In this document: positions 1 through 64,000 of the stretch, in pieces | Position numbering within the stretch: the stretch's first letter is position 1 | Layout: the number at the start of each line of letters is the position of its first letter | NCBI RefSeq assembly: GCF_009827545.1 | Contig: NZ_WTYS01000001.1 | Span: forward strand, 372,001-436,000 | Direction: 5' to 3' | Origin: Pontixanthobacter gangjinensis | Lineage (GTDB): Bacteria; Pseudomonadota; Alphaproteobacteria; Sphingomonadales; Sphingomonadaceae | Length of the DNA: 64,000 bases | Program-made: the position numbers and the translations under genes | Notes under the pieces: model-generated | Database searches by the model: none | Seen by the model: only the letters and a program-made list of their open reading frames with translations | Told to the model about the DNA's origin: nothing

Positions 1-1
1 C

Positions 2-91
2 AACACAGTCGCCAAAGGCAGTGTGACCCGTGATATTATTGCTGCACCCGAAGGCGATGGAGTAAACTCGCAAGCTGTCATTCCGGGCTGA
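2..91 (+). CDS. Possible 3' end of a gene entering from the left edge
   Basis: An open frame runs from the window edge to a TGA at 89-91 with no internal stop. It encodes about 29 residues ending in Ile-Pro-Gly. The stretch is too short to assign a family. The frame could be open by chance, although the residue mix (Val, Ala, Gly, Asp, Pro) resembles a real C-terminus. It is convergent with the CNNM/CorC gene that follows. Confidence 0.3.
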   Translation, partial: NTVAKGSVTRDIIAAPEGDGVNSQAVIPG

Positions 92-225
92 TAATGCCAT
101 TTTGGGCCCTTGGGCGCTGAGCGGAATGCATTAGCGCTCCTTGGCTTCGCGCTACCGCGCGGCCAACGGCAGCTTGAAGGCGAAACAAATAAACGTGCCC
201 GGCGTTTGAGGCGCCAAACAAAAAG

Positions 226-1530
226 CTACTCGGCTTCCTCGATCTTCGTCACCAGAAGCTTGTCGATCTTTCGGCCATCCATGTCGATGACTTCAAAGCC
301 CCAGCCTTGTTCAGCGAAAACTTCGCCTTCTGCTGGCAATCTTTTGATTACCGACAGCACATATCCAGCGGCGGTCGCGAATTCACGATCATCGCCGTAA
401 TCGAGGCCCAGCCGGTCCGCGAGATCATCGGCAGACAAGCTTCCCGAGATCAACAGCGAACCATCGCCCCTTTCGACGATTGACGGCTGGTCACCATTAT
501 CCTGATCGCTGACAAATTGCCCGACCAGGGCCGTCAGGAGATCGATTGGCGTAACAATCCCGTCAAGGTGGCCATATTCATCATGAACCATGGCCATCGC
601 GACTTCGCCTTGTTGCAGGCTGCGGAGCGCGTCCATCGCGTCAAGCTGATCAGGCACAATCTCGGGCTTGCGCATTAGCCGCTTCAGGTTGACCGGCTTG
701 CCTGCAACCAATTTGGCCAGCACTTCGCGCACTTTAACGACTCCCAGAATCTTGTCCGGAGAGCCATCCGCCACCGGCAGCAGCGAATGCGGGCTACCAT
801 CGATTGTGGCGCGAATTTCTGTTTCGTCGGCTTTGATATCTATCCAGTCCACATCTGTACGCGGCGTCATCACTTCGCGCACAGGGCGCTCGGCAAGCCG
901 TACAGCACCAGTCAGAATTTGGTGCTGGTCGCTTTCGATCACACCCGACCGTGTCGCATCGGCGAAAATCATGTGTAGTTCTTCGGCAGTAACTGAAGAT
1001 TGTCCCCCGGGACGTATCCCGAACAGGCGAATCAAAAGGCCAGATGAGGAATCAAGTACCCACACTACCGGAGCGGCGAATCTCGCCAGAATCGCCATTG
1101 GACGCGCCATGACCAGCGAAATTGGCACTGCAGCTCGCAGAGCCAACTGCTTGGGTACGAGCTCTCCGACCACCAAGCTGAAATACAGCGTCAGAACGAT
1201 GGCGAACGCGAATCCTGCATTATCAGCGTATTCAATTGGTAAGCCAATCGCGGCCAATCGCTCACCGATTGGCCCGCCCAGACTGGAGCCAGAATAGGCA
1301 CCAGCCACAATACCGATCAAGGTGATCCCGATTTGCACTGTCGAGAGGAATTTGCCGGGGTCGGCGGCCAATTCCATAACAGTTTCGGCGGCCTTGCTGC
1401 CTTTATCGGCTGCCCCCTGCAATTGCGCGGTGCGCGCAGACACAATGGCGAGTTCGGACATCGCGAACACGCCGTTGATGATGATCAAGCCACCAATAAT
1501 GATGAGGTCAGGCCAAGGAAATGGGGTCAC
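226..1530 (-). CDS. CNNM/CorC (HlyC/CorC) family membrane protein with CBS pair
   Basis: The 434-residue protein has the CNNM architecture. Residues 1-185 form a membrane domain with about four hydrophobic segments and the signature GELVPKQLALR near residue 120. A CBS-domain pair follows (about 210-335), beginning with the typical VREVMTPRTDV stretch. A C-terminal CorC/HlyC domain occupies about 350-430. Family members are linked to divalent cation (Mg/Co) transport or its control; the older 'hemolysin' name is misleading. The chosen start is GTG at 1530; a downstream ATG lies inside the first membrane helix and is less likely. The gene is divergent from the OmpA-type gene, so both promoters lie in 1531-1753. 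The family call is secure; the ion specificity is not. Confidence 0.9.
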   Translation of the reverse strand: MTPFPWPDLIIIGGLIIINGVFAMSELAIVSARTAQLQGAADKGSKAAETVMELAADPGKFLSTVQIGITLIGIVAGAYSGSSLGGPIGERLAAIGLPIEYADNAGFAFAIVLTLYFSLVVGELVPKQLALRAAVPISLVMARPMAILARFAAPVVWVLDSSSGLLIRLFGIRPGGQSSVTAEELHMIFADATRSGVIESDQHQILTGAVRLAERPVREVMTPRTDVDWIDIKADETEIRATIDGSPHSLLPVADGSPDKILGVVKVREVLAKLVAGKPVNLKRLMRKPEIVPDQLDAMDALRSLQQGEVAMAMVHDEYGHLDGIVTPIDLLTALVGQFVSDQDNGDQPSIVERGDGSLLISGSLSADDLADRLGLDYGDDREFATAAGYVLSVIKRLPAEGEVFAEQGWGFEVIDMDGRKIDKLLVTKIEEAE

Positions 1531-1651
1531 GCCGCCCCGCTAGCACAATTTACGCGCTTCGCCAGCCCGGGAGTGCGAGGCAATAGCCGCCGGACTTGCT
1601 AAACCTTTCTTTCAATTTGCCAAAAGTAAATTCGCGTCACAGACTTTCCGC

Positions 1652-1676
1652 GGAACCTAGGCGTTCCTGATGGGTT
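1652..1676 (+). promoter_or_regulatory. Candidate EcfG-type promoter upstream of the OmpA-family gene
   Basis: GGAAC at 1652-1656 is followed after 17 bases by GTT at 1674-1676. This resembles the alphaproteobacterial general-stress sigma factor (EcfG/SigT) consensus GGAAC-N16/17-cGTT, although the base before GTT is G rather than C. It would place transcription start near 1685, about 70 bases before the ATG at 1754. The match was found by eye and the motif is short. Confidence 0.4.
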
Positions 1677-1753
1677 AATGCTACATCGGCGTATTGGACC
1701 GCGCTTGGCCCGAATTCGGGAACAGGTTCAAAATAATAGGAGGGGAATACCCC

Positions 1754-2446
1754 ATGGAAAAATCTAGATTTATGATGTCGAGCCTCGCGGCTCTATCCCT
1801 CGTTACCGTTTCTGCCTGTGTCACAGACCCCAACACCGGTGAACAGAAGATATCCCGCACAGGTATTGGCGGCGTCGGCGGCGCGGTTCTTGGCGGCCTG
1901 CTTGGCGGCGTAATCGGCGGCAAAACGGGTCGCATCATTGGCGCCGGGGTTGGCGGCGTTGCTGGCGGCGTGGTCGGTTACAAAATGGACCAGCAGATCA
2001 AGGAACTGAAGGAGCAGACAGCCGGTACAGGCGTTGATGTGTCCGAAGTTGATGGCGGCGATGCCATTTTGGTCAATCTGCCAGATGGCGTAACATTCGC
2101 GGTCAACAGCTACACAATTAATACCGCGTTCCGTGATACTCTCGACCGGGTTGCAAACAGCCTTCAAACCTATCCTGACAGCCTGATCGACGTTTATGGT
2201 CACACCGATTCGAGCGGTTCCGATGCTTATAACCAGCGCCTGTCGGAACAACGTGCTGAAGCAGTTGCAAACTATCTTAGTTCGCGCGGAGTCAATTCGG
2301 CACGAATTCGTTGGCAGGGATTTGGCGAAACCGCACCGATTGCGGACAATACTACAGATTCGGGCCGTGCGCTTAACCGCCGTGTTGAGATCAAGATCAT
2401 TCCGATTTCGCAAGACGACGTGAATGCAGCACGCGCTGGGAATTAA
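1754..2446 (+). CDS. OmpA-family outer-membrane lipoprotein with glycine zipper (YiaD-like)
   Basis: The 230-residue lipoprotein is predicted to anchor the outer membrane to peptidoglycan. The signal peptide ends in a lipobox (VSAC, Cys22). A Gly-rich glycine-zipper segment (GGVGGAVLGGLLGG type) spans about residues 36-80 and may insert in a membrane. A C-terminal OmpA-like domain follows, with the peptidoglycan-binding signature GHTDSSGSDAYNQRLSEQRA near 150-170 and a final NRRVEI. The start at 1754 is preferred over an in-frame ATG at 1694 because it has a strong AGGAGGGG ribosome site (1740-1747) and begins right at the signal peptide. It is followed by a clear terminator, so the gene looks monocistronic. 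Confidence 0.92.
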   Translation: MEKSRFMMSSLAALSLVTVSACVTDPNTGEQKISRTGIGGVGGAVLGGLLGGVIGGKTGRIIGAGVGGVAGGVVGYKMDQQIKELKEQTAGTGVDVSEVDGGDAILVNLPDGVTFAVNSYTINTAFRDTLDRVANSLQTYPDSLIDVYGHTDSSGSDAYNQRLSEQRAEAVANYLSSRGVNSARIRWQGFGETAPIADNTTDSGRALNRRVEIKIIPISQDDVNAARAGN

Positions 2447-2473
2447 TCTGCTTCTCTCAATTTCCAATCATTT

Positions 2474-2497
2474 ATTGGACAATTGGACAATTGGACA
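2474..2497 (+). repeat. Three perfect tandem copies of ATTGGACA
   Basis: The 8-base unit ATTGGACA occurs three times without a gap, between the OmpA-type stop codon and its terminator hairpin. It is non-coding and could arise by slippage. Confidence 0.9.
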
Positions 2498-2500
2498 AGG

Positions 2501-2528
2501 GGGTCGGCCAGTTTGGCCGGCCCTTTTC
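2501..2528 (+). terminator. Rho-independent terminator of the OmpA-family gene
   Basis: Arms 2501-2510 (GGGTCGGCCA) and 2514-2523 (TGGCCGGCCC) pair over 10 bases with one G-T wobble and a 3-base loop. TTTT follows at 2524-2527. It lies about 55 bases after the stop codon. Confidence 0.85.
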
Positions 2529-2558
2529 GTTGAAGGCTATGCCGATTCGCACATAAGT

Positions 2559-3347
2559 TTACGCACCGATGATTGCTTTTGCCCGGTCGGCCAAATGCTG
2601 GGTCGCAGCGGCATGAATATCGGGTGCGCTGACCAGTAAGCCAAAGGCCCTGGGGTCGCGTCGGTTGTAATCGAATGTCTGGCCATAGGCGTCGCTAACT
2701 GCCGCGCCCGCCTCCCGCGCAATTAATGCGGCTGCAGCGATATCCCATTCAAAGCCCCAGCGCAGTGTCGCCACCAGATCGGCCTCGTCTGCACCGACCA
2801 TCGCAATCCGCAACGCGATGGAATTGGGTTTATCAACCATCGTCAATATCTGATCGATATCAGATAAATGATCAGCCGGCACTCTCGCACCAACAAGCTG
2901 TCTGCGGGTCGAGGCCTTCAGACGCTCTCCGTTGCGCCAGGCCCCCTGACCTGCAATGCCGATCCATTTCTCTCCGCGTGCCGGAGCATCAAGTATGCCT
3001 ATCAATGGCCTGCCGGCACTAATTAACGCTACCGATACACACCACCCGCTGCGACCGCGCAGGAAGTCTCTGGTTCCGTCAATCGGATCGACTAGCCAAA
3101 TCAGACCGCGGTTCAGCCGATCCGGATCGTCCGCTGATTCTTCGGACAGCCAGCCCGCGGACGGCAGCAATTCACCCAATTGCTGGCGCAGGAACCCATC
3201 TACCTCAATGTCAGCTTCGCACACTGGGCTACCGGGCTCTTTCTCCCAGCTTTTGACTGCGTGCCCGTCACCAGGATAGAGTCCAAGCCCAATCCGGCCA
3301 GCTTCATTGACGATTTCTTCAAGGCGGGAACGATCAATCATGTTCAT
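2559..3347 (-). CDS. cysQ: Inositol-monophosphatase superfamily, CysQ-like 3'(2'),5'-bisphosphate nucleotidase
   Basis: The 262-residue protein belongs to the lithium-sensitive phosphatase family. The metal site is visible: SEES at 68-71 and the signature WLVDPIDGTRDF at 84-95 (Asp87, Asp90). A second signature, EWDIAAAALIAREAGA, lies in the C-terminal part. Such proteins hydrolyse phosphoadenosine phosphate (PAP), recycling a by-product of sulfation and sulfate assimilation; some relatives act on inositol or histidinol phosphate. Its 3' end converges on the OmpA-type gene. The start could be 3347 or the in-frame ATG at 3341. Family is certain, substrate likely but not proven. Confidence 0.85.
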   Translation of the reverse strand: MNMIDRSRLEEIVNEAGRIGLGLYPGDGHAVKSWEKEPGSPVCEADIEVDGFLRQQLGELLPSAGWLSEESADDPDRLNRGLIWLVDPIDGTRDFLRGRSGWCVSVALISAGRPLIGILDAPARGEKWIGIAGQGAWRNGERLKASTRRQLVGARVPADHLSDIDQILTMVDKPNSIALRIAMVGADEADLVATLRWGFEWDIAAAALIAREAGAAVSDAYGQTFDYNRRDPRAFGLLVSAPDIHAAATQHLADRAKAIIGA

Positions 3348-3471
3348 TCGCTGTTGGGGTCAGTAGCCAGACTTTGCAAGCTGGCACTTTTCAAGCGCGC
3401 TCAACCATGCTTATGCGCACAGCAGATTCTCATTAATTCTCGGCCCACAACAGGCGAAAGTCGGACACCCC

Positions 3472-4686
3472 ATGAACATTCACGAATATCAGGCAAAAGA
3501 ACTTCTGGCGAAATACGGAATCGGCATCCCAGCCGGTCACGCAGCATTAACCGTGGAAAAGGCTGTGGCAGCCGCGAAAAAGCTGCCAGGACCGCTTTAT
3601 GTGGTGAAATCGCAAATTCACGCTGGTGGCCGCGGTAAAGGGAAATTCAAAGAGCTTGGCCCTGACGCGAAAGGCGGGGTCCGCCTCGCCAAAAGCATTG
3701 CCGATGTTGAATCGGATGCTCGGGACATGCTTGGCAACACTCTCGTCACCATCCAAACGGGTGATGAAGGTAAGCAGGTCAACCGCCTCTATGTCACCGA
3801 CGGCGTTGATATCGAGCAGGAATACTACCTCGCCATGCTTGTCGACCGGGCAACTGGCCAAGTCGCTATGGTAGTATCGACCGAAGGCGGCATGGATATT
3901 GAGGATGTGGCGCACAACACACCCGAACTGATCACAACGATCACGATCGACCCCGCCCAAGGCTTTATGCCGCATCATGGCCGCGCAGCTGCTTTTGCTC
4001 TCAAACTGTCCGGCGATCTGAACAAGCAGTGCCAGAAACTGGCCAAGCAACTTTATACCGCTTTCATGGACCTCGACATGGAAATGCTCGAGATCAACCC
4101 ATTGGTTGAGACGAAACCAGATTCTTCGGGCAACGCTCAACTGCTGGTGCTCGACACCAAGATGAGCTTCGACGGCAACGCGCTCTATCGTCACAAAGAC
4201 GTGGAAGCGATGCGCGACGAAACCGAAGAAGATCCCGCTGAAGTCGAAGCGAGCAAGCATGATCTTGCCTACATCAAGCTGGATGGTAACATTGGCTGCA
4301 TGGTCAATGGCGCAGGCCTCGCCATGGCGACGATGGACATCATCAAACTGAACGGTGCGTTCCCGGCCAACTTCCTCGACGTGGGCGGCGGCGCAACCAA
4401 GGAAAAGGTGACCGCAGCGTTCAAGCTGATCCTGTCCGACCCGGCGGTTAAAGGCATTTTGGTGAATATCTTTGGCGGCATCATGAAGTGCGACATTATC
4501 GCTGACGGGATCGTCGCCGCTGCGAAGGAAGTCGACCTGTCAGTGCCATTAGTAGTCCGGCTTGAGGGCACAAATGTTCAGCAGGGCAAGGATATCCTCG
4601 CCAATTCCGGCCTGCCCATCGTCAGCGCAGATGATTTGGGTGATGCGGCACAGAAGATTGTTGCCGAAGTAAAGAAGGCAGCCTGA
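3472..4686 (+). CDS. sucC: Succinyl-CoA synthetase (ADP-forming) beta subunit
   Basis: This 404-residue TCA-cycle protein forms succinate and ATP/GTP from succinyl-CoA together with SucD. The N-terminus [17 protein letters not shown] is typical of the ATP-grasp domain, with the [14 protein letters not shown] nucleotide-binding stretch at about 45-58. The C-terminal ligase domain carries [11 protein letters not shown] and [10 protein letters not shown], the phosphate/CoA-interface motifs. Length is near the usual 390-400. The gene is not followed by sucD; the next genes are etfB and etfA. A strong hairpin separates it from etfB, so etfBA may have separate control. Confidence 0.97.
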
Positions 4687-4693
4687 TCTGTTT

Positions 4694-4735
4694 CTGACCC
4701 GCAGCAGGGCCTTCGGGATACCTGCGGCGGGTCAG
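4694..4735 (+). terminator. Strong stem-loop between sucC and etfB
   Basis: Arms 4694-4708 (CTGACCCGCAGCAGG) and 4721-4735 (CCTGCGGCGGGTCAG) pair over 15 positions with one A-G mismatch, around a 12-base loop. The tract after it (gcgttt) is only weakly T-rich. It could be an imperfect terminator or an mRNA 3'-end stabiliser of sucC. Confidence 0.55.
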
Positions 4736-4765
4736 GCGTTTAGCTACCGACACCCGGTACGCTAC

Positions 4766-4783
4766 TTGACGTTTACGTAAACG
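4766..4783 (+). promoter_or_regulatory. Palindromic operator candidate upstream of etfBA (LiuR-like)
   Basis: CGTTTACGTAAACG at 4770-4783 is a perfect 14-base palindrome, preceded by TTGA. It sits 45 bases before the etfB ATG, in promoter position. The half-site resembles sites described for LiuR, a MerR-family regulator of branched-chain amino acid and acyl-CoA breakdown in proteobacteria. That resemblance is from memory. Confidence 0.5.
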
Positions 4784-4827
4784 CGAGCTAGTCCGGTCAA
4801 GAAGTTTTTAGAGAGGAAAGGTATCCC

Positions 4828-5574
4828 ATGAAGATCCTCGTACCCGTCAAACGGGTTATCGATTACAATGTAAAACCTCGCGTCAAAGCGGACGGTACAG
4901 GCATCGATTTGGCAAACGTCAAAATGAGCATGAACCCGTTTGATGAAATCGCGGTTGAAGAAGCCATCCGCCTCAAGGAATCTGGCAAGGCTGAAGAGAT
5001 CATCGCCGTATCAGTCGGACCGGCCAAGGCGCAGGAAACGCTGCGAACTGCGCTCGCAATGGGCGCAGACCGAGCAATTCTGGTAGAAACCGATGAAGAG
5101 GTAGAGCCGCTAGCCGTCGCCAAAATTCTGAAGGCTATCGCGGATGATGAAAACCCCGGACTGATCCTGCTTGGCAAACAGTCGATTTCTGATGACAGCA
5201 ACCAAACTGGCCAAATGCTCGCTGCGTTGATGGGCCGTCCGCAGGGCACGTTTGCCAACACGGTTGAGATCGACGGTGACAGCGTCATCGTTGCCCGCGA
5301 AATCGACGGCGGTCTTGAAACTGTCAAACTATCGCTGCCAGCCATCGTCACCACCGACCTTCGTTTGAACGAACCGCGCTACGCTTCTTTGCCCAACATT
5401 ATGAAAGCGAAGAAGAAGCCGCTCGACAGCAAAACGCCCTCCGATTTCGGTGTCGATATTGCCCCGCGTCTGACGACCACCAATGTCAGCGAGCCGCCGG
5501 TTCGCCAGGCTGGTGAAAAAATCGAAGATGTGGATGCGCTAGTCGCCAAGCTCAAAGCACTGGGAGCCGTATAA
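4828..5574 (+). CDS. etfB: Electron transfer flavoprotein beta subunit
   Basis: The 248-residue EtfB/FixA-family protein forms the EtfAB heterodimer. It binds AMP and passes electrons from acyl-CoA dehydrogenases to ETF:quinone oxidoreductase. The start [20 protein letters not shown] and the AMP-loop region [17 protein letters not shown] (about 118-134) are typical, as is the [29 protein letters not shown] recognition segment (about 171-199). A GAGAGGAAAGG ribosome site precedes the ATG. The stop overlaps the etfA start (TAATG), indicating translational coupling. Confidence 0.97.
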
Positions 5575-6503
5575 TGAAGACTCTAGTCCTCGTCGAACAT
5601 GATAATGCATCGGTAAAAGACGCAACGCTGGCTGTGGTTACAGCTGCAAGCAAGCTGGGCGAAGTGCATCTGCTGGTTGCCGGCTCTGGTTGCGCCGCCG
5701 TAGCCGACGAAGCCGCGAAAATTGCCGGAGTGGGCAAAGTCCACCTCGCTGACGACGCAGCCTACGCAAATCAATTGGCTGAAAATGTCGCACCCTTGGT
5801 TGCCGATTTGATGGGGCACCACGATGCGTTTCTCGCGCCTGCGACAACCAACGGCAAAAATATCGCGCCACGCGTCGCAGCTCTGCTCGATGTGATGCAA
5901 ATCTCCGACATTCTTTCGGTTGAAGGTCCCAAGACTTTCACCCGTCCGATTTACGCCGGTAACGCGATTGCCACGGTTGAAAGCAGCGATGCGAAGCTGG
6001 TGATTACCGTTCGCGGAACCGCATTCGACAAAGCCGAAACCACTGGCGGTTCGGGCACCATCGAGGCTGTTTCTGGCCCCGGTGATGCGGGTACATCCAG
6101 CTTCGTCAGTTCCGAAATCGCCAAAAGCGAACGGCCTGAATTAACCAGCGCGAAGATCATTGTTTCCGGTGGCCGCGCGCTGAAAGACGCAGCGACCTTC
6201 GAAGAAGTGATTACGCCGCTGGCAGACAAGTTGGGCGCGGGTATCGGCGCATCGCGCGCCGCAGTCGATGCGGGCTATGTCCCCAATGATTATCAGGTCG
6301 GCCAAACCGGCAAGATTGTCGCACCGGAAATCTACATCGCTATCGGTATCTCAGGTGCGATCCAGCACCTCGCCGGGATGAAAGATTCCAAGACAATTAT
6401 CGCGATCAACAAAGACGAAGACGCGCCAATTTTCCAAGTCGCCGATATCGGCTTGGTCGCCGACTTATTTAAAGCTGTGCCGGAATTGACTGATAAGCTT
6501 TAA
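5574..6503 (+). CDS. etfA: Electron transfer flavoprotein alpha subunit
   Basis: The 309-residue EtfA/FixB-family partner binds FAD. The N-terminal domain resembles EtfB. The C-terminal FAD domain carries VSGGRALK (about 199-206), [23 protein letters not shown] (about 223-245), then [20 protein letters not shown] and [10 protein letters not shown]. Its ATG overlaps the etfB stop by one base. A strong terminator follows, so etfBA ends here. Confidence 0.97.
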
Positions 6504-6521
6504 GCTACCGTAAACTATGAG

Positions 6522-6559
6522 AAAAAGGCGGCCTAGTTCTTTGACTGGGCCGCCTTTTT
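6522..6559 (+). terminator. Rho-independent terminator after etfA
   Basis: Arms 6522-6537 and 6544-6559 pair over 16 positions with one G-T wobble and a 6-base loop (TCTTTG). The right arm ends in TTTTT. The A-run on the left arm means it could also act on the minus strand. Confidence 0.92.
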
Positions 6560-6613
6560 GTATATTTTGAACACTTGCCCGTACAGAATCTCTAACTCAA
6601 GGGTGTAGCCACA

Positions 6614-7495
6614 ATGTTCAGATCCATCCCAATAGCAATTTTCGCCGCAAGTAGTTCTGGTGTGCTCCATGCTGCTCCTCTTGAGCTCGAACCGACCTCG
6701 AAGTGGGCCTTAAGCTACGATGCGGAGGCCTGCCGTTTAGGCCGGATCTTCGGCGAAGGGGACGATAAGATCATTGCCCAGTTCGTCCGCTACATACCGG
6801 GCCCAGGCTTTGAGATGCTGGTATCGGGCAAGTCGATAGCGCCGAAGGGCAGAGGCTTTGATTACCGCTTCGCTCCAGGCGATGAACCAGGTGAGGCTCC
6901 TAATATCCTTTACGGGAAGTCGGATAATGGCGCGACGACATGGCAGTTCAGCACAGGTCTTGTCCCGCATGCAGAATATAAAGATATGGACATGGCCTCG
7001 CCCGAAGAACGCAAAGCGGCCATTGACCGTGAAAGCGAGCGGGCCGCAGAAATTCGTAGCTTCGATATCGTCAAAGGCGTGGAGCAGCCTGTCTCACTTC
7101 AGCTGGGCACACTGGAGGGAGCGATGAGGGCGATTAATACATGTATGGATGATCTTGTCCGCACATGGGGGTACGACCCTGAAGTTCAGCGGACCCGGAT
7201 TTCCGGACCCAAGCCGTCAAATAATCCCTCTCAGTGGATCAGAAGCAGCGGCTACCCGGCAGGGGCCTTGAGAAAAGGTTTGTCGGGATCTGTCCGGTTT
7301 CGCCTCGATATCGATCAAGAAGGCGTGGTCACCGATTGCATCATTCAGGAATCATACTCCGACCCCATTTTCCGCGACGCGACTTGTAAACTGATCAAAT
7401 CCCGCGCCAGCTTCGAGCCAGCAATTGGGGCCGATGGCAAGCCGGTGAGGTCCTATTGGGGCACTTCCGTCGTATTCGCTACAGCGCGCTCTTAA
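6614..7495 (+). CDS. Secreted protein with TonB-type C-terminal domain
   Basis: The 293-residue protein has a cleavable-looking signal peptide (about residues 1-20, ending VLHAA). A middle region of about 180 residues is not recognised. The C-terminal 90 residues resemble a TonB C-terminal domain: GYPAGALRKGLSGSVRFRLDIDQEGVVTDC, then a conserved-type Cys-Lys-Leu segment and FEPAIGADGKPV. Classical TonB proteins have a non-cleaved N-terminal anchor and a Pro-rich spacer; neither is seen here. It is therefore probably a free periplasmic protein with a TonB-like fold rather than an energy transducer. It stands alone between etfA and the convergent DUF445 gene. Confidence 0.72.
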   Translation: MFRSIPIAIFAASSSGVLHAAPLELEPTSKWALSYDAEACRLGRIFGEGDDKIIAQFVRYIPGPGFEMLVSGKSIAPKGRGFDYRFAPGDEPGEAPNILYGKSDNGATTWQFSTGLVPHAEYKDMDMASPEERKAAIDRESERAAEIRSFDIVKGVEQPVSLQLGTLEGAMRAINTCMDDLVRTWGYDPEVQRTRISGPKPSNNPSQWIRSSGYPAGALRKGLSGSVRFRLDIDQEGVVTDCIIQESYSDPIFRDATCKLIKSRASFEPAIGADGKPVRSYWGTSVVFATARS

Positions 7496-7530
7496 CAGGA
7501 TCAGCTGACTGGTTTCGATCTTAGACTGGC

Positions 7531-8808
7531 TTAAAACAACCCATCAATAAAATGGATGGTAATCCCGACCAGCCCACCAACCAGCGTCCCGTTAATGCGG
7601 ATGAATTGCAAGTCGCGCCCGACCGCACTCTCAATCCGGTCTGTTAGCGTCCGCGCATCCCAGCGGCGCACGGTTTCGGACACCAACTGGACGATCTGGT
7701 CACCATAACGCGTTGCTACGCCAACCGCAGTACGGCGGGCAAAGCGGTTCACTTGCGTTTGCAATCGTTGGTCATCGCGCAACGCCTCGCCCAATTCGGC
7801 TAAGCTGCTGCCAATCTGGCCGCCCAAGACTGTGTCGGGATCACGCGCCATACGGATCATTCCGGCACGCATCCGTTCCCAAACCCCTTCCCACCAGCGC
7901 GCAACCGCCTCGTTCTCAAGGACTTCGTTCTTCATCCGCTCTACCTTAGCGCGCATTTGCGGGTCATGGATTAAATCGCGGGCGAGCTGCTCAAGCCCTT
8001 CCTCGATTTTGTCGCGCAGGGGATGCTCGGGATCGACCAGCACTTCGGCGAGGAGCTTGTATAGCCCGTCGAGCACCGAGCTGGATAGCCGCCCGTCAAG
8101 ACCGGTCCAACGGATGATCCCATTGGCGCGCTCGCTGATCATAGCACGAACCATATCCTCATTGTCTTCAAGCGTAAGGCCCGACCAACGCACCAGAGCA
8201 TCGATAAGCGGGAGATGGCGCTTGTCAGCGATGGTAGTGGTCAGCATTTGACCAAGTAGCGGCGAAATCTCGATTTTGCGCGCTTGCGCCTTAAGGCCGA
8301 CTTTCACTTGTCCGCCCAACCGCTCGGGATCGAGTGATTCAAGTACGCCCGCTAGCAATTCGGCTGCGCCGGACCCGATCCGTGATTGCGAACCTTTGGC
8401 CGGTTGCACCAAAAACTCGCCTGCGGCGCGAGCGATATTCATATTCTGCATCCGCCGTGCAACAACCGTGGGGATCAAGAAATTGCTACGCAGGAATTGC
8501 GCCATATTGTCGGCAATCCGGTCCTTATTGGCCGGAATAATCGCTGTATGAGGAATAGGCACCCCCAACGGGTGGCGAAACAACGCCGTTACCGCGAACC
8601 AATCCGCCAGACCGCCCACCATCGCGGCCTCGGCAAAGGCGTGAACATAGCCCCAGCTGGGGTGGATACCGAGATATTGGCGCGACAGGATGAACAACCC
8701 GGCCATCGCAACCAGCATCAGCGTGGCGGTTATGCGCATCCGCCGCGCAGTATCAGGCGGCATCGGCGCGCCGGCAGGCAGATTTATGCGGCGATTGCTC
8801 AAGCTCAC
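7531..8808 (-). CDS. DUF445 family membrane protein (YjiN-like)
   Basis: The 425-residue protein has the DUF445 pattern: a hydrophobic N-terminal segment (about 26-45), the conserved GLADWFAVTALFRHPLGVPIPHTAIIP stretch near 65-90, a long helical middle, and a C-terminal hydrophobic helix (GTLVGGLVGITIHFIDGLF). Its molecular function is not established. The GTG start at 8808 overlaps the RND permease stop (GTGA), so it is the third gene of the efflux operon. Confidence 0.87.
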   Translation of the reverse strand: MSLSNRRINLPAGAPMPPDTARRMRITATLMLVAMAGLFILSRQYLGIHPSWGYVHAFAEAAMVGGLADWFAVTALFRHPLGVPIPHTAIIPANKDRIADNMAQFLRSNFLIPTVVARRMQNMNIARAAGEFLVQPAKGSQSRIGSGAAELLAGVLESLDPERLGGQVKVGLKAQARKIEISPLLGQMLTTTIADKRHLPLIDALVRWSGLTLEDNEDMVRAMISERANGIIRWTGLDGRLSSSVLDGLYKLLAEVLVDPEHPLRDKIEEGLEQLARDLIHDPQMRAKVERMKNEVLENEAVARWWEGVWERMRAGMIRMARDPDTVLGGQIGSSLAELGEALRDDQRLQTQVNRFARRTAVGVATRYGDQIVQLVSETVRRWDARTLTDRIESAVGRDLQFIRINGTLVGGLVGITIHFIDGLF

Positions 8809-11800
8809 TCGGCGGGGTGGCCATCCGTGGGCGGTATTGGCGCGGGCCTTGATGATCCTTCGAGCGTCGCCTGGTCATAATGATTGTCGCCCGGTTTGTA
8901 GGTTAGGAAGCGCATACGCATCCAAGGACCCATCCGTTTTTCCAACCCGTCGGCCAAACTGAAGCCGGCTGGCACAATCAGCAGAGTCAGGATCGTCGAA
9001 AGGATTAGGCCGCCGATTACCACGGTGCCCATCGGTGCACGCCATGCTCCGTCGCCCGACAGAGACAGGGCAGTCGGGACCATTCCCGCGGTCATCGCAA
9101 CGGTTGTCATGACAATAGGTTGAGCACGCTTGTGACCAGCATCAACGATTGCTGTCAGCTTGTCCTGACCGGCCTTCATTTCTTCAATGGCGAAATCGAT
9201 CAACAGGATTGAGTTTTTCGACACAATGCCGAGCAACATCAAAATGCCGATCATCACGGGCATAGAGACCGGCTGACCAACCAACCAGACAAGGAAAATG
9301 CCGCCGAGCGGAGCCAGCGCAAGCGAGCACATGTTGACCAGCGGCGACATCAGCCTCTTATACAACAGCACCAGCACAGCAAACACCAGCAGAATCCCCG
9401 AAAGCACAGCGATCAGGAAATTATCAGCCAATTCCTGCTGCCACTCATCTTCACCGACGACGTCACGGATTACGCCTTGCGGCAAGTCGGCGAGTACAGG
9501 CAGCGCATCTATTTGCTGTTGTGCGGTTCCTTTGACCACGTTCTGGGCCAAATCAGCACCGACCAAGACGCGCCGGTTCTGATTGTAACGCTGAATAACT
9601 GTTGGACCGGAACCGAACGAAATCTCCGCAACCCGTTCAAGAGGAACCGAACCGCCACGCGCAGTCTGTACGGGCAAATTAGCGATTGTGTTGAGGTCTT
9701 GTCGCGATTTTGCAGGAAGCTTTACGCGAATTGGGATTTGCCGGTCAGACAGCGAGAATTTTGCTGCGTTCTGTTCGATCTCACCCATCGTAGCGATGCG
9801 GATTGTTTGGCTAAGGGCTGCAGTTGTGACCCCCAATTCCGCAGCCATATCTGCACGTGGTCGGATGATAAGTTCAGGCCGATTAATATCGGCGCTAATG
9901 CGCGGAGCAACTAGCGTGTCGAGCCCCTTCATCTGCTCGACCAATGTGGCGGCAGTTGCTTCAAGCAGTTCAGGATCGGAGCCAGCCAGCATCACCGTCA
10001 TATCACGGCCACTGCCAAAACCGCCCGATTGCGAGGCAAAGCGCACACGGGCATCGGGGATGGCAGCCAAGGTTGGCGCAAGATCCCGCTCGAATTCAAT
10101 CGATGTCTTTTCGCGGTCTTCTTTCAGCGCAACATACAAAGTCGCTTGACCTTCACGAACACGTTCGAGTGCTCGCAAGACTTCGGGTTGCTCGTAAAGA
10201 ATAGCGGCAACCTGGTCAGCAACTCGCTCGGTCGTGGCCAAGGTGGTGCCGGGCACCATTTCAATCTCGACCCGGCTATTGTCGTCGTTAATCGTCGGCT
10301 GGAATTGGGCCGGCGTATTCATGAACAGCAAAATGGTCAGCAGGAATGCGAAATAGCCCACGCCCAGCATCCACACACGGTGATCAGAGAATCGTGCCTC
10401 AAAATAATGATAGGATTGAGAGAATTTGGCGCTGGTTATCTTGCCAATGAAATCAGCGATCAGCCGTAATAGCTTCAGCCCGACAATCAGTGCAACGAGG
10501 CCGACGCCAACGACCAGAACCAATTCCAGAATGGCGATCGGCTTATCAATCAAGCTCCAGAGGAAGGATTCCTTGTCTGCGACAACCGCGCTTGCAAGTG
10601 TATCAGGAACATTGAGTGACGCGAGGCCATCATAGCTCGTGTTTGGAATGCCTAGGTAGAAGAAGAACACAGCCACGGCAGGGATCACAAGCGCAATCAA
10701 CAAAACCAGCGTATTCAGCAAATGATAGAAGAACCCGCGCCGTGGTTCGCCAATTTTATCGCGCACCTTCGCCATCTTGCTCCGGTCGAGCGTCCAACGC
10801 AGGACATTCATATATCTGTCCATCCATGGACCTTCACCATGCTCCGCATGCCCTTTTGCCTGCAGGAAATAGGCCGCCAGCATGGGCGTGATCAATCGCG
10901 CCACCGCGAGGCTCATCAGCACCGAAATTACCACTGTAATGCCAAAGTTCTTGAAGAACTGACCTGAAATGCCCGGCATCAAGCCAACTGGCAGGAACAC
11001 CGCAACAATACAGAACGAGGTTGCAACCACAGCGAGGCCGATTTCGTCAGCAGCATCAATCGAGGCCTGATAGGCGCTTTTGCCCATCCGCATATGGCGA
11101 ACGATGTTCTCGATCTCCACAATCGCGTCATCGACCAGCACCCCGGCGACCAAACCAAGCGCCAACAGGGACAAGAAGTTGAGGTTGAATCCGAGCAGGT
11201 CCATGAACCAGAAGGTGGGAATTGCCGAAAGCGGGATAGCAATAGCGGAAATGACCGTCGCCCGCCAATCCCGCAGGAAGAAGAACACGACGACAACGGC
11301 CAGAATTGCACCCTCGACCATAGCCGCAATAGAGCTTTCATATTGGCTCTCGGTGTATTTCACGCTGTTTGACAGCTGAATGAATTTAATGCCGGGATTG
11401 TCCGCCTCAATACCTTCAATTTCGGCCAAGGCAGCTTCAAAAACGGTTACGTCCGATGCACCTTTGGCGCGCGACATGAAGAAGTTCACCACTTCCTTGT
11501 CACGGACTTTGCTGATTGAGGTCCGCTCACTGAAACCATCGCGCACGGTGGCCACATCGGTTAACTTCACCGTCCGGCCATCACCCAGCCGGATTTGTTT
11601 TTGCGACAGATCGAAAGCTGTGTCGGCGTTGCCCAAAACGCGGACTGACTGGCGGGTTCCGCCAACCTCAGCCATTCCTCCCGCCGCGTCAAAATTATCG
11701 AGGCGCAAGACCTGATTGATCTGGCTGGCCGTGACACCAAGCGCCTGCATCTTACCTGGGTCGAGGATGACTTCAATTTCACGGTCAACGCCGCCGAAAC

Positions 11801-12335
11801 GACCAACATCAGCCATGCCTTCAATCGAGAGCAATCGCTTGGCGACCGAATCATCGATGAACCAGCTGAGCTGCTCGATTGTCATATCGTCAGCTTCAAC
11901 GGCATAAATGCCAAGGAACCCGCCAGAAATTTCTTCCTTGCTGATCCGCGGCTCTAGAATGCCGTCAGGCAGGCTGCTGCGCACCGAATCAACCGCATTC
12001 TTAACTTCGGCGACAGCATCGTTGGGGTCTGTGCCAATTTCAAATTCAATAAAAGTTCTGGAGTTCCCCTCGCTCGCACTGGAACTGAGAGTTTTTACGC
12101 CATTGATTGAACGTACGGCTGATTCCACCCGCTGGGTAATTTGGTTCTCGATCTCGGTCGGGGCGGCGCCCGGTTGCGAAATTGACACATTGACCGCGGG
12201 GAATTCAACTTCCGGATTGTTGACTACGTCCATGCGGGCAAAGCTGAGCATTCCCGCCAAGAGGATGGCGAGGAAAAAAACCAACGGAATTACTGGATTG
12301 CGGATTGCCCATGCAGACATGTTCTGGAAGTTCAT
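8805..12335 (-). CDS. RND efflux permease (AcrB/HAE family) with enlarged central region
   Basis: The 1176-residue inner-membrane permease is the proton-driven pump of a tripartite efflux system. TM1 is at about 14-34. The TM4 proton-relay pair is visible in VDDAIVEIEN (Asp402, Asp403), and the TM10 lysine in LLGIVSKNSILLIDFA. Typical relatives have about 1020-1050 residues. The excess lies between TM6 (ending near 490) and TM7 (about 652-671): residues 530-650 hold two additional hydrophobic segments (about 536-562 and 600-623). The gene begins 5 bases after the adaptor gene and overlaps DUF445. Substrates cannot be predicted; no outer-membrane factor gene is adjacent. Confidence 0.94.
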   Translation of the reverse strand: MNFQNMSAWAIRNPVIPLVFFLAILLAGMLSFARMDVVNNPEVEFPAVNVSISQPGAAPTEIENQITQRVESAVRSINGVKTLSSSASEGNSRTFIEFEIGTDPNDAVAEVKNAVDSVRSSLPDGILEPRISKEEISGGFLGIYAVEADDMTIEQLSWFIDDSVAKRLLSIEGMADVGRFGGVDREIEVILDPGKMQALGVTASQINQVLRLDNFDAAGGMAEVGGTRQSVRVLGNADTAFDLSQKQIRLGDGRTVKLTDVATVRDGFSERTSISKVRDKEVVNFFMSRAKGASDVTVFEAALAEIEGIEADNPGIKFIQLSNSVKYTESQYESSIAAMVEGAILAVVVVFFFLRDWRATVISAIAIPLSAIPTFWFMDLLGFNLNFLSLLALGLVAGVLVDDAIVEIENIVRHMRMGKSAYQASIDAADEIGLAVVATSFCIVAVFLPVGLMPGISGQFFKNFGITVVISVLMSLAVARLITPMLAAYFLQAKGHAEHGEGPWMDRYMNVLRWTLDRSKMAKVRDKIGEPRRGFFYHLLNTLVLLIALVIPAVAVFFFYLGIPNTSYDGLASLNVPDTLASAVVADKESFLWSLIDKPIAILELVLVVGVGLVALIVGLKLLRLIADFIGKITSAKFSQSYHYFEARFSDHRVWMLGVGYFAFLLTILLFMNTPAQFQPTINDDNSRVEIEMVPGTTLATTERVADQVAAILYEQPEVLRALERVREGQATLYVALKEDREKTSIEFERDLAPTLAAIPDARVRFASQSGGFGSGRDMTVMLAGSDPELLEATAATLVEQMKGLDTLVAPRISADINRPELIIRPRADMAAELGVTTAALSQTIRIATMGEIEQNAAKFSLSDRQIPIRVKLPAKSRQDLNTIANLPVQTARGGSVPLERVAEISFGSGPTVIQRYNQNRRVLVGADLAQNVVKGTAQQQIDALPVLADLPQGVIRDVVGEDEWQQELADNFLIAVLSGILLVFAVLVLLYKRLMSPLVNMCSLALAPLGGIFLVWLVGQPVSMPVMIGILMLLGIVSKNSILLIDFAIEEMKAGQDKLTAIVDAGHKRAQPIVMTTVAMTAGMVPTALSLSGDGAWRAPMGTVVIGGLILSTILTLLIVPAGFSLADGLEKRMGPWMRMRFLTYKPGDNHYDQATLEGSSRPAPIPPTDGHPAE

Positions 12336-12340
12336 GGCGC

Positions 12341-13558
12341 TTACTTCCCGTCAGTTTTGGCTAACTTCGGATTGACCACTTCGCCCGGGGTTAAAAACCC
12401 GCCAGCACGCAGAACAATCGATTCGGTGCCATCGAGCCCGCTGGCGATAGCGATACCATCTTGCGTGACCATGCCAGTCGTGACGTCGCGGCGCTGGGCT
12501 TTGTTATCCTTGTCGATGATGAAGACATAGCTGCCCTTATCATCTGACAGAACTGCGGATTCGGGCAGCATCGGTGCAACCACCGTGCCACTGCTGATTG
12601 TAGCCTGCGCAAAGCCTCCCGGGCGGAGTTCTGGCGCGTAAGGGAGCGCGATTCGCGCCGTTCCTTGCCGATCCTGCGCATCGATAATAGGTGAAATTTG
12701 CCAGATCTGTCCGGCAAAACTCTTTTGCGAACCGGTGGGGGTGATTGTCGCCTGAACACCGGCCGAGATTTTGGCAAGGTCAACTTCGTTCAGCCGGGCC
12801 ATCATCTCCATCTCGCCGCCTTGGGCAATACGGAACAATGCACCAGACCCTGCGCTGACAATTTGGCCAGGCTCGACCATCCGCTCCAGCACAAGTCCCG
12901 AAGAAGGGGCGACAATGTTAAGGCGCGCGTTGCGGGCACGGGTCTCGCGGACTTGTGCATTTGCAACGCGGACCCGGGCAACGGCTGCGTCGCGGGTAGC
13001 GGTCAAACGATCAACATCAGCCTTGCTGATGAAGCCGCGATCTACCAATTTTAAAGCGCGGTCGAGATTAGCTTGGGCCAAATTTGCATCGGCCTGCGCC
13101 ACATTGACCTGTGCGGCGGCGCTATCAACTTGCTGATTTTGCACCGAGCGGTCGATAAAGGCCAAGACCTGTCCGGCCTTGACCCAATCACCGGCATCGA
13201 CAGGAACCGAGACTACGCGCCCACCTTCGCCGGCAATGCCCACTGGCAATTCGCGGCGCGCGGCCACCGTCCCGGTGGCCTGAATTTCGCCTGCAATAGT
13301 CGCTCGGCCCGGCTTGATAATTGTTACGGAAGCCGCCTGTTCAGCCTGATCGTCGCCTGCGCCAACAGCGGTAGCTGAATTACTGACTTGGTAATATGCA
13401 AACCCTAAAGCTGCGATCAGACCGATAATTATCAGGCCAATAATAAGTTTACGTTTGCCCGTCTTCGAACTGACCTCATTATCTAGCGCGTCCTCCGCAC
13501 CAGACCATGCACCGCCATCAGCGGGGTTATCGGCTTGCACAGTTGTTTCGTAATTCAT
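12341..13558 (-). CDS. RND efflux periplasmic adaptor (membrane fusion protein)
   Basis: The 405-residue HlyD/AcrA-family adaptor links the RND permease to an outer-membrane channel. A 35-residue cytoplasmic tail precedes a single membrane helix (about 38-58). A lipoyl/barrel-sandwich hybrid domain follows (GEGGRVVSVPVDAGDWVKAGQVLAFID), then an alpha-hairpin with Ala/Gln-rich heptads (about 155-215), the second lipoyl half (APSSGLVLERMVEPGQIV), beta-barrel and membrane-proximal domains. It is the first gene of the operon adaptor-permease-DUF445. Two palindromes lie just upstream in the likely promoter. Confidence 0.94.
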   Translation of the reverse strand: MNYETTVQADNPADGGAWSGAEDALDNEVSSKTGKRKLIIGLIIIGLIAALGFAYYQVSNSATAVGAGDDQAEQAASVTIIKPGRATIAGEIQATGTVAARRELPVGIAGEGGRVVSVPVDAGDWVKAGQVLAFIDRSVQNQQVDSAAAQVNVAQADANLAQANLDRALKLVDRGFISKADVDRLTATRDAAVARVRVANAQVRETRARNARLNIVAPSSGLVLERMVEPGQIVSAGSGALFRIAQGGEMEMMARLNEVDLAKISAGVQATITPTGSQKSFAGQIWQISPIIDAQDRQGTARIALPYAPELRPGGFAQATISSGTVVAPMLPESAVLSDDKGSYVFIIDKDNKAQRRDVTTGMVTQDGIAIASGLDGTESIVLRAGGFLTPGEVVNPKLAKTDGK

Positions 13559-13577
13559 GGCCGGTCCTGATCGTCAA

Positions 13578-13612
13578 TAACACCAAATGTGTTAGGTGTA
13601 TTATGCGCATAA
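13578..13612 (-). promoter_or_regulatory. Two palindromes in the efflux-operon promoter region
   Basis: TAACAC-CAAAT-GTGTTA (13578-13594) is an inverted repeat with 6-base arms. TTATGCGCATAA (13601-13612) is a perfect 12-base palindrome. They lie 20-54 bases upstream of the adaptor ATG, where a local repressor would bind. No TetR- or MarR-type regulator gene is adjacent. Confidence 0.5.
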
Positions 13613-13752
13613 ATCACCAGATGCAATATACGGGCGCAATTTTCATGAAATCCCTAGGCTTTTGAGCCTGCATCCGCAAATGAATGCTCGACCGGTGACT
13701 TGTCTGACCGACGAACAGTCCGATCCCTGTTGCAGTCTTGCCACCACCAACC

Positions 13753-13783
13753 AAAAAGGGCGGGTAGCTTACGCCCCCGCCCC
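13753..13783 (-). terminator. Rho-independent terminator of the GlsB-family gene
   Basis: Read on the minus strand, GGGCGGG (13782-13776) pairs with CCCGCCC (13764-13758) around an 11-base loop, followed by TTTTT (13757-13753). It lies about 27 bases after the stop codon. Confidence 0.85.
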
Positions 13784-13809
13784 TTCGAATTCATCTTGAA
13801 AGCTGCGAC

Positions 13810-14073
13810 TTAGCGAACGCGTCCACGTTGGACGAGGTTCACGATGCCGAGCAGCACAACTGCGCCAACAACGGCTACAATCAAGCCAGTGATGGAAAAT
13901 TCTTGTACGCTACCTGCAATGCCGAATTGGTTCGCGATTAGGTTGCCAACAACCGAACCGATACAACCAACAACGATATTCCAGAAAATGCCCATTGATG
14001 CATCGCGGTTCATTACGAGACTGGCGAGCCAACCGGCAACGCCGCCAACGATTAATGCAATAATCCAACCCAT
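13810..14073 (-). CDS. GlsB/YeaQ/YmgE family stress-response membrane protein
   Basis: The 87-residue transglycosylase-associated family protein has three hydrophobic segments. It begins MGWIIALIVGGVAGWLASLVM, then NIVVGCIGSVVGN and a final VVAVVGAVVLLGIV helix, ending in basic residues. Members are small inner-membrane proteins induced by stress; their exact role is unclear. The start at 14073 is chosen over an upstream in-frame codon because of a strong AGGAGGA site (14087-14081) and family match at MGW. A candidate EcfG promoter lies upstream and a terminator downstream, so it is a single-gene unit. Confidence 0.92.
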   Translation of the reverse strand: MGWIIALIVGGVAGWLASLVMNRDASMGIFWNIVVGCIGSVVGNLIANQFGIAGSVQEFSITGLIVAVVGAVVLLGIVNLVQRGRVR

Positions 14074-14109
14074 TATAATTTCCTCCTGCTTTGTCTTATC
14101 TGACGCCAA

Positions 14110-14137
14110 TTAACGGTTGGACATCAGAAAACGTTCC
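14110..14137 (-). promoter_or_regulatory. Candidate EcfG-type stress promoter of the GlsB-family gene
   Basis: On the minus strand, GGAAC (14137-14133) is followed after exactly 17 bases by CGTTAA (14115-14110). This fits the general-stress sigma consensus GGAAC-N16/17-CGTT well. It ends 37 bases before the ATG at 14073, a plausible distance. The downstream gene belongs to a stress-response family. Confidence 0.65.
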
Positions 14138-14167
14138 CGAGCAAGTTGCTGAGAACATTCAGGAGTC

Positions 14168-14206
14168 TTAGCGGCAAAAGGCGCCATTGGCCAATCGCGC
14201 CGCTAA
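14168..14206. terminator. Inverted repeat downstream of sciP
   Basis: TTAGCGGC (14168-14175) and GCCGCTAA (14199-14206) are perfect complements. Inside them lies ATTGGCCAAT (14186-14195), itself palindromic, so a long branched stem can form. It starts about 25 bases after the sciP stop. It may end sciP transcription, but on the minus strand no T-run follows. Confidence 0.5.
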
Positions 14207-14230
14207 TTTATAAAATCGGATTGGAATCGC

Positions 14231-14530
14231 TCAGTATTTTAACTGGCGCTCATACAAATCGCGGTAGTGCTGAATCCGGGTCACGCGCAGGCCCTGCATT
14301 CCCGAACGGTCAACCGCGCGCTGCCAGGAAGCAAATTCCTCAAGCGTCAGAGTGTATCGTTCAAGCACATCATCAATCGTCAGCAAGCCGCCATTAACCG
14401 CAGCGACTACCTCCGCCTTGCGGCGCACAACCCAGCGCTTTGTTTCCGGCGGCGGCAGGTCGTCAATCGTCAGGGGCTCACCCAATGGGCCGATGACCTT
14501 GGCGGGACGGATTTTCTGGTTCTCGATCAT
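14231..14530 (-). CDS. sciP: SciP, CtrA inhibitor (DUF1153)
   Basis: The 99-residue DUF1153 protein matches the alphaproteobacterial cell-cycle regulator SciP. In Caulobacter it binds CtrA and blocks activation of CtrA-dependent promoters. The family core is plain: KVIGPLGEPLTIDDLPPPETKRWVVRRKAEVV, then a helix-turn-helix-like GGLLTIDDVLERYTLTLEEFASWQRAVDR. Start: ATG at 14530, or GTG at 14533 one codon earlier. The stop of the upstream small gene overlaps it (TGATG), implying translational coupling. Confidence 0.93.
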   Translation of the reverse strand: MIENQKIRPAKVIGPLGEPLTIDDLPPPETKRWVVRRKAEVVAAVNGGLLTIDDVLERYTLTLEEFASWQRAVDRSGMQGLRVTRIQHYRDLYERQLKY

Positions 14531-14868
14531 CACAACTCTCTGTCGCTTGGGGCCATATTGGTTTCGAAAACTGATGGGTAATCAATTTTCGTTGCCACTG
14601 CTCTGCTCCCAGAGCGCTTTTCATCCGCTGAACCTACAAGGTTAACGGATGGCTTTGTTTCGTTAATTGTTTGGTCGTCGGCTGTATGCGTGCCGCTGGT
14701 GAAGCGCGAAAAGTTGCCGGTTGTATCGGCAATCCGGCCCATAAATGCGCCACGCAAATCATGCGCTGCGGCAAGTTTCGCTGCCAGCACAGGCCATTCA
14801 AGCGATTGCAAACCAGTGCTTTTTGCAGGCGCGGTAAAGCCAGCTTGGTGAAATTGTCCGTCGATCAT
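14530..14868 (-). CDS. Small protein of unknown function, coupled to sciP
   Basis: The 112-residue protein is predicted soluble, with no signal peptide or membrane segment. It starts MIDGQFHQAGFTAPAKSTGL, with a helical stretch at about 21-44 (LQSLEWPVLAAKLAAAHDLRGAF). The second half is polar, Ser/Thr-rich and probably disordered. I do not recognise a named family. The stop overlaps the sciP start, so both are probably translated from one mRNA. The overlap and reasonable composition argue that it is real. A role linked to SciP or the cell cycle is only inference from position. Confidence 0.68.
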   Translation of the reverse strand: MIDGQFHQAGFTAPAKSTGLQSLEWPVLAAKLAAAHDLRGAFMGRIADTTGNFSRFTSGTHTADDQTINETKPSVNLVGSADEKRSGSRAVATKIDYPSVFETNMAPSDREL

Positions 14869-14981
14869 GTGAATGCTTCTAGTCAGCGAAAGTCAAGATC
14901 AGGTAAAGTCTTGCTTCATCGCTCGTTAGGAATACCGAACAGAAGGTAAAGCCGAACTGGCAGAACCCCGCCTAGACGTGT

Positions 14982-16139
14982 ATGGGCGCGTGCATGCCTA
15001 CCCATACGATCCTCGATTCTGCGCTGGACAGCGCTAGCCTGTTTGATTTGCCGCGCCCGGCGGCAGATTGCCGAATTGTTGTCGCCATGTCAGGCGGGGT
15101 CGATTCTTCAGTGGTTGCCGCACTGGCCGCATCAACTGGGGCCGAAGTGATCGGAATTACCCTGCAGCTTTATGATTATGGCGCAGCCACGGGCCGCAAA
15201 GGTGCATGCTGCGCTGGCGATGACATAAGCGACGCCCGCGCGGTGTCTGACAGGCTGGGAATTGCCCATTATGTTTTCGACCACGAAAGTGCTTTCCGCG
15301 AAGAAGTTGTCGAACAATTCGCCGATGATTATCTGGCGGGACGGACGCCCGTTCCTTGCATACGGTGCAATATGGGTCCGAAATTCACCGATTTGCTACG
15401 GATGGCGAAGGAATTGGACGCGGATTGCCTAGCGACCGGTCATTACGTCCAGCGAAAAATTGGTGCCGCTGGCGCTGAGATGCATCGCGCCGTCGATCCG
15501 GCGCGCGATCAATCATACTTCCTTTATGCCACCACCGACGAACAGCTGGATTTTATCCGGTACCCGCTCGGCGGTATGCCGAAAGCCCAGGTGCGTGAGT
15601 TGGCTGAACAAGCAGGATTGCGCAATGCAGCGAAGCCGGACAGCCAGGACATTTGTTTCGTCCCCGATGGCGATTACGCCAAGATTGTCAGGTCAGTCCG
15701 GCCCGAAGGCGGGCAGCCTGGCGCGATCGTGCATGCGCAAACGGGTGAAGAGCTGGGCAGGCATAAGGGCGTGATCCATTACACGGTGGGCCAGCGTCGA
15801 GGCCTGGAAATCGGTGGCCTGCCAGAGCCGCTTTACGTCGTCGGTCTCGATGCCGCGAATGCGGAGGTCCGCGTTGGCCCCAAAGCCATGCTCGCAGTTC
15901 ATTCGGCGCAGATCATCGAAACCAACCGCATTGGCCCGCTGCCTGACACAGCGCTTACAGCAAAAGTACGCTCTCTCTCGAAGCCGGTGCCTATTGAATT
16001 GGACGGGCCGCTTGGCGCAGGCTTGGCCACAACGATCCGCTTCAAACAGCCTGAATTCGGCGTTGCTCCCGGGCAAGCGGCAGTGATTTATGCTGGTGAA
16101 CGGGTGGTTGGCGGCGGTTGGATTGAGCGAACAGACTGA
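14982..16139 (+). CDS. mnmA: tRNA-specific 2-thiouridylase
   Basis: The 385-residue MnmA adds sulfur to U34 of tRNAs for Lys, Glu and Gln. The PP-loop SGGVDSS is at 37-43. The catalytic cysteines are visible: Cys129 in PCIRCN and the later DICFV cysteine that forms the persulfide. The tRNA-binding middle ([14 protein letters not shown]) and C-terminal barrel ([20 protein letters not shown]) are intact. The start could be 14982 or ATG 14994; neither has a clear ribosome site. It faces the convergent hypothetical gene across a 19-base gap. Confidence 0.96.
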
Positions 16140-16142
16140 CTA

Positions 16143-16156
16143 GCCGGCCGGCCGGC
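16143..16156. repeat. GCCGGC palindrome in a convergent gap
   Basis: GCCGGCCGGCCGGC is a perfect 14-base palindrome made of repeated CCGG. It fills most of the gap between mnmA and the convergent hypothetical gene. It could act as a short bidirectional stop structure, but there is no T-run. Confidence 0.6.
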
Positions 16157-16158
16157 AA

Positions 16159-16521
16159 TCATTCTTCCCACTTCTCCAGGATACAGCCATAGCCCTTGCG
16201 ATATGTCGCGGTTTCAGACGCGATCAATGGGAAGACTGCGGTAACGCTTTTTGCATCGGCATCTTCTTTGAGCGAAATCAGCTCCATTCCCGGTAACTTG
16301 TCTTTTGCACAATCTTCCATACTGCGATTGCCGATAAACCGGCACGAACAGGCCACGCGGGCGGAATAGGCAGCACCTGCACCCGCATATCCGGTAATCG
16401 GAGCGCGATAGGTAAAGGCTGCAACCGCAAGCGCGGCGACCACAATTAGGAATGGCCAAAGATATTTGCGGTTGCCACGCGTCCTGGCTCTGCTTGCTGG
16501 TCGTGCCGTTGATTTAGCCAT
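16159..16521 (-). CDS. Membrane-anchored small protein of unknown function (Cys-rich)
   Basis: The 120-residue protein has a basic N-terminus (about 20 residues, Arg/Ala-rich), one membrane helix (about 22-40) and an extracytoplasmic domain of about 75 residues. The domain holds four cysteines: ACSCRF (two), a further one in SMEDC and one near the C-terminus in GYGC, suggesting disulfides or metal binding. The start at 16521 (MAKSTARPAS) is preferred; an upstream ATG at 16557 would overlap the divergent serine hydrolase start. It is divergent from that hydrolase and may share its promoter region. No named family is recognised. Confidence 0.65.
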   Translation of the reverse strand: MAKSTARPASRARTRGNRKYLWPFLIVVAALAVAAFTYRAPITGYAGAGAAYSARVACSCRFIGNRSMEDCAKDKLPGMELISLKEDADAKSVTAVFPLIASETATYRKGYGCILEKWEE

Positions 16522-16555
16522 TGCCAAGTGAAATCCTGTCAGCGAGTGAAGCGGC

Positions 16556-17680
16556 ATGAACTTACGCCGCCTCTCCCTTATCGCGAGCTTTGTGCTGCTG
16601 CCAGCCCTTGCTTCTTGTTCCGACGTGCCGATGATCGACGCTCCCCTGTCCGACGGAGCATTGGCGGCTGTTACGGATGAGGCCGGAGCGCCGAAGGACC
16701 AGCTAGCCCGTCAAATAGATGATCTGTTCACTAAGGAAGGGCTTGGTGAGACCCGCGCCTTAGTGGTGATGTATGGCGGCAAAATCGTCGCCGAACGTTA
16801 CGGGCCGGATTACAATAAGGATACGCGCTTCGTCAGTTGGTCGATGGCCAAGACTGTCACAGCAGTAATGATCGGGATGCTGGTCTCGGATGGCCGGTTG
16901 CGCCTCGACGAATCAGTGCCGGAACCGCGGTGGAACCGCCCGCAAGAACCTCGCGGAGAGATCACGTTGCGGCAGTTACTCCAGATGCGGTCTGGCCTAC
17001 GCCATACAGAAGCGGGCGATCCGCCCTACGAATCGTCCGAAGTCCGGATGCTTTTCATGGATGGGCGAGACGACATGGCCGATTGGGCTACTGCTGAATC
17101 TTTAGAGGCTGAACCGGGTGCACAATTTGAATATTCGAGTAACACCACAGTTATTCTAGCCGATATCGCAGCACGGGTTCTGACTAACAGCAAGGATTCG
17201 GAAACACGGCGGGCAATTGTCGATGACTATTTGAGGACACGCCTGTTTGCTCCACTCGCTATGGAATCGATGGTTCCCGAGTATGACGCAAGCGGCACGC
17301 TGATCGGAGGCAGCTTAATGCACGCAAATGCGCGCGATTGGGCACGATTTGGGGAATTTCTCCGCAATAAGGGCTCTTATCGCGGGTCCCAATTGATCCC
17401 GCGCAAATGGATTGAATTCATGACATCGCCCAGCCCGCGTTCGGAATTTTACGGCGCGCAAACCTGGCTTAACCGGGACTCGGGTCTGGACCGCGATGAA
17501 AAATTGCAGGATCGCGGGCCCGAGACGATGTTCGCTGCAATCGGTCATATGGGACAGTATATTCTGGTGTCGCCCGAACAAAGGCTGACCGTGGTTCGCC
17601 TCGGTCATTCCAATCCGGAAGAGCGCAAGGCCATGCTGCAGCATTTGCTCGATATCGTTGAGCTTTACCCCGAAAGGTAA
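16556..17680 (+). CDS. Serine hydrolase, beta-lactamase class C-like lipoprotein
   Basis: The 374-residue protein has a lipoprotein signal (lipobox LASC, Cys21). The penicillin-binding fold follows: SMAK at 96-99 carries the nucleophile Ser and general base Lys, YSS at 193-195 corresponds to the second motif, and GHMGQ near residue 324 corresponds to the third. It resembles the esterase / 6-aminohexanoate-dimer hydrolase branch rather than true beta-lactamases. It would act at the cell envelope; substrate unknown. Its ATG shares the CATG tetranucleotide with an alternative start of the divergent gene. Its 3' end overlaps the convergent phzF-like gene by 16 bases. Confidence 0.86.
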   Translation: MNLRRLSLIASFVLLPALASCSDVPMIDAPLSDGALAAVTDEAGAPKDQLARQIDDLFTKEGLGETRALVVMYGGKIVAERYGPDYNKDTRFVSWSMAKTVTAVMIGMLVSDGRLRLDESVPEPRWNRPQEPRGEITLRQLLQMRSGLRHTEAGDPPYESSEVRMLFMDGRDDMADWATAESLEAEPGAQFEYSSNTTVILADIAARVLTNSKDSETRRAIVDDYLRTRLFAPLAMESMVPEYDASGTLIGGSLMHANARDWARFGEFLRNKGSYRGSQLIPRKWIEFMTSPSPRSEFYGAQTWLNRDSGLDRDEKLQDRGPETMFAAIGHMGQYILVSPEQRLTVVRLGHSNPEERKAMLQHLLDIVELYPER

Positions 17681-18480
17681 AAGGTTCCTTCGACCACGGT
17701 CACACACTGGCCGCCAAGCCAAGCTCGCGCAGTTGCCCCCGAACCTTCAAGCCGGCAGGTTAGATCCCCGCCTCGCTGTGATGCCTGATGGGCGGTAAAG
17801 CTGCTGCGGCCCAGTCGGTCGGCCCAATAAGGGGTTAGAACCGCATGTGCAGAGCCGGTGACGCTGTCTTCATCAACTCCGGCTCCCGGCACAAAAACAC
17901 GGCTGACGATGTCGGTGCGATCGCCGGGGGCAGTACAGATAAACTGATCAACCCCGAATTCACCCAAGGCTTTGAGATCAGGTTTGAGCGCCCGGACTTC
18001 GTCCTCGCTCCCGTAAAGGAACAAATTGTAGAGGTCTGGGTTTTGGTTCACTTCCAATGGTTCGCCCCCCAACAATGCGGCTGCTTCAGGGTGCACGCGA
18101 GGCTGCGTAGGGATGGCGGGTAATGCCACTTCATACCCGCCTTCGCTTTTGTGAACCTCTAGGATGCCCGATTTACGGGTCCGGAATGTTACCCTACTCC
18201 CTCCGTCGCGAGTTAGGATTACGTGCCCGCTGGCAAGTGTAGCATGGCCGCATAGGGCAATTTCGTAAGTCGGGGTGCACCAACGTAGCTCCCAATCGGC
18301 CGCTTCTGTTTGGTCGCGAACGATAAAGGCTGTTTCCGCAAAATTGTTCTCTTCACCGATTGCAACGAGGACATCATCGGGCAGCCATTCCTCAAGAACC
18401 ATCACCGCCGCTTGATTGCCGGTAAAGGGCCGGTCAGCGAAAGCATCAACATGAAAATATGGGATGGCGATCCGGCTCAT
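17665..18480 (-). CDS. PhzF-family isomerase/epimerase
   Basis: The 271-residue protein has the two-lobed PhzF/diaminopimelate-epimerase fold. It starts with IPYFHVDAFADRPFTGNQAAVM and carries the active-site Glu in ENNFAETAFI (about 42-51). Later Gly-rich GHATLASGHV and DEDSVTGSAHAVLTPYW are typical. PhzF itself isomerises a phenazine precursor, but no other phenazine genes are present, so the substrate is unknown. The ATG overlaps the stop of the CDF gene (ATGA), making it the last gene of the pdxH-CDF-phzF run. Confidence 0.9.
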   Translation of the reverse strand: MSRIAIPYFHVDAFADRPFTGNQAAVMVLEEWLPDDVLVAIGEENNFAETAFIVRDQTEAADWELRWCTPTYEIALCGHATLASGHVILTRDGGSRVTFRTRKSGILEVHKSEGGYEVALPAIPTQPRVHPEAAALLGGEPLEVNQNPDLYNLFLYGSEDEVRALKPDLKALGEFGVDQFICTAPGDRTDIVSRVFVPGAGVDEDSVTGSAHAVLTPYWADRLGRSSFTAHQASQRGGDLTCRLEGSGATARAWLGGQCVTVVEGTFYLSG

Positions 18481-19445
18481 ATGCTTTTTCCTAGCTTCTT
18501 GAATTCATCATCTTCGACCAGCAGGTTGCCCGGTTCGTCCACATGCCCCTCCGGATCGATATGGATCAGCAATTCCATATTAGGGAAGTGACCTTCCAAA
18601 TCTGCCTCGACCCGTTCGATAATGTCATGCGCTTCTTCAACTGTCATTTGCGCAGGCATATCAACGTGAAACTGGACAAAATCACGTGTCCCGCTGGTGC
18701 GGGTTCGCAAATCATGCAGGTTATTCAATTCGGGGTGCTTGGCCGCCAATTCGACGAAACGTAGTCGTTTTTCATCAGGCCATTCCCGGTCCATCAAATG
18801 GTCGATTGCCTCGGTCGCCGCGCGCCATGCCCCCCACAGCAACCAAACCGCAATGCCGAGTCCGAACAGCGGATCAGCTAGGCCAAACCCTGCAAACTGA
18901 TCAAGCGCCAGCGCGGCAATCACTGCCAGATTGAGCATAAGATCCGACTGATAGTGCAAATGGTCAGCAGAAATCGCAACCGAACCAGTCCGGCGAATGA
19001 CATAGCGCTGCCATGCAAGGAGCCCGAGCGTAGCAACAATTGCAACCACTGAAACGCCAATACCTTCAGCCGCAGCGCTGGTTCGCCCGCCTTCGACCAA
19101 CTTCTCAACCGCTCTAAAGCCGATGGCTGCAGCGGACAGCGCGATCAACATTACTTGGAACATCGCCGCTAGCGATTCGGCTTTGCCGTGCCCGAAACGG
19201 TGGTCCTCATCTGCAGGTTGCGCCGCAATCCAGACTCCCACCAGAGTTGCTATGCTTGCGATTAAATCGAGTGCGCTATCGGCAAGGCTTCCGAGCATAG
19301 CGGTAGAACTGGTTTCAACGCTGGCCCAGAATTTGATTGCAACCAGAAAGATTGCGACTGCAATCGAAGCCAGCGCAGCGCTTCGGGCCAGGCCGGCGTG
19401 TTTATCGAACGGCTCTGTCACGGATAAAGCAACGTGCTGGTCCAC
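18477..19445 (-). CDS. Cation diffusion facilitator (CDF) transporter
   Basis: The 322-residue FieF/ZitB-type metal efflux protein has about six membrane helices (about 20-210). Metal-site motifs include DSALDLIAS in TM2 and HYQSDLMLN in TM5, and the His-rich loop DHRFGHGKAESLAA precedes TM3. A cytoplasmic C-terminal domain follows (residues 215-300), with histidines in QFHVDM, VEEAHDI and LLIHIDPEG. It exports divalent metals such as zinc or iron with proton exchange. The start overlaps the 3' end of pdxH by 28 bases, and a later start cannot be excluded. Confidence 0.93.
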   Translation of the reverse strand: MDQHVALSVTEPFDKHAGLARSAALASIAVAIFLVAIKFWASVETSSTAMLGSLADSALDLIASIATLVGVWIAAQPADEDHRFGHGKAESLAAMFQVMLIALSAAAIGFRAVEKLVEGGRTSAAAEGIGVSVVAIVATLGLLAWQRYVIRRTGSVAISADHLHYQSDLMLNLAVIAALALDQFAGFGLADPLFGLGIAVWLLWGAWRAATEAIDHLMDREWPDEKRLRFVELAAKHPELNNLHDLRTRTSGTRDFVQFHVDMPAQMTVEEAHDIIERVEADLEGHFPNMELLIHIDPEGHVDEPGNLLVEDDEFKKLGKSI

Positions 19446-20026
19446 TCGCCGCCCGAACGGATGAAACGGCGCCGATCATGCAGCCGATTGGGGCGATCGA
19501 GCCAGAATTCAAAGGCAACGGGTTTGACGGTAAAACCTGTCCAATGTGCCGGACGTTCCACTGCTCCGCCAGCGAATTTGGCTTCGGCGGCCTGATAGCG
19601 ATCAATGAAAGTGGCCCGGTCAGGCAGCGCCCGCGATTGGTCAGAAGCCACAGCCCCCAATTGCGAATCGCGTGACCGGCTGTGAAAATATTCATCCGCG
19701 ACTGCTGAGGACACTTCACTTAGCGGCCCTTCGATACGGATTTGGCGGCGGAGCGATTTCCAATGGAATAGCAATGCCGCTTGCGCATTGGCCAAGATCT
19801 CATCGCCCTTCCGGCTGTGCGCATTGGTATAAAATGTAAATCCGTCTGTCCCGTGTCCCTTTAGCAAGACCATCCTTACTGATGGAACGGCATCAGCTGT
19901 TGCAGTCGCCAGCGCCATTGCATTCGAATCGTTCAATTCCGTTTCGCGGGCTTCGGCGAGCCATTCGTCAAAAATCCCGAAGGGGTCTGATTGCGGGACA
20001 GCGCTTTGCAGTTGATCTTTGGTCAT
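19418..20026 (-). CDS. pdxH: Pyridoxamine 5'-phosphate oxidase
   Basis: The 202-residue FMN enzyme makes pyridoxal phosphate from PNP or PMP. Family segments are clear: NAMALATATADAVPSVRMVLLKG (FMN binding), FTFYTNAHSRKGDEI, LLFHWKSLRRQIRIEG and SRDSQLGAVASDQS. The C-terminus is WLDRPNRLHDRRRF followed by a tail ending LLYP. A GGGAGG ribosome site lies just before the ATG. It is first of three overlapping minus-strand genes (pdxH, CDF, phzF-like). Confidence 0.95.
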   Translation of the reverse strand: MTKDQLQSAVPQSDPFGIFDEWLAEARETELNDSNAMALATATADAVPSVRMVLLKGHGTDGFTFYTNAHSRKGDEILANAQAALLFHWKSLRRQIRIEGPLSEVSSAVADEYFHSRSRDSQLGAVASDQSRALPDRATFIDRYQAAEAKFAGGAVERPAHWTGFTVKPVAFEFWLDRPNRLHDRRRFIRSGGEWTSTLLYP

Positions 20027-20121
20027 CGTGCCTCCCTACAGGCCAATTGATGACGGTGGAAGCACCGGAAGTTGCATGACTCTGCTTGCGCCTTGCGACC
20101 GTCGCACCTAGCTAACACAGT

Positions 20122-21084
20122 ATGAGCGATCCTTATTCCACCCTTGGCGTTTCACGCGGCGCGTCCGAACAGGATATTAAGAGCGCCTATCGCAAGCTCG
20201 CCAAAGAGTTGCATCCCGACAAGAACAAAGACAATCCGAAGGCGACAGAGCAGTTTAGCAAAGTCACGCAGGCTTATGATTTGCTGTCGGATAAAAACAA
20301 ACGCGCCCAATTTGATCGTGGTGAAATCGATGCAGATGGCAATCCAGCGAACCCTTTCGCGGGTATGGGTGGCGGACGACCCGGGTCAGGACCACAGGGC
20401 GGCTATGGCGCGCAAGGCTTTGACGGTTTCTCATCCGAAGGTGTGGATCTTGGTGATATCTTTGAAGGGCTATTTGGAGGAGGAGGCGGGCAGCGGCGCG
20501 GTACCGCAGGACAGGCCGGATATGGTCAGTCTGGTTTTGGGCGACGCCCATCGGCGCCGCCGCAAAAAGGCGCTGACATCCAATATAAACTTCGCGTCGC
20601 GTTTACCGATGCTGCGACCAGGGCTGATCAAAGGATTACTCTGTCTGACGGGAAGACCATTGATTTGAAGCTGCCCGAAGGTGTCGAGGATGGCACCCAA
20701 ATGCGGCTTAAAGGCAAAGGTAGCGCCGGACCGGGCGGAAATGGCGATGGAATCGTCATCATTTCAATCGACAAACACGCGTTCTTTCGCCGCGATGGCA
20801 GTGAAGTCCGGATGGACTTGCCCATTACGCTGGATGAGGCCGTAAACGGGGCAAAAGTTAAGGTCCCCACTGTCGATGGGCCGGTGATGATGACGTTGCA
20901 ACCCGGGACCAATGGCGGGACAGTCCTACGCCTAAAAGGCAAGGGTTTTTCCAAAAAGGGTGGCTCACGCGGTGACCAGTTGGTGACTCTGGAGATATTC
21001 TTACCGAAGGACTTACCGGAACTGGCCAAACGTCTTGAGGGCTGGCACGATACAAGTAACCCGCGAGCTGATATGGGCGTTTAA
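20122..21084 (+). CDS. DnaJ-family co-chaperone without zinc finger (CbpA-like)
   Basis: The 320-residue type II J-protein would stimulate DnaK. The J domain covers residues 1-65 with the HPD motif in ELHPDKNKDN. A Gly/Phe/Gln-rich linker follows (about 75-145). Two C-terminal substrate-binding domains run from about 150 to 310 (DIQYKLRVAFTDAATRADQRI; VRMDLPITLDEAVNGAKVKVPT). No CxxCxGxG zinc repeats are present, which separates it from DnaJ itself. It is transcribed divergently from pdxH. Confidence 0.93.
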   Translation: MSDPYSTLGVSRGASEQDIKSAYRKLAKELHPDKNKDNPKATEQFSKVTQAYDLLSDKNKRAQFDRGEIDADGNPANPFAGMGGGRPGSGPQGGYGAQGFDGFSSEGVDLGDIFEGLFGGGGGQRRGTAGQAGYGQSGFGRRPSAPPQKGADIQYKLRVAFTDAATRADQRITLSDGKTIDLKLPEGVEDGTQMRLKGKGSAGPGGNGDGIVIISIDKHAFFRRDGSEVRMDLPITLDEAVNGAKVKVPTVDGPVMMTLQPGTNGGTVLRLKGKGFSKKGGSRGDQLVTLEIFLPKDLPELAKRLEGWHDTSNPRADMGV

Positions 21085-21216
21085 TACCGTCTGCCTCTCA
21101 AAAGAGTATCAATCATCAGACAAGTTCCTCAGCCTCAGCAACGCCGCGCAACGTCGCTGTCACCCGAAGCGCGGCGCCGGAAGCGCGATGTTTTGCGAAA
21201 TGGACTAACCAATAAA

Positions 21217-22113
21217 ATGGGGCCTGGCTCTCGCTTCTTCGAAGTGATGAAGCGGACAATCTCGGGCGCATGGAATGACGGTTTCATTCATGCCGGCAAT
21301 CTCGCATATATGGCGATGCTAGCGCTGTTTCCTTTTTTCATTCTGGGCGCAGCGATCTTTTCTGCCATCGGAGAAGAAAGCGAGCGCGCCGCGACAATAG
21401 ACGCCATCCTGTTCGCGCTTCCGCCAGTTGTTGGCAACGTGATCGAGCCGGTCGCACGTAACGTTGTGGCCGCGCGTAGTGGATGGCTGCTATGGATTGG
21501 TGGACTGGTCGGCTTATGGACCGTCTCCAGCTTAGTCGAGACAATCCGCGATATACTGCGCCGAGCATACGGAACAGAAGCCACATTGGCATTCTGGCGT
21601 TATCGCTTGCTTTCATTTGGTGTCATTATGGCGGCAGTGGTGATGCTCATGCTCTCGCTGATTGCTCAGGTCGCCATCGGAACCGCGCAGCAAGTGATTG
21701 CCGCATATTTGCCATTGCTTAGTGACGTGGTTTCAGAACTTTCGATCTCACGGATCATTCCCGCGCTTGGCCTTTTTGGATCCATCTATCTATTATTCAA
21801 GACGCTAACGCCCGCCCCATACCGGAGCAAACAATATCCAAAATGGCCAGGAGCGCTTGTGGTTGCGGCATGGTGGGTTGGCGTAACTGTTGCTCTGCCG
21901 CCGATCCTGACACAATTCTTCTCTTATGACCTAACATATGGCAGCCTTGCCGGGATGATGATCGCACTTTTCTTTTTCTGGTTGGTAGGGTTAGGGGTTG
22001 TTGTGGGTGCGGAATTGAACGCTGCTTTGGCCGATCCTGAGAATGAGTCTTTCGGACCGGTGTCGGAAACTGCGCAAGAGATAGCACAAGAAAATGGGGT
22101 GAGTTCGCAATGA
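21217..22113 (+). CDS. YihY/BrkB family inner-membrane protein
   Basis: The 298-residue protein has about six membrane helices and the family pattern: NLAYMAMLALFPFFILGAAIF near the N-terminus, an intervening helix region with LVETIRDILRRAYG, and a C-terminal helix FFFWLVGLGVVVGAELNAAL. The old 'ribonuclease BN' and 'virulence factor BrkB' names are unsupported; function is uncertain. The start is unclear: TTG 21193, ATG 21217 and ATG 21247 are all in frame. Its stop overlaps the fabI ATG by four bases, so the two are co-translated. Confidence 0.88.
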   Translation: MGPGSRFFEVMKRTISGAWNDGFIHAGNLAYMAMLALFPFFILGAAIFSAIGEESERAATIDAILFALPPVVGNVIEPVARNVVAARSGWLLWIGGLVGLWTVSSLVETIRDILRRAYGTEATLAFWRYRLLSFGVIMAAVVMLMLSLIAQVAIGTAQQVIAAYLPLLSDVVSELSISRIIPALGLFGSIYLLFKTLTPAPYRSKQYPKWPGALVVAAWWVGVTVALPPILTQFFSYDLTYGSLAGMMIALFFFWLVGLGVVVGAELNAALADPENESFGPVSETAQEIAQENGVSSQ

Positions 22114-22913
22114 CCGGATTGATGCAAGGAAAACGCGGGCTGATCATGGGCCTAGCCAATGACAAATCGCTCGCCTGGGGTATCGCTAAGAAATTGCGCG
22201 AGCATGGTGCAGAATTGGCTTTTACGTATCAGGGTGACGCACTTGCCAAGCGGGTCAAGCCGCTGGCAGAGCAGCTTGGGTCGGACTTCACCTTTGAATG
22301 CGATGTCTCCGAAATGTCCGCCTTGGATACCGCATTCGCGATACTCAGGAGCAGGTGGGACACAATTGACTTTGTAGTCCATGCAATCGGATTTTCTGAC
22401 AAGAATGAGTTACGTGGAAAATATGTAGATACAAGTCTCGAAAATTTCCAGATGACTATGAATATCTCGGCCTATTCTCTGGTCGCGGTGGCCAAGCGGG
22501 CATCGGAAATGATGCCAAATGGCGGCTCTATTCTGACATTGACCTATTACGGGGCCGAGAAAGTCATCCCGCATTACAATGTTATGGGCGTGGCCAAGGC
22601 TGCGCTTGAATCCAGCGTGCAATATCTTGCCAACGACTTGGGTCCGCAAAATATTCGGGTAAACGCCATTTCTGCCGGCCCGATTAAGACTTTAGCCGCG
22701 AGTGGTATCGGAGATTTCCGGTACATCCTGAAATGGAACGAGTTAAACTCGCCCATGCGCCGCAATGTAACGATTGATGATGTCGGCGGATCAGGATTGT
22801 ATTTCCTCTCCGATCTATCCTCCGGTGTGACTGGTGAGACCCACCATGTTGATGCGGGCTATCATGTTGTCGGGATGAAACAGGAAGACGCCCCGGATAT
22901 CGCGCTCGATTAG
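22110..22913 (+). CDS. fabI: Enoyl-ACP reductase (NADH) FabI
   Basis: The 267-residue short-chain dehydrogenase-type enzyme performs the last reduction in each fatty-acid elongation cycle. The atypical nucleotide loop GLANDKSLAWGIAKKL is near residues 14-29. The active-site Tyr/Lys pair is in HYNVMGVAKAALE (about 155-167), preceded by LTLTYYGAEKVIP. SAGPIKTLAASGI is the mobile substrate-binding loop that also binds triclosan. Its ATG overlaps the BrkB-family stop. Confidence 0.97.
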   Translation: MTGLMQGKRGLIMGLANDKSLAWGIAKKLREHGAELAFTYQGDALAKRVKPLAEQLGSDFTFECDVSEMSALDTAFAILRSRWDTIDFVVHAIGFSDKNELRGKYVDTSLENFQMTMNISAYSLVAVAKRASEMMPNGGSILTLTYYGAEKVIPHYNVMGVAKAALESSVQYLANDLGPQNIRVNAISAGPIKTLAASGIGDFRYILKWNELNSPMRRNVTIDDVGGSGLYFLSDLSSGVTGETHHVDAGYHVVGMKQEDAPDIALD

Positions 22914-22937
22914 AAGACAGGACACATCACTGCGAAT

Positions 22938-24116
22938 TTATCGAGTGGGTTGAGGTGTTTTGATATCAAGACGGTCGATGGTGCCGCGGATATCGGAACT
23001 GCCAGACCATGAACGAGCATAGATCGCAATCTTAACAAACTTGCAGGCTGCTGGCGGCGAAGGAACGTCGAAACTGTCTGTGCGAATACGGAGCGCACGT
23101 TCATAATAGGGCTCGGCCGAGGTGGCGCAGCTAAACTGCATCCGGACATCCTTTATTTGCGCTGCTGGCTCGATCGAGTGCGCCAATGTCACGGTGAGGG
23201 GGGCGTTCGGGTTTTGTAGCCACCTTTCGGCCAAGACCCCACCCTTCCCGCTGCGTACAAATATTTCCAGCGCATTGGAATTCGGATCAGGCTGTGCCCG
23301 GAAGGCCGCTTGGTCTTCCAGCCGCCAATCGAAAGGCGCAAATGTCCGGTGCCATTGCGAAGTTGACCGCTCTTGTTGCGCAACACCGTTTGCCTTTTCA
23401 AAAATGCGATAAGCCGTCTCAATCGATCCAGCGGCAACCAGCCCTCGGATAAGCCGTGCATCGACCTCAGGATCCACCGCTCCGCGCAGAAGCCTGAGTT
23501 CGGCAAGATTGGCCAAAGCATCAGGCTGCGAGGCTGCGTATTTGAGAAATTCCTCCTGCCACTCAGCCTTGCGGTCAAGAATTCCCGAAAGCGCAGACAG
23601 CGCACTATCGTCTTCCAATGCGCGAGTCAGGATGGGAAAGAAATTAGCTTTCTGTTCCGGATGGACGCGCATGATCGCATCAAGTGTTTCAAGCGTCCCG
23701 GAGTAGTCTCTGCGTTCGACCTGCCCCTCGAGTACCAAGCCTTGCAGAAGCAAGTCCCGCCTGTTCAAACGCGTGGCAGCTTCGAGTATTCCCTGTCGCT
23801 TGGCAGCATCATTTTCAGCCAATGCCAAGATTGCGTGCGCCTTTGGGCTAAGTGGGTCGTTGCCAAATGCAGCTGTTGCCATTGATGCGGCAGTGCGTGC
23901 CGATGGTGTTATGTCTGAGGCTTCCTTGACCCCGCCCATAAACTGGCGTGCCGCCAATTGCTCCTGAGCCAATCCGTTCACTGGCAGCAACTGAACTGCA
24001 AGTGCGGGATTCTTGCGCATCAAAACACTGCTGAATGATTGCAGGAGCAGCAATGTCGCAAGCGTGAGGCCAATCACAATCGCAGCCGCAAGGCGAAATA
24101 CTTTTTGGCTACTCAT
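22938..24116 (-). CDS. Membrane-anchored TPR-like protein of the polysaccharide locus
   Basis: The 392-residue protein has one N-terminal membrane helix (about 8-30). An Ala/Leu-rich helical region (about 60-240) looks like degenerate tetratricopeptide repeats. The C-terminal 130 residues look beta-rich and include two cysteines; a jelly-roll or carbohydrate-binding fold is possible. I do not recognise a named family. It is last in the minus-strand run WzyC-Wza-Wzc, 50 bases after Wzc, so a role in assembly or export of the polysaccharide is likely by position. It converges on fabI. Confidence 0.7.
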   Translation of the reverse strand: MSSQKVFRLAAAIVIGLTLATLLLLQSFSSVLMRKNPALAVQLLPVNGLAQEQLAARQFMGGVKEASDITPSARTAASMATAAFGNDPLSPKAHAILALAENDAAKRQGILEAATRLNRRDLLLQGLVLEGQVERRDYSGTLETLDAIMRVHPEQKANFFPILTRALEDDSALSALSGILDRKAEWQEEFLKYAASQPDALANLAELRLLRGAVDPEVDARLIRGLVAAGSIETAYRIFEKANGVAQQERSTSQWHRTFAPFDWRLEDQAAFRAQPDPNSNALEIFVRSGKGGVLAERWLQNPNAPLTVTLAHSIEPAAQIKDVRMQFSCATSAEPYYERALRIRTDSFDVPSPPAACKFVKIAIYARSWSGSSDIRGTIDRLDIKTPQPTR

Positions 24117-24166
24117 GCGCTTTTCACGCCTCTTCCATACTCAATCGAGCCATAAAAGGCCCGCGA

Positions 24167-26326
24167 CTATTTCTGATCGTCCCGACCATCACCGTCACCA
24201 TAGCCGTAACCGTAGCCATAGCCGTAGCCATAGCCGTAGGCCGAATTACGTTGGTCCAATTTGGTTACTAGCGCGCCGAAGACTGTGGCGTTAGCCGATT
24301 TAAGACGGCTCAGGGCTGTTTCGATGGCGCGTGTATTCACACCATTCGATTCGATTACGTAGATAACCCCATCTACAGCTTTGGAGACTTCAAGAGCATC
24401 CGCAAGGCCGAGCACAGGCGCACCGTCAACGAGGACCTGATCGTAGGTTTCGAGTGCATTCCGGACGACATTGCCAAGGCCCGGGCCAGCGAGCAATTCA
24501 ACCGGATTGGGCGGGCGGTGACCTGTAGGAAGAATATCAAACCCGTGAGGGTTAACCGCAACCACGGACGATTTCAGATCGGTGTTCCCGCTTAACATGG
24601 CGCTTAAGCCATGCTCAGGATTCGCATCAATCCCAATGAAGTCACTAAGACCGGAATGACGCAAGTCGGCATCAATCAACAATACTTTCTTGCCGAGTTG
24701 GACGAAACTGCGTGCCAGCGCAACTGACGAGATACTTTTACCCTCATTGGGCCGTGTGCTGGTGAGCATAATCGATCTCGGCGCGCCCTGCGGCGTAAGA
24801 AATGCCATGTTGGTTCGGGCAGCAGCATACGCCTCACTGATCTCAGAACTTCGGCGCTGAAGTTCATCGACAATATTGTCCGAATCAGTCCGCGGAATGA
24901 GGCCGAGAGGCGAAAGGCCTAGTCTGCGGCTCACATCAGAAGGATCCCGAATTGTCTGATCCATCGTTTCACGAAGGTAGACCAGCGCGGCTGCCGCCAA
25001 CAACGATGCAACAAGCCCGATTATCAAGTTTCGGAACAGGGAAGGAGCATAAGGATCACTCGGAGCAGAAGCCTGATCAATAGTGGTCATATTGTTCTTG
25101 CCGGCGCCGGCGGCTTCCAATTCCTTATAACGTTGCAATAGCGCGTCATAGATCTGCCGATTGGTATCAACTTCGCGTTTCAAAATGCCATATTGGATGC
25201 CTTGGCCCTGTTGGCCGAGAAAGGATCCTTTGGCCGCGTTCATCCGTGACCGCAGGCTCTGTTCCTGCATGCTGGCCTTGCGAAATGCAGCTTGTGCATC
25301 TTGGTTGTCGACAGCCCCCTCGCCCGCCAATGCTTGTTGAAGCGAGGCTATTTCAGCTTTCTTGGCTTGGATTTCTGGATAGCCCGGGCCAAATTTTGCT
25401 TGAAGTTCAGCCAGTTGGGCGCGTGTCTCTGCAAGACGGCTGCGAAGCCCGGCCGTTGCTGCAGCCCCCGACACGTTACGTGATCCGGATTTCAAAGCGG
25501 CTTCCGCTTCGATCCGTTGCGTGGTGGCTTCCGCCAATGCCTGATTCAAAGCGACCAGTTCGGCACCAACCAATGTTTGGGTCGCAGTTTCTGATCCGCC
25601 GCCTTCTGACGGGATCGCTAGAATTACAATCTCATTAGCATTGGCGTAATCAATCAACTCACGCTCAGAAACGGCCAATCGCTCGCGCAATTCTTCAATT
25701 TGACCTTCAAGGAAGGTCCGCGCCTCAATATTTGCACCAAACCGCTTTTCATAATTCGCTTCAATGAATTCACTTGCCCATAGATTGGCGATCTTAGCTG
25801 AGACTTCAGCGCTCGGGCTTGATGCACGAATGTCCACTAGGCTGGAGTTCGGCACGGGATCAATCGTCACGCTGCTCAGCAGAATACTTTCGATTCGACG
25901 CGAGGTGACATTACCAGACTCGTTCAAGTTAAACGCCTCTAGGAATTGACTGTCTCGTGTAAGATTTCCTGCATCAACAACTCGTTTCGCCAGAAATTTC
26001 GATTCCAGTAATTCGTATTGTGTCGTCAAATAAGCAATCTGGCCTGTGCGCGATGCATTCTCCAACGGGGCGACAGATGTCACATTTTGCTCGACCAACG
26101 AAATTTCAATCCGCGTCGTTGCTCGAAATAGTTCGGTTGATAACAACGTTACAACCAAGCCCGCCAGCAAGCCCAAAAGGATAATCCCAACAAGCCAATA
26201 TTTAAGGTGCTGTGCCTGTATCCAAAACCGCTCAAGATCGATCCGCAAGGAATCAGATGCCTGCGCCTCGTTCACCTGGCTGGAAGCCGTTAGCTTTTCC
26301 ATGGCGGAAATTGATGTATCAGTCAT
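24167..26326 (-). CDS. Polysaccharide co-polymerase / tyrosine autokinase (Wzc/GumC-CapB type)
   Basis: The 719-residue inner-membrane protein combines a Wzz-type chain-length domain with a BY-kinase. TM1 lies at about 40-60, a long periplasmic coiled-coil region follows (Ala/Glu/Gln-rich, about 190-400), and TM2 is at about 425-445. The kinase domain has Walker A (TSTRPNEGKS, about 522-531), Walker A' (LLIDAD, about 549-554) and a Walker B-like VLVDGAPV. The C-terminus is an unusual run of seven Tyr-Gly pairs then DGDG, the expected autophosphorylation cluster. It controls polymerisation and export together with the Wza-type gene just upstream. Confidence 0.93.
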   Translation of the reverse strand: MTDTSISAMEKLTASSQVNEAQASDSLRIDLERFWIQAQHLKYWLVGIILLGLLAGLVVTLLSTELFRATTRIEISLVEQNVTSVAPLENASRTGQIAYLTTQYELLESKFLAKRVVDAGNLTRDSQFLEAFNLNESGNVTSRRIESILLSSVTIDPVPNSSLVDIRASSPSAEVSAKIANLWASEFIEANYEKRFGANIEARTFLEGQIEELRERLAVSERELIDYANANEIVILAIPSEGGGSETATQTLVGAELVALNQALAEATTQRIEAEAALKSGSRNVSGAAATAGLRSRLAETRAQLAELQAKFGPGYPEIQAKKAEIASLQQALAGEGAVDNQDAQAAFRKASMQEQSLRSRMNAAKGSFLGQQGQGIQYGILKREVDTNRQIYDALLQRYKELEAAGAGKNNMTTIDQASAPSDPYAPSLFRNLIIGLVASLLAAAALVYLRETMDQTIRDPSDVSRRLGLSPLGLIPRTDSDNIVDELQRRSSEISEAYAAARTNMAFLTPQGAPRSIMLTSTRPNEGKSISSVALARSFVQLGKKVLLIDADLRHSGLSDFIGIDANPEHGLSAMLSGNTDLKSSVVAVNPHGFDILPTGHRPPNPVELLAGPGLGNVVRNALETYDQVLVDGAPVLGLADALEVSKAVDGVIYVIESNGVNTRAIETALSRLKSANATVFGALVTKLDQRNSAYGYGYGYGYGYGYGDGDGRDDQK
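24197..24238 (-). repeat. Coding repeat: seven Tyr-Gly dipeptides in the kinase tail
   Basis: A 6-base unit (TAY GGY) is repeated seven times in the 3' end of the tyrosine autokinase gene. A 12-base higher order (TAC GGC TAT GGC) is visible. Such repeats can change copy number by slippage without shifting frame. Confidence 0.9.
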
Positions 26327-26338
26327 TTTAGCTCGCGA

Positions 26339-27049
26339 TTATCTGATTGCGCGATCGATGAGGATCGCACTCGTCGACAGCAGCGGAATGAACTGCAGGA
26401 TATTTTCCAAATTGCGCCTAGCGACTGAATCGCCAACGGTAACGATGTCGCCAGGGTAAATTAGCGGATCATTATAGTTCCCGCGCTGGATTGCTTCGAT
26501 ATTGTAGACGCCGATATAGCGCTGATCATTGATGGTGCGCATGACGAGCACATCGTCAACCTTCGCTATGTCTGACAATCCCCCGGCATTATTAACCGCA
26601 CGAAGCAAAGTTTGCGATGTCGCGGACGGATAGGTACCAGGCCGCTCGACCTCCCCGCCAATGGAAATCGTTGGTACTGCAATCTCAGAGGGTCGTACGC
26701 GAACTTGTGGGTCAATTATATACTCACCGCGCAAGCGATCGGCAATCATCCGGCCGACCTGATTAGGCGTCTTGCCCGATACATAAAGATCGCCGACGAG
26801 GGGAAAGGCAATGTAGCCTTCGGCATCCGTCAGATAAGTCCCGCTGAGACGCTCTGCATCGGCCACGATAATTTCCAGCTGCTCTTGGCCGCCGACCGTG
26901 TAAGCTTTATTTGTAGATGGGGCAGGCAATTCCGCGAGAGACGCGACTTCAATGTTTGGTGCCAAACCAAATGCACGGTCTTTCGCGCAACCGGACAAAG
27001 TCAGGACCATCGCAACCGATAGCAGTATCGTTTTCGTCAAAGCTGTCAT
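26339..27049 (-). CDS. Polysaccharide export lipoprotein (Wza/GumB type)
   Basis: The 236-residue outer-membrane export protein has a lipoprotein signal (lipobox LSGC, Cys20). A poly-export domain follows (YTVGGQEQLEIIVADAERLSGTYL and FPLVGDLYVSGKTPNQVGRMIADRL). An SLBB-type domain is next (ISIGGEVERPGTYP, about 130-200). It is shorter than E. coli Wza, as in GumB-type proteins. The start at 27049 (MTALTKTILL) is preferred over 27091 because of the signal peptide and an AAAGGG site. It lies 12 bases before the kinase gene. Confidence 0.93.
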   Translation of the reverse strand: MTALTKTILLSVAMVLTLSGCAKDRAFGLAPNIEVASLAELPAPSTNKAYTVGGQEQLEIIVADAERLSGTYLTDAEGYIAFPLVGDLYVSGKTPNQVGRMIADRLRGEYIIDPQVRVRPSEIAVPTISIGGEVERPGTYPSATSQTLLRAVNNAGGLSDIAKVDDVLVMRTINDQRYIGVYNIEAIQRGNYNDPLIYPGDIVTVGDSVARRNLENILQFIPLLSTSAILIDRAIR

Positions 27050-27168
27050 GATACCCTTTAAGTCCCGCAAGCCATGCGCCTTAACCATCACGAGCTAATA
27101 AGCAAAGCGCTTTTTCCCCTCAATACCCTGTATTTGGTGATGTTAAACCCTTCACCGCCGGCTCTCAA

Positions 27169-28575
27169 TCAGACCCCTACCGATCGCTCCATAGCAAAGG
27201 CAGCGACCAGCCAGACAGCAATCATTTGAAACAGGGGTGCTCGAAGCGGGTAATCAAACAGGCTTGCAAAGACGATCATGGTCAACACGGCCAGCCAGAA
27301 AATCAGGGTTGCGGCTGAGCTGCGCCCCTCTTCGGAATTGGATTTAAAAATTCGCCGAAGAGACACGATCAACCATCCAGCAAATCCAGCCAAGATCAAC
27401 AAAGCGGGAAGTCCCCCTTCGATTGCCAATTGAGCCAGATCATTATGTGCTTGATTGACGTATGATGAAAACATCAGCTCGGCAGGCTCATGAATGTGGT
27501 AAACTTCTTCAAATGAACCAAACCCTGAACCCAGTAACCAGTAACTGCTGACCATTTCGCGCAAGACCGGGATCAGATCCCAGCGCAAATCTTCAAATGC
27601 CGTCGCCTCAGTAACGCGGCTCAAGGCAGGAATCCGGTCAAACATCACAAACAATGCAACCATGCCCGCGATGCCAAGCAGACCAAAGCCCAAGGCAATA
27701 GGAGCCTTAATTCCATACGGCACCGTAAGGGTGCCCGACTTCGTTTTATCGGTGCGCCACCGGTTCCAAAATAAGGTGCCGCTTGTGCATAGCGCTAGAA
27801 TCGTTGTCAAAAAGCCAGCGCGCGATCCACCAATTAGCGCAACGACCAGTAGAAGCAGAAACAAAGCGCCCAATGCCAAGCGATGCAATTGATGATGTAT
27901 CCTAAATTGCCGATCTGTGGCGAAATACGCGATCGTAACGAGAATAATCGCCGAGAAGACCGCACTGTGGTTGTGGTTGGCGAAGAACCCGACAGCCGAG
28001 CCGGCATTGGTGACACTGTAAAAATAAAGTGCGCTTTCAGGGCCAGCGACCACTTGCGCAATGCCGAGCATTGCATTCAGCGCGCCCAATCCAATCAATA
28101 CAGCGAAAGTTGTGCGCCTGCCCGCGCCCATCGCTGCGATCAGCAGCAGGCCCGTAACTGGCACAATGAGCCCGGCCAGCGCATTAAGCGTGCGTGACGG
28201 CACCATCGAAACTGGGCGCCAAACATCCGCTTGGCCAAGCTGTTGTCCCAAAGCTGTAATGGGTTCGCGGCCAGGTAGAGACTGCCATACGCCCGCCGGC
28301 AAAGGAACGAGTTGGAGCGCGGTCCAGATGGTTAGCAAGCCGAGGAAAATTACGGGCGGACGCAACCGTGCGAGCTTCTGGCGCGACAGGAAGAATAGTG
28401 CCGGTATCAAAAACAATGCCGCCGCTGGCCGCAGCCCGACCAGTTGAACCACATCGGTGCGGGAGCTACCACCCAGGATCGCAATTGCCGCAGCAAACAA
28501 TGCCAACGCAACCCAGCCATAGGTCAATTCCACCTTGGCAGAGCGGGCGTTTTGACTGCGTATGATCTTCATCAT
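27169..28575 (-). CDS. O-antigen ligase / WzyC-type polysaccharide polymerase
   Basis: The 468-residue polytopic protein has about 11-12 hydrophobic segments. The large periplasmic loop typical of the WaaL/WzyC superfamily is seen at about 310-390, with LLGSGFGSFEEVYHIH and AHNDLAQLAIEGGLPALL, including the conserved His residues. NHNHSAVFSAI marks the middle segment. It either polymerises repeat units or ligates the finished chain. It is first in the minus-strand run with the Wza and Wzc homologues. The locus also holds an EpsG-type candidate polymerase. Confidence 0.88.
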   Translation of the reverse strand: MMKIIRSQNARSAKVELTYGWVALALFAAAIAILGGSSRTDVVQLVGLRPAAALFLIPALFFLSRQKLARLRPPVIFLGLLTIWTALQLVPLPAGVWQSLPGREPITALGQQLGQADVWRPVSMVPSRTLNALAGLIVPVTGLLLIAAMGAGRRTTFAVLIGLGALNAMLGIAQVVAGPESALYFYSVTNAGSAVGFFANHNHSAVFSAIILVTIAYFATDRQFRIHHQLHRLALGALFLLLLVVALIGGSRAGFLTTILALCTSGTLFWNRWRTDKTKSGTLTVPYGIKAPIALGFGLLGIAGMVALFVMFDRIPALSRVTEATAFEDLRWDLIPVLREMVSSYWLLGSGFGSFEEVYHIHEPAELMFSSYVNQAHNDLAQLAIEGGLPALLILAGFAGWLIVSLRRIFKSNSEEGRSSAATLIFWLAVLTMIVFASLFDYPLRAPLFQMIAVWLVAAFAMERSVGV

Positions 28576-28777
28576 GATTCGGGCTTTCCCGGATTCTGAC
28601 CCATTATAATTATGGCCACGGAGGTCTATTTATCCGCTCTCTTAGCAGCTTTCCTTGCTGTCAAGCCATTGCGGCCTTGACTGGAGGCCGCGCTTCCGTA
28701 ACGCAGCGGCGCGAAAACGGGCGCATAGTACAATCGTAAAATTGTGTCCGCTTGCCTCAACTTTAGGATTAAGATTG
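28576..28777. promoter_or_regulatory. Divergent promoter region of the polysaccharide locus
   Basis: This 202-base gap separates the minus-strand WzyC-Wza-Wzc run from the plus-strand run beginning with the UDP-HexNAc dehydrogenase. Both transcripts must start here or inside neighbouring genes. I see no clear consensus promoter or strong operator by eye. Confidence 0.6.
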
Positions 28778-30055
28778 ATGGACTTAGGCGGTAAAAAAAT
28801 TGCGGTAATCGGCCTCGGCTACGTGGGCCTGCCGGTTGCAGTCGAATTTGGCAAGAAGCGCGCAGTTTTGGGCTTCGACATTCGTGAAAAACGTGTCGCC
28901 GAGTTGAAACAGGGTCATGACGAAACGCTGGAAGTAGTCGCCGAGGAACTGGCTGAAGCTTCGCATCTCTCGTACAGCTGCGACCCAGCTGACCTTGCCG
29001 ATTGCGATATTTTCATCGTCACCGTGCCCACCCCGATTGATGACGCCAACCGTCCCGATTTGACCCCGCTGCTAAAATCCTCCGAGACAGTGGGCGGCGC
29101 GCTGAAGGCAGGTGCAGTGGTGATTTACGAATCTACAGTCTATCCCGGTTGCACCCAAAATTATTGCGTTCCGGTGCTGGAGCGCGTTTCAGGCCTCAAA
29201 CACAATATTGATTTCTTCACCGGATACAGTCCTGAACGGATCAATCCCGGCGATAAAGAGCGCCGCCTTCCTTTGATAACAAAGATTACCAGCGGGTCGA
29301 CTCCCGAAGTCGCCGACGCAGTTGATGCGCTTTATGGTGAAATCATAACTGCGGGCACTCATAAAGCCGCCTCGATCGAAGTAGCCGAGGCTGCCAAAGT
29401 GATCGAAAACACCCAGCGCGACGTCAATATCGCACTAGTCAACGAATTGGCGATCCTGTTCGAAAAGCTCGGCCTCGATACGCGTGAAGTTCTAGCAGCG
29501 GCTGGGACCAAATGGAACTTCCTGCCCTTCACTCCTGGGCTTGTTGGTGGCCACTGTATCGGGGTGGACCCCTATTACCTTACCCACCGGGCAGCGCAGG
29601 TCGGATATCATCCTGAAATGATCTTGGCAGGACGTCGCGTAAATGACGGGATGAGCGCCTATGTCGCCGACCGCGTCGTGCACTTGATGCTGAAAAAGCG
29701 TGTGCCGGTGGTCGATGCGCGGGTGCTGGTATTGGGCCTGACCTTCAAAGAAAACTGCCCGGATTTGCGCAACTCTAAAGTCGCCGGAATTATTGACCGT
29801 CTGGACGAGTTTAACGCGCAAGTTGATGTCTATGACCCATGGATCGATGCGGATGAAGCCGAACAAGAATTCGGCATACGTCCGCTCACATGTGAGCCTG
29901 AGGCAGGCACCTACGACGCTGTCATCCTCGCGGTGGGCCATCATCAATTCGCTGAAAAGGGCGCCGCAGCAATGCGCGCTTACGGCAAAAGCAACTCGGC
30001 GTTCTTTGATGCTAAGGGCTTATTCGGCAAGGATGAGAGCGACGGTCGCCTGTAA
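28778..30055 (+). CDS. tviB: UDP-N-acetylglucosamine C6-dehydrogenase (TviB/WbpA type)
   Basis: The 425-residue nucleotide-sugar dehydrogenase oxidises C6 of a UDP-HexNAc, most likely UDP-GlcNAc to UDP-GlcNAcA. The N-terminal Rossmann motif is KIAVIGLGYVGLPVAVEF. The catalytic cysteine is in PGLVGGHCIGVDPYYLTHRA. The C-terminal UDP-binding domain contains GLTFKENCPDLRNSKV. The start at 28778 is chosen because homology begins there and AGGA lies 9 bases upstream; the open frame extends upstream without support. It opens the plus-strand arm of the polysaccharide locus. Confidence 0.93.
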   Translation: MDLGGKKIAVIGLGYVGLPVAVEFGKKRAVLGFDIREKRVAELKQGHDETLEVVAEELAEASHLSYSCDPADLADCDIFIVTVPTPIDDANRPDLTPLLKSSETVGGALKAGAVVIYESTVYPGCTQNYCVPVLERVSGLKHNIDFFTGYSPERINPGDKERRLPLITKITSGSTPEVADAVDALYGEIITAGTHKAASIEVAEAAKVIENTQRDVNIALVNELAILFEKLGLDTREVLAAAGTKWNFLPFTPGLVGGHCIGVDPYYLTHRAAQVGYHPEMILAGRRVNDGMSAYVADRVVHLMLKKRVPVVDARVLVLGLTFKENCPDLRNSKVAGIIDRLDEFNAQVDVYDPWIDADEAEQEFGIRPLTCEPEAGTYDAVILAVGHHQFAEKGAAAMRAYGKSNSAFFDAKGLFGKDESDGRL

Positions 30056-30081
30056 CAGCAAGCCGGAGCCTAGAACCAATC

Positions 30082-31095
30082 ATGCGCAAAGCAGTTCTCC
30101 TGAACGACACACGGGTTGACCGGCATCACGGCTGCACCACCGTGATCGAAACTATCGATAATTTGGCACGGCGTTCGGGAATTGAGATCATCGCCAAGAG
30201 CCCTGCTCACAGCGATTGGCGCGCGGACGATGCGATAACCAGTGCGATTGCCCGCGCCGATCTTGTCCTCGTCAATGGGGAGGGCACTATCCATCATGAC
30301 CGGCCTGCCGGCATCAAATTGCTGGAGGTAGGTAAGTTCGCGCATGACAATGGGACGAAAGCGGCGCTGATCAATTCGACTTGGCAAGCCAATAGCGACG
30401 CAAGCCTTCAGGCGCTAAACAACTTTGATATCGTGTCCGTTCGCGAAAGTGCCAGCCAGGCGGAATTGGCAAAGCACGGAATTGAGGCGCGCCGCATTCC
30501 CGATCTGGCGCTGTATCATACTCCTCCTTCGGCGGAGCGTGAGGGCACCGGATATTGCGACAGCGTCCAAGGCCCCAAAGCTCTCGCCTTATACCAGCGG
30601 ATGTGGTCACTCGGTGCAGAACCATTGCCCCTCGTCCAGCTCGATATGAAGCCGCTGACAATCGCCCGTTGGCTGACGCGTTATGACCCAAGCAAGAGCG
30701 CGATCTTTAAGCCCGCCCATGCAATGAAGGCGATGCGAGCGACGCTGCAGGATTACAGGACACAAGAACCCCATCGTAACGTTACCACGTCGAAAGTCGC
30801 GGCGAAGGAATTGGTTGTGACAGGCCGCTTCCATATGCTGATCTTTTGCCTGGGGGCGCGCACGCCGGTTCTCGCACTGTCATCCAATACGCATAAAATT
30901 GAAGCCACACTTGCCGATGCAGGACTCGAACCGTGGCGCATAGTGTCCAATCCCGCGCATATCGGTGAGGCGCTGATTGAGCGCGCCTCGCAATGGCACG
31001 GGGATGAAGCCGCCAATCTTGATCGGTTCTTAAAGCAGGGGCGTAGCGCGATGGAAACGTTGTTTGAGGATCTGGCAGAGTTGAGCAAGCAGTGA
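30082..31095 (+). CDS. Polysaccharide pyruvyl transferase family protein
   Basis: The 337-residue protein matches the pyruvyl-transferase fold (CsaB/ExoV-like). VLVNGEGTIHHDRP at about 73-86 is the typical glycine-rich segment. AALINSTWQ, IVSVRESASQAELAKHGI and the later VVTGRFHMLIFCLGARTPVLALSSNTHKIEATL follow the family order. It would add a pyruvate ketal from PEP to a sugar, giving a negative charge. It is followed after 7 bases by the GT-B-like gene. Confidence 0.87.
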   Translation: MRKAVLLNDTRVDRHHGCTTVIETIDNLARRSGIEIIAKSPAHSDWRADDAITSAIARADLVLVNGEGTIHHDRPAGIKLLEVGKFAHDNGTKAALINSTWQANSDASLQALNNFDIVSVRESASQAELAKHGIEARRIPDLALYHTPPSAEREGTGYCDSVQGPKALALYQRMWSLGAEPLPLVQLDMKPLTIARWLTRYDPSKSAIFKPAHAMKAMRATLQDYRTQEPHRNVTTSKVAAKELVVTGRFHMLIFCLGARTPVLALSSNTHKIEATLADAGLEPWRIVSNPAHIGEALIERASQWHGDEAANLDRFLKQGRSAMETLFEDLAELSKQ

Positions 31096-31102
31096 TCCGC
31101 CA

Positions 31103-32797
31103 ATGAGATATTTGCTTGCCCAGCAAGCTCCGAGCGGCAGATGGAAGGCCGGTATCGCCGCAGCGGCACCTGCCGGAGCACACCATGTCTCTTTCGATCC
31201 GGACAATGCCGAAATCACCAGCACTGTGATTGTCTCCAAGGCAGTTTCGCGGGTCCGCGATGCCATTTGGCAATTGGAACTAGCAGCCAACGCAACGAAT
31301 GCAGACAAAGTGGCGATGCTGGCGGGGCAAGAATTGGCGAGAGCAGCCCTTAATTCCGATGGCACTGCCAAATCATTTGCGACCGCTATACCAAACGATG
31401 TCAGCGGCGATGCCTCCCTTCAGTCTTTGAAGTATGAGCTAGGAATTGCGGCAAACTCGTCGAACATTGGCAATACGGTGCTGCATATTGTCGCATGCAA
31501 GCTCGCTTGGCTTTCTGCCCTATGGCTGCTGTTGCGCTATGGTGGCTCATCTCCTCGCACATTGGGGAATTTTGCTAACGATAGTATTTCTGGCGGGACG
31601 GTCATCGCTCTGCATGCGGAAGATACAACACGTACACGGCATCTGCGGGGTGCATTGGCTAAGCATTTGGATGACCATAACCAACGACAATTGCTGTTAT
31701 TGTTGGGAAGGCCGTCGGCCGGTGTCAAAGCGGCGCTGCGCGCATTGGACCCGAAAGGGCAACTCGGTGAAATCGATGTCCGAAGACCGATGAATGTCAG
31801 AGCGTTACTTCGCACGATTCCCCAAACCATCGCGCGGCTAGCAAACGGAGTCTCCGCAACCGGAGCGGTTCCTTTCCCTATCCCAATGCGGGAGAGGATC
31901 GCGATGGCATACCGCATGATACAAGGAACTGCGCAAGCTCAATGGTGGCAATCAGCTGTTGGGCCATCAGCCGTTGGGCCATCAGCAGCCAGCCAATCTC
32001 CGGCAACGGCCCTGTTCGGCCATACGGGTACTGCCGATACATCGATCCTCGAATTGGCGATGCAGAGCTGCGGGGCTCAGACCATCCACGTTGTTCACGG
32101 AACCAATGTGGGTTGGCCGTTCGCCGGATTGTCCGATGCGGCGATTTTCCAGACAAGCGCAGATGCTCAGCTTGGCGCCACTTTACCCGCCTATCAAAGA
32201 TGCACTTACATCCCTGCCACATGCCCGCCATTACGCGCAGGGTTAGGTAGCGGCGACGGGCGCTGGGCGGTGCTGACATCTTACACCCATTTGTCCCACC
32301 CGGCCTATCACCAAAACGGCGCTGATGCCGATATCGCCCTCATCCAGATGGCCGCTCAGGCCGCCGCAAGAATGGGCCAGCCACCAGAGAAAATTCTGTG
32401 GCGCCCTCATCCGCACATTGAAGTTGTAGCTACTGCCGAGCGCGCGAGGCTGTTGGCCGCTGTCAAAGCCGCTGGCTTCACCCGTTGGCCCGACAGTCTG
32501 CCCTATGACGCGCTCGGGTCATTCTCGGCCGTGATGACAAGCCCCTCGACGGTGCTAACCGATGCGTTGCGGGTCGGGCAGCCTGCGATTGTCGTCAACA
32601 TGACACCGCTTCAAAATGATCTGATTTACAACAGGCCCAATCTGCTTGTGCGTGATTTGGAGGGGCTGCTCTCCGCGCTGCAGGGCATAGCCGACCCTGC
32701 TGGCGCTGGTGATAGATTGCGAATGGCATGGGATGCAATTGAGCCCGGCGGGCCGCTGACAATCGAAGCAATCCTAGCGGCTGCTTGTTGTAGCTAA
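31103..32797 (+). CDS. Large GT-B-like protein of unknown specificity
   Basis: The 564-residue protein has a C-terminal half resembling CDP-glycerol glycerophosphotransferase / capsule GT-B enzymes. The cues are IHVVHGTNVGWPFAGLSDAAIFQTS (about 330-354), ILWRPHPHIEV (about 431-441) and TSPSTVLTDALRVGQPAIVVNM (about 479-500). The N-terminal 280 residues are not recognised. An Ala/Ser/Pro-rich linker around 285-300 holds a 15-base coding repeat. It probably transfers a sugar or polyol phosphate, but acceptor and donor are unknown. Its stop overlaps the convergent acyltransferase stop by four bases. Confidence 0.7.
   Translation: MRYLLAQQAPSGRWKAGIAAAAPAGAHHVSFDPDNAEITSTVIVSKAVSRVRDAIWQLELAANATNADKVAMLAGQELARAALNSDGTAKSFATAIPNDVSGDASLQSLKYELGIAANSSNIGNTVLHIVACKLAWLSALWLLLRYGGSSPRTLGNFANDSISGGTVIALHAEDTTRTRHLRGALAKHLDDHNQRQLLLLLGRPSAGVKAALRALDPKGQLGEIDVRRPMNVRALLRTIPQTIARLANGVSATGAVPFPIPMRERIAMAYRMIQGTAQAQWWQSAVGPSAVGPSAASQSPATALFGHTGTADTSILELAMQSCGAQTIHVVHGTNVGWPFAGLSDAAIFQTSADAQLGATLPAYQRCTYIPATCPPLRAGLGSGDGRWAVLTSYTHLSHPAYHQNGADADIALIQMAAQAAARMGQPPEKILWRPHPHIEVVATAERARLLAAVKAAGFTRWPDSLPYDALGSFSAVMTSPSTVLTDALRVGQPAIVVNMTPLQNDLIYNRPNLLVRDLEGLLSALQGIADPAGAGDRLRMAWDAIEPGGPLTIEAILAAACCS
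31951..31990 (+). repeat. 15-base coding tandem repeat in the GT-B-like gene
   Basis: Two near-identical 15-base units (ATCAGCYGTTGGGCC) lie at 31951-31965 and 31966-31980, and a partial third copy follows. They encode SAVGP-SAVGP-SA in the presumed linker. Frame is kept. Confidence 0.85.
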
Positions 32798-33861
32798 GGC
32801 ACCAGTGAAGGGTCTGATGCTGGCCGCTTCCCAGCATAATCATTAAGCGGACTTTCAAATACCCGCCACGATATCAGACCCGCACCATAGGTCGCTGCCG
32901 AGGCAATGACGAAGGCAGGCCAAAAACCCAACTCGATTTCGAAACGCGCATCTATGAGCAGCAGCGCCTCGATGAAGAATAAGTGAAATAAATACATGAA
33001 ATAGGATACCAGACCCACGCTCGCTGCAGAGGCAATAAACCGGTTGCTCGGCGCCTCAATACGGGCGAGAGCCGCCACCCAAAGGGCGGCAGCCAAACCG
33101 AAGATCAGATACCCGATCGTTCCAATGAACGGTGGATACCATGTCGCAAAGCGAAACAGGATAATCGTCCCAATTGTGGCAATACCGTACACCAAAGCAG
33201 GCCTTGGAATCGTCAGCCATTTGTCGAACAACCCTAGCGCCGCCAGCGCCCCCAAAGCGATAGCATCGAATCGGGCGGGCGGGAACAAGCCAACCATATG
33301 GTCCTCCCACCCAAGTCCGAAGGCAAGCCAGACACGCAGAGGCAATGACAGGAGAACGACTGTGATTAAGACGAGTTTGAACCGGCTCCAAGAATACCAC
33401 GCGAGTAGACCCAGCAGGATATATGCAGAGACTTCGACAGAAAGTGACCAAGTGATGGTATAAGGAACCAGAGCTTCGCCCTGAAACGGCAGCATGTATC
33501 CGGTAAGGAACAGAAACGGTTTCCAGATATGCGTCAAATTTTTTCCGCCGGCGAGCAACCAGTCACCTGCCCCGAAGACAATCACGGCCACCACGAAAAT
33601 CGGCACAATCCGGAAAAACCGCTTGCGGAAGAACATCCCGATATCGCGGCGATTTTTCTCTTTTGACAGGATCAAGCCAATCAAGAACCCGCTCAGCGCA
33701 AAGAACAAATCGACGCCCATCCAGCCGATAACCCGAAGCGTTCGGCCAATTAAGTCTGATTGCTGCGGCTCAAAGCGGTAAGAAGTGTGGTAAGCGATGA
33801 CCAATAAAACACCGATTGCACGAACCGAATCGAGCCGAGCCAACCGGTTCGCAGGCTTCAC
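32794..33861 (-). CDS. Acyltransferase-3 family membrane protein (first copy)
   Basis: The 355-residue integral-membrane O-acyltransferase has about ten hydrophobic segments. The family N-terminus is RLARLDSVRAIGVLLVIAYHTSYRF (catalytic-type His in AYHT). GVDLFFALSGFLIGLIL, YTITWSLSVEVSAYILLGLL and an FFRKRFFRIVPIF stretch follow. It would add acetyl or another acyl group to the polysaccharide at the inner membrane. The GTG at 33861 overlaps the EpsG-type stop (GTGA); a TTG at 33888 is less likely. It is the second gene of a minus-strand pair inside plus-strand genes. Confidence 0.9.
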   Translation of the reverse strand: MKPANRLARLDSVRAIGVLLVIAYHTSYRFEPQQSDLIGRTLRVIGWMGVDLFFALSGFLIGLILSKEKNRRDIGMFFRKRFFRIVPIFVVAVIVFGAGDWLLAGGKNLTHIWKPFLFLTGYMLPFQGEALVPYTITWSLSVEVSAYILLGLLAWYSWSRFKLVLITVVLLSLPLRVWLAFGLGWEDHMVGLFPPARFDAIALGALAALGLFDKWLTIPRPALVYGIATIGTIILFRFATWYPPFIGTIGYLIFGLAAALWVAALARIEAPSNRFIASAASVGLVSYFMYLFHLFFIEALLLIDARFEIELGFWPAFVIASAATYGAGLISWRVFESPLNDYAGKRPASDPSLVP

Positions 33862-34934
33862 GGCAAGACACCGATGTCTAACTGCCAAGAATCAATGAAC
33901 AGCGCATTGAGGTATGGAATATGCGCGAGCGAGGAATTGGCATATTCCAGCCATCCGTACATTATCGCGAGCATCACCGCACATATCAACAGCCTGACCG
34001 GTCTGCGCAAGTGCGGCGCAACCAACTGCGGAACAGCAGCCCAGACATACATCGAAACGGGGAACCAATAGAGTGTGATGCGTCCTGCCGCGGCAGACGC
34101 AAAGAATACGAGGGGCACGGTAAAGAGCGCAGCGAAAGCCATGTTCCGCAAAAGCACAGTCGGAAACAATTTTGCACGCTGTGCCGGTAAAAGAAAATAA
34201 AGCGCAGCCGGGATCGCATTCATCAAAACATGGAATATTGCCCCGCTCGACTGCACGGCTTCTGTTTGGCCTCTACCGTAGGCTGTGTCATAATATTCGC
34301 CGTAGCCGCTTTGCTGCAAATAATAGAGCGCGAGCAGGCTGAAAATACCGATCCCGGCAATCTTGACGGTTTTGGGAAGTTTCAAATCGATCGCCACAAA
34401 TGCCAGCATGATGATTGCGCTGGCGTGAATGCCTGCGCAGCAGACAATGAAGATGGAACGGCCCACCACCCCGAAGCGCGCCCAATTTGCAATCAACAGC
34501 ATCAACAGGCCAGCAGCGAGAGCCTGACGGTTCGCGCTCATGCAGACGACCACAATGAACATCGGCACTGCCGCCATCAGCGCAAGCCAGGGTTCGGGCG
34601 TGCGCTTGGCAAAGGAGAAAACACCCCACATCGTAATGAAAGTGGCAATTAGATTGACGACATATATGCCCCCACCAGTCCAGGCGCCGAAGCTTAGCAA
34701 CAGCGCGTAAAACGGTTCTGACACACGAAGCAGCGCACCAAATGATTGGGCGTTCTCCGCGGAATAGATCATCCTGAGATAATTGTTCCAATCCATCCCG
34801 ACATTATGCCGCAAGCCAACGAACAAGACCGTAGTGACAAAAACTGCGATCCACATCGCCATCGCTGGGCGTCCCGGACGGCCAAGTGTCGCCGCCGCAG
34901 CGAACATGCTTCCGAAAAGTAGGAAAGGCCACAT
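33858..34934 (-). CDS. EpsG-family membrane protein, candidate polysaccharide polymerase
   Basis: The 358-residue polytopic protein has about ten hydrophobic segments. FVGLRHNVGMDWNNYLRMI (about 40-58) and EPFYALLLSFG match the EpsG/Wzy pattern, where the Arg and Asp/Trp after the second helix are conserved. CMSANRQALAAGLLMLLIANW and CCAGIHASAIIMLAFVA follow. It would polymerise repeat units in the periplasm. It is translationally coupled to the acyltransferase-3 that follows. It provides a second polymerase type beside the WzyC-like protein. Confidence 0.82.
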   Translation of the reverse strand: MWPFLLFGSMFAAAATLGRPGRPAMAMWIAVFVTTVLFVGLRHNVGMDWNNYLRMIYSAENAQSFGALLRVSEPFYALLLSFGAWTGGGIYVVNLIATFITMWGVFSFAKRTPEPWLALMAAVPMFIVVVCMSANRQALAAGLLMLLIANWARFGVVGRSIFIVCCAGIHASAIIMLAFVAIDLKLPKTVKIAGIGIFSLLALYYLQQSGYGEYYDTAYGRGQTEAVQSSGAIFHVLMNAIPAALYFLLPAQRAKLFPTVLLRNMAFAALFTVPLVFFASAAAGRITLYWFPVSMYVWAAVPQLVAPHLRRPVRLLICAVMLAIMYGWLEYANSSLAHIPYLNALFIDSWQLDIGVLP

Positions 34935-35074
34935 GCCCTAAGGTGCTCCGATGTGTGGTTGTCTCGCTGCGTCAGATGCCGTATCGGCCCCGCTGCAGCA
35001 AGGGCTTATCTCAATTACAATGAAAATCCCCTGCAGAAGCAACTTGCGGATACCTTGCTTTAGGAAGGGAACTG
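34935..35074. promoter_or_regulatory. Divergent gap between EpsG-type and hexapeptide genes
   Basis: This 140-base gap should contain promoters for the minus-strand pair and for the plus-strand run starting at 35075. AGGAAGGGA at 35062-35070 is the ribosome site of the latter. No operator is evident. Confidence 0.5.
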
Positions 35075-35812
35075 ATGATGAAGATGCGCCTGATATTTGC
35101 GCTTTTGATATTACCGTTTCCCAGCATTCTCAAAGTCTGGTTCTACCGGATTTTCTTCGGCTATAAAATCGGCAAGAAGGTTAAAATCGGGCTCAGTGCA
35201 ATTATTGCAGACAAATGCTCGATTGGTGACCGCACTCGGATCGGCCATTTCAATTTGTTCTACCGCAATCAGGATTTGCGGATCGGATCAGATGTGATCC
35301 TCGGTTTTGCGAACAAGATATTCGGCGGCGCGGTCGTCGATATCGGAAATAAATGTCACATTTTCCGCTTTAACGAGATCAACTCGATCTTAGACCCCTT
35401 GGTACTTGGGGATTTCGATCCGCGCCTGATTCTGGGCGAGGGCACTGTCATTACCGTCAACCATAAAATCGACTTCACAGACAGGGTAACTTTTGGCGAG
35501 TCGGTAGTATTTGCGGGGCGCAATTCCAATATCTGGACGCACAACAGGCAAAAGACAGCGCCGGTTTCGATCGGCCGTAATTGTTATGTCGGCTCGAATG
35601 TCCAATTTGTCGCGGGTTCATCTATAGGTGAATATTGCGTGCTTGCGCTCGGTTCAGTGGTGACCAAAAAAATCGATGGCGAATGGAAAGTCATCGCCGG
35701 GATGCCTGCAAAAGCACATAAGGATCTGGACGAGGATTCCAAAGTGCTGGTCACCTATCCAACTAGGCCGGACCTTCAAGGCATTACCGGCGCATTGCCT
35801 ACGGCTGGTTGA
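35075..35812 (+). CDS. Hexapeptide-repeat (left-handed beta-helix) acyltransferase
   Basis: The 245-residue protein has a short hydrophobic N-terminus and then imperfect hexapeptide repeats (IGLSAIIADKCSIGDRTRIG, IGSDVILGFANKIFGGAVVDIG) ending with IGRNCYVGSNVQFVAGSSIGEYCVLALGSVVTKKI. This is the trimeric WcaF/maltose-acetyltransferase-like fold. A final GMPAK fits nucleotide- or acetyl-CoA-dependent O-acetyltransferases. It probably acetylates a sugar in the cytoplasm. The following glycosyltransferase starts at or just after its stop. Confidence 0.87.
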   Translation: MMKMRLIFALLILPFPSILKVWFYRIFFGYKIGKKVKIGLSAIIADKCSIGDRTRIGHFNLFYRNQDLRIGSDVILGFANKIFGGAVVDIGNKCHIFRFNEINSILDPLVLGDFDPRLILGEGTVITVNHKIDFTDRVTFGESVVFAGRNSNIWTHNRQKTAPVSIGRNCYVGSNVQFVAGSSIGEYCVLALGSVVTKKIDGEWKVIAGMPAKAHKDLDEDSKVLVTYPTRPDLQGITGALPTAG

Positions 35813-36939
35813 AACAAATGCGGTTGCTTTTCGTTATAAAAGGTCTGGTAATCGCGGGCGGCGGGGCTGAACGGGTGTTCGTCGATGTTGTAAACGCGCT
35901 GACAAAGCGTGGGCATGACGTGCAAGTCGCCACGTTCGACAGACCTGACCAGAAGATATTCTATGACCTAGACCCCGCCATTCCCGTGCATCTGTTGGGG
36001 GCGGGCGACCCGGGCGTTCCGACGCCGCGATTCAACATGCCCATGATTATGCGCCGTATTCGCGCATTGGCCCGCCAAATTGAGCCAGATGCCGCTGTCG
36101 CATTCATGCATTCCACCTACGTTCCGATTGCCTTCGGACTACTTGGCACCGGCATCCCCATGATCCTAAGCGAGCACACTGCGGGTGCGCATTTTGATGC
36201 GCGCCCCCTGCAAAAGGCACTTACCCGCCTGACCCAGCGCCTGTCTTACGCGAAGACCGTAGTTTCGCCAGTCATCAAGGCCGAGCACCCCATAAGCTAT
36301 CACGGCAATCTTGCGGTTCTCGCAAACCCGGTTGATATGCACGCCTTCGCGCCCGCACGCTTAGCTTTACCGGAGAAAATCATCTTGTGCGTGGGCGGAT
36401 TACGGGTCGAAAAAGGGCAGGATGTCCTTATCAAAGCTTTCGAGCGGATAGCAGGGAAGTTTCCCGATTGGCGGCTGCGATTTGTCGGAGACGGTGTTAC
36501 GCGCCCGCAAGTTGAAGCCCAAATCGCCGCTTCGCCGGTCAAAGAGCGGATTGAATTGCCCGGCGTACTGAAGGACGTTCCCGCCGAATATGCGAAGGCA
36601 GCTTTCGTGGCCGTTCCCTCGACCTATGAATCGCTTTCTATGGTCGCAATTGAAGCTATGGCAAGCAGCAGGCCGGTAATCGGGTTTTCGGATTGTGCAG
36701 GGCCGCGCGCGCTGATTGAAGAAGGCCTCAACGGCCTGCTGATTGATCCAGGAGATGACAAGATCGCAGCTTTGTCTGCTGCAATGACCAAGCTGATGCA
36801 AGATCAAGCGTTACGCGAAAGAATGGGCAAGCAAGCACCGGATACGGTCGTCGCCTATTCCGCAGAGCACGTCTTTGATCAGTGGGAAGAGCTTTTGGGT
36901 GCCGCCGCACATAATATGCCCGTACCCAAATTTGCTTAG
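35809..36939 (+). CDS. Glycosyltransferase family 4
   Basis: The 376-residue GT-B glycosyltransferase has the N-terminal acceptor domain (VIKGLVIAGGGAERVFVDVVNAL) and the C-terminal nucleotide-sugar domain (ILCVGGLRVEKGQDVLIKAF; PSTYESLSMVAIEAMASSRPVIG with the EX7E-like motif). It would add one sugar to the lipid-linked repeat unit on the cytoplasmic side. The start is TTG 35809, overlapping the previous stop (TTGA), or ATG 35818. Donor and linkage are unknown. Confidence 0.92.
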   Translation: MKQMRLLFVIKGLVIAGGGAERVFVDVVNALTKRGHDVQVATFDRPDQKIFYDLDPAIPVHLLGAGDPGVPTPRFNMPMIMRRIRALARQIEPDAAVAFMHSTYVPIAFGLLGTGIPMILSEHTAGAHFDARPLQKALTRLTQRLSYAKTVVSPVIKAEHPISYHGNLAVLANPVDMHAFAPARLALPEKIILCVGGLRVEKGQDVLIKAFERIAGKFPDWRLRFVGDGVTRPQVEAQIAASPVKERIELPGVLKDVPAEYAKAAFVAVPSTYESLSMVAIEAMASSRPVIGFSDCAGPRALIEEGLNGLLIDPGDDKIAALSAAMTKLMQDQALRERMGKQAPDTVVAYSAEHVFDQWEELLGAAAHNMPVPKFA

Positions 36940-37043
36940 TGTAAAATTGCTTTATTGTGGCTTTCGAAAGGTCGACCTTAAGGCTTACATCTCTTAAAGG
37001 AGCGCCGGCAACCTCCTAGCGCCGAACCTGAGGATAAGACATA

Positions 37044-39026
37044 ATGTGCGGTCTAGCAGGACTTTTTGGGCCAATTGATCGCTTCGGTAGGGGTAAGCTC
37101 GAGCCGTTGGTCAAATCGATGGCGGGCGCGATTACCCATCGCGGGCCAGACGCAGAAGGCTTGTGGATTGACGATGAGGCTCAAATTGGGCTTGGCCATC
37201 GCCGGCTTTCGATCCTCGATCTGTCGCCAGCCGGCGCACAACCGATGCATTCGCAAGATGGCCGATTTGTGATCGCTTATAATGGCGAAATCTACAATTT
37301 TCCTGCGCTCCGTCAGCAATTGGAGCGGCGCCACGGTGCCATCGCTTGGCGCGGTCACTCGGACACCGAAGTGCTGGTTGAGTGCTTTGCGCGCGACGGA
37401 ATCCAAGCCACACTCGATCAAGTCGACGGCATGTTTGCCATGGCGGTGTTTGACCGGCAATCGCGTGAACTGAGTTTGATCCGCGATGCTTTCGGGGAAA
37501 AACCGCTTTATTATGGATTATGGCAGGGGTGCCTATTGTTCGGGTCCGAACTGCGCTCGTTTGAAGCGATCCCTGGCTTTGCGCCCAAAATGAATCTGGA
37601 CGCGCTAGGCGACTTCTTCAAATATTCCTATATCCCCGGCGCTGCCTCCATCTGGCAAGGCATAGTTAAATTGCCGCCCGCGCATAGACTGGTTTTAACG
37701 CAGAATGACATCACCGCGGGCAGCTTGCCCGAACCGGTCGCTTGGTGGGATATGACCGGCGACGCCCTGGCTGCCCGCGGCGCGGCATTTGAAGGCTCGC
37801 TAAGCAGCGCGGTGGATCACGCCGACATTTTGATGCGCGCAGGCACCGCCCGGCGCATGGTCTCCGACGTGCCATTGGGCGCGTTTCTGTCCGGCGGCAT
37901 CGACAGCTCTCTGACGGTCGCGATGATGCAGGCATCCGCGAGCAATCCGGTGCGGACATTCTCGATCGGTATGGCTGAGGACGGGTTCGACGAATCGCCA
38001 GCCGCCGCAGCCGTCGCCAAGCATCTTGGTACCAATCATACCGAACTGGTACTAACCCCGGCGCAAGTTCAAGACGCGGTTCCGCAAATATCAGCGGTGC
38101 ATGACGAACCCTTCGCCGATTCGAGCCAGGTGCCCACTTTTCTGGTTGCTCAAATGGCCCGGCGAGATGTCACTGTAGCGTTGTCTGGAGATGGCGGCGA
38201 CGAAATTTTCGGCGGCTACAACCGCTATTTTCAAGGGCCGAGAGTTTGGCGGCAAGCATCCCGATTGCCGGGCCCGGTCCGGAAGATCGCGGGCGCTGGA
38301 TTGTCCGCCTTACCCGCCAGCGTTATCGAAGCCCTGATCAAGATCGCCGGTCCTCTTTCGCCCAAGGAACTTGCCGCCGGACGGGCTTCGGAAAAGCTAC
38401 AAAAACTTGCTCGCGTAATGGCCATGCCCGATGAGAGCGCCTTCCATGACCGGCTGCTGGCGACCTCCGACAATCCGCTTGCGATCCTATCGGTCGACGC
38501 GCGCCTTTCCGCTCTACCGCACAGGCTGGACCCCCGCGCAGCCGCATTGCCCTTCGCCGATCGCGCTATGTTGATCGATACTGCAAATTACATGCCCGAC
38601 GATGTGCTGGTCAAAGTCGACCGGGCCGCGATGGCGGTATCGTTGGAAACACGCACTCCATTCTTGGACCGTGACCTGTTCCGCTTTGCCTGGAGCCTTC
38701 CAGCCGGGATGCGGGCCGGTAGCGGCGAAGGTAAAACGATATTGCGGGAATTGCTTTACCGTTATGTCCCGCGCGATCTGGTCGACCGGCCCAAGGCAGG
38801 CTTTGCGATACCCGTGGGGCGCTGGCTCCGGACCGGTCTGCGCGACTGGGCGGAAAGCGAATTGTCAGAAGATGCGCTTGACCAAAGCGGTTTGCTCGAC
38901 ACTGCAACGATTCGAAGGCACTGGAGTGAACACCTGTCCGGCAAGAGGGACCATGAAACTATGCTGTGGAACGTCCTGATGTTTCAGGGCTGGTACAGAC
39001 GGCAGACAGAGCGGGCGCCCGCCTGA
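37044..39026 (+). CDS. asnB: Asparagine synthetase-type glutamine amidotransferase
   Basis: The 660-residue protein has a class II glutaminase domain with the N-terminal nucleophile Cys2 (MCGLAGLFG) and THRGPDAEG. The synthetase domain has the PP-loop SGGIDSS at 283-289 and LSGDGGDEIFGGYNRYF. All key residues look intact. In polysaccharide loci such proteins are often thought to amidate uronic acids rather than make asparagine; that is inference here. A GAGGA site precedes the ATG. Its stop overlaps the flippase ATG by one base. Confidence 0.92.
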   Translation: MCGLAGLFGPIDRFGRGKLEPLVKSMAGAITHRGPDAEGLWIDDEAQIGLGHRRLSILDLSPAGAQPMHSQDGRFVIAYNGEIYNFPALRQQLERRHGAIAWRGHSDTEVLVECFARDGIQATLDQVDGMFAMAVFDRQSRELSLIRDAFGEKPLYYGLWQGCLLFGSELRSFEAIPGFAPKMNLDALGDFFKYSYIPGAASIWQGIVKLPPAHRLVLTQNDITAGSLPEPVAWWDMTGDALAARGAAFEGSLSSAVDHADILMRAGTARRMVSDVPLGAFLSGGIDSSLTVAMMQASASNPVRTFSIGMAEDGFDESPAAAAVAKHLGTNHTELVLTPAQVQDAVPQISAVHDEPFADSSQVPTFLVAQMARRDVTVALSGDGGDEIFGGYNRYFQGPRVWRQASRLPGPVRKIAGAGLSALPASVIEALIKIAGPLSPKELAAGRASEKLQKLARVMAMPDESAFHDRLLATSDNPLAILSVDARLSALPHRLDPRAAALPFADRAMLIDTANYMPDDVLVKVDRAAMAVSLETRTPFLDRDLFRFAWSLPAGMRAGSGEGKTILRELLYRYVPRDLVDRPKAGFAIPVGRWLRTGLRDWAESELSEDALDQSGLLDTATIRRHWSEHLSGKRDHETMLWNVLMFQGWYRRQTERAPA

Positions 39027-40348
39027 TGCTGCGCACGTTGATCAAACAGGCCGCATCTGTTGCAGGCATACGGGTGTTCGGAACGGGTCTGTCCGTGCTG
39101 GTTTCCGTCGCGATTGCGCGGCTGTACGGCCCCGATGCACTGGGGGTTTACGCCTATTGCGTCACGCTGATGGCAATTGCAGCAGTCCCGGTTTCAAACG
39201 GTTGGTCGACCATGCTGCTGCGCGCAGTCTCACAGGTGCATGAACTGGACAGCGAAGCCCGGGCGATGGCGCGCCTTGGCGCACGGCTTGCAATTGTCTT
39301 CGCCGCCTTTGCCGCTGCAACTGCAGTCCCGGCGGTTCATTTCACCGGTTCGGAAATCGCCTCTGCGCTGGAGCCCGTGGCATTCACTGCTATCGGCTTG
39401 CTCTTCGTCGCGCTTCTTTGTGATCAAATCTCTGCCATGCGAATGGCATCGATGCGGGGGCTAGACCGACCTGCCCTTGCGCAGCTTCCGGAAAGTCTGG
39501 TCCGTCCGTCGCTGCTTCTAATGGGCGTGGCGATAGGCTGGTGGGCTTTCGGATCTTCCACGCTCTCGTCCAACCTGCCGATCCTGTTTGCTTCTCTGGC
39601 AATTGCTGCGATTGCTTCGGCGATGATTGGCCAGCTGATCCTTACCCGCCTGACCGGACGCGCAGTCACTCGCCGCCCAGATCCAGCCGAACGCAAAGCG
39701 TGGTTCGCCAGTGCCGCAGCCCTTGCCGGTAGCGCGGGTCTGGTGCAGCTCAATGGATATGTCGATATGCTCATTTTGGGCAGCTATGTCGCGCCCGCCG
39801 AGGTTGGACTGTACCGGGCGGCTCTGCAGATCGCGATGCTGGCCAGTTTCGGTTATATCGCGCTCAACATGCTGGCCGGGCAACGATTTGCGAAATTCAC
39901 CGGAAGCGGCGATCACGAAAGCCTGTCTAGAACCGCGACGCATCTGGCGCGGCTCGCCCTGCTCACTGCCATTCCGCTGCCTCTCATTCTGCTAATAGCC
40001 GGAGAAGACCTATTCGCATTGCTGTTTGGCACAGCGTTCGAAGGGGCCTCACTGCCGGCACTGCTGATTGCTGCAGGTTTCACATTCAGCGCTGCAATTG
40101 GCATGGCACGCACATTGCTCGTCATGCAAGGCAACGAGTTTCTCGTTATGCGTACGACATTGGTCGCACTTGTCCTTAACGTCGTGCTCTGCATCTTGCT
40201 GATCCCGCGATACGGCATTACCGGGGCCGCCATCGCAAACCTGTCCGCCAATGTCGGGTGGAACATCTTGCTGTGGGCTTTGGCGCGCAGGAGCACAGGG
40301 ATCGATTCAAGCGTTTTCGGGGCAAATGCAGGATTTAAGAATGGTTGA
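39026..40348 (+). CDS. Polysaccharide flippase (Wzx-type, MOP superfamily)
   Basis: The 440-residue protein has 12 or more hydrophobic segments. The N-terminus (QAASVAGIRVFGTGLSVLVSVAIARLYGPDALGVYAY) is the standard Wzx/lipid III flippase start. It moves lipid-linked repeat units across the inner membrane. The ATG at 39026 overlaps the asnB stop (TGATG) and is preferred; the open frame begins upstream at 38966 inside asnB without homology. It is a core component of the Wzx/Wzy pathway. Confidence 0.92.
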   Translation: MLRTLIKQAASVAGIRVFGTGLSVLVSVAIARLYGPDALGVYAYCVTLMAIAAVPVSNGWSTMLLRAVSQVHELDSEARAMARLGARLAIVFAAFAAATAVPAVHFTGSEIASALEPVAFTAIGLLFVALLCDQISAMRMASMRGLDRPALAQLPESLVRPSLLLMGVAIGWWAFGSSTLSSNLPILFASLAIAAIASAMIGQLILTRLTGRAVTRRPDPAERKAWFASAAALAGSAGLVQLNGYVDMLILGSYVAPAEVGLYRAALQIAMLASFGYIALNMLAGQRFAKFTGSGDHESLSRTATHLARLALLTAIPLPLILLIAGEDLFALLFGTAFEGASLPALLIAAGFTFSAAIGMARTLLVMQGNEFLVMRTTLVALVLNVVLCILLIPRYGITGAAIANLSANVGWNILLWALARRSTGIDSSVFGANAGFKNG

Positions 40349-41090
40349 GGCTAGACAGCGCCTGTATCTTCATATCGGGACCCACAAGACCGGATCCTCG
40401 TCGCTCCAGCATTATCTTGGCGCGCAGCGAAAGACGCTGGTCAGCCACGGGTTCGCCTATTTCACTGGTGCTTACGAACCGGACAATCATGTTGAATTCT
40501 TCGCAATCGCTCTGCGTGCAGATCGCGAGGCATTCTCTCGGGCGAAATACGGCATCGAGCAGACGGACAAGGCCCTGGCCGCAGCCGCAGCGAACTTCCA
40601 AGAGTTTCGGCAAGCTAATCAAAAACAAGCGCTGATTGTCTCGACTGAAGGGCTGTCCTTGCTGCGGCACGATGATGAGGTGGAGCGACTGAACACGATC
40701 CTGGGCGCAGAAATGCTCGATATCGTCCCGATACTTGTCTTGCGCGACAAGGCGGCTTTTCTGAAATCGTTCCGCAAGCAGATATTGAAGCATGCCGATC
40801 GCGAATTATCGAACGACCCGGCGAGCATAAATTACGTTGAGCAAGACAGCTGGCTGGCTGATTTCGGTGCGATCAAATCATTGTGGCGCAAACACTTCGG
40901 TGAAAATGCTTTGCGGATCATCGACTACGATCAGGCAATGAAGCGCGACGAAGATGTCCTTCCCGCTGCCCTGAAAGCGATGGATCTGCCGGAGAGCTTC
41001 ATTCCAGTGGCCGGTTCGGTCAGATTAAACACCGACACTTTCAAGGCTCGTATTAAGAGATTTTTGCGTAAGGTCGGACTTGGCAGCTAA
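40341..41090 (+). CDS. Sulfotransferase-like P-loop protein
   Basis: The 249-residue protein begins with LYLHIGTHKTGSSSLQHYL (residues 8-26), the 5'-phosphosulfate-binding loop pattern of PAPS-dependent sulfotransferases. A 3'-phosphate-binding-like region LRDKAAFLKSFRKQILKHADRELS lies at about 134-157. It may sulfate the polysaccharide; some relatives have other nucleotide-dependent roles. The start at 40341 has AGGA 7 bases upstream and overlaps the flippase by 8 bases; an earlier start at 40251 is unlikely. The CysQ-like gene elsewhere in the window could clear the PAP by-product. Confidence 0.75.
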   Translation: MVEARQRLYLHIGTHKTGSSSLQHYLGAQRKTLVSHGFAYFTGAYEPDNHVEFFAIALRADREAFSRAKYGIEQTDKALAAAAANFQEFRQANQKQALIVSTEGLSLLRHDDEVERLNTILGAEMLDIVPILVLRDKAAFLKSFRKQILKHADRELSNDPASINYVEQDSWLADFGAIKSLWRKHFGENALRIIDYDQAMKRDEDVLPAALKAMDLPESFIPVAGSVRLNTDTFKARIKRFLRKVGLGS

Positions 41091-41214
41091 GCATAGGCGA
41101 GGAGCGCCGCCCCTTTTCTTCAGCCGAATTGCCAGTGAGCTAATCAAAAGCTAGGGTCTGTTCGTATTCGTCGGGGACACGAAATCCCTGTCAGTGCGGG
41201 GGTTAGATTAGGCC

Positions 41215-42120
41215 ATGTCCATTAGGAAAACTCTCAAAAGCAGTTTGCGTTCTGCGCTAGTCAATCCCGTGATCGGCTCGGTGGCCCTGCCCATTGCAAA
41301 GGCGCTGCCCGGAGAGAACTGGAAGAAGCGACTCCCGGTTGCAAAGCCCCTTTCGAAGCTTGATCTGGAGGGTGACGGCGAAATTGTCCTGGCACGGCCT
41401 GACCGGTGCCATGTTGCGCAGGAACTCTATTGGGGCGGCGGAAAGCTGGATACTGGGCAGGACCGGCTCGCGCTTCAGGCGGCGCTGGCTTTTGCGCGGC
41501 ATAGCTCGGTTTTTCTCGACATCGGTTCGTACACCGGCCTGTTTGCGCTGGCCGCAGCGCGCGCAAATCCGGAAATTCAGGCCTATGCCTATGAGATAGT
41601 GGGCGAAAACTACCTCCTCCTATGGGAAAACGTGCTCCACAATGACCTGGGCGCCCGGGTTCAGCCACACCTCGTCGCTGTTGGCGGCGAAAACGGAGAG
41701 CTCCGGATCCCGTTCGCCCAATCATCCGGCCAGCTGGCATCGTCGGTGGACATCAGCTGGAGCACCGATCACGGCGTAACCGTTCCGATGCGCCGTCTGG
41801 ACGATCTCCATCTGGATCTCGAGGGCGAGGTATCGCTGAAAATCGATGTCGAAGGTTTCGAGATGGAAGTGTTCGACGGAGCGCAGCAATTCCTCGCGAA
41901 ATACAAGCCCGACATGGTTTGCGAAGTGCTGCGCCGCGCCAAGCGCGTCCCGGAAATGATGGAAATGCTCAAGTCGCACGGATATCGCTGGTTTCACATC
42001 CAGGAAGACGGTTTTGCCCGCCGCGACATCATTACGGCCGACAAATTCCGGCGCGACTGGATGTTCAGTTGCAAAAGCGATGAAGAGCTGGCCAAAATGG
42101 GCCTGACACTGATCGACTGA
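41215..42120 (+). CDS. FkbM-family SAM-dependent methyltransferase
   Basis: The 301-residue protein carries the SAM-binding motif VFLDIGSYTGLFALAAARANP (about 98-118) and the FkbM core VSLKIDVEGFEMEVFDGAQQFL (about 206-227), with a C-terminal ending typical of the family. FkbM enzymes O-methylate hydroxyl groups of sugars and other metabolites. It probably methylates the polysaccharide. A gap of 124 bases precedes it. Confidence 0.9.
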   Translation: MSIRKTLKSSLRSALVNPVIGSVALPIAKALPGENWKKRLPVAKPLSKLDLEGDGEIVLARPDRCHVAQELYWGGGKLDTGQDRLALQAALAFARHSSVFLDIGSYTGLFALAAARANPEIQAYAYEIVGENYLLLWENVLHNDLGARVQPHLVAVGGENGELRIPFAQSSGQLASSVDISWSTDHGVTVPMRRLDDLHLDLEGEVSLKIDVEGFEMEVFDGAQQFLAKYKPDMVCEVLRRAKRVPEMMEMLKSHGYRWFHIQEDGFARRDIITADKFRRDWMFSCKSDEELAKMGLTLID

Positions 42121-42202
42121 AGCTGCTAACGGCCCAATTTACATCAATATCGGCGAATATCGCCCACGAGGCAGGCCGCCTCCGACATCAGGGATTACAG
42201 AC

Positions 42203-43243
42203 TTGGGAGTCTCCTCTAAGCGAGCTGGAAAGCGATACGATCTAGTCGACATCGCACGGTTCCTGTGTGCGTTCTGGGTCATGCTATTCCATTACGTCTA
42301 CACCTACGCAACCGTGCAAAACGGATTGGAAGCGCCCGCGGCGCTAACCGGGATTGCCAGATACGGGTATATGGGGGTCGACTTCTTCTTCATTATCTCG
42401 GGTTTTGTGATCGCGTATTCATCGGTGGGTAAAACCGCGATGCAATTCTTTGAATCGCGGTTTTTCAGGATCTGGCCGACTTTCGTGATTTGCATGACAG
42501 CAAGCGCGCTGGTTCTTCACCTGTCCGGAGCCAGATCGGTGTCGCTGGTCGAATATCTGGTCAATTTGACGGTCGTGCCCGCCTATCTGGGCGTTAAGCC
42601 GATCGATGGAGTTTACTGGACGCTCGCTTACGAGATCTTTTTTTACGCCATCGTCTTTGTGTTCGTCCTGTTCAGGGCGCAGAATTTCCAGTCGCATATC
42701 ATGATTTACGGCTCGCTCCTGTTGCTTGCGCTTTCACCGTTCATGCTGAACGAAACGAGCTATCTGGCGCTGTTCGTCATTGGCATCGCGTTCCAGGCCC
42801 TGACGGACACGCAACGCCGAAGGCTTGTTCCGATCGCTGCGATCGCAGGAATGGGCGCTCTGGCAGTAACCGGTGCGTATGTTCGCGCAATCAATCTCGG
42901 CTTCGACGGTATGGCGGGGGCCGTCATCCTCGCTGCATTGATCGGCGTATTTGGCATTCTTGTCTTGGCGGACCGGGCGCAAGTGCGTATCGGCTGGGCA
43001 AGAGCCGCCGGCTTGATCACATACCCGCTTTACCTGTTGCACTCGAAAATCGGCGAAACTGCGTTTGACGCGCTGCCGCTGCAGAATATCTGGCCGCTCG
43101 TCCTCACCTTGGTAATCGCCGTAATGATTGCGGCGTCCTATGCAGTGTCGATTTTCGATCAAAAATACATTCAGGGGCCCATCCGTAAAATATATCGGAA
43201 GTGGGCGAATATTCAGAATTGGAATGAAAAAATTGTCCGATAG
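42203..43243 (+). CDS. Acyltransferase-3 family membrane protein (second copy)
   Basis: The 346-residue integral-membrane O-acyltransferase starts YDLVDIARFLCAFWVMLFHYVYTYA (catalytic-type His in LFHY) and continues YMGVDFFFIISGFVIAYSS and ESRFFRIWPTFVICM. About ten hydrophobic segments are present. The probable start is TTG at 42203, with AGGGA 8 bases upstream; no suitable ATG exists before the first helix. It is clearly different in sequence from the copy at 32794. Its 3' end may overlap the kdsD reading frame. Confidence 0.88.
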   Translation: MGVSSKRAGKRYDLVDIARFLCAFWVMLFHYVYTYATVQNGLEAPAALTGIARYGYMGVDFFFIISGFVIAYSSVGKTAMQFFESRFFRIWPTFVICMTASALVLHLSGARSVSLVEYLVNLTVVPAYLGVKPIDGVYWTLAYEIFFYAIVFVFVLFRAQNFQSHIMIYGSLLLLALSPFMLNETSYLALFVIGIAFQALTDTQRRRLVPIAAIAGMGALAVTGAYVRAINLGFDGMAGAVILAALIGVFGILVLADRAQVRIGWARAAGLITYPLYLLHSKIGETAFDALPLQNIWPLVLTLVIAVMIAASYAVSIFDQKYIQGPIRKIYRKWANIQNWNEKIVR

Positions 43244-43247
43244 CAAA

Positions 43248-44195
43248 ATGACGATCGAGAACGGTGCGCAGGTCATCCGCACTGAAGTGAACGCGCTCAC
43301 CCAGATGGCAGATAGCCTTGGTGACGATTTCGCCAATGCTGCCGAATTGATGTGCGAGACGCGGGGCCGGGTCATCATCTCCGGCATGGGCAAATCCGGC
43401 CATATCGGGTGCAAGATTGCTGCGACGCTAGCGTCGACCGGCACCCCGTCATTCTTTGTTCACCCTAGCGAAGCCAGCCATGGCGACCTTGGGATGATTA
43501 CGCGCGACGATGTCTGCATCGTCATTTCAAATTCGGGAGAGACTACCGAACTGCACGGTCTACTCGCCTATCTAACGCGCTTTTCTATTCCGTCGATTGC
43601 AATCACCAAGAACGCGGACAGCACACTGGCACGGCAGAGCACTGTCGCGCTCTTGCTGCCCGATGCGCCTGAGGCCTGTAGCGTGGGCATGGCTCCGACA
43701 ACTTCAACAACCTGCACTTTAGCATTGGGCGATGCGCTAGCGGTGGCGGTCATGCGAATGAAGGGTTTCGCCAAGGAAGATTTCCACGTGTTCCACCCTG
43801 GAGGGAAGCTGGGCGCGCAATTTGTTCGGGTTGGAGATGTAATGCACATCGGTGACGAGATGCCGAGCGTCGCGGCGGATCTGGCTATGGGTGATGTATT
43901 GGTGGAAATGAGCGCAAAGGGCCTTGGCGTAGCCGGTGTAGTCAATCCTGACGGGACTTTGTTCGGGATCATCACAGACGGTGATCTTCGTCGCAATCTA
44001 GACGGGTTGATGGACAGAAGTGCAGGCGACACCGCAACCAAATTCCCCGAGACAGCGCAGCCTGAAATGCTGCTGACAGAGGCGATGGCGATCATGAACG
44101 AGCGCAACATCAGCGCGCTGCCCGTGCTTGATGCTGCTGGGCAATTTGTCGGGCTGATCCACATTCACGATTGTCTGCGCGCAGGCGCGGCTTGA
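43248..44195 (+). CDS. kdsD: Arabinose-5-phosphate isomerase (KpsF/KdsD)
   Basis: The 315-residue enzyme converts ribulose-5-phosphate to arabinose-5-phosphate, the first step to Kdo. A SIS domain (GRVIISGMGKSGHIGCKIAATLASTGTPSFFVHPSEASHGDLGMI) is followed by two CBS domains (about 195-315). FSIPSIAITKNADSTLARQS and EDFHVFHPGGKLGAQ are typical of KdsD/KpsF. Start is ATG 43248, or 43224 if it overlaps the previous gene by 20 bases; neither has a good ribosome site. It heads a group with kdsB and kdsA. Confidence 0.94.
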   Translation: MTIENGAQVIRTEVNALTQMADSLGDDFANAAELMCETRGRVIISGMGKSGHIGCKIAATLASTGTPSFFVHPSEASHGDLGMITRDDVCIVISNSGETTELHGLLAYLTRFSIPSIAITKNADSTLARQSTVALLLPDAPEACSVGMAPTTSTTCTLALGDALAVAVMRMKGFAKEDFHVFHPGGKLGAQFVRVGDVMHIGDEMPSVAADLAMGDVLVEMSAKGLGVAGVVNPDGTLFGIITDGDLRRNLDGLMDRSAGDTATKFPETAQPEMLLTEAMAIMNERNISALPVLDAAGQFVGLIHIHDCLRAGAA

Positions 44196-44225
44196 TCGTC
44201 AATGGCGTTGAGGAGGGGTAGAGCG

Positions 44226-45332
44226 ATGCATATCGTCCTGACGGTCAATGCCTGCTGGAATATCTGGAATTTCCGCAGGCCGTTAGTCGAGGCTCTGCTG
44301 GCCGATGGCCACCGCGTAACAGTTCTTGCGCCTCGCGATACGACTTCCGCAAAGCTCGAAGGCCTGGGTGCGCAATTTTCCGAACTCGACATGGATGTTG
44401 ATGGGTTAAACCCGGTTTCAAGCCTTGCCCTGATCGACAATTTCCGGTCACATTTCCACGCGCTCCTACCGGATGTAGTTTTGAGCTATACGGTCAAGAA
44501 CAACATTTTCGGTGCAATGGCGGCGCGGACTCTTGGTGTCCCGTTCCTGCCCAATGTGACTGGGCTGGGAACCCTGTTTCTGGGATCAAAACCCCTCTTC
44601 ATGGTTGGAAAGGCGCTGTACCGCGCCGGGATGGGTGCGCTGCCCATCATCTTCGTTCAGAATGATGATGATCGTGATTTCCTGACCTCCAATGGTTTGC
44701 TCCGCGCCGAACAATTGCGCATGTTGCCAGGGTCGGGAATTGATCTCCAAAGTTTCACCGCCAGTCCTTTACCTGACAGCCCGGATTGCATTTTCCTGAT
44801 GGTGTCACGTTTGATCCGCGATAAGGGAACGATGGAATATTGCGAGGCCGCGCGGATAGTTCGTGAGGTGCGACCAGATTGCCGCTTTCAGTTGCTTGGC
44901 CCGATGGGATCAGCAAATCGGACTGCGATTTCCGAGGCCGAGCTCCAGCCCTATTTCGACGACGGTTCTATTGAATATCTCGGCCGCGCCGATGACGTCA
45001 AACCGCATATCGAAGCCGCACATTGTGTAGTGTTGCCATCATACCGGGAAGGTGCGCCGCGTTCGCTGATAGAGGCGGCGGCGATGGGGCGACCGATAAT
45101 CACCACCGATGTACCCGGCTGCCGTGCAGTGGTGAAAAATGGAGAATCTGGCCTGCTGTGCACGGTTCGCGATACCGCCAGCTTGGCCAACGCGTGTCTG
45201 GGATTTGCTGGGATGCCCGGCTCGGACAAGCACGCCATGGGTGAAGCTGGCCGGGCCTTGATGGCGAAAGATTTTGACGTCAGTATAGTGATTGACCGTT
45301 ATCGCGCTGCCATCGCTGAGCTTGTCGGCTGA
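44226..45332 (+). CDS. Glycosyltransferase family 4, between Kdo genes
   Basis: The 368-residue GT-B enzyme has an N-terminal domain starting MHIVLTVNACWNIWNFRRPLVEAL. The C-terminal donor domain holds FLMVSRLIRDKGTMEYCEAARIV and VLPSYREGAPRSLIEAAAMGRPIITTDVPGCR. The start at 44226 is set by a strong AGGAGGGG site 7 bases upstream; an ATG at 44202 is earlier but unsupported. It resembles galactosyl/N-acetylgalactosaminyl transferases of the TuaC/PglA type. Placement between kdsD and kdsB suggests it builds or extends a Kdo-containing unit, which is inference only. Confidence 0.9.
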   Translation: MHIVLTVNACWNIWNFRRPLVEALLADGHRVTVLAPRDTTSAKLEGLGAQFSELDMDVDGLNPVSSLALIDNFRSHFHALLPDVVLSYTVKNNIFGAMAARTLGVPFLPNVTGLGTLFLGSKPLFMVGKALYRAGMGALPIIFVQNDDDRDFLTSNGLLRAEQLRMLPGSGIDLQSFTASPLPDSPDCIFLMVSRLIRDKGTMEYCEAARIVREVRPDCRFQLLGPMGSANRTAISEAELQPYFDDGSIEYLGRADDVKPHIEAAHCVVLPSYREGAPRSLIEAAAMGRPIITTDVPGCRAVVKNGESGLLCTVRDTASLANACLGFAGMPGSDKHAMGEAGRALMAKDFDVSIVIDRYRAAIAELVG

Positions 45333-45384
45333 GCGGCGGCCCTCTAATACCGTTGAAAGCCTCCACAAATTTGAAAGTGCCATA

Positions 45385-46191
45385 ATGTCCGGCGAAACCC
45401 TGATAGTCATTCCTGCTCGATACGCTTCGCAGCGCTATCCTGGAAAACCGCTCGCGGAATTGCACGGCGCGACCGGCAAGGCCAAATCACTGATCGAGCG
45501 AAGTTGGGAAGCCGCCAAACGCGTTCCGTCAGGCAACCGAATCGTGGTTGCGTCAGACAGCGAAGAGATTCTGGGTGCCGCCCGCGCATTCGGTGCCGAA
45601 GCGATTTTCACATCATCTTCTTGCCGCAACGGAACCGAGCGCTGCGCTGAACTGCTCGACAATCTCGAAACCGAACCCGATATTGTGGTCAATCTGCAAG
45701 GCGATGCGCCGCTGATACCGGATTACTTCGTAGAGAGCTTGATAGAAGCAATGCGCGCTGATGACTCAATCGAAGTCGCCACCCCCGTCGTCCGCTGCAC
45801 CCGGGCATTGTATGACAAGCTGGTGGCTGACGAAAAAAAGAATATCGTCGGGGGAACGTTCGGAGCTCTTTCATCGGCGGGTAATGCCCATTATTTCTCC
45901 AAACGAATAATCCCGTTCTTCGATGCCGATAAGGCCGATGACGACAATCTACCGGTGCTCCTGCATGTCGGGCTGTATGCCTATCGCCCCTCTGCTTTGC
46001 GCAAATATGTGGCGAGTAATCCATCCAAGCTCGAATTGCTGGAAGGGTTGGAGCAATTGCGCTTCCTTGATATTGGCGTCCAGATCCGCACAATCGAAGT
46101 GGCATCACCCGAATGGGAGATTTGGGAGCTTAACAACCCCAGCGATATTCCACATATTGAGGAATCGCTCAAAATCATGGGCCTCGAATAG
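45385..46191 (+). CDS. kdsB: CMP-Kdo synthetase
   Basis: The 268-residue 3-deoxy-manno-octulosonate cytidylyltransferase activates Kdo with CTP. The N-terminal motif IVIPARYASQRYPGKPLAEL binds the nucleotide. VVNLQGDAPLI, SKRIIPF and LLHVGLYAYRPSALRKYV are family segments, and LEQLRFLDIGVQI closes the core. The start at 45385 is chosen from homology; the frame is open from 45292. It stands 53 bases after the glycosyltransferase. Confidence 0.96.
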   Translation: MSGETLIVIPARYASQRYPGKPLAELHGATGKAKSLIERSWEAAKRVPSGNRIVVASDSEEILGAARAFGAEAIFTSSSCRNGTERCAELLDNLETEPDIVVNLQGDAPLIPDYFVESLIEAMRADDSIEVATPVVRCTRALYDKLVADEKKNIVGGTFGALSSAGNAHYFSKRIIPFFDADKADDDNLPVLLHVGLYAYRPSALRKYVASNPSKLELLEGLEQLRFLDIGVQIRTIEVASPEWEIWELNNPSDIPHIEESLKIMGLE

Positions 46192-46329
46192 TGGTTGTTT
46201 TCAATTGGAACTATTTGCCCTAAAGGCTCAGCAAAGCACACCCACATTCATCAAGACGCCATGTAAGCCCTTATAAAGGGGCAGATTATAGCTGGCGCAG
46301 CCCCACCGGGCCAATTTAGAAAGAATACC

Positions 46330-47190
46330 ATGAAACTTTGTGGCAAAGATATCGGCCTCGACCAACCTTTCTTCCTGATCGCGGGACCTTGCGTGATCGA
46401 ATCCGAAGAAATGGCTATGCGCACATCCGAAGCGATCAAAAAGATCACCGACGATCTCGGCATCCACTTCATCTACAAGAGCTCGTTCGACAAAGCTAAC
46501 CGAACTTCGGGTACCAGCTTCCGCGGCCCCGGCCTGGATGAAGGCCTTGAAATTCTTGCTAAAGTTAAGCGTGAGATCGGCGTTTCTATCCTTACCGACG
46601 TGCATGAGAAGGAGCAGGTTTCTGCTGTTTCCCAAGTGGTCGATGTGATGCAGACACCTGCATTTCTGGCACGCCAGACAGACTTCATCTCCACCGTCGC
46701 CGCTGCCGGTATTCCTGTGAACATCAAGAAGGCGCAATTCATGGCGCCCGGCGACATGGTCAATGTGGTCGATAAAGCGGTTGCCGCAGCAAAAGCAGCG
46801 GGCGGCGATGGCGATAACATAATGGTGTGCGAACGCGGAGCCTCGTTCGGCTATCAAAATCTCGTTTCCGACATGCGCAGCCTCGCGATAATGCGCGAAA
46901 CGGGTCGCCCCGTAGTGTTCGACGCGACCCATTCAGTGCAGCTGCCTGGCGGTCAGGGCAAAAGCTCCGGCGGTCAGCGTGAATTTGTTCCGGTGCTGGC
47001 GCGCGCTGCGACTGCTGTCGGTATCTCTGGCCTGTTTATGGAAACTCACCCAGATCCTGCCAATGCGATGTCTGACGGGCCCAATGCAGTGCCGCTCGAC
47101 TATCTCGCACGCTTGCTTTCAAGCCTGATCGAGATCGATAAATCGGTGAAGAGCAACGCATTCCTCGAGGATGAGCTAGCTGTATACTGA
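46330..47190 (+). CDS. kdsA: Kdo-8-phosphate synthase
   Basis: The 286-residue enzyme condenses arabinose-5-phosphate with PEP. Motifs in order: [100 protein letters not shown] and [18 protein letters not shown] (the window sequence reads GLFMETHP). No Kdo-8-phosphate phosphatase (kdsC) is adjacent. The next gene is the polyprenyl sugar-phosphate transferase. Confidence 0.97.
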
Positions 47191-47197
47191 GTAAGCC

Positions 47198-47224
47198 ACG
47201 GGCCGTTTGTCACGGCCGTTTCTT
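47198..47224 (+). terminator. Weak terminator-like hairpin after kdsA
   Basis: GGCCG (47201-47205) and CGGCC (47213-47217) can pair around a 7-base loop; adding a one-base bulge extends the stem to include ACGG and CCGT. A T-rich tract (TTTCTTG) follows. It lies 10 bases after the kdsA stop. The stem is short. Confidence 0.4.
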
Positions 47225-47317
47225 GTGCGATTGCGGTCGTTATACTAGGTTGACTACAGTTTCCGGGATGTTGCCCGAAGCGGTCATATCCTTGGGAATT
47301 GCCGGAAGGGACTCGCG

Positions 47318-48619
47318 ATGCTGATGCAACAAGCCGACGCGAAGGCTATTCAAGATAGCCATCCGCTGGCGCGCCAAAGTATACAATTCGCGTGCTATCT
47401 ACTGTTCGGCGCTCTTGTGCCTTTATTGATTTGGCTCGCAGGGCGCTCTCCCAGCCTGACTTCTCCAATAATTCAAAGTACGGCGCCGGCGGTTATCGCG
47501 GCTTGCATCGCTAGCTGGTATATCTTGGCGAAACTCCGCCGCTACGCCAAGGCACGCAGATTGTCTTACGTGTTGCCGGTCAATTTTCTGACATTCGCTG
47601 GTGCCAGTTCAGTCATTTTCGTAATCCGTGTACCCTACTCGGTCTCGCTTATCGGATCGTGCTTCATTGCAACCTTGGTCACCAGCTATGTGCTGACTGC
47701 ACTTACCCGGCTTGGCAGCAGGACCCAGTATATTGTTGCCGGAGGCCGCGTTTCCGAACTCTCGACGCGACCAAACCAGATAATGATCGATTCGTTGGAA
47801 TTGCTCGAGGCAAAGGTCGACAATGGCGACATGGAGGGGTCGTTGGTCGGCGATCTGCATTTCGACCATGAGGATGAGTGGGAGCGCCTGTTTGCCAAGG
47901 CCGCACTACGCGGGATTCCGGTTTACCATTATCGGCAGATAATGGAGCTTGAGACCGGGCAGGTGCGGATCGATCGGCTGAGCGAAAATGTGCTTGGATC
48001 GCTCATTCCAAACTTGCCCTATATGGCCCTGAAACGAGCCATTGATGTTGTATCAGTGATTTTACTCGCGCCGGCATTATTAATGCTGATGGCCATAATT
48101 GCACTGGTCGTGAGGTTGGATTCCAAAGGTCCGGTGCTGTTCATTCAGGAACGGATGGGCTTTCGTGGCGAAGCGTTCCGGATGGTCAAGTTCCGGACAA
48201 TGCACGTGCGCGATATTGGCGACGACGAGGAGTCCATCCGCCAGGATTCGATGACTAAGGCTGAGGATGACCGGATAACACGCGTTGGCCGTTTCTTGCG
48301 TAAGGTGCGGATCGACGAGTTACCGCAAGCTTGGAATATCCTGAAAGGTGACATGAGCTGGATTGGTCCCCGGCCAGAGGCAATCAGCCTTTCCGAATGG
48401 TATGAGGGCGAAATACCATTCTATTCCTATCGCCATATCGTCCGTCCGGGACTGACCGGGTGGGCGCAGGTCAATCAAGGCCACGTAACCGGAATCAACG
48501 ACGTGAACGCCAAGCTCCGTTATGATTTTTATTACGTCAAGAATATCTCCCACTGGCTCGACATGCTGATTGCGCTCAAGACAATCCGCGTCGTTCTTGG
48601 CGGTTTCGGCGCGAAATAG
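47318..48619 (+). CDS. Polyprenyl sugar-phosphate transferase (initiating enzyme)
   Basis: The 433-residue protein is a WcaJ/GumD-type transferase that puts the first sugar phosphate on undecaprenyl phosphate. About four N-terminal membrane helices (25-135) precede a cytoplasmic linker. The catalytic domain starts with the membrane-reentrant helix MKRAIDVVSVILLAPALLML, then GPVLFIQERMGFRGEAFRMVKFRTM, DELPQAWNILKGDMSWIGPRPE and RPGLTGWAQVNQ. GGAAGGGA lies 6 bases before the ATG. It starts repeat-unit synthesis for the whole locus. Confidence 0.95.
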   Translation: MLMQQADAKAIQDSHPLARQSIQFACYLLFGALVPLLIWLAGRSPSLTSPIIQSTAPAVIAACIASWYILAKLRRYAKARRLSYVLPVNFLTFAGASSVIFVIRVPYSVSLIGSCFIATLVTSYVLTALTRLGSRTQYIVAGGRVSELSTRPNQIMIDSLELLEAKVDNGDMEGSLVGDLHFDHEDEWERLFAKAALRGIPVYHYRQIMELETGQVRIDRLSENVLGSLIPNLPYMALKRAIDVVSVILLAPALLMLMAIIALVVRLDSKGPVLFIQERMGFRGEAFRMVKFRTMHVRDIGDDEESIRQDSMTKAEDDRITRVGRFLRKVRIDELPQAWNILKGDMSWIGPRPEAISLSEWYEGEIPFYSYRHIVRPGLTGWAQVNQGHVTGINDVNAKLRYDFYYVKNISHWLDMLIALKTIRVVLGGFGAK

Positions 48620-48651
48620 TCGCACGCACAATCACAACCAAAGGCCCCTTC

Positions 48652-49665
48652 ATGCGCAAAGTTCTCGTCACCGGATCGGCCGGATTTATCGGCTTCCATC
48701 TTTCTCAATTGTTGTTGAAGGAAGGCTTTGCGGTCGTCGGCTTTGACGGGATGACCGATTATTACGATGTGCGGATCAAGGAGCGGCGGCACCAGATGCT
48801 GCTGCAAAACGAACATTTCAGCGCGCATATCGGAATGCTTGAAGATTTCGATGCATTGCGCGAATTGATGCTAGCGGAACAGCCGGATGTCATCGTCCAC
48901 CTCGCCGCCCAGGCTGGTGTCCGGTACAGTCTTGAGAACCCGCGCGCCTATCTCGATTCCAACATCGTTGGCACCTTCAACATCATGGAATGCGCACGCG
49001 AATTGGGCGTTGATCATTTGCTGATGGCCAGCACCAGTTCGGTCTATGGCGCAAACGAGGAAATGCCGTTTGACGAGCTGGAGCGCGTCGAAACCCCGCT
49101 AACCTTCTATGCAGCGACCAAGAAAGCCAATGAATCGATGGCGCACTCCTATGCCCATCTATGGAATTTGCCGACCACAATGTTTCGCTTCTTTACCGTC
49201 TACGGCCCGTGGGGCCGCCCTGATATGGCACTGTTCAAATTCACCAAGGGTATCCTCGATGGAACCCCGATCGATATTTATAATCATGGCGAAATGTATC
49301 GCGATTTCACCTATGTGACCGATCTGGTGCGCGGAATTCGCTTGTTGATCGACACGGTACCAGTCCGACCCGAGACCAAGGACGATATTGCCGAAGGCGA
49401 CAGCCTGTCACCCGCCGCGCCGTTCCGCGTGGTCAATATCGGCAACAGCGACAAGGTTAAGCTGACCGATTTTATCGACGAGATCGAGACGCAATGCGGC
49501 AAGGAAGCGATTCGCAATTACATGGACATGCAAAAGGGTGACGTGCCAGCCACATGGGCAAACGCCGACCTGCTCAAGAGCCTGACCGGATACCAGCCGC
49601 AGACCGATTTCCGCGAGGGAATCCGCCAATTTGTCGAATGGTACCGCAAATATTACAGTGTCTAA
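48652..49665 (+). CDS. UDP-glucuronate 4-epimerase type NAD-dependent epimerase
   Basis: The 337-residue extended SDR has the NAD motif GSAGFIGFHL (8-17), the catalytic YAATKKANE (Tyr-x3-Lys) and FRFFTVYGPWGRPDMALFKFTKGI, which is characteristic of UDP-GlcA 4-epimerases. It would supply UDP-galacturonic acid. It is 32 bases after the sugar-phosphate transferase and ends convergently, three bases from the wecC stop. Confidence 0.91.
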   Translation: MRKVLVTGSAGFIGFHLSQLLLKEGFAVVGFDGMTDYYDVRIKERRHQMLLQNEHFSAHIGMLEDFDALRELMLAEQPDVIVHLAAQAGVRYSLENPRAYLDSNIVGTFNIMECARELGVDHLLMASTSSVYGANEEMPFDELERVETPLTFYAATKKANESMAHSYAHLWNLPTTMFRFFTVYGPWGRPDMALFKFTKGILDGTPIDIYNHGEMYRDFTYVTDLVRGIRLLIDTVPVRPETKDDIAEGDSLSPAAPFRVVNIGNSDKVKLTDFIDEIETQCGKEAIRNYMDMQKGDVPATWANADLLKSLTGYQPQTDFREGIRQFVEWYRKYYSV

Positions 49666-49668
49666 CGG

Positions 49669-50970
49669 CTAGCTTGCCAAACGGAGGCCCGGTTTTGCCA
49701 GTTTGGCATTCGCATCAGGCCAAATACCGCGTGTGTCATAGACCAGCGCGCCTTGACGTTCCTCTGCAGGGACGACTTTGAATATGTCGTGGTCAACCAA
49801 CACAATCAGAATTCCGCAGTTTTCCAACGCAAAGTCGATATCAACCAGCTCCGCGCCTGTGCCATCAAATTCGCGCGGTAGTTCGGCTGCATAAGGCTCG
49901 ACGATTTTGACTCGATCACCAAATTGACGCGCGATTTTGGCAGCGACGAAGCGCGCCGGACTTTCACGAAAGTCATCGATATTAGCTTTAAACGCCAGTC
50001 CGAGGCACGCAACGGGCACACCAGGATTCTCTTCGACAAGCTTGCTCGCTTGCTCGACAACATGGTGCATTTTACCATCATTCACTTCACGGCCAGTGCG
50101 GATCAGCGGTGATTGATCGGGCGCGCCATGCATGATGAAATAAGGATCGACCGCGATACAATGTCCGCCGACGCCCGGGCCGGGTTGCAGAATATTGACG
50201 CGGGGATGGCGGTTGGCGAGCTTGATAACTTCCCACACATCAAGCCCCATATGGTCCGAGATCATCGATAGCTCGTTAGCGAAGGCAATGTTCACATCGC
50301 GATAGGCGTTCTCGACCAATTTGGTCATTTCAGCCGAGCGCGCATCAGTTGTAACGCAGGTGCCGCGTACGAAACGCTTGTAGAACGCTAGCGCTTTGCG
50401 GGCGCAGCGCGGAGTAATCCCGCCGATTGAGCGGTCATTATGTGTGAGTTCTTCGAGGATTTTCCCCGGGAGTACGCGCTCCGGACAATAGGCGATGGCG
50501 ACATCGGGTGTCTCGTCAGTCTTGCCCGGCAATTTTAGATCGGGACGCAGGCCGGAAATAAGGTCGCGCATCTTTTCGGTGGTGCCAACCGGCGAGGTTG
50601 ATTCAAGAATGATACAATCACCCTTCTTCAGCACGCCAGCGACTTCGGTTGCGGCGGACATCACATAGGTTGTATCAGGTGTATGGTGCCCGTCCTTTTC
50701 AAACGGCGTCGGGACCGCGATCACGAAAATATCCGCTGGCACAATCTGCGTCGAAGCTTTCAGCATTCCGCGCTGGACTACGCCTTGGACGAGGCCGTCC
50801 AGATCAACTTCTTCAATGTGGATTTCACCGCGATTGATGGTTTCAACCACGTGGTCCGAGACATCGATGCCGGTTACCGGACAATTGGCCCGCGCAATAA
50901 TCGCCGCCGTCGGGAGGCCGATATAGCCAAGCCCGATGACACAAACTTGTGGTTTTTCTTCGCCGCGCAT
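49669..50970 (-). CDS. wecC: UDP-N-acetyl-D-mannosamine dehydrogenase
   Basis: The 433-residue enzyme oxidises UDP-ManNAc to UDP-ManNAcA. The Rossmann motif CVIGLGYIGLPTAAIIARA and GIDVSDHVVETINRGEIHIEE match WecC rather than the UDP-glucose family. The catalytic Cys is in PGPGVGGHCIAVDPYFI. KANIDDFRESPA fits the UDP-binding domain. It pairs with wecB upstream on the same strand, and differs from the TviB-type enzyme at 28778. Confidence 0.94.
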   Translation of the reverse strand: MRGEEKPQVCVIGLGYIGLPTAAIIARANCPVTGIDVSDHVVETINRGEIHIEEVDLDGLVQGVVQRGMLKASTQIVPADIFVIAVPTPFEKDGHHTPDTTYVMSAATEVAGVLKKGDCIILESTSPVGTTEKMRDLISGLRPDLKLPGKTDETPDVAIAYCPERVLPGKILEELTHNDRSIGGITPRCARKALAFYKRFVRGTCVTTDARSAEMTKLVENAYRDVNIAFANELSMISDHMGLDVWEVIKLANRHPRVNILQPGPGVGGHCIAVDPYFIMHGAPDQSPLIRTGREVNDGKMHHVVEQASKLVEENPGVPVACLGLAFKANIDDFRESPARFVAAKIARQFGDRVKIVEPYAAELPREFDGTGAELVDIDFALENCGILIVLVDHDIFKVVPAEERQGALVYDTRGIWPDANAKLAKPGLRLAS

Positions 50971-50977
50971 GATGATC

Positions 50978-51003
50978 CTGCTGCTAATTTACTGTTGCAG
51001 CAG
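50978..51003 (-). promoter_or_regulatory. Inverted repeat in the wecB-wecC gap
   Basis: CTGCTGC (50978-50984) and GCAGCAG (50997-51003) are perfect complements around a 12-base loop, 8 bases upstream of the wecC ATG. A hairpin here could affect translation of wecC. No T-run follows. Confidence 0.45.
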
Positions 51004-51073
51004 ACTTACGCGCAGAGGGTAAATATTGCGGTAACGATAGCGCGTTTGATTATCGATTGGTTCTCAGCGCGGG

Positions 51074-52198
51074 TCAGGCCGAAGCCAACGCCTCGACAAT
51101 GCGCCCTACTGATTGACCATCGCCAAAGGGATTGTGGGCTTTGGACATGGCGGCATAAGCTGCCTCGTTATCGAGCAAATGATTGCATTCTCGTACGATC
51201 ACATCGGCATCTGTGCCGACGAGTTTCGCCGTTCCGGCCTCCACCCCTTCGGGTCGCTCCGTTGTTTCGCGCATGACCAATACAGGTTTCCCCAGCGCCG
51301 GAGCCTCTTCTTGCACGCCACCACTGTCGGTTAGCATCAGGGTGCAGATATCGAGCAGCCGCGCAAAATGTGGGTAATCAAGCGGTTCGATCAGGGCGAC
51401 ATTGTCCAGCCCCGACAGTTCAGCATTCATGATCTTGCGGACATTGGGATTGAGATGAACGGGAAAAATCATTGCCACGTCATCGCGGGCAGCAATCCGG
51501 CGTATCGCATCGGCAATACCCTCCATACCGCCGCCAAAGTTCTCCCTCCGGTGGCTGGTGACACCGATGATTCGTTTGCCCGCAAAGCGGGTCTCCAGTT
51601 CGGCCAGATTACTTGCCAAGTCAGGCTTTTTCTCGATCTCACCGGTAATCCAATGCAGTGCATCGATAACGGTGTTGCCGGTGACATGGATGCCCGCCGG
51701 ATCGACAGCCTCGCGTTTCAGGGCATTGGCTGCAGTCTCGGTCGGGGCAAAATGCAACGCCGCAAAGCTGCCGACGATCTTCCGGTTGACCTCTTCAGGC
51801 CAAGGATGGTGGATATTGCCGCTGCGCAGCCCGGCCTCGACATGAGCAACCGGGATCTTGCGATAATAGGCGGCAAGCGCGCCCGACATGGCTGTCGCAG
51901 TATCACCCTGCACCACCACCCAATCGGGCTTTTCTTCATCAAGAACCTGGCCAATGCCGGTCAACAAATTTGCGGTCAGCGCATCTAGCGTCTGATCGGG
52001 CTGCATCAGATCAAGATCGTGATGCGGAACAATTCCGGCAATTTCCAGAACCTGATCGAGCATCCCGCGATGCTGGCCCGAAACGCAAACCCGCGAATCA
52101 AAGCGCTCATCCGCGTCGAGGGCATGAACCAGCGGGAAGAATTTAATGGCTTCGGGACGGGTGCCGAAGATCGAGAGAATTTTGATTGGCGTGCTCAT
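51074..52198 (-). CDS. wecB: UDP-N-acetylglucosamine 2-epimerase (non-hydrolysing)
   Basis: The 374-residue enzyme interconverts UDP-GlcNAc and UDP-ManNAc. Motifs: ILSIFGTRPEAIKFFPLVHAL at the N-terminus, HVEAGLRSGNIHHPWPEEVNRKI, VTSHRRENFGGGMEGI and LTDSGGVQEEAPALGKPVLVMRETTERPEGV. The start at 52198 is chosen because homology begins there, six codons after an upstream in-frame ATG. With wecC it supplies UDP-ManNAcA to the locus. Confidence 0.95.
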   Translation of the reverse strand: MSTPIKILSIFGTRPEAIKFFPLVHALDADERFDSRVCVSGQHRGMLDQVLEIAGIVPHHDLDLMQPDQTLDALTANLLTGIGQVLDEEKPDWVVVQGDTATAMSGALAAYYRKIPVAHVEAGLRSGNIHHPWPEEVNRKIVGSFAALHFAPTETAANALKREAVDPAGIHVTGNTVIDALHWITGEIEKKPDLASNLAELETRFAGKRIIGVTSHRRENFGGGMEGIADAIRRIAARDDVAMIFPVHLNPNVRKIMNAELSGLDNVALIEPLDYPHFARLLDICTLMLTDSGGVQEEAPALGKPVLVMRETTERPEGVEAGTAKLVGTDADVIVRECNHLLDNEAAYAAMSKAHNPFGDGQSVGRIVEALASA

Positions 52199-52232
52199 GA
52201 TGCGCGCCTTAGCCAAAGAAGGTTAATTCTGC

Positions 52233-52826
52233 CTATTCGTCATCCGAAGTTTTGGGGCCAATCGTATTAGGAGCGGGTAGCGCCTCCGCATCTGGATTCG
52301 CTTCATCGGGCAGTTCTGCAGCGCGTTCCCTCTCGAGCCGTTCCATATATTCTTTCTCAATGACCTCAACACGTTCCTGTTCGTCTGCTGCATCGGCATC
52401 GATTGTCGAAAGACGCTCTGCCCTGGCGTCTTCTATCAATTGGCCGAAACGCACCGAGGAACTGTTCGCCTTTTCTGCGTAGGCAGCTTTGATCATCGCA
52501 TCTGTGCAACCAGTGATACCGCCAGCACCAGTAGGCGAACATGACAAGGTGCCCGAGGCGCCGATGGTTTCGAAACTTTCAACCCGCTGTGCCCAGGCAA
52601 CATTCTCTCCGCTGTCGCTCTGACGCAGTTCCTCGGGAATACGGAAGCGCTCACCCTCGGCCTTGCGGGCGCAAACGGTGATTTCGGTTTCGGTCGATTC
52701 AGGGCAAGCATCATCGCCATAAATGATAACCATATTGACCTTATCGCCCGCGCCATCCTGAGCCGCCAATGGCGAGCCAGCAGTAATAGCGGAGGCGAGA
52801 AGAGCTGCAGCAAATATGCGTTTCAT
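52233..52826 (-). CDS. Secreted protein of unknown function ('VCAR' family)
   Basis: The 197-residue protein has a signal peptide (about 1-22, ending PLAAQ). A conserved-looking core follows: DDACPESTETEITVCARKAEGERFRIPEELR with two cysteines (about 38-68), and CSPTG and GCTDAMIKAAY carry two more. The C-terminal half is highly charged, Glu/Arg-rich and probably helical, ending in an acidic tail. I recall similar periplasmic proteins as common in sphingomonads, with no known function. It lies 35 bases upstream of wecB on the same strand, so co-transcription is possible. Confidence 0.72.
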   Translation of the reverse strand: MKRIFAAALLASAITAGSPLAAQDGAGDKVNMVIIYGDDACPESTETEITVCARKAEGERFRIPEELRQSDSGENVAWAQRVESFETIGASGTLSCSPTGAGGITGCTDAMIKAAYAEKANSSSVRFGQLIEDARAERLSTIDADAADEQERVEVIEKEYMERLERERAAELPDEANPDAEALPAPNTIGPKTSDDE

Positions 52827-52938
52827 CGGTCTGGTCCCATGATTGAATGTTGACACCATTAAGCGCGCTTCGGAGTGAATGATATATTAAGCGACGCGCA
52901 GTGGGAAGCAGCTCCCACCAAGCATCTGTATCTTCAGG

Positions 52939-53460
52939 TTAAACCCGCTCAGCCAATTTAATCGCCACGCGGCAGCCCAACCGGATAACGCCAGAAAGCA
53001 ACGGATAAGCAGGTGCGTTTTCGGCGCCGGCAGCCAGGGCGGCATCGAGGTGCTCGCGCTCCTCTTCACGAAACTCCTCGATCATCGCTGATAATTCTGG
53101 GTCGGCATCATCGCCCGCCAGCGCCTCGAGCTGGTCGGAATAATGCTTGTCAATTTCGGTTTCTACCGCCGCAGTACACGCCATCGCGGCTTCGGGGCCC
53201 AGTAAAGCGGTTCCCGCACCGAGCGCGTATCCGGCAGCGGACCAGAACGGTTGAAGGATGGTCGGACGAATGCCGCGGCGCGCCATCAACGCATCAAATT
53301 TGGCCCGATGGTTCTCCTCTTGCGCGGCCATCGCAGCAATTTCAGCCGAAAGCGGGTGGCGATCACCCATTACGGCCAATTGACCTTGATAGATGCGGGT
53401 CGCGCCAAATTCCCCAGCCTGATCGACACGGATCATACTTTCAATGTCGGGCTTACTCAT
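52939..53460 (-). CDS. coq7: COQ7-type demethoxyubiquinone hydroxylase
   Basis: The 173-residue di-iron protein hydroxylates the ring in ubiquinone synthesis. The N-terminal IRVDQAGEFGATRIYQGQLAVM and the ExxH iron motifs AAQEENHRAKFD (about 59-70) and EFREEEREHLDAAL (about 144-157) are clear. The start ATG at 53460 overlaps the dsbB stop (ATGA), so the two are translationally coupled; a longer frame from 53535 lies inside dsbB and lacks homology. Confidence 0.95.
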   Translation of the reverse strand: MSKPDIESMIRVDQAGEFGATRIYQGQLAVMGDRHPLSAEIAAMAAQEENHRAKFDALMARRGIRPTILQPFWSAAGYALGAGTALLGPEAAMACTAAVETEIDKHYSDQLEALAGDDADPELSAMIEEFREEEREHLDAALAAGAENAPAYPLLSGVIRLGCRVAIKLAERV

Positions 53461-53963
53461 GCTTGCTTGCCTTTCACCCGGGCCAGAAGGCCAAGTATTA
53501 TCAAACCTACGCTGACCGATATCAGGAAGTTCCAACCCGCGAGGCTAACACCCATGAAATCCCACGGTGAGACATCACAGCGGACCAGCGGAGCATTCAT
53601 AATCGCATCAAGAGCGTTGCCGCCCGTATCCTGAATGGTGGTCGCGCATCCGGTGATGCCCTCCCACCAATCATATTCGACGCCTGCATGGAACCCGCCG
53701 ATCAAGCCCGAGATAATCACCGCAATCGCCGCAAGCGCTGTCAGCATAGTTTTGGGCAAAAGCGCCTTGGACGGAGCGAAAAAGGACAAGGTTGCGAAAC
53801 CTAGGGCGGCAAAATGCGGCCACCGCTGCCACCAGCACATTTCGCAAGGATACAGTCCGAAACCATATTGCGAAATATATGCGCCACCCAGCAACAGGGC
53901 TGGAACGGCCAATGCCAACCGTTGCGCGAGTTTCAGCGAATGGTTCTCAGTCATATACTTCAT
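53457..53963 (-). CDS. dsbB: Disulfide bond formation protein B (DsbB)
   Basis: The 168-residue inner-membrane protein reoxidises DsbA using quinones. Four membrane helices are visible. The first periplasmic CxxC is in YPCEMCWWQRWPH (about 38-50), and the second cysteine pair is about 25 residues apart in CATTIQD and VRCDV. The start is 53963, or 53954 three codons later. It overlaps coq7 by four bases; the link to ubiquinone synthesis is functionally sensible because DsbB passes electrons to quinone. Confidence 0.92.
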   Translation of the reverse strand: MKYMTENHSLKLAQRLALAVPALLLGGAYISQYGFGLYPCEMCWWQRWPHFAALGFATLSFFAPSKALLPKTMLTALAAIAVIISGLIGGFHAGVEYDWWEGITGCATTIQDTGGNALDAIMNAPLVRCDVSPWDFMGVSLAGWNFLISVSVGLIILGLLARVKGKQA

Positions 53964-53985
53964 TCATATGGGGGCCATTGCCCGA

Positions 53986-55323
53986 TTATTTCGCTCTGGC
54001 AACCGCGTTGGGTGATGTCCGGCGTAGTGTCTGCAAGGCATAATAAAGCTGGAAGTCGTCGACACCCTGTTCCTTCAATTCTGCAGATGTCAGTTTGAAG
54101 CGCGGGTCGGCAAGCTTATCAGCCTCCAACTCTCTATCTTCCAGCGCCAATTCATTGACCAGATGGCCGCGCAGATCCGATTCTCGCAGTTGGAATTTGG
54201 CGCGCCGTTCGAGATCGGGATCAGACAATTGCGGGACTTTGATGTCAGGCGTAATGCCGCCTTCTTGAACCGACTTGCCAGCTGGCGTGTAATACCGTGC
54301 GGTGGTCAGTTTGAGCGCCGAATCGCGCGTAAGTGGTAGAAGCGTTTGCACACTGCCTTTGCCGAAGCTTTGTTGGCCCATGACCACCGCCCGGCGGTGA
54401 TCCTGCAATGCGCCCGCGACAATTTCAGACGCCGAAGCCGAACCTGCGTCAATCAACACAATCAGCGGAACACCCTTGGCAATCTGGCCACGGAACACAG
54501 ATTCAGAATCGTAATAGATTGTTTCGCCAGTGGCACGGCCACGCTGAGAAACAATCCGCCCCTTATCAAGGAACAGATCAGACAAGGCGACCGCCTCATC
54601 TAGCGAGCCACCGGGGTTGGAGCGCAAATCGAGCACCAGCCCGCTCATTCTGCCTGATGCTTCTTTCTGCAATCCCTGATAGGCGGAGAATACATCGGAG
54701 CCGACGTCGCGTGAGAATTCATTGACCGATATGACGCCGATGTTGCCTGCTTCAAGCTTGGACGTAACAGGTTCAAGTTCAATCACACCGCGGACGACGG
54801 TCACATCAAACGGCTCATCCCGGCCAGGGCGGAAAATAGACAAACGTATCGGCGTTCCTGCCGGGCCACGCATCTGACTGACGGCATCGTCAAGGTCGCC
54901 GCCATAGATCAACTTGCCTTCGAGATGCGTGATGTAATCGCCTGCCTTCAGCCCCGCTTCCTCGGCCGGGCTACCGCGGAATGGTGAAATAATCTTGACC
55001 GCGCCGTCGTCCATGATGACTGACAAGCCGAGCCCCGAATAATTACCGTCGATCATTGTATTCAGACGCTGGAGATCCGACCCGTCGAGATAACCAGAAT
55101 GCGGATCAAGCGAAGACAGCATTCCATCAATCGCACCGCGTATCAGTTTTTCATCATCAACTTCCTCGACGTAATTCGCCTTGATCTGCTGATAGGTCGC
55201 GAAAAGCTTCGCAAATTCAGGGCCTGCCCGCCCGTCAACCTGAGCCATCCCAGCGGTCGTGGCAGGAATCAAGGCTACGGCAGAAACGAGCGCAGTGGCG
55301 CGAACAAGGGCAGCAAATTTCAT
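53986..55323 (-). CDS. ctpA: C-terminal processing peptidase, S41 family
   Basis: The 445-residue periplasmic protease has a signal peptide (about 1-27). A PDZ domain follows (about 80-165; GLGLSVIMDDGAVKIISPFRGSPAEEAGLKAGDYI). The catalytic Ser is in IDAGSASASEIVAGAL and the Lys in GQQSFGKGSVQTL, and both are intact. Such proteases trim envelope proteins and control peptidoglycan hydrolases. The start ATG 55323 has AAAGG upstream; the preceding codon TTG could also initiate. It lies downstream of envC, as is common in alphaproteobacteria. Confidence 0.95.
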   Translation of the reverse strand: MKFAALVRATALVSAVALIPATTAGMAQVDGRAGPEFAKLFATYQQIKANYVEEVDDEKLIRGAIDGMLSSLDPHSGYLDGSDLQRLNTMIDGNYSGLGLSVIMDDGAVKIISPFRGSPAEEAGLKAGDYITHLEGKLIYGGDLDDAVSQMRGPAGTPIRLSIFRPGRDEPFDVTVVRGVIELEPVTSKLEAGNIGVISVNEFSRDVGSDVFSAYQGLQKEASGRMSGLVLDLRSNPGGSLDEAVALSDLFLDKGRIVSQRGRATGETIYYDSESVFRGQIAKGVPLIVLIDAGSASASEIVAGALQDHRRAVVMGQQSFGKGSVQTLLPLTRDSALKLTTARYYTPAGKSVQEGGITPDIKVPQLSDPDLERRAKFQLRESDLRGHLVNELALEDRELEADKLADPRFKLTSAELKEQGVDDFQLYYALQTLRRTSPNAVARAK

Positions 55324-55430
55324 CAATAGTGGCCTTTCAATTCAGCCGTACATATCGCGCACCGCATGTGAATGAAAGATGACGATTTCCAGGGCGTCTC
55401 GTGCTGGGGCGATAGAGGTTCGAATTATTA

Positions 55431-55452
55431 GGCCCCTCTGATCGCGAGGGCC
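55431..55452 (-). terminator. Hairpin between envC and ctpA
   Basis: On the minus strand GGCCCTC (55452-55446) pairs with GAGGGGCC (55438-55431) with one bulged base, followed by TAATAATT. It starts right after the envC stop. It may partly terminate or stabilise the upstream mRNA. Confidence 0.45.
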
Positions 55453-55453
55453 A

Positions 55454-56671
55454 CTATTGAATGAACTGGAGCGGATTCACGGGCGTTCCATCTCTGCGTA
55501 ATTCCAAAGTCACCAGCGGAGCATCAACCCCCGCAACACCAAGCGGGGAACCAGCTACCAAATCGTCACCAACCTCCACATCATTTCTGGCCAAGCCAGT
55601 AATCAGACTAGTCCAGCCGCCCGGATGTTCGAGAATGACAATCCGCTCATAACCACGATAAGGCCCGGCGAAAGCAACTCTTCCTTCAGCCGGAGCAATT
55701 ACTTGCGCGCCAGCCCTTGGGGAAAGAGAGAGCCCCGTGTTTCTGACCCCGCCAGAAGTGGATTCGCCAAATCCCGCCACAGTCCGGCCTGTTACCGGCA
55801 ATTGGAAGCTAGCCCCCGGGGCAGTTGCGCTAGACGCGGGCGAAGGCACATCAACTTTTGCTATTGAATTCTGGGGCCGCGCAGGGCGCATTGTCGGCCC
55901 AGGTAAAGCCGCTAGCTCTTTACGTAGGCTACCTGCTGCATCCAGCCGTTCCACAAGATTGTCGAGATCTCGAGCCTCTTCCGCTAAAGCGAGGGCACGC
56001 TCGCTTTCACGGTCCGCATCGCCGCTCGCTTGCCGCGAAATTAACCTCTGGCGCGTTTCCAATCCAGCCAATCGCTTTTGACGTTCAGCGAGCTGTGTTT
56101 CGCTTCGTTTGAGCGCGGCTAGCGCCTGATTCGCTTCTAGTTCCAACGCTCGGCCACGATCAATTTCGCTTCGCAGTGCAGCAGTCCTTTTCCGCACTTG
56201 CGGGATCGTGCTTTCGAGTAATGCACGCAGATAAACGGTCTCCCGCAAACTGCCCGGCCTAAGAGCGGACAATGCAAGCGGGCGCCTCGCAAGTTTCTGC
56301 AGCGCTCCGGTCAATCGAATCAGCGGGCCGCGCCTTTGTGCGAGGCGGCGGCTTAGTGTGGCCCGCTCTCCACTGATGAGCGAAATTCGCGCTTCCGCTG
56401 CGGCGATCCCTGCTTCAGCCTGTTGGATGCGCGCCGCCAGCGCGGCTGCTTCTGTCGCGGTTTTTTCCGCTGCTTGGGTTGCGGACCGTGCCTCAGCTTC
56501 AAGTTTAGCGCCTCGCGCTTCTGCTTCTTTTGATTCGGCCAGGGCCCTGCTCAAGGCCGCCCTTGAGTCCGATGAATCGTCAAACACTGCTTCGCGCTGG
56601 GCAAAGGCAATGGTGCCCACCAGCAAGGGTAACGCCAGAGTTGCTGCAAGAAGTGACTTAAAATACCTCAC
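55454..56671 (-). CDS. envC: EnvC-like murein hydrolase activator with degenerate LytM domain
   Basis: The 405-residue protein has a signal peptide (about 1-25) and a long Ala/Glu/Arg-rich coiled coil (about 30-260). The C-terminal LytM/M23 domain (about 300-405) has lost zinc ligands: the usual HxGxD position reads NTGLSLSP and the HLHFE position reads VTLEL. This is what is expected of an amidase activator rather than an enzyme. The start is GTG at 56671. It is downstream of rlmH and upstream of ctpA. Confidence 0.9.
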   Translation of the reverse strand: MRYFKSLLAATLALPLLVGTIAFAQREAVFDDSSDSRAALSRALAESKEAEARGAKLEAEARSATQAAEKTATEAAALAARIQQAEAGIAAAEARISLISGERATLSRRLAQRRGPLIRLTGALQKLARRPLALSALRPGSLRETVYLRALLESTIPQVRKRTAALRSEIDRGRALELEANQALAALKRSETQLAERQKRLAGLETRQRLISRQASGDADRESERALALAEEARDLDNLVERLDAAGSLRKELAALPGPTMRPARPQNSIAKVDVPSPASSATAPGASFQLPVTGRTVAGFGESTSGGVRNTGLSLSPRAGAQVIAPAEGRVAFAGPYRGYERIVILEHPGGWTSLITGLARNDVEVGDDLVAGSPLGVAGVDAPLVTLELRRDGTPVNPLQFIQ

Positions 56672-56688
56672 TCGCCCATTCTGCCTGA

Positions 56689-57111
56689 TTAATTGGAGCG
56701 ATGATAGGGATGGCCAGCAAGTATGGCGGTTGCGCGGTAAAGCTGTTCGAGCAGCATCGCTCGGGCCATTAAATGCGGCCAGGTCGCTTTGCCAAATGCC
56801 ATCAAAACGTTGGCTTCGGCTCGCTCATCAGCAGAATGGCCATCTGCTGCACCGATAATAAAGCGTACCTCACGCATGCCATTATCACGCCATCCGCCCA
56901 ACATGTCGGCGAACGCTTCCGAATCGAATTGCTTACCGCGCTCATCGAGCAGAACTGTTTGAATCGGGGTTTGTGGATCGGGTATGCGCCCACCTGTTTC
57001 AGGCAATTCTGTCAGCTTTAGGGGCCAAGCAATCCGCTTTTCATAGCGAGCAACAAGTTCAGCCTCGGGAGAACGCGCGATCTTTCCGCGGGCGATCACA
57101 TGCAGCAGCAT
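56689..57111 (-). CDS. rlmH: 23S rRNA (pseudouridine1915-N3)-methyltransferase
   Basis: The 140-residue SPOUT-family enzyme methylates helix 69 of 23S rRNA. It starts LLHVIARGKIARSPEAELVARYEKRI, with VLLDERGKQFDSEAFADML and the knot motif FIIGAADGH, and ends with the family tail LMARAMLLEQLYRATAILAGHPYHR. A strong AGGAGGG site precedes the ATG. It sits 42 bases after rsfS in the nadD-rsfS-rlmH string. Confidence 0.97.
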   Translation of the reverse strand: MLLHVIARGKIARSPEAELVARYEKRIAWPLKLTELPETGGRIPDPQTPIQTVLLDERGKQFDSEAFADMLGGWRDNGMREVRFIIGAADGHSADERAEANVLMAFGKATWPHLMARAMLLEQLYRATAILAGHPYHRSN

Positions 57112-57153
57112 TGTTCGCGTTCCCTCCTGTGGCCTTAAGCTCTGCCTGAAATT

Positions 57154-57615
57154 TTAGGCGTTCCCGCTTGCGACAGGCGGCGCATCGCCAAATGCCCACA
57201 TCCGTTCAAGATTATAGAAGCTGCGCACTTCTGGGCGAAACAGGTGGACAACCACATCGCCGCCATCAATCAAAACCCAATCAGCGGCGGGCAAGCCTTC
57301 GAGCCGCACCGGACCATGTCCAGCGCGCTTAAGGTGCTCTGCCAGTTTTTGCGACATGGACGCTACTTGGCGTGTCGACCGGCCGGATGCGATGACCATG
57401 TGATCCGCAATACTCGACTTGCCCGCAAGCGGGATTGTAACAATATCCTGGGCCTGATCATCGTCGAGTTGCTTCAAAACAACCGCCAATGGCGAGCCTG
57501 GTTCAGCTTCGATTTGAGGCAATTCGCTATCTGGCATAAAATTATCTGACATAGGGTTTTCTGACATTGAGGTGAGGCCGCCATGGGCCGAAAAAGAGGT
57601 TTGCGCCTTTTGCAT
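57154..57615 (-). CDS. rsfS: Ribosome silencing factor RsfS
   Basis: The 153-residue protein blocks subunit joining by binding L14. The core (about 35-140) has LKQLDDDQAQDIVTIPLAGKSSIADHMVIASGRSTRQVASMSQKLAEHLKRAG and WVLIDGGDVVVHLFRPEVRSFYNLERMW. The N-terminus is uncertain: methionines at residues 1, 17 and 22 (57615, 57567, 57552) are all possible, and the first 30 residues are not conserved. It lies between nadD and rlmH. Confidence 0.93.
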   Translation of the reverse strand: MQKAQTSFSAHGGLTSMSENPMSDNFMPDSELPQIEAEPGSPLAVVLKQLDDDQAQDIVTIPLAGKSSIADHMVIASGRSTRQVASMSQKLAEHLKRAGHGPVRLEGLPAADWVLIDGGDVVVHLFRPEVRSFYNLERMWAFGDAPPVASGNA

Positions 57616-57698
57616 AGGCGATATTTATACTCCGGGATTTATGAATAGATGATGGTGTTGGCAGAGCCATGAGCGACACGATTATCATGCGAAATGCG

Positions 57699-58349
57699 TC
57701 ATGCGGTTTGGTCGCTCTGTTCCGGAAGAAGCTTTCTGTGAGTCACTTGGTCGCGCGGTGGATAGGTAGAATAGTGTGACGCCCAGTTCGGATCAGCGCG
57801 CCGAATTGACGTTGCCGAGCGAGAATCCGGGTCAAATCGCAAAGTCACCAGTGCCGGTGCGCTCCTTTGGGTCCCGTTTCGAAATCGAGATGCTGGCACA
57901 AGGTAGCGCCGCAGCCAAGCCATCGCGGGACTGGCGATAGCATCTGCATCATAGCCGGGACGTGCAATTACCGCAATCGGCATTGTACGCCCTATCTCCC
58001 TCCACTGTCGCCAATGGTGGAACTGCGCGAGATTATCGGACCCCATCAACCAAATAAAGTCCTGTTTCGGGTATAGGCGCTTAATCGCTTTCAGCGTGTC
58101 AACGGTATAGCGGGTTTGCAGGCGCTGCTCCATCGCGGTGACGCGAATCGGCGCGCGGCGTGCTTGGACCAGAGCAGATCGGAAGCGGGCATCAAGAGGC
58201 GCCATCCCTTGCTTCGGTTTCAGCGGATTTCCCGGCGACACCAGCCACCAGATTTCGTCGAGGCCAAGCGCTTCCATCGCGAATAAGGAAACCCGCCGAT
58301 GCCCGCCATGCGCCGGATTAAAACTGCCGCCCAGAAGGCCAATCCGCAT
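57699..58349 (-). CDS. nadD: Nicotinate-nucleotide adenylyltransferase
   Basis: The 216-residue enzyme makes deamido-NAD from nicotinate mononucleotide and ATP. The N-terminus has GLLGGSFNPAHGGHRRVSL (HxGH motif), WLVSPGNPLKP, and WLMGSDNLAQFHHW. The C-terminal ATP motif is SATSIRRADPNW (SxxxR). Length is normal. It heads the run nadD-rsfS-rlmH-envC-ctpA. Confidence 0.95.
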   Translation of the reverse strand: MRIGLLGGSFNPAHGGHRRVSLFAMEALGLDEIWWLVSPGNPLKPKQGMAPLDARFRSALVQARRAPIRVTAMEQRLQTRYTVDTLKAIKRLYPKQDFIWLMGSDNLAQFHHWRQWREIGRTMPIAVIARPGYDADAIASPAMAWLRRYLVPASRFRNGTQRSAPALVTLRFDPDSRSATSIRRADPNWASHYSTYPPRDQVTHRKLLPEQSDQTA

Positions 58350-58653
58350 CTTACAATACCGCCAAGATTTGTGTTTCTAGACCTGACCGGACCGAAATAC
58401 TTTGGGTGCAGCGCTGAAATCTCATCGCAACGCGCTTAGCACGCATATCTCACGATAACAGAATCCAAATTTCGGGGCCACAAACAGCGATAAGCCCGAT
58501 TCGTTCCCAAAAAATTGCAGGAAATGCGCTAAAAACACGCTTTACCGTGCGATTCCTTCGACTCGGCTCTCCGATAGATCACGCGATTCGACCCTCTTCA
58601 ATTCGCGTGCTAGCTGCCCCACTCTAAAAGAATATAGGGTCGTAGGAACTATC
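58350..58653. other. Divergent intergenic region nadD / M23 peptidase
   Basis: This 304-base gap separates the minus-strand nadD string from the plus-strand M23/bactofilin pair, and should hold both promoters. Only the ribosome site AGGA at 58644-58647 is clear. A 93-codon frame crossing on the minus strand (58542-58823) is antisense to the M23 gene and is not credited. No RNA gene or operator was seen. Confidence 0.6.
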
Positions 58654-59835
58654 TTGGACAAGAACGCAACTGCTGGCGGAATGGCAAGCCGCTTGGCTGA
58701 CTGGTTTCCTGATCGCGAATTTTTCATGCGGTCGCAGGGGCAAGTCCGCTTCATCAAAATTTCATCCGGAATGCAAAAGGCTGTAGCAGCCTTAGTCGTT
58801 GCCGCGTTGCTTGGCTGGGCCATATCGATGGTGGTTATGGCGTGGAGCCAATATCAGGCGCAAGCAGACCGCGCATCATTGCTGCAACGCGAAGCCAAGG
58901 TGGCGACATCTGAAGAACGTTTTGACGAATATGCTAGCGATATAGGAAAAGTCACCAGCGATTTGGCAGCTCGGCAAGACTTTCTAGAAGCAGCAACCTC
59001 TGCTGTTCTCCCAGAAGATGCGGCAATGGCCAAAGAAGGTGAGACGGTCACCGATTCTTCAACGGAGGCCGGTGAAACAGTCTCTAAAGTGAGCGCGCTA
59101 ATCCCAGAAGCAAGGAACCTTGCCGAAATCGAAGCGCGCCAACTGGTTCTGGTTGAACGGCTGACCCGCTATGCTGACCGGCGCGCGGCGCGGGCCGCAA
59201 ACGCGATTCGTAGCCTCGGCCTTGATCCCAAAGCGATGCAGAACGCGCCGGATAGATCCGCGATGGGTGGTCCACTTCAACAATTGTCGAGCGGTTCCGG
59301 TTCAAAGCTTGACCCGCGCTTTGAACGGCTTGGGGCAAGTATGGACCGAATGGCAGCGCTCGAACGCGGGCTTGAAGGCATACCCCAATTCCTGCCTGCA
59401 AGTGCAAATCTGATTTCGTCTGGTTTCGGCTATCGGCGTGACCCGTTCAACGGCGGCGGCGCGATGCATTCCGGCCTTGATTTCAAAGGTCCCATCGGCG
59501 CGCCGATCCATGCTGCCGCTAAGGGTAAGGTTACCCATGTCGGCTGGAAGAGCGGCTACGGTAAAACCGTCGAAATCACTCACGGTAACGGGATGTTGAC
59601 CCGATACGCTCACATGTCCAAATTCAACGCCGCGTTGGGGCAGCAAGTCGCCGCTGGCGACATCATCGGCGCAATTGGCAGCACCGGCCGTTCGACCGGA
59701 CCGCACCTTCACTTCGAAGTGCGAATCAATGACCGAGCGGTAAATCCGCGACCATTTTTGGAGAAAGCTCCCCATGTTCTCGAAGAAGCCCGAGCAGCCG
59801 CACCGCGTCAGCCCATCCGCCAAACAGTCCGGTAG
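58654..59835 (+). CDS. M23 family peptidoglycan endopeptidase (LmdC-like)
   Basis: The 393-residue membrane-anchored protease has a short cytoplasmic region, a membrane helix (about 46-68) and a coiled-coil region (about 70-240). The C-terminal M23 domain is intact: MHSGLDFKGPIGAPIHAAAKG holds the first His/Asp ligands and GPHLHFEVRIND the HxH. It would cut peptide cross-links. The start is TTG at 58654, with AGGA 6 bases upstream. The 3' end overlaps the bactofilin gene by 62 bases. M23/bactofilin pairs shape cell curvature or stalks in other alphaproteobacteria. Confidence 0.92.
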   Translation: MDKNATAGGMASRLADWFPDREFFMRSQGQVRFIKISSGMQKAVAALVVAALLGWAISMVVMAWSQYQAQADRASLLQREAKVATSEERFDEYASDIGKVTSDLAARQDFLEAATSAVLPEDAAMAKEGETVTDSSTEAGETVSKVSALIPEARNLAEIEARQLVLVERLTRYADRRAARAANAIRSLGLDPKAMQNAPDRSAMGGPLQQLSSGSGSKLDPRFERLGASMDRMAALERGLEGIPQFLPASANLISSGFGYRRDPFNGGGAMHSGLDFKGPIGAPIHAAAKGKVTHVGWKSGYGKTVEITHGNGMLTRYAHMSKFNAALGQQVAAGDIIGAIGSTGRSTGPHLHFEVRINDRAVNPRPFLEKAPHVLEEARAAAPRQPIRQTVR

Positions 59836-60250
59836 GAATATGGCTGGAAACTCTACATTCTCGGTCATCGGAGCGGATGTCACGATTACAGGTGATGTGT
59901 CCGCCACGACCGAATTGCATGTCGATGGCCGAATTGAAGGCGACATCAAATGTGCATCGCTTGTGCAGGGTGAAGCGAGCGTGGTGAAGGGCGCTGTAGA
60001 AGCCGAAACTGCCCGCATGGCCGGTACTTTGAAGGGCTCCATTTCCGCGCGCGAATTGGTGATTTTGAAAACCGCAAAGATCCATGGTGATGTGCATTAT
60101 GAGGCGCTTACCATCGAACAAGGCGCAGTTGTTGAAGGCAAGTTTGCACCGCAAAGCGTTAGCAAGGCAGTTGCCGCTCCGAAAAATGAAACGCGAACGG
60201 GCGGAGCGGCTACCAATGAAGAAGAGCCAAAGCTTACCCTCGCAAACTAG
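59774..60250 (+). CDS. Bactofilin
   Basis: The 158-residue polymer-forming cytoskeletal protein has a basic, Pro-containing N-tail (MFSKKPEQPHRVSPSAKQ) and a right-handed beta-helix core (about 25-125; SVIGADVTITGDVSATTELHVDGRIEGDIKCASLVQGEASVVKG). A charged C-terminal tail follows. It forms nucleotide-free filaments at the membrane. GGAG lies 9 bases upstream of the ATG. The 62-base overlap with the M23 gene in another frame is long for coupling; a later start (ATG near residue 23, 59840) would remove it but cut the family's N-tail. Confidence 0.93.
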   Translation: MFSKKPEQPHRVSPSAKQSGRNMAGNSTFSVIGADVTITGDVSATTELHVDGRIEGDIKCASLVQGEASVVKGAVEAETARMAGTLKGSISARELVILKTAKIHGDVHYEALTIEQGAVVEGKFAPQSVSKAVAAPKNETRTGGAATNEEEPKLTLAN

Positions 60251-60297
60251 GCTCTGCTACTGCTCAAAGGCGCGAAGTTTACAAGCGCGAACCCAAG

Positions 60298-62019
60298 TCA
60301 ATTGGCTGGCGGCATAACTTCAGTACGCAAAGCCTTGCGATCAAGCTTTCCGATCATAGTCTTGGGCAAATCGTCGCGAATAATCACTTTTCCCACCCGC
60401 TCGTGCTTGCCGACTTTGCCGTTAAGCCACGCCGCAAGATCGTCACCCGTAATTTCGAAACCATCGTTCAAAGTGACATAGGCGTAGGGTGTCTCACCAA
60501 GATAATCATCGGGCATGCCTATCACCAAGGCCTCTTTGACAGCTTCATGTTCGACCAAGACATTCTCAACCTGACTAGGGAAAACTTTAAAGCCCCCGAC
60601 AGCAATCATATCCTTGCTGCGATCGACAATCTGGATGAAGCCATCCTCGTCTTGAACAGCGATATCGCCTGTCCTTAGCCAAGACTCGCCATCGATAATG
60701 ACAAAGGCTGTCGCGGCAGCTTCTGGGCGATTCCAATATCCGCCCATCATTTGCGGGCCGCGGAGAACCAGTTCACCCGGTTCTCCCTCAGACGCGGGCT
60801 TAGACGGATCTTCCTTGTCGACAAACCGGATTAGGGTGCCCGGCACGACCTGACCGATCGTGCCGGGCTTACGCGTTCCTGCATAGGGATTGACCGAGAC
60901 GACCCCCGAACTTTCAGTCAGGCCATAACCTTCAACCATCCGGACACCTGTTTCAGCTTCGAACTTTTCGCGCAGCGGGGCGGACAGCGGCGCGCCACCG
61001 GAAATGCACACTTTCAGCGATGACATGTCGGTGTCGTCAAGCTTGGGATTGTCTAGCAAGGCCTGAAACATTGTCGGCACGCCAGGGAATCCCGTCGCGC
61101 CATGTTTTTGTATAGTTGCGAGCACTTGCCCCGGATCAAACCTCGGTACCATCGCAATCGACGCGCCAGTGACCACCGCATGATTGAGCAATGCCGTGTT
61201 GGCGAAAACGTGAAACAGCGGCAAGCCGCCCATGAACACTTCATTCTGCGGGTTATCAAACGGGTTGATGGCAGCCACTTGTTGTGCGTTCATCGACAAA
61301 TTCGCGTGGCTGAGCATCGCGCCCTTGGGCACACCGGTAGTGCCGCCAGTATACTGCAACAACGCCAGATCAGCCGGCTCAATTTGCGGCAATGATGGTA
61401 ACTTGCCGTCAGTCCAGCCGCTCCAATCTGGGCCCGCCAGAAGATCATTCCACCGCAGTACGGCCGAATCTTTTGCCAGTTTCGCCAGTTTGGAACGTGC
61501 GAACAGTTTCATTGCGATCCGCTTGACCGGAGGAAGCATAGCAGCCAGTTCCCCGACCACTAGCGTCTCCAATCCAGATTGATGGAGCACCTGCTCTGCC
61601 GTCCCGTACAATTCGGGCACATCGACGGTAACTAGCAGTCTCGTACCGGAATCAGCGACCTGCTGGGACAGTTCCTCGACACTATAAAGCGGAGAGAAAT
61701 TGACCGCCACCGCGCCCGCCATCATCGCGCCGTAATAGGCCGAAACATAAATTGGAACATTGGGCAGGAACAGGCCCACACGGTCACCCGCCTTAATTCC
61801 GTGCCCCCTTAGCGCCAGCGCAAATTTTTGCGCATCTTCATGCAAATTGCGGTAGGTGAAGCTGCGGCCCATAAAATGGATCAGCGGAGCATCAGGCGTT
61901 TGTAATGCGCTGCGAGCGAACATATCGGGCAGCGTCATGGGTTCGAGCGGCATATCCCACGGTTTAGGGTGATGATAGGGCGTTGTTTCGAACGGGTTTT
62001 GCACGTTACTTACATTCAT
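60298..62019 (-). CDS. fadD: Long-chain fatty acid-CoA ligase
   Basis: The 573-residue ANL-superfamily ligase activates fatty acids through an acyl-adenylate. The P-loop LLQYTGGTTGVPKGAMLSHANL, GYGLTESSGVVSVNP, SWLRTGDIAVQDEDGFIQIVDRSKDMIAVGGFKVFPSQVE and the final catalytic Lys in LPKTMIGKLDRKALR are present. The start is ATG 62019; a TTG at 62037 is also in frame. A palindrome overlaps this start. The gene converges on the bactofilin gene. Confidence 0.93.
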   Translation of the reverse strand: MNVSNVQNPFETTPYHHPKPWDMPLEPMTLPDMFARSALQTPDAPLIHFMGRSFTYRNLHEDAQKFALALRGHGIKAGDRVGLFLPNVPIYVSAYYGAMMAGAVAVNFSPLYSVEELSQQVADSGTRLLVTVDVPELYGTAEQVLHQSGLETLVVGELAAMLPPVKRIAMKLFARSKLAKLAKDSAVLRWNDLLAGPDWSGWTDGKLPSLPQIEPADLALLQYTGGTTGVPKGAMLSHANLSMNAQQVAAINPFDNPQNEVFMGGLPLFHVFANTALLNHAVVTGASIAMVPRFDPGQVLATIQKHGATGFPGVPTMFQALLDNPKLDDTDMSSLKVCISGGAPLSAPLREKFEAETGVRMVEGYGLTESSGVVSVNPYAGTRKPGTIGQVVPGTLIRFVDKEDPSKPASEGEPGELVLRGPQMMGGYWNRPEAAATAFVIIDGESWLRTGDIAVQDEDGFIQIVDRSKDMIAVGGFKVFPSQVENVLVEHEAVKEALVIGMPDDYLGETPYAYVTLNDGFEITGDDLAAWLNGKVGKHERVGKVIIRDDLPKTMIGKLDRKALRTEVMPPAN

Positions 62020-62024
62020 GTAAG
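62009..62024. promoter_or_regulatory. Palindrome over the fadD start codon
   Basis: CTTACAT-TC-ATGTAAG is a perfect inverted repeat with 7-base arms and a 2-base spacer. It covers the proposed fadD ATG (62019-62017). It may be a repressor site or a hairpin that hides the start codon. Confidence 0.45.
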
Positions 62025-62143
62025 CAAAATGCCGCAAGCGCGCGGCCCGGGCAAGGGGCAGCGGCTGAATTATTTCAATTTATTGCGCGGCTTGCGGCAT
62101 TCCTGCACTTTGGAACCAGAGCCGAACCGTTAATAGCGCGAAA

Positions 62144-62872
62144 TTAGCCTTCGCTAGTGCCGTCAGCTTCCTCGGCACGCTTTGCTTCGAGCCAGGCCGC
62201 AGCTTCGGCTTCTTGAGCGGCTTCTGACACGGCTTTCTCAGCTGCATCGCGCTCTGCATGCAGTTCGGCGATCAGCTTCTCACGGTCGGTTGGACCCTTG
62301 GCCACTGGAACCTCATCAACCGCTTCTTCACCTTCAACAGGTTTGATGTTCTTGGCAGCCTTCGCCACCACCGCATCAAGCTCGCGCTGCGCGCACAGAC
62401 CCAAAGTGACCGGATCTTTCGGTTGGATATTCTGGATGTTCCAGTGAGTCCGGTCGCGAATCGCGTTGATTGTGTTGCGAGTGGTCCCGATCAATTTGGA
62501 AATCTGCGCATCGGAAATTTCCGGATGGTTACGTAGCAGCCAGTTGATGCCGTCAGGCTTGTCCTGACGCTTGGACACTGGCGTGTACCGAGGGCCCTTA
62601 GTCCGCGTCACTTCAACCGGCGCTTTTTGCATAACCAAGCTGTAAGTTGGATCGGCCTGACCCTTATCAATCTCTGCCTGCGTCAATTCGCCCGAATGGA
62701 GCGGGTCGCGGCCAGTAAATTTGCTGCCGGCAAGATCGTCCGCCATCGCCTGAACTTCCAAAATATGCAGACCGCAAAATTCCGAAATCTGCTCAAAGCC
62801 GAGCGACGTATTATCGATCAGCCAAGTGGCAGTTGCATGCGGCATCAGCGGTTTGGGCTGGGTTTGGGCCAC
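62144..62872 (-). CDS. trcR: TrcR-type cell-cycle transcriptional regulator (DUF1013)
   Basis: The 242-residue DUF1013 protein begins MAQTQPKPLMPHATATWLIDNTSLGFEQISEFCGLHILEVQAMADD. The conserved helix-turn-helix segment is GINWLLRNHPEISDAQISKLIGTTRNTINAIRDRTHWN (about 108-145). The C-terminal third is acidic, Glu/Ala-rich and probably helical. DUF1013 proteins associate with RNA polymerase and affect cell-cycle gene expression in Caulobacter. The start is GTG at 62872 with GGAGA 9 bases upstream. A terminator-like hairpin lies just upstream of it. Confidence 0.9.
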   Translation of the reverse strand: MAQTQPKPLMPHATATWLIDNTSLGFEQISEFCGLHILEVQAMADDLAGSKFTGRDPLHSGELTQAEIDKGQADPTYSLVMQKAPVEVTRTKGPRYTPVSKRQDKPDGINWLLRNHPEISDAQISKLIGTTRNTINAIRDRTHWNIQNIQPKDPVTLGLCAQRELDAVVAKAAKNIKPVEGEEAVDEVPVAKGPTDREKLIAELHAERDAAEKAVSEAAQEAEAAAWLEAKRAEEADGTSEG

Positions 62873-62890
62873 GATTTGAATCTCCGTAAA

Positions 62891-62920
62891 AATAATAGGG
62901 CCGCCCCTTTCGGAGCGGCC
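62891..62920 (-). terminator. Terminator-like hairpin just upstream of trcR
   Basis: On the minus strand, GGCCGCTCC (62920-62912) pairs with GGGGCGGCC (62907-62899) with one mismatch, closed by a GAAA tetraloop. CTATTATTTTT follows. It lies about 27 bases before the trcR GTG and 209 bases after the stop of the upstream oxidoreductase gene. Confidence 0.7.
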
Positions 62921-63128
62921 ACTTCATGGGTTGATCTAGGGCATCACCCGCAGTTCGGCAAGCTTTTACGCTGCCGCCTAATCTGGGGCCCCTCTTTAGT
63001 GGCGATTGGGTGGCATCCTAAAACCTAACAGATTCTGGCAACCGAGTGTAGGAAGATCGACAGTCCGGGTTTTGAGAACTTGAATTGCTCGCCTGCTGAA
63101 GCAATAATCTCCGTGGAGCGTTAGCCAC

Positions 63129-64000
63129 TCAGCCTTGCCCGACTTCCAGCACAATCTTTCCGATGTGATCACCGGCCTCCATGTGCGCGTGAGCAGCGCC
63201 TACATCGGCCAGGGCAAAAACCTGATCCATTTCGGGCCGAATTTTGCCGGTTTCGACTAACGGCCATGCGGTGCGAGAAATCTCGTCGCACAGCAAGGCT
63301 TTGAATTCGTCAGGCCTAGCCCGCAGGGTAGAGCCTGTCAGCGTCAAACGTTTGACCATGATCTGCGCCATATTCAATTCGGCCTGCATCCCGCCAAGCA
63401 CCGCAATTGTGATATGGCGGCCATCTTCCGCCAGACAGGCTAGGTTGCGCGTCACATAATCGCCTGAGACCATATCGAGCACCAGCTGGACACCTTTGCC
63501 AGCGGTGATCGTTTTAACTTCTTCAACAAAATCGGCAGCCTTGTAATTGATTGCGTGATCCGCGCCGATCGCCTTTGCCGCGGCGCATTTTGCATCATTC
63601 CCGCAAGTGACAATTACATCCAACCCGAATGCCTTGCCCAGTTTGATTGCCATCGTGCCGATGCCGCTGGTTCCGCCATGGACGAGCAATGTCTCACCTT
63701 CCCCCGCCCAGCCTCGTTCAAAGACATTGTGCCACACAGTAAACAAAGTCTCAGGCAGCGCCGCAGCTTCTGCCAAGGACAATCCATCAGAGACCGGCAG
63801 GCAATGCTCGATTTTGGCGAGGCAATATTCGGCATAGCCGCCGCCAGTCACTAGCGCGCAAACGCGTTGGCCCGTGGCATCCGGAATCACGCTCTCTCCG
63901 CTGGCAACGATTTCGCCTGCTATCTCAAGCCCGGGAATGGGCGAGGCCCCAGGTGGCGCAGGGTAATGTCCCATGCGCTGGATAACATCGGGACGGTTCA
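63129..64000 (-). CDS. NAD(P)H:quinone oxidoreductase, PIG3-like MDR family (5' end missing)
   Basis: The gene is cut by the right edge; about 290 C-terminal residues are present. The reading frame continues upstream of the Met at 63974 as NRPDVIQR, typical of the PIG3 family, so that Met is internal. Motifs: PIPGLEIAGEIVASG, GGYAEYCLA, LLVHGGTSGIGTMAIKLGKAFGLDVIVTCG (NADPH binding) and KPEMDQVF-like GKIRPEMDQVFALADVGAAHAHMEAGDHIGKIVL. No zinc-binding residues are seen. It is a soluble quinone reductase of the zinc-independent group. Confidence 0.9.
   Translation of the reverse strand, partial: NRPDVIQRMGHYPAPPGASPIPGLEIAGEIVASGESVIPDATGQRVCALVTGGGYAEYCLAKIEHCLPVSDGLSLAEAAALPETLFTVWHNVFERGWAGEGETLLVHGGTSGIGTMAIKLGKAFGLDVIVTCGNDAKCAAAKAIGADHAINYKAADFVEEVKTITAGKGVQLVLDMVSGDYVTRNLACLAEDGRHITIAVLGGMQAELNMAQIMVKRLTLTGSTLRARPDEFKALLCDEISRTAWPLVETGKIRPEMDQVFALADVGAAHAHMEAGDHIGKIVLEVGQG

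Follow-up and report, generated by a model that had tools for sequence, protein, structure and literature searches.

The trcR gene of Pontixanthobacter gangjinensis is preceded by a hairpin with a U-rich tail which, with moderate confidence, we read from its sequence and its relatives as a leaky intrinsic terminator at trcR's own start site, where it would set or regulate the output of the gene. The locus lies in a window of 64,000 nucleotides (contig NZ_WTYS01000001.1, positions 372,001 to 436,000), to which coordinates refer unless stated otherwise. The original prediction spanned 62873–63128, the whole gap between an oxidoreductase gene and trcR; the element itself, comprising promoter-like sequence, stem and tail, occupies 62962–62888 on the minus strand.

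A hairpin with a U-rich tail at the trcR locus

The downstream gene (62144–62872, minus strand), which starts with a GTG at 62872 and encodes 242 amino acids, was identified as trcR, a cell-cycle gene whose product moves along with RNA polymerase, by its match to PF06242 (E 1.2e-61, 207.3 bits against a cut-off of 22.2); the primary paper on TrcR is reportedly that of Delaby et al. 2021. On the minus strand, the sequence preceding it runs GGCCGCTCC-GAAA-GGGGCGGCC, then CTATTATTTTTA, ACGGAG and the GTG, with the terminator-like stem-loop at 62920–62899 consisting of nine base pairs, eight of them G-C, closed by the GAAA loop. The U-rich tract CTATTATTTTT (62898–62888, minus strand), as read from the sequence and from the family alignment, follows directly 3′ of the stem, and a likely ribosome-binding site, ACGGAG (62887–62882, minus strand), also read from the sequence, lies outside the stem by folding. 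A GAAA-capped stem with a T-rich tail had been proposed 27 bases before trcR, and folding and family comparison bear out the hairpin at a corrected distance of 26 nt.

The 22-nt stem-loop has an energy of −19.4 kcal/mol and the GC-rich, short-looped form, ~ 7–10 bp in length, of an intrinsic-terminator stem. T occupies 7 of the first 10 nt of the tail, as in the U-tract of an intrinsic terminator, but the tail is imperfect, as its first base is C and its T run is interrupted. The predicted leader (62927–62888) folds at −21.5 kcal/mol compared to −10.87 on average for shuffled sequences (z −3.65), and none of 200 shuffles was as low. A single-sequence scan of 3 kb returned 3 terminator-like sites compared to 3.7 in shuffles, which is no excess; such a scan is unconvincing alone because shuffles give as many sites, and it is the comparative data that convince. 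The exact trcR stem is present as a single copy in the genome of the window.

Conservation and specificity of the hairpin

Loci of trcR were compared across the Sphingomonadaceae/Erythrobacteraceae, referred to here as the family. A first set of 88 loci, drawn from the genus and named contigs, was reduced to 85 distinct loci by dropping three contigs present twice, and the hairpin was found in all 85. With 36 loci selected from further searches, deliberately including genomes without an exact pattern match, the set came to 121 loci, which are related and not independent, and among which some genomes may repeat named species. A stem of 8–11 bp is present at every one of the 121, and the loops are mostly GNRA (GAAA in 32, GCAA in 30 and GCGA in 25). 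In a diverse alignment of 45 rows, 99.8% of stem cells are paired compared to 37.5–64.2% in slid controls, and changes on both sides are seen at four of the nine stem pairs, in 15 cells that are not independent events. None of 500 shuffles reached these values, so that the covariation check suggested alongside the original prediction was positive. A G-U wobble as a constant rule of the stem was ruled out by its absence in loci L281 and L241.

The hairpin is also specific to trcR when compared to genes from the window and 20 arbitrary 20-kb stretches of family DNA, called by a simple ORF rule. A terminator-like hairpin within 110 nt of the start was found at 119 of the 121 trcR loci compared to 5 of 261 control genes, one of which is trcR itself; with a limit of 90 nt, 3 of 262 control genes had one. 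A covariance model (R1) of promoter and hairpin matched 84 of 86 family genomes, with the best match at trcR by comparison of positions by eye, these matches being in part by construction since the model was built from 40 of the 121 loci. The two genomes missed by the model, G340 and G428, have the stem in their trcR leaders all the same (L285 and L297). Taken with the covariation, these observations show that the hairpin before trcR is genuine and not a product of chance.

Beyond the family, the element is missing or found only sporadically. Among 241 genomes of the class, strong model matches were found only in the four that belong to the family, which rules out an element general across the Alphaproteobacteria. 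When trcR leaders from genomes of other families were scanned for terminators under permissive settings, 12 of 121 had one compared to 4 of 206 controls (p = 0.002), but five of the 12 come from one clade and several of the hairpins lie upstream of the likely promoter. By eye, unrelated start-proximal, terminator-like hairpins were noticed before trcR in a small number of other families of the Alphaproteobacteria (L154, L162, L208, L239 and L256). In an AT-rich clade of the order (L260, L261, L263, L272 and L274), a conserved hairpin, AAGGCCTTGAAAAG-TTTTTTTT-CAAGGCCTTTTC, lies 5′ of the probable trcR promoter.

A promoter-like sequence at a near-constant distance from the stem

Mapped promoters of the sphingomonad Zymomonas mobilis have the form TTGNNN, a 17-nt spacer and TANNNN, usually followed by a 6-bp discriminator (PMC7566282). 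The sequence before the trcR stem fits this consensus on the minus strand, with a −35-like element read as CTTGCC (62962–62957; hexamer TTGCCG at 62961–62956) and, 17 nt after TTGCCG, a −10-like element TAGATC (62938–62933). Given the usual Z. mobilis layout and discriminator, the predicted transcription start of trcR is at ~ 62926 (62925–62927, minus strand), which would place the stem from ~ +7. From these features we infer a sigma-70-type promoter immediately 5′ of the stem, with its start ~ 6–7 nt before it.

This arrangement recurs across the family, as scored by a promoter-pair search that is slightly biased toward a spacer of 17, weights the TA and restricts the gap to 6–22 nt. Under this scoring, CTTGCC is exact in 103 of the 121 loci, the spacer is 17 nt in 120 and the TA of the −10 is present in all. 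The gap from the −10 to the stem in the window is 12 nt by the TANNNN count, or 13 nt if the hexamer is taken one base earlier (CTAGAT), and it is 12–13 nt in 95 of the 121 loci, with a range of 9–18. The predicted promoter lies 5′ of the stem at all 121 loci, and so the terminator-like hairpin sits between promoter and gene, as in an attenuator. The tail is tied to the stem as well: positions 2, 3, 5, 8, 9 and 10 are T in 83–98% of the 121 loci and positions 11–16 in 0–21%, and 118 loci have at least six T in the tail. The distance from the end of the stem to the start codon, on the other hand, covers a range of 18–73 nt with a median of 32, so that the U-tract is fixed in position by the stem rather than by the start codon. 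A tail linked to the stem and a steady promoter gap, set against a variable distance to the start codon, indicate that the conserved unit is promoter, stem and U-tract. With this layout, transcription of trcR can hardly avoid crossing the hairpin.

GANTC is the site of CcrM methylation. It occurs just 3′ of the −35 in 28 of the 121 trcR promoters (e.g., L013, L017 and L276), lying 35–36 nt before the stem in 26 of these 28, and any GANTC was found in 13 of 345 control windows. The window promoter has none, and GANTC was rejected as a common feature of trcR promoters, since it is limited to these 28 loci, mostly from one lineage by contig names. Judging from these motifs, the trcR promoters of some lineages may be methylation-sensitive.

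Similar stems at the 3′ ends of genes

Near-identical stems elsewhere in the family genomes point to a terminator. Of 20 such copies examined, which were hand-picked and not random, 18 closely follow a stop codon. These ordinary 3′-end terminators share with the trcR copy the GGCCG..CGGCC stem and a T-rich tail, but they are placed 3′ of stop codons and their T tails are better, whereas the trcR copy follows a promoter-like sequence. By a T-tail scoring formula, the mean score was 1.90 at trcR (n = 121) compared to 2.97 in the other copies (n = 18; p = 4e-5), with L374, readable in both directions, and L379, which lies within a coding region, left out. This difference supports a trcR hairpin that would act as a terminator whose tail is weakened, a property that a leaky stop would require.

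Two further hairpins of the window were recorded. A second terminator-like hairpin (62031–62046, minus strand), between trcR and the next gene, which encodes an AMP-binding enzyme, probably marks the 3′ end of trcR. Another, at 6524–6559 on the plus strand, lies 55 nt before the gene starting at 6614 and ~ 20 nt after the preceding stop, and is probably an ordinary terminator of the preceding gene.

The same layout at rpmH

Weaker model matches led to rpmH (L34, PF00468), for which 30 leaders were read. A TTG-N16–18-TA promoter was called in 29 of these, a stem follows the promoter in 24 and the tail has at least five T in 21, with a −10-to-stem gap of 12–14 nt in 19 of the 24. The example L416 lies outside the window (G000:C1:849228–849310), and other genomes provide L434–L463. 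The rpmH leaders of the family thus have the same order as trcR, that is, promoter, 12–14 nt, GC stem, U-tract and gene, although their stem sequence and their −35, TTGACT, differ from those of trcR and their tail is usually stronger (CTTTT). Across 464 kb of family DNA, 3 of 31 terminator-like stems had a TTG-N16–18-TA within 60 nt upstream, at gaps of 10, 12 and 13 nt, and the stems at the last two gaps belong to the window's trcR and to an rpmH gene, the rpmH having been read from a shifted start of the listed ORF. This equal spacing at two unrelated genes suggests, as far as sequence can tell, a common mechanism that is linked to the promoter.

At rpsU (S21), a promoter-near, often bulged hairpin with T runs was seen (e.g., L425, outside the window at G000:C1:1184387–1184469), and in another genome a gene that we take to be rplM (L409) has a promoter-near hairpin with a T run. 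As a clear further member rpsU was rejected, since only two or three of 30 leaders pass the scan, though several have bulged stems and T runs. Seven rpmH, rpsU and rplM loci gave no Rfam match at gathering level, and a description of the rpmH arrangement was not found in the open literature searched.

Alternative roles for the hairpin

In ompA-type leaders, a stem at the 5′ end protects the mRNA from decay. The main rival to a terminator, which we regard as unlikely, is that the trcR stem shields its mRNA in this way. A stem near the predicted 5′ end, at a near-constant distance from the promoter and found also at a gene for a ribosomal protein, rpmH, would suit such a role. Shielding needs no U-tract, yet the U-tract is conserved relative to the stem; ~ 6 unpaired nucleotides would stay at the 5′ end, and these genomes use near-identical stems as terminators at 3′ ends.

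The hairpin might instead do no more than terminate transcripts of the upstream gene and insulate trcR, which would have another promoter. In the window, the upstream gene is a zinc-type oxidoreductase on the same strand as trcR (63129–63998, minus strand, cut by the window end), with its stop 208 nt before the stem, and the original prediction had considered that the hairpin only ends this transcript. Among 95 loci, an upstream gene on the same strand was called in 69, often ending 43–100 nt before the stem, these ORF calls being crude and several of the opposite-strand ORFs probably spurious. A dual role is possible, and the hairpin may also end upstream transcripts. The upstream gene varies, however, with clusters of 38, 17 and 8 among the 95 loci, of which the cluster of 17 is the oxidoreductase of the window and those of 38 and 8 are presumably glycosyltransferase-like and glutathione-transferase-like. 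As the upstream gene changes while the element stays, the element belongs to trcR; the conserved promoter-like sequence precedes the stem, and the stem-to-start distance, 18–35 nt in most loci, is too short for a promoter. A role restricted to the upstream transcript is thus disfavored and, in our judgment, improbable. The original prediction had added that the trcR promoter would otherwise be squeezed into or next to the hairpin, and the promoter-like sequence does abut the hairpin without lying within it.

Even less credit is due to the view that the U-rich RNA beside the stem enhances translation or serves as a standby site for ribosomes; such RNA does lie 5′ of the ribosome-binding site in the loci that were read, but the spacing of the U-tract is constant from the stem rather than from the start codon, and the ribosome-binding site is not within the stem. 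Finally, that the element encodes a tiny trans-acting RNA of ~ 37–39 nt and precedes trcR by chance is scarcely credible, for although promoter and terminator would make a complete small transcription unit, the RNA would be nearly all stem and tail without an unpaired conserved seed, and it adjoins trcR at 121 of 121 loci.

A proposed leaky terminator at the start of transcription

We return to the leaky terminator at the start site. A housekeeping-type promoter would fire ~ 6–7 nt before the stem, some polymerases would stop at ~ +37 and release a tiny RNA, and the remaining polymerases would read through into trcR, with the imperfect U-tract keeping the stop leaky. The original prediction had envisaged an upstream promoter and an attenuator-like hairpin in the leader, and its first half agrees with the conserved promoter-like sequence at near-constant spacing, but classical attenuation by competing structures is unlikely. 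If the predicted start is right, ~ 6–7 nt of RNA precede the stem, where an upstream antiterminator fold, sensor or leader peptide is not found and where there is no space for a competing structure, be it an antiterminator RNA, a riboswitch or a leader peptide. This lack of room for a leader-RNA switch favors control through the polymerase, and read-through would be controlled via RNA polymerase and bound factors (NusA, NusG or TrcR).

Several points tell against a terminator at the start site. The tail that starts with C and is interrupted could make termination weak or absent in vivo, and a plain terminator needs no tight promoter-to-stem spacing, yet such spacing is seen, at rpmH as well. 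The element is limited to one family, with sporadic look-alikes elsewhere, and both the promoter and the start are predictions from sequence.

Thousands of 5′ terminators have been predicted (Naville and Gautheret 2010, PMC2965389), and the main text of that study was found to contain neither DUF1013 nor sphingomonads. As in these premature 5′ UTR terminators, the trcR hairpin would separate the promoter from the start codon of the gene under control; known regulatory ones, however, allow an alternative read-through fold for which trcR has no room, and the trcR stem is more conserved than is usual for them (PMC2965389). No description of the trcR element was found in the open literature on TrcR/DUF1013, 5′ UTR termination and sphingomonad start sites. 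At the window locus, Rfam returned only a sub-threshold match, to the BjrC68 sRNA (RF02353), which is likewise a hairpin with a U-tail and matched weakly at full length. Homology to BjrC68 was rejected, as the match scored 21.2 bits against a gathering cut-off of 39 and better matches lie elsewhere in the same genome, consistent with a generic likeness to terminators.

TrcR is an RNA-polymerase-associated factor (PMC12864828; PMC10754441). This association makes autoregulation by TrcR via its own leader a natural and attractive hypothesis. More speculatively, and with considerable doubt, the Sphingomonadaceae may have a promoter-coupled start-site terminator, with the stem ~ 12–14 nt after the −10 and the U-tract at ~ +28 to +38, that a polymerase-bound factor can override; trcR and rpmH, and perhaps rplM and rpsU, would be members, growth and cell cycle would share an early checkpoint, and TrcR would control its own leader. 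If the trcR hairpin does act as a leaky stop, an RNA-polymerase-associated alphaproteobacterial factor would itself be gated by an early transcription stop, and the ~ 75-bp promoter and hairpin would provide a short natural template for a direct assay of TrcR activity, to stop or to pass. The geometry common to rpmH suggests a small early-termination class that would link growth and the cell cycle in this family.
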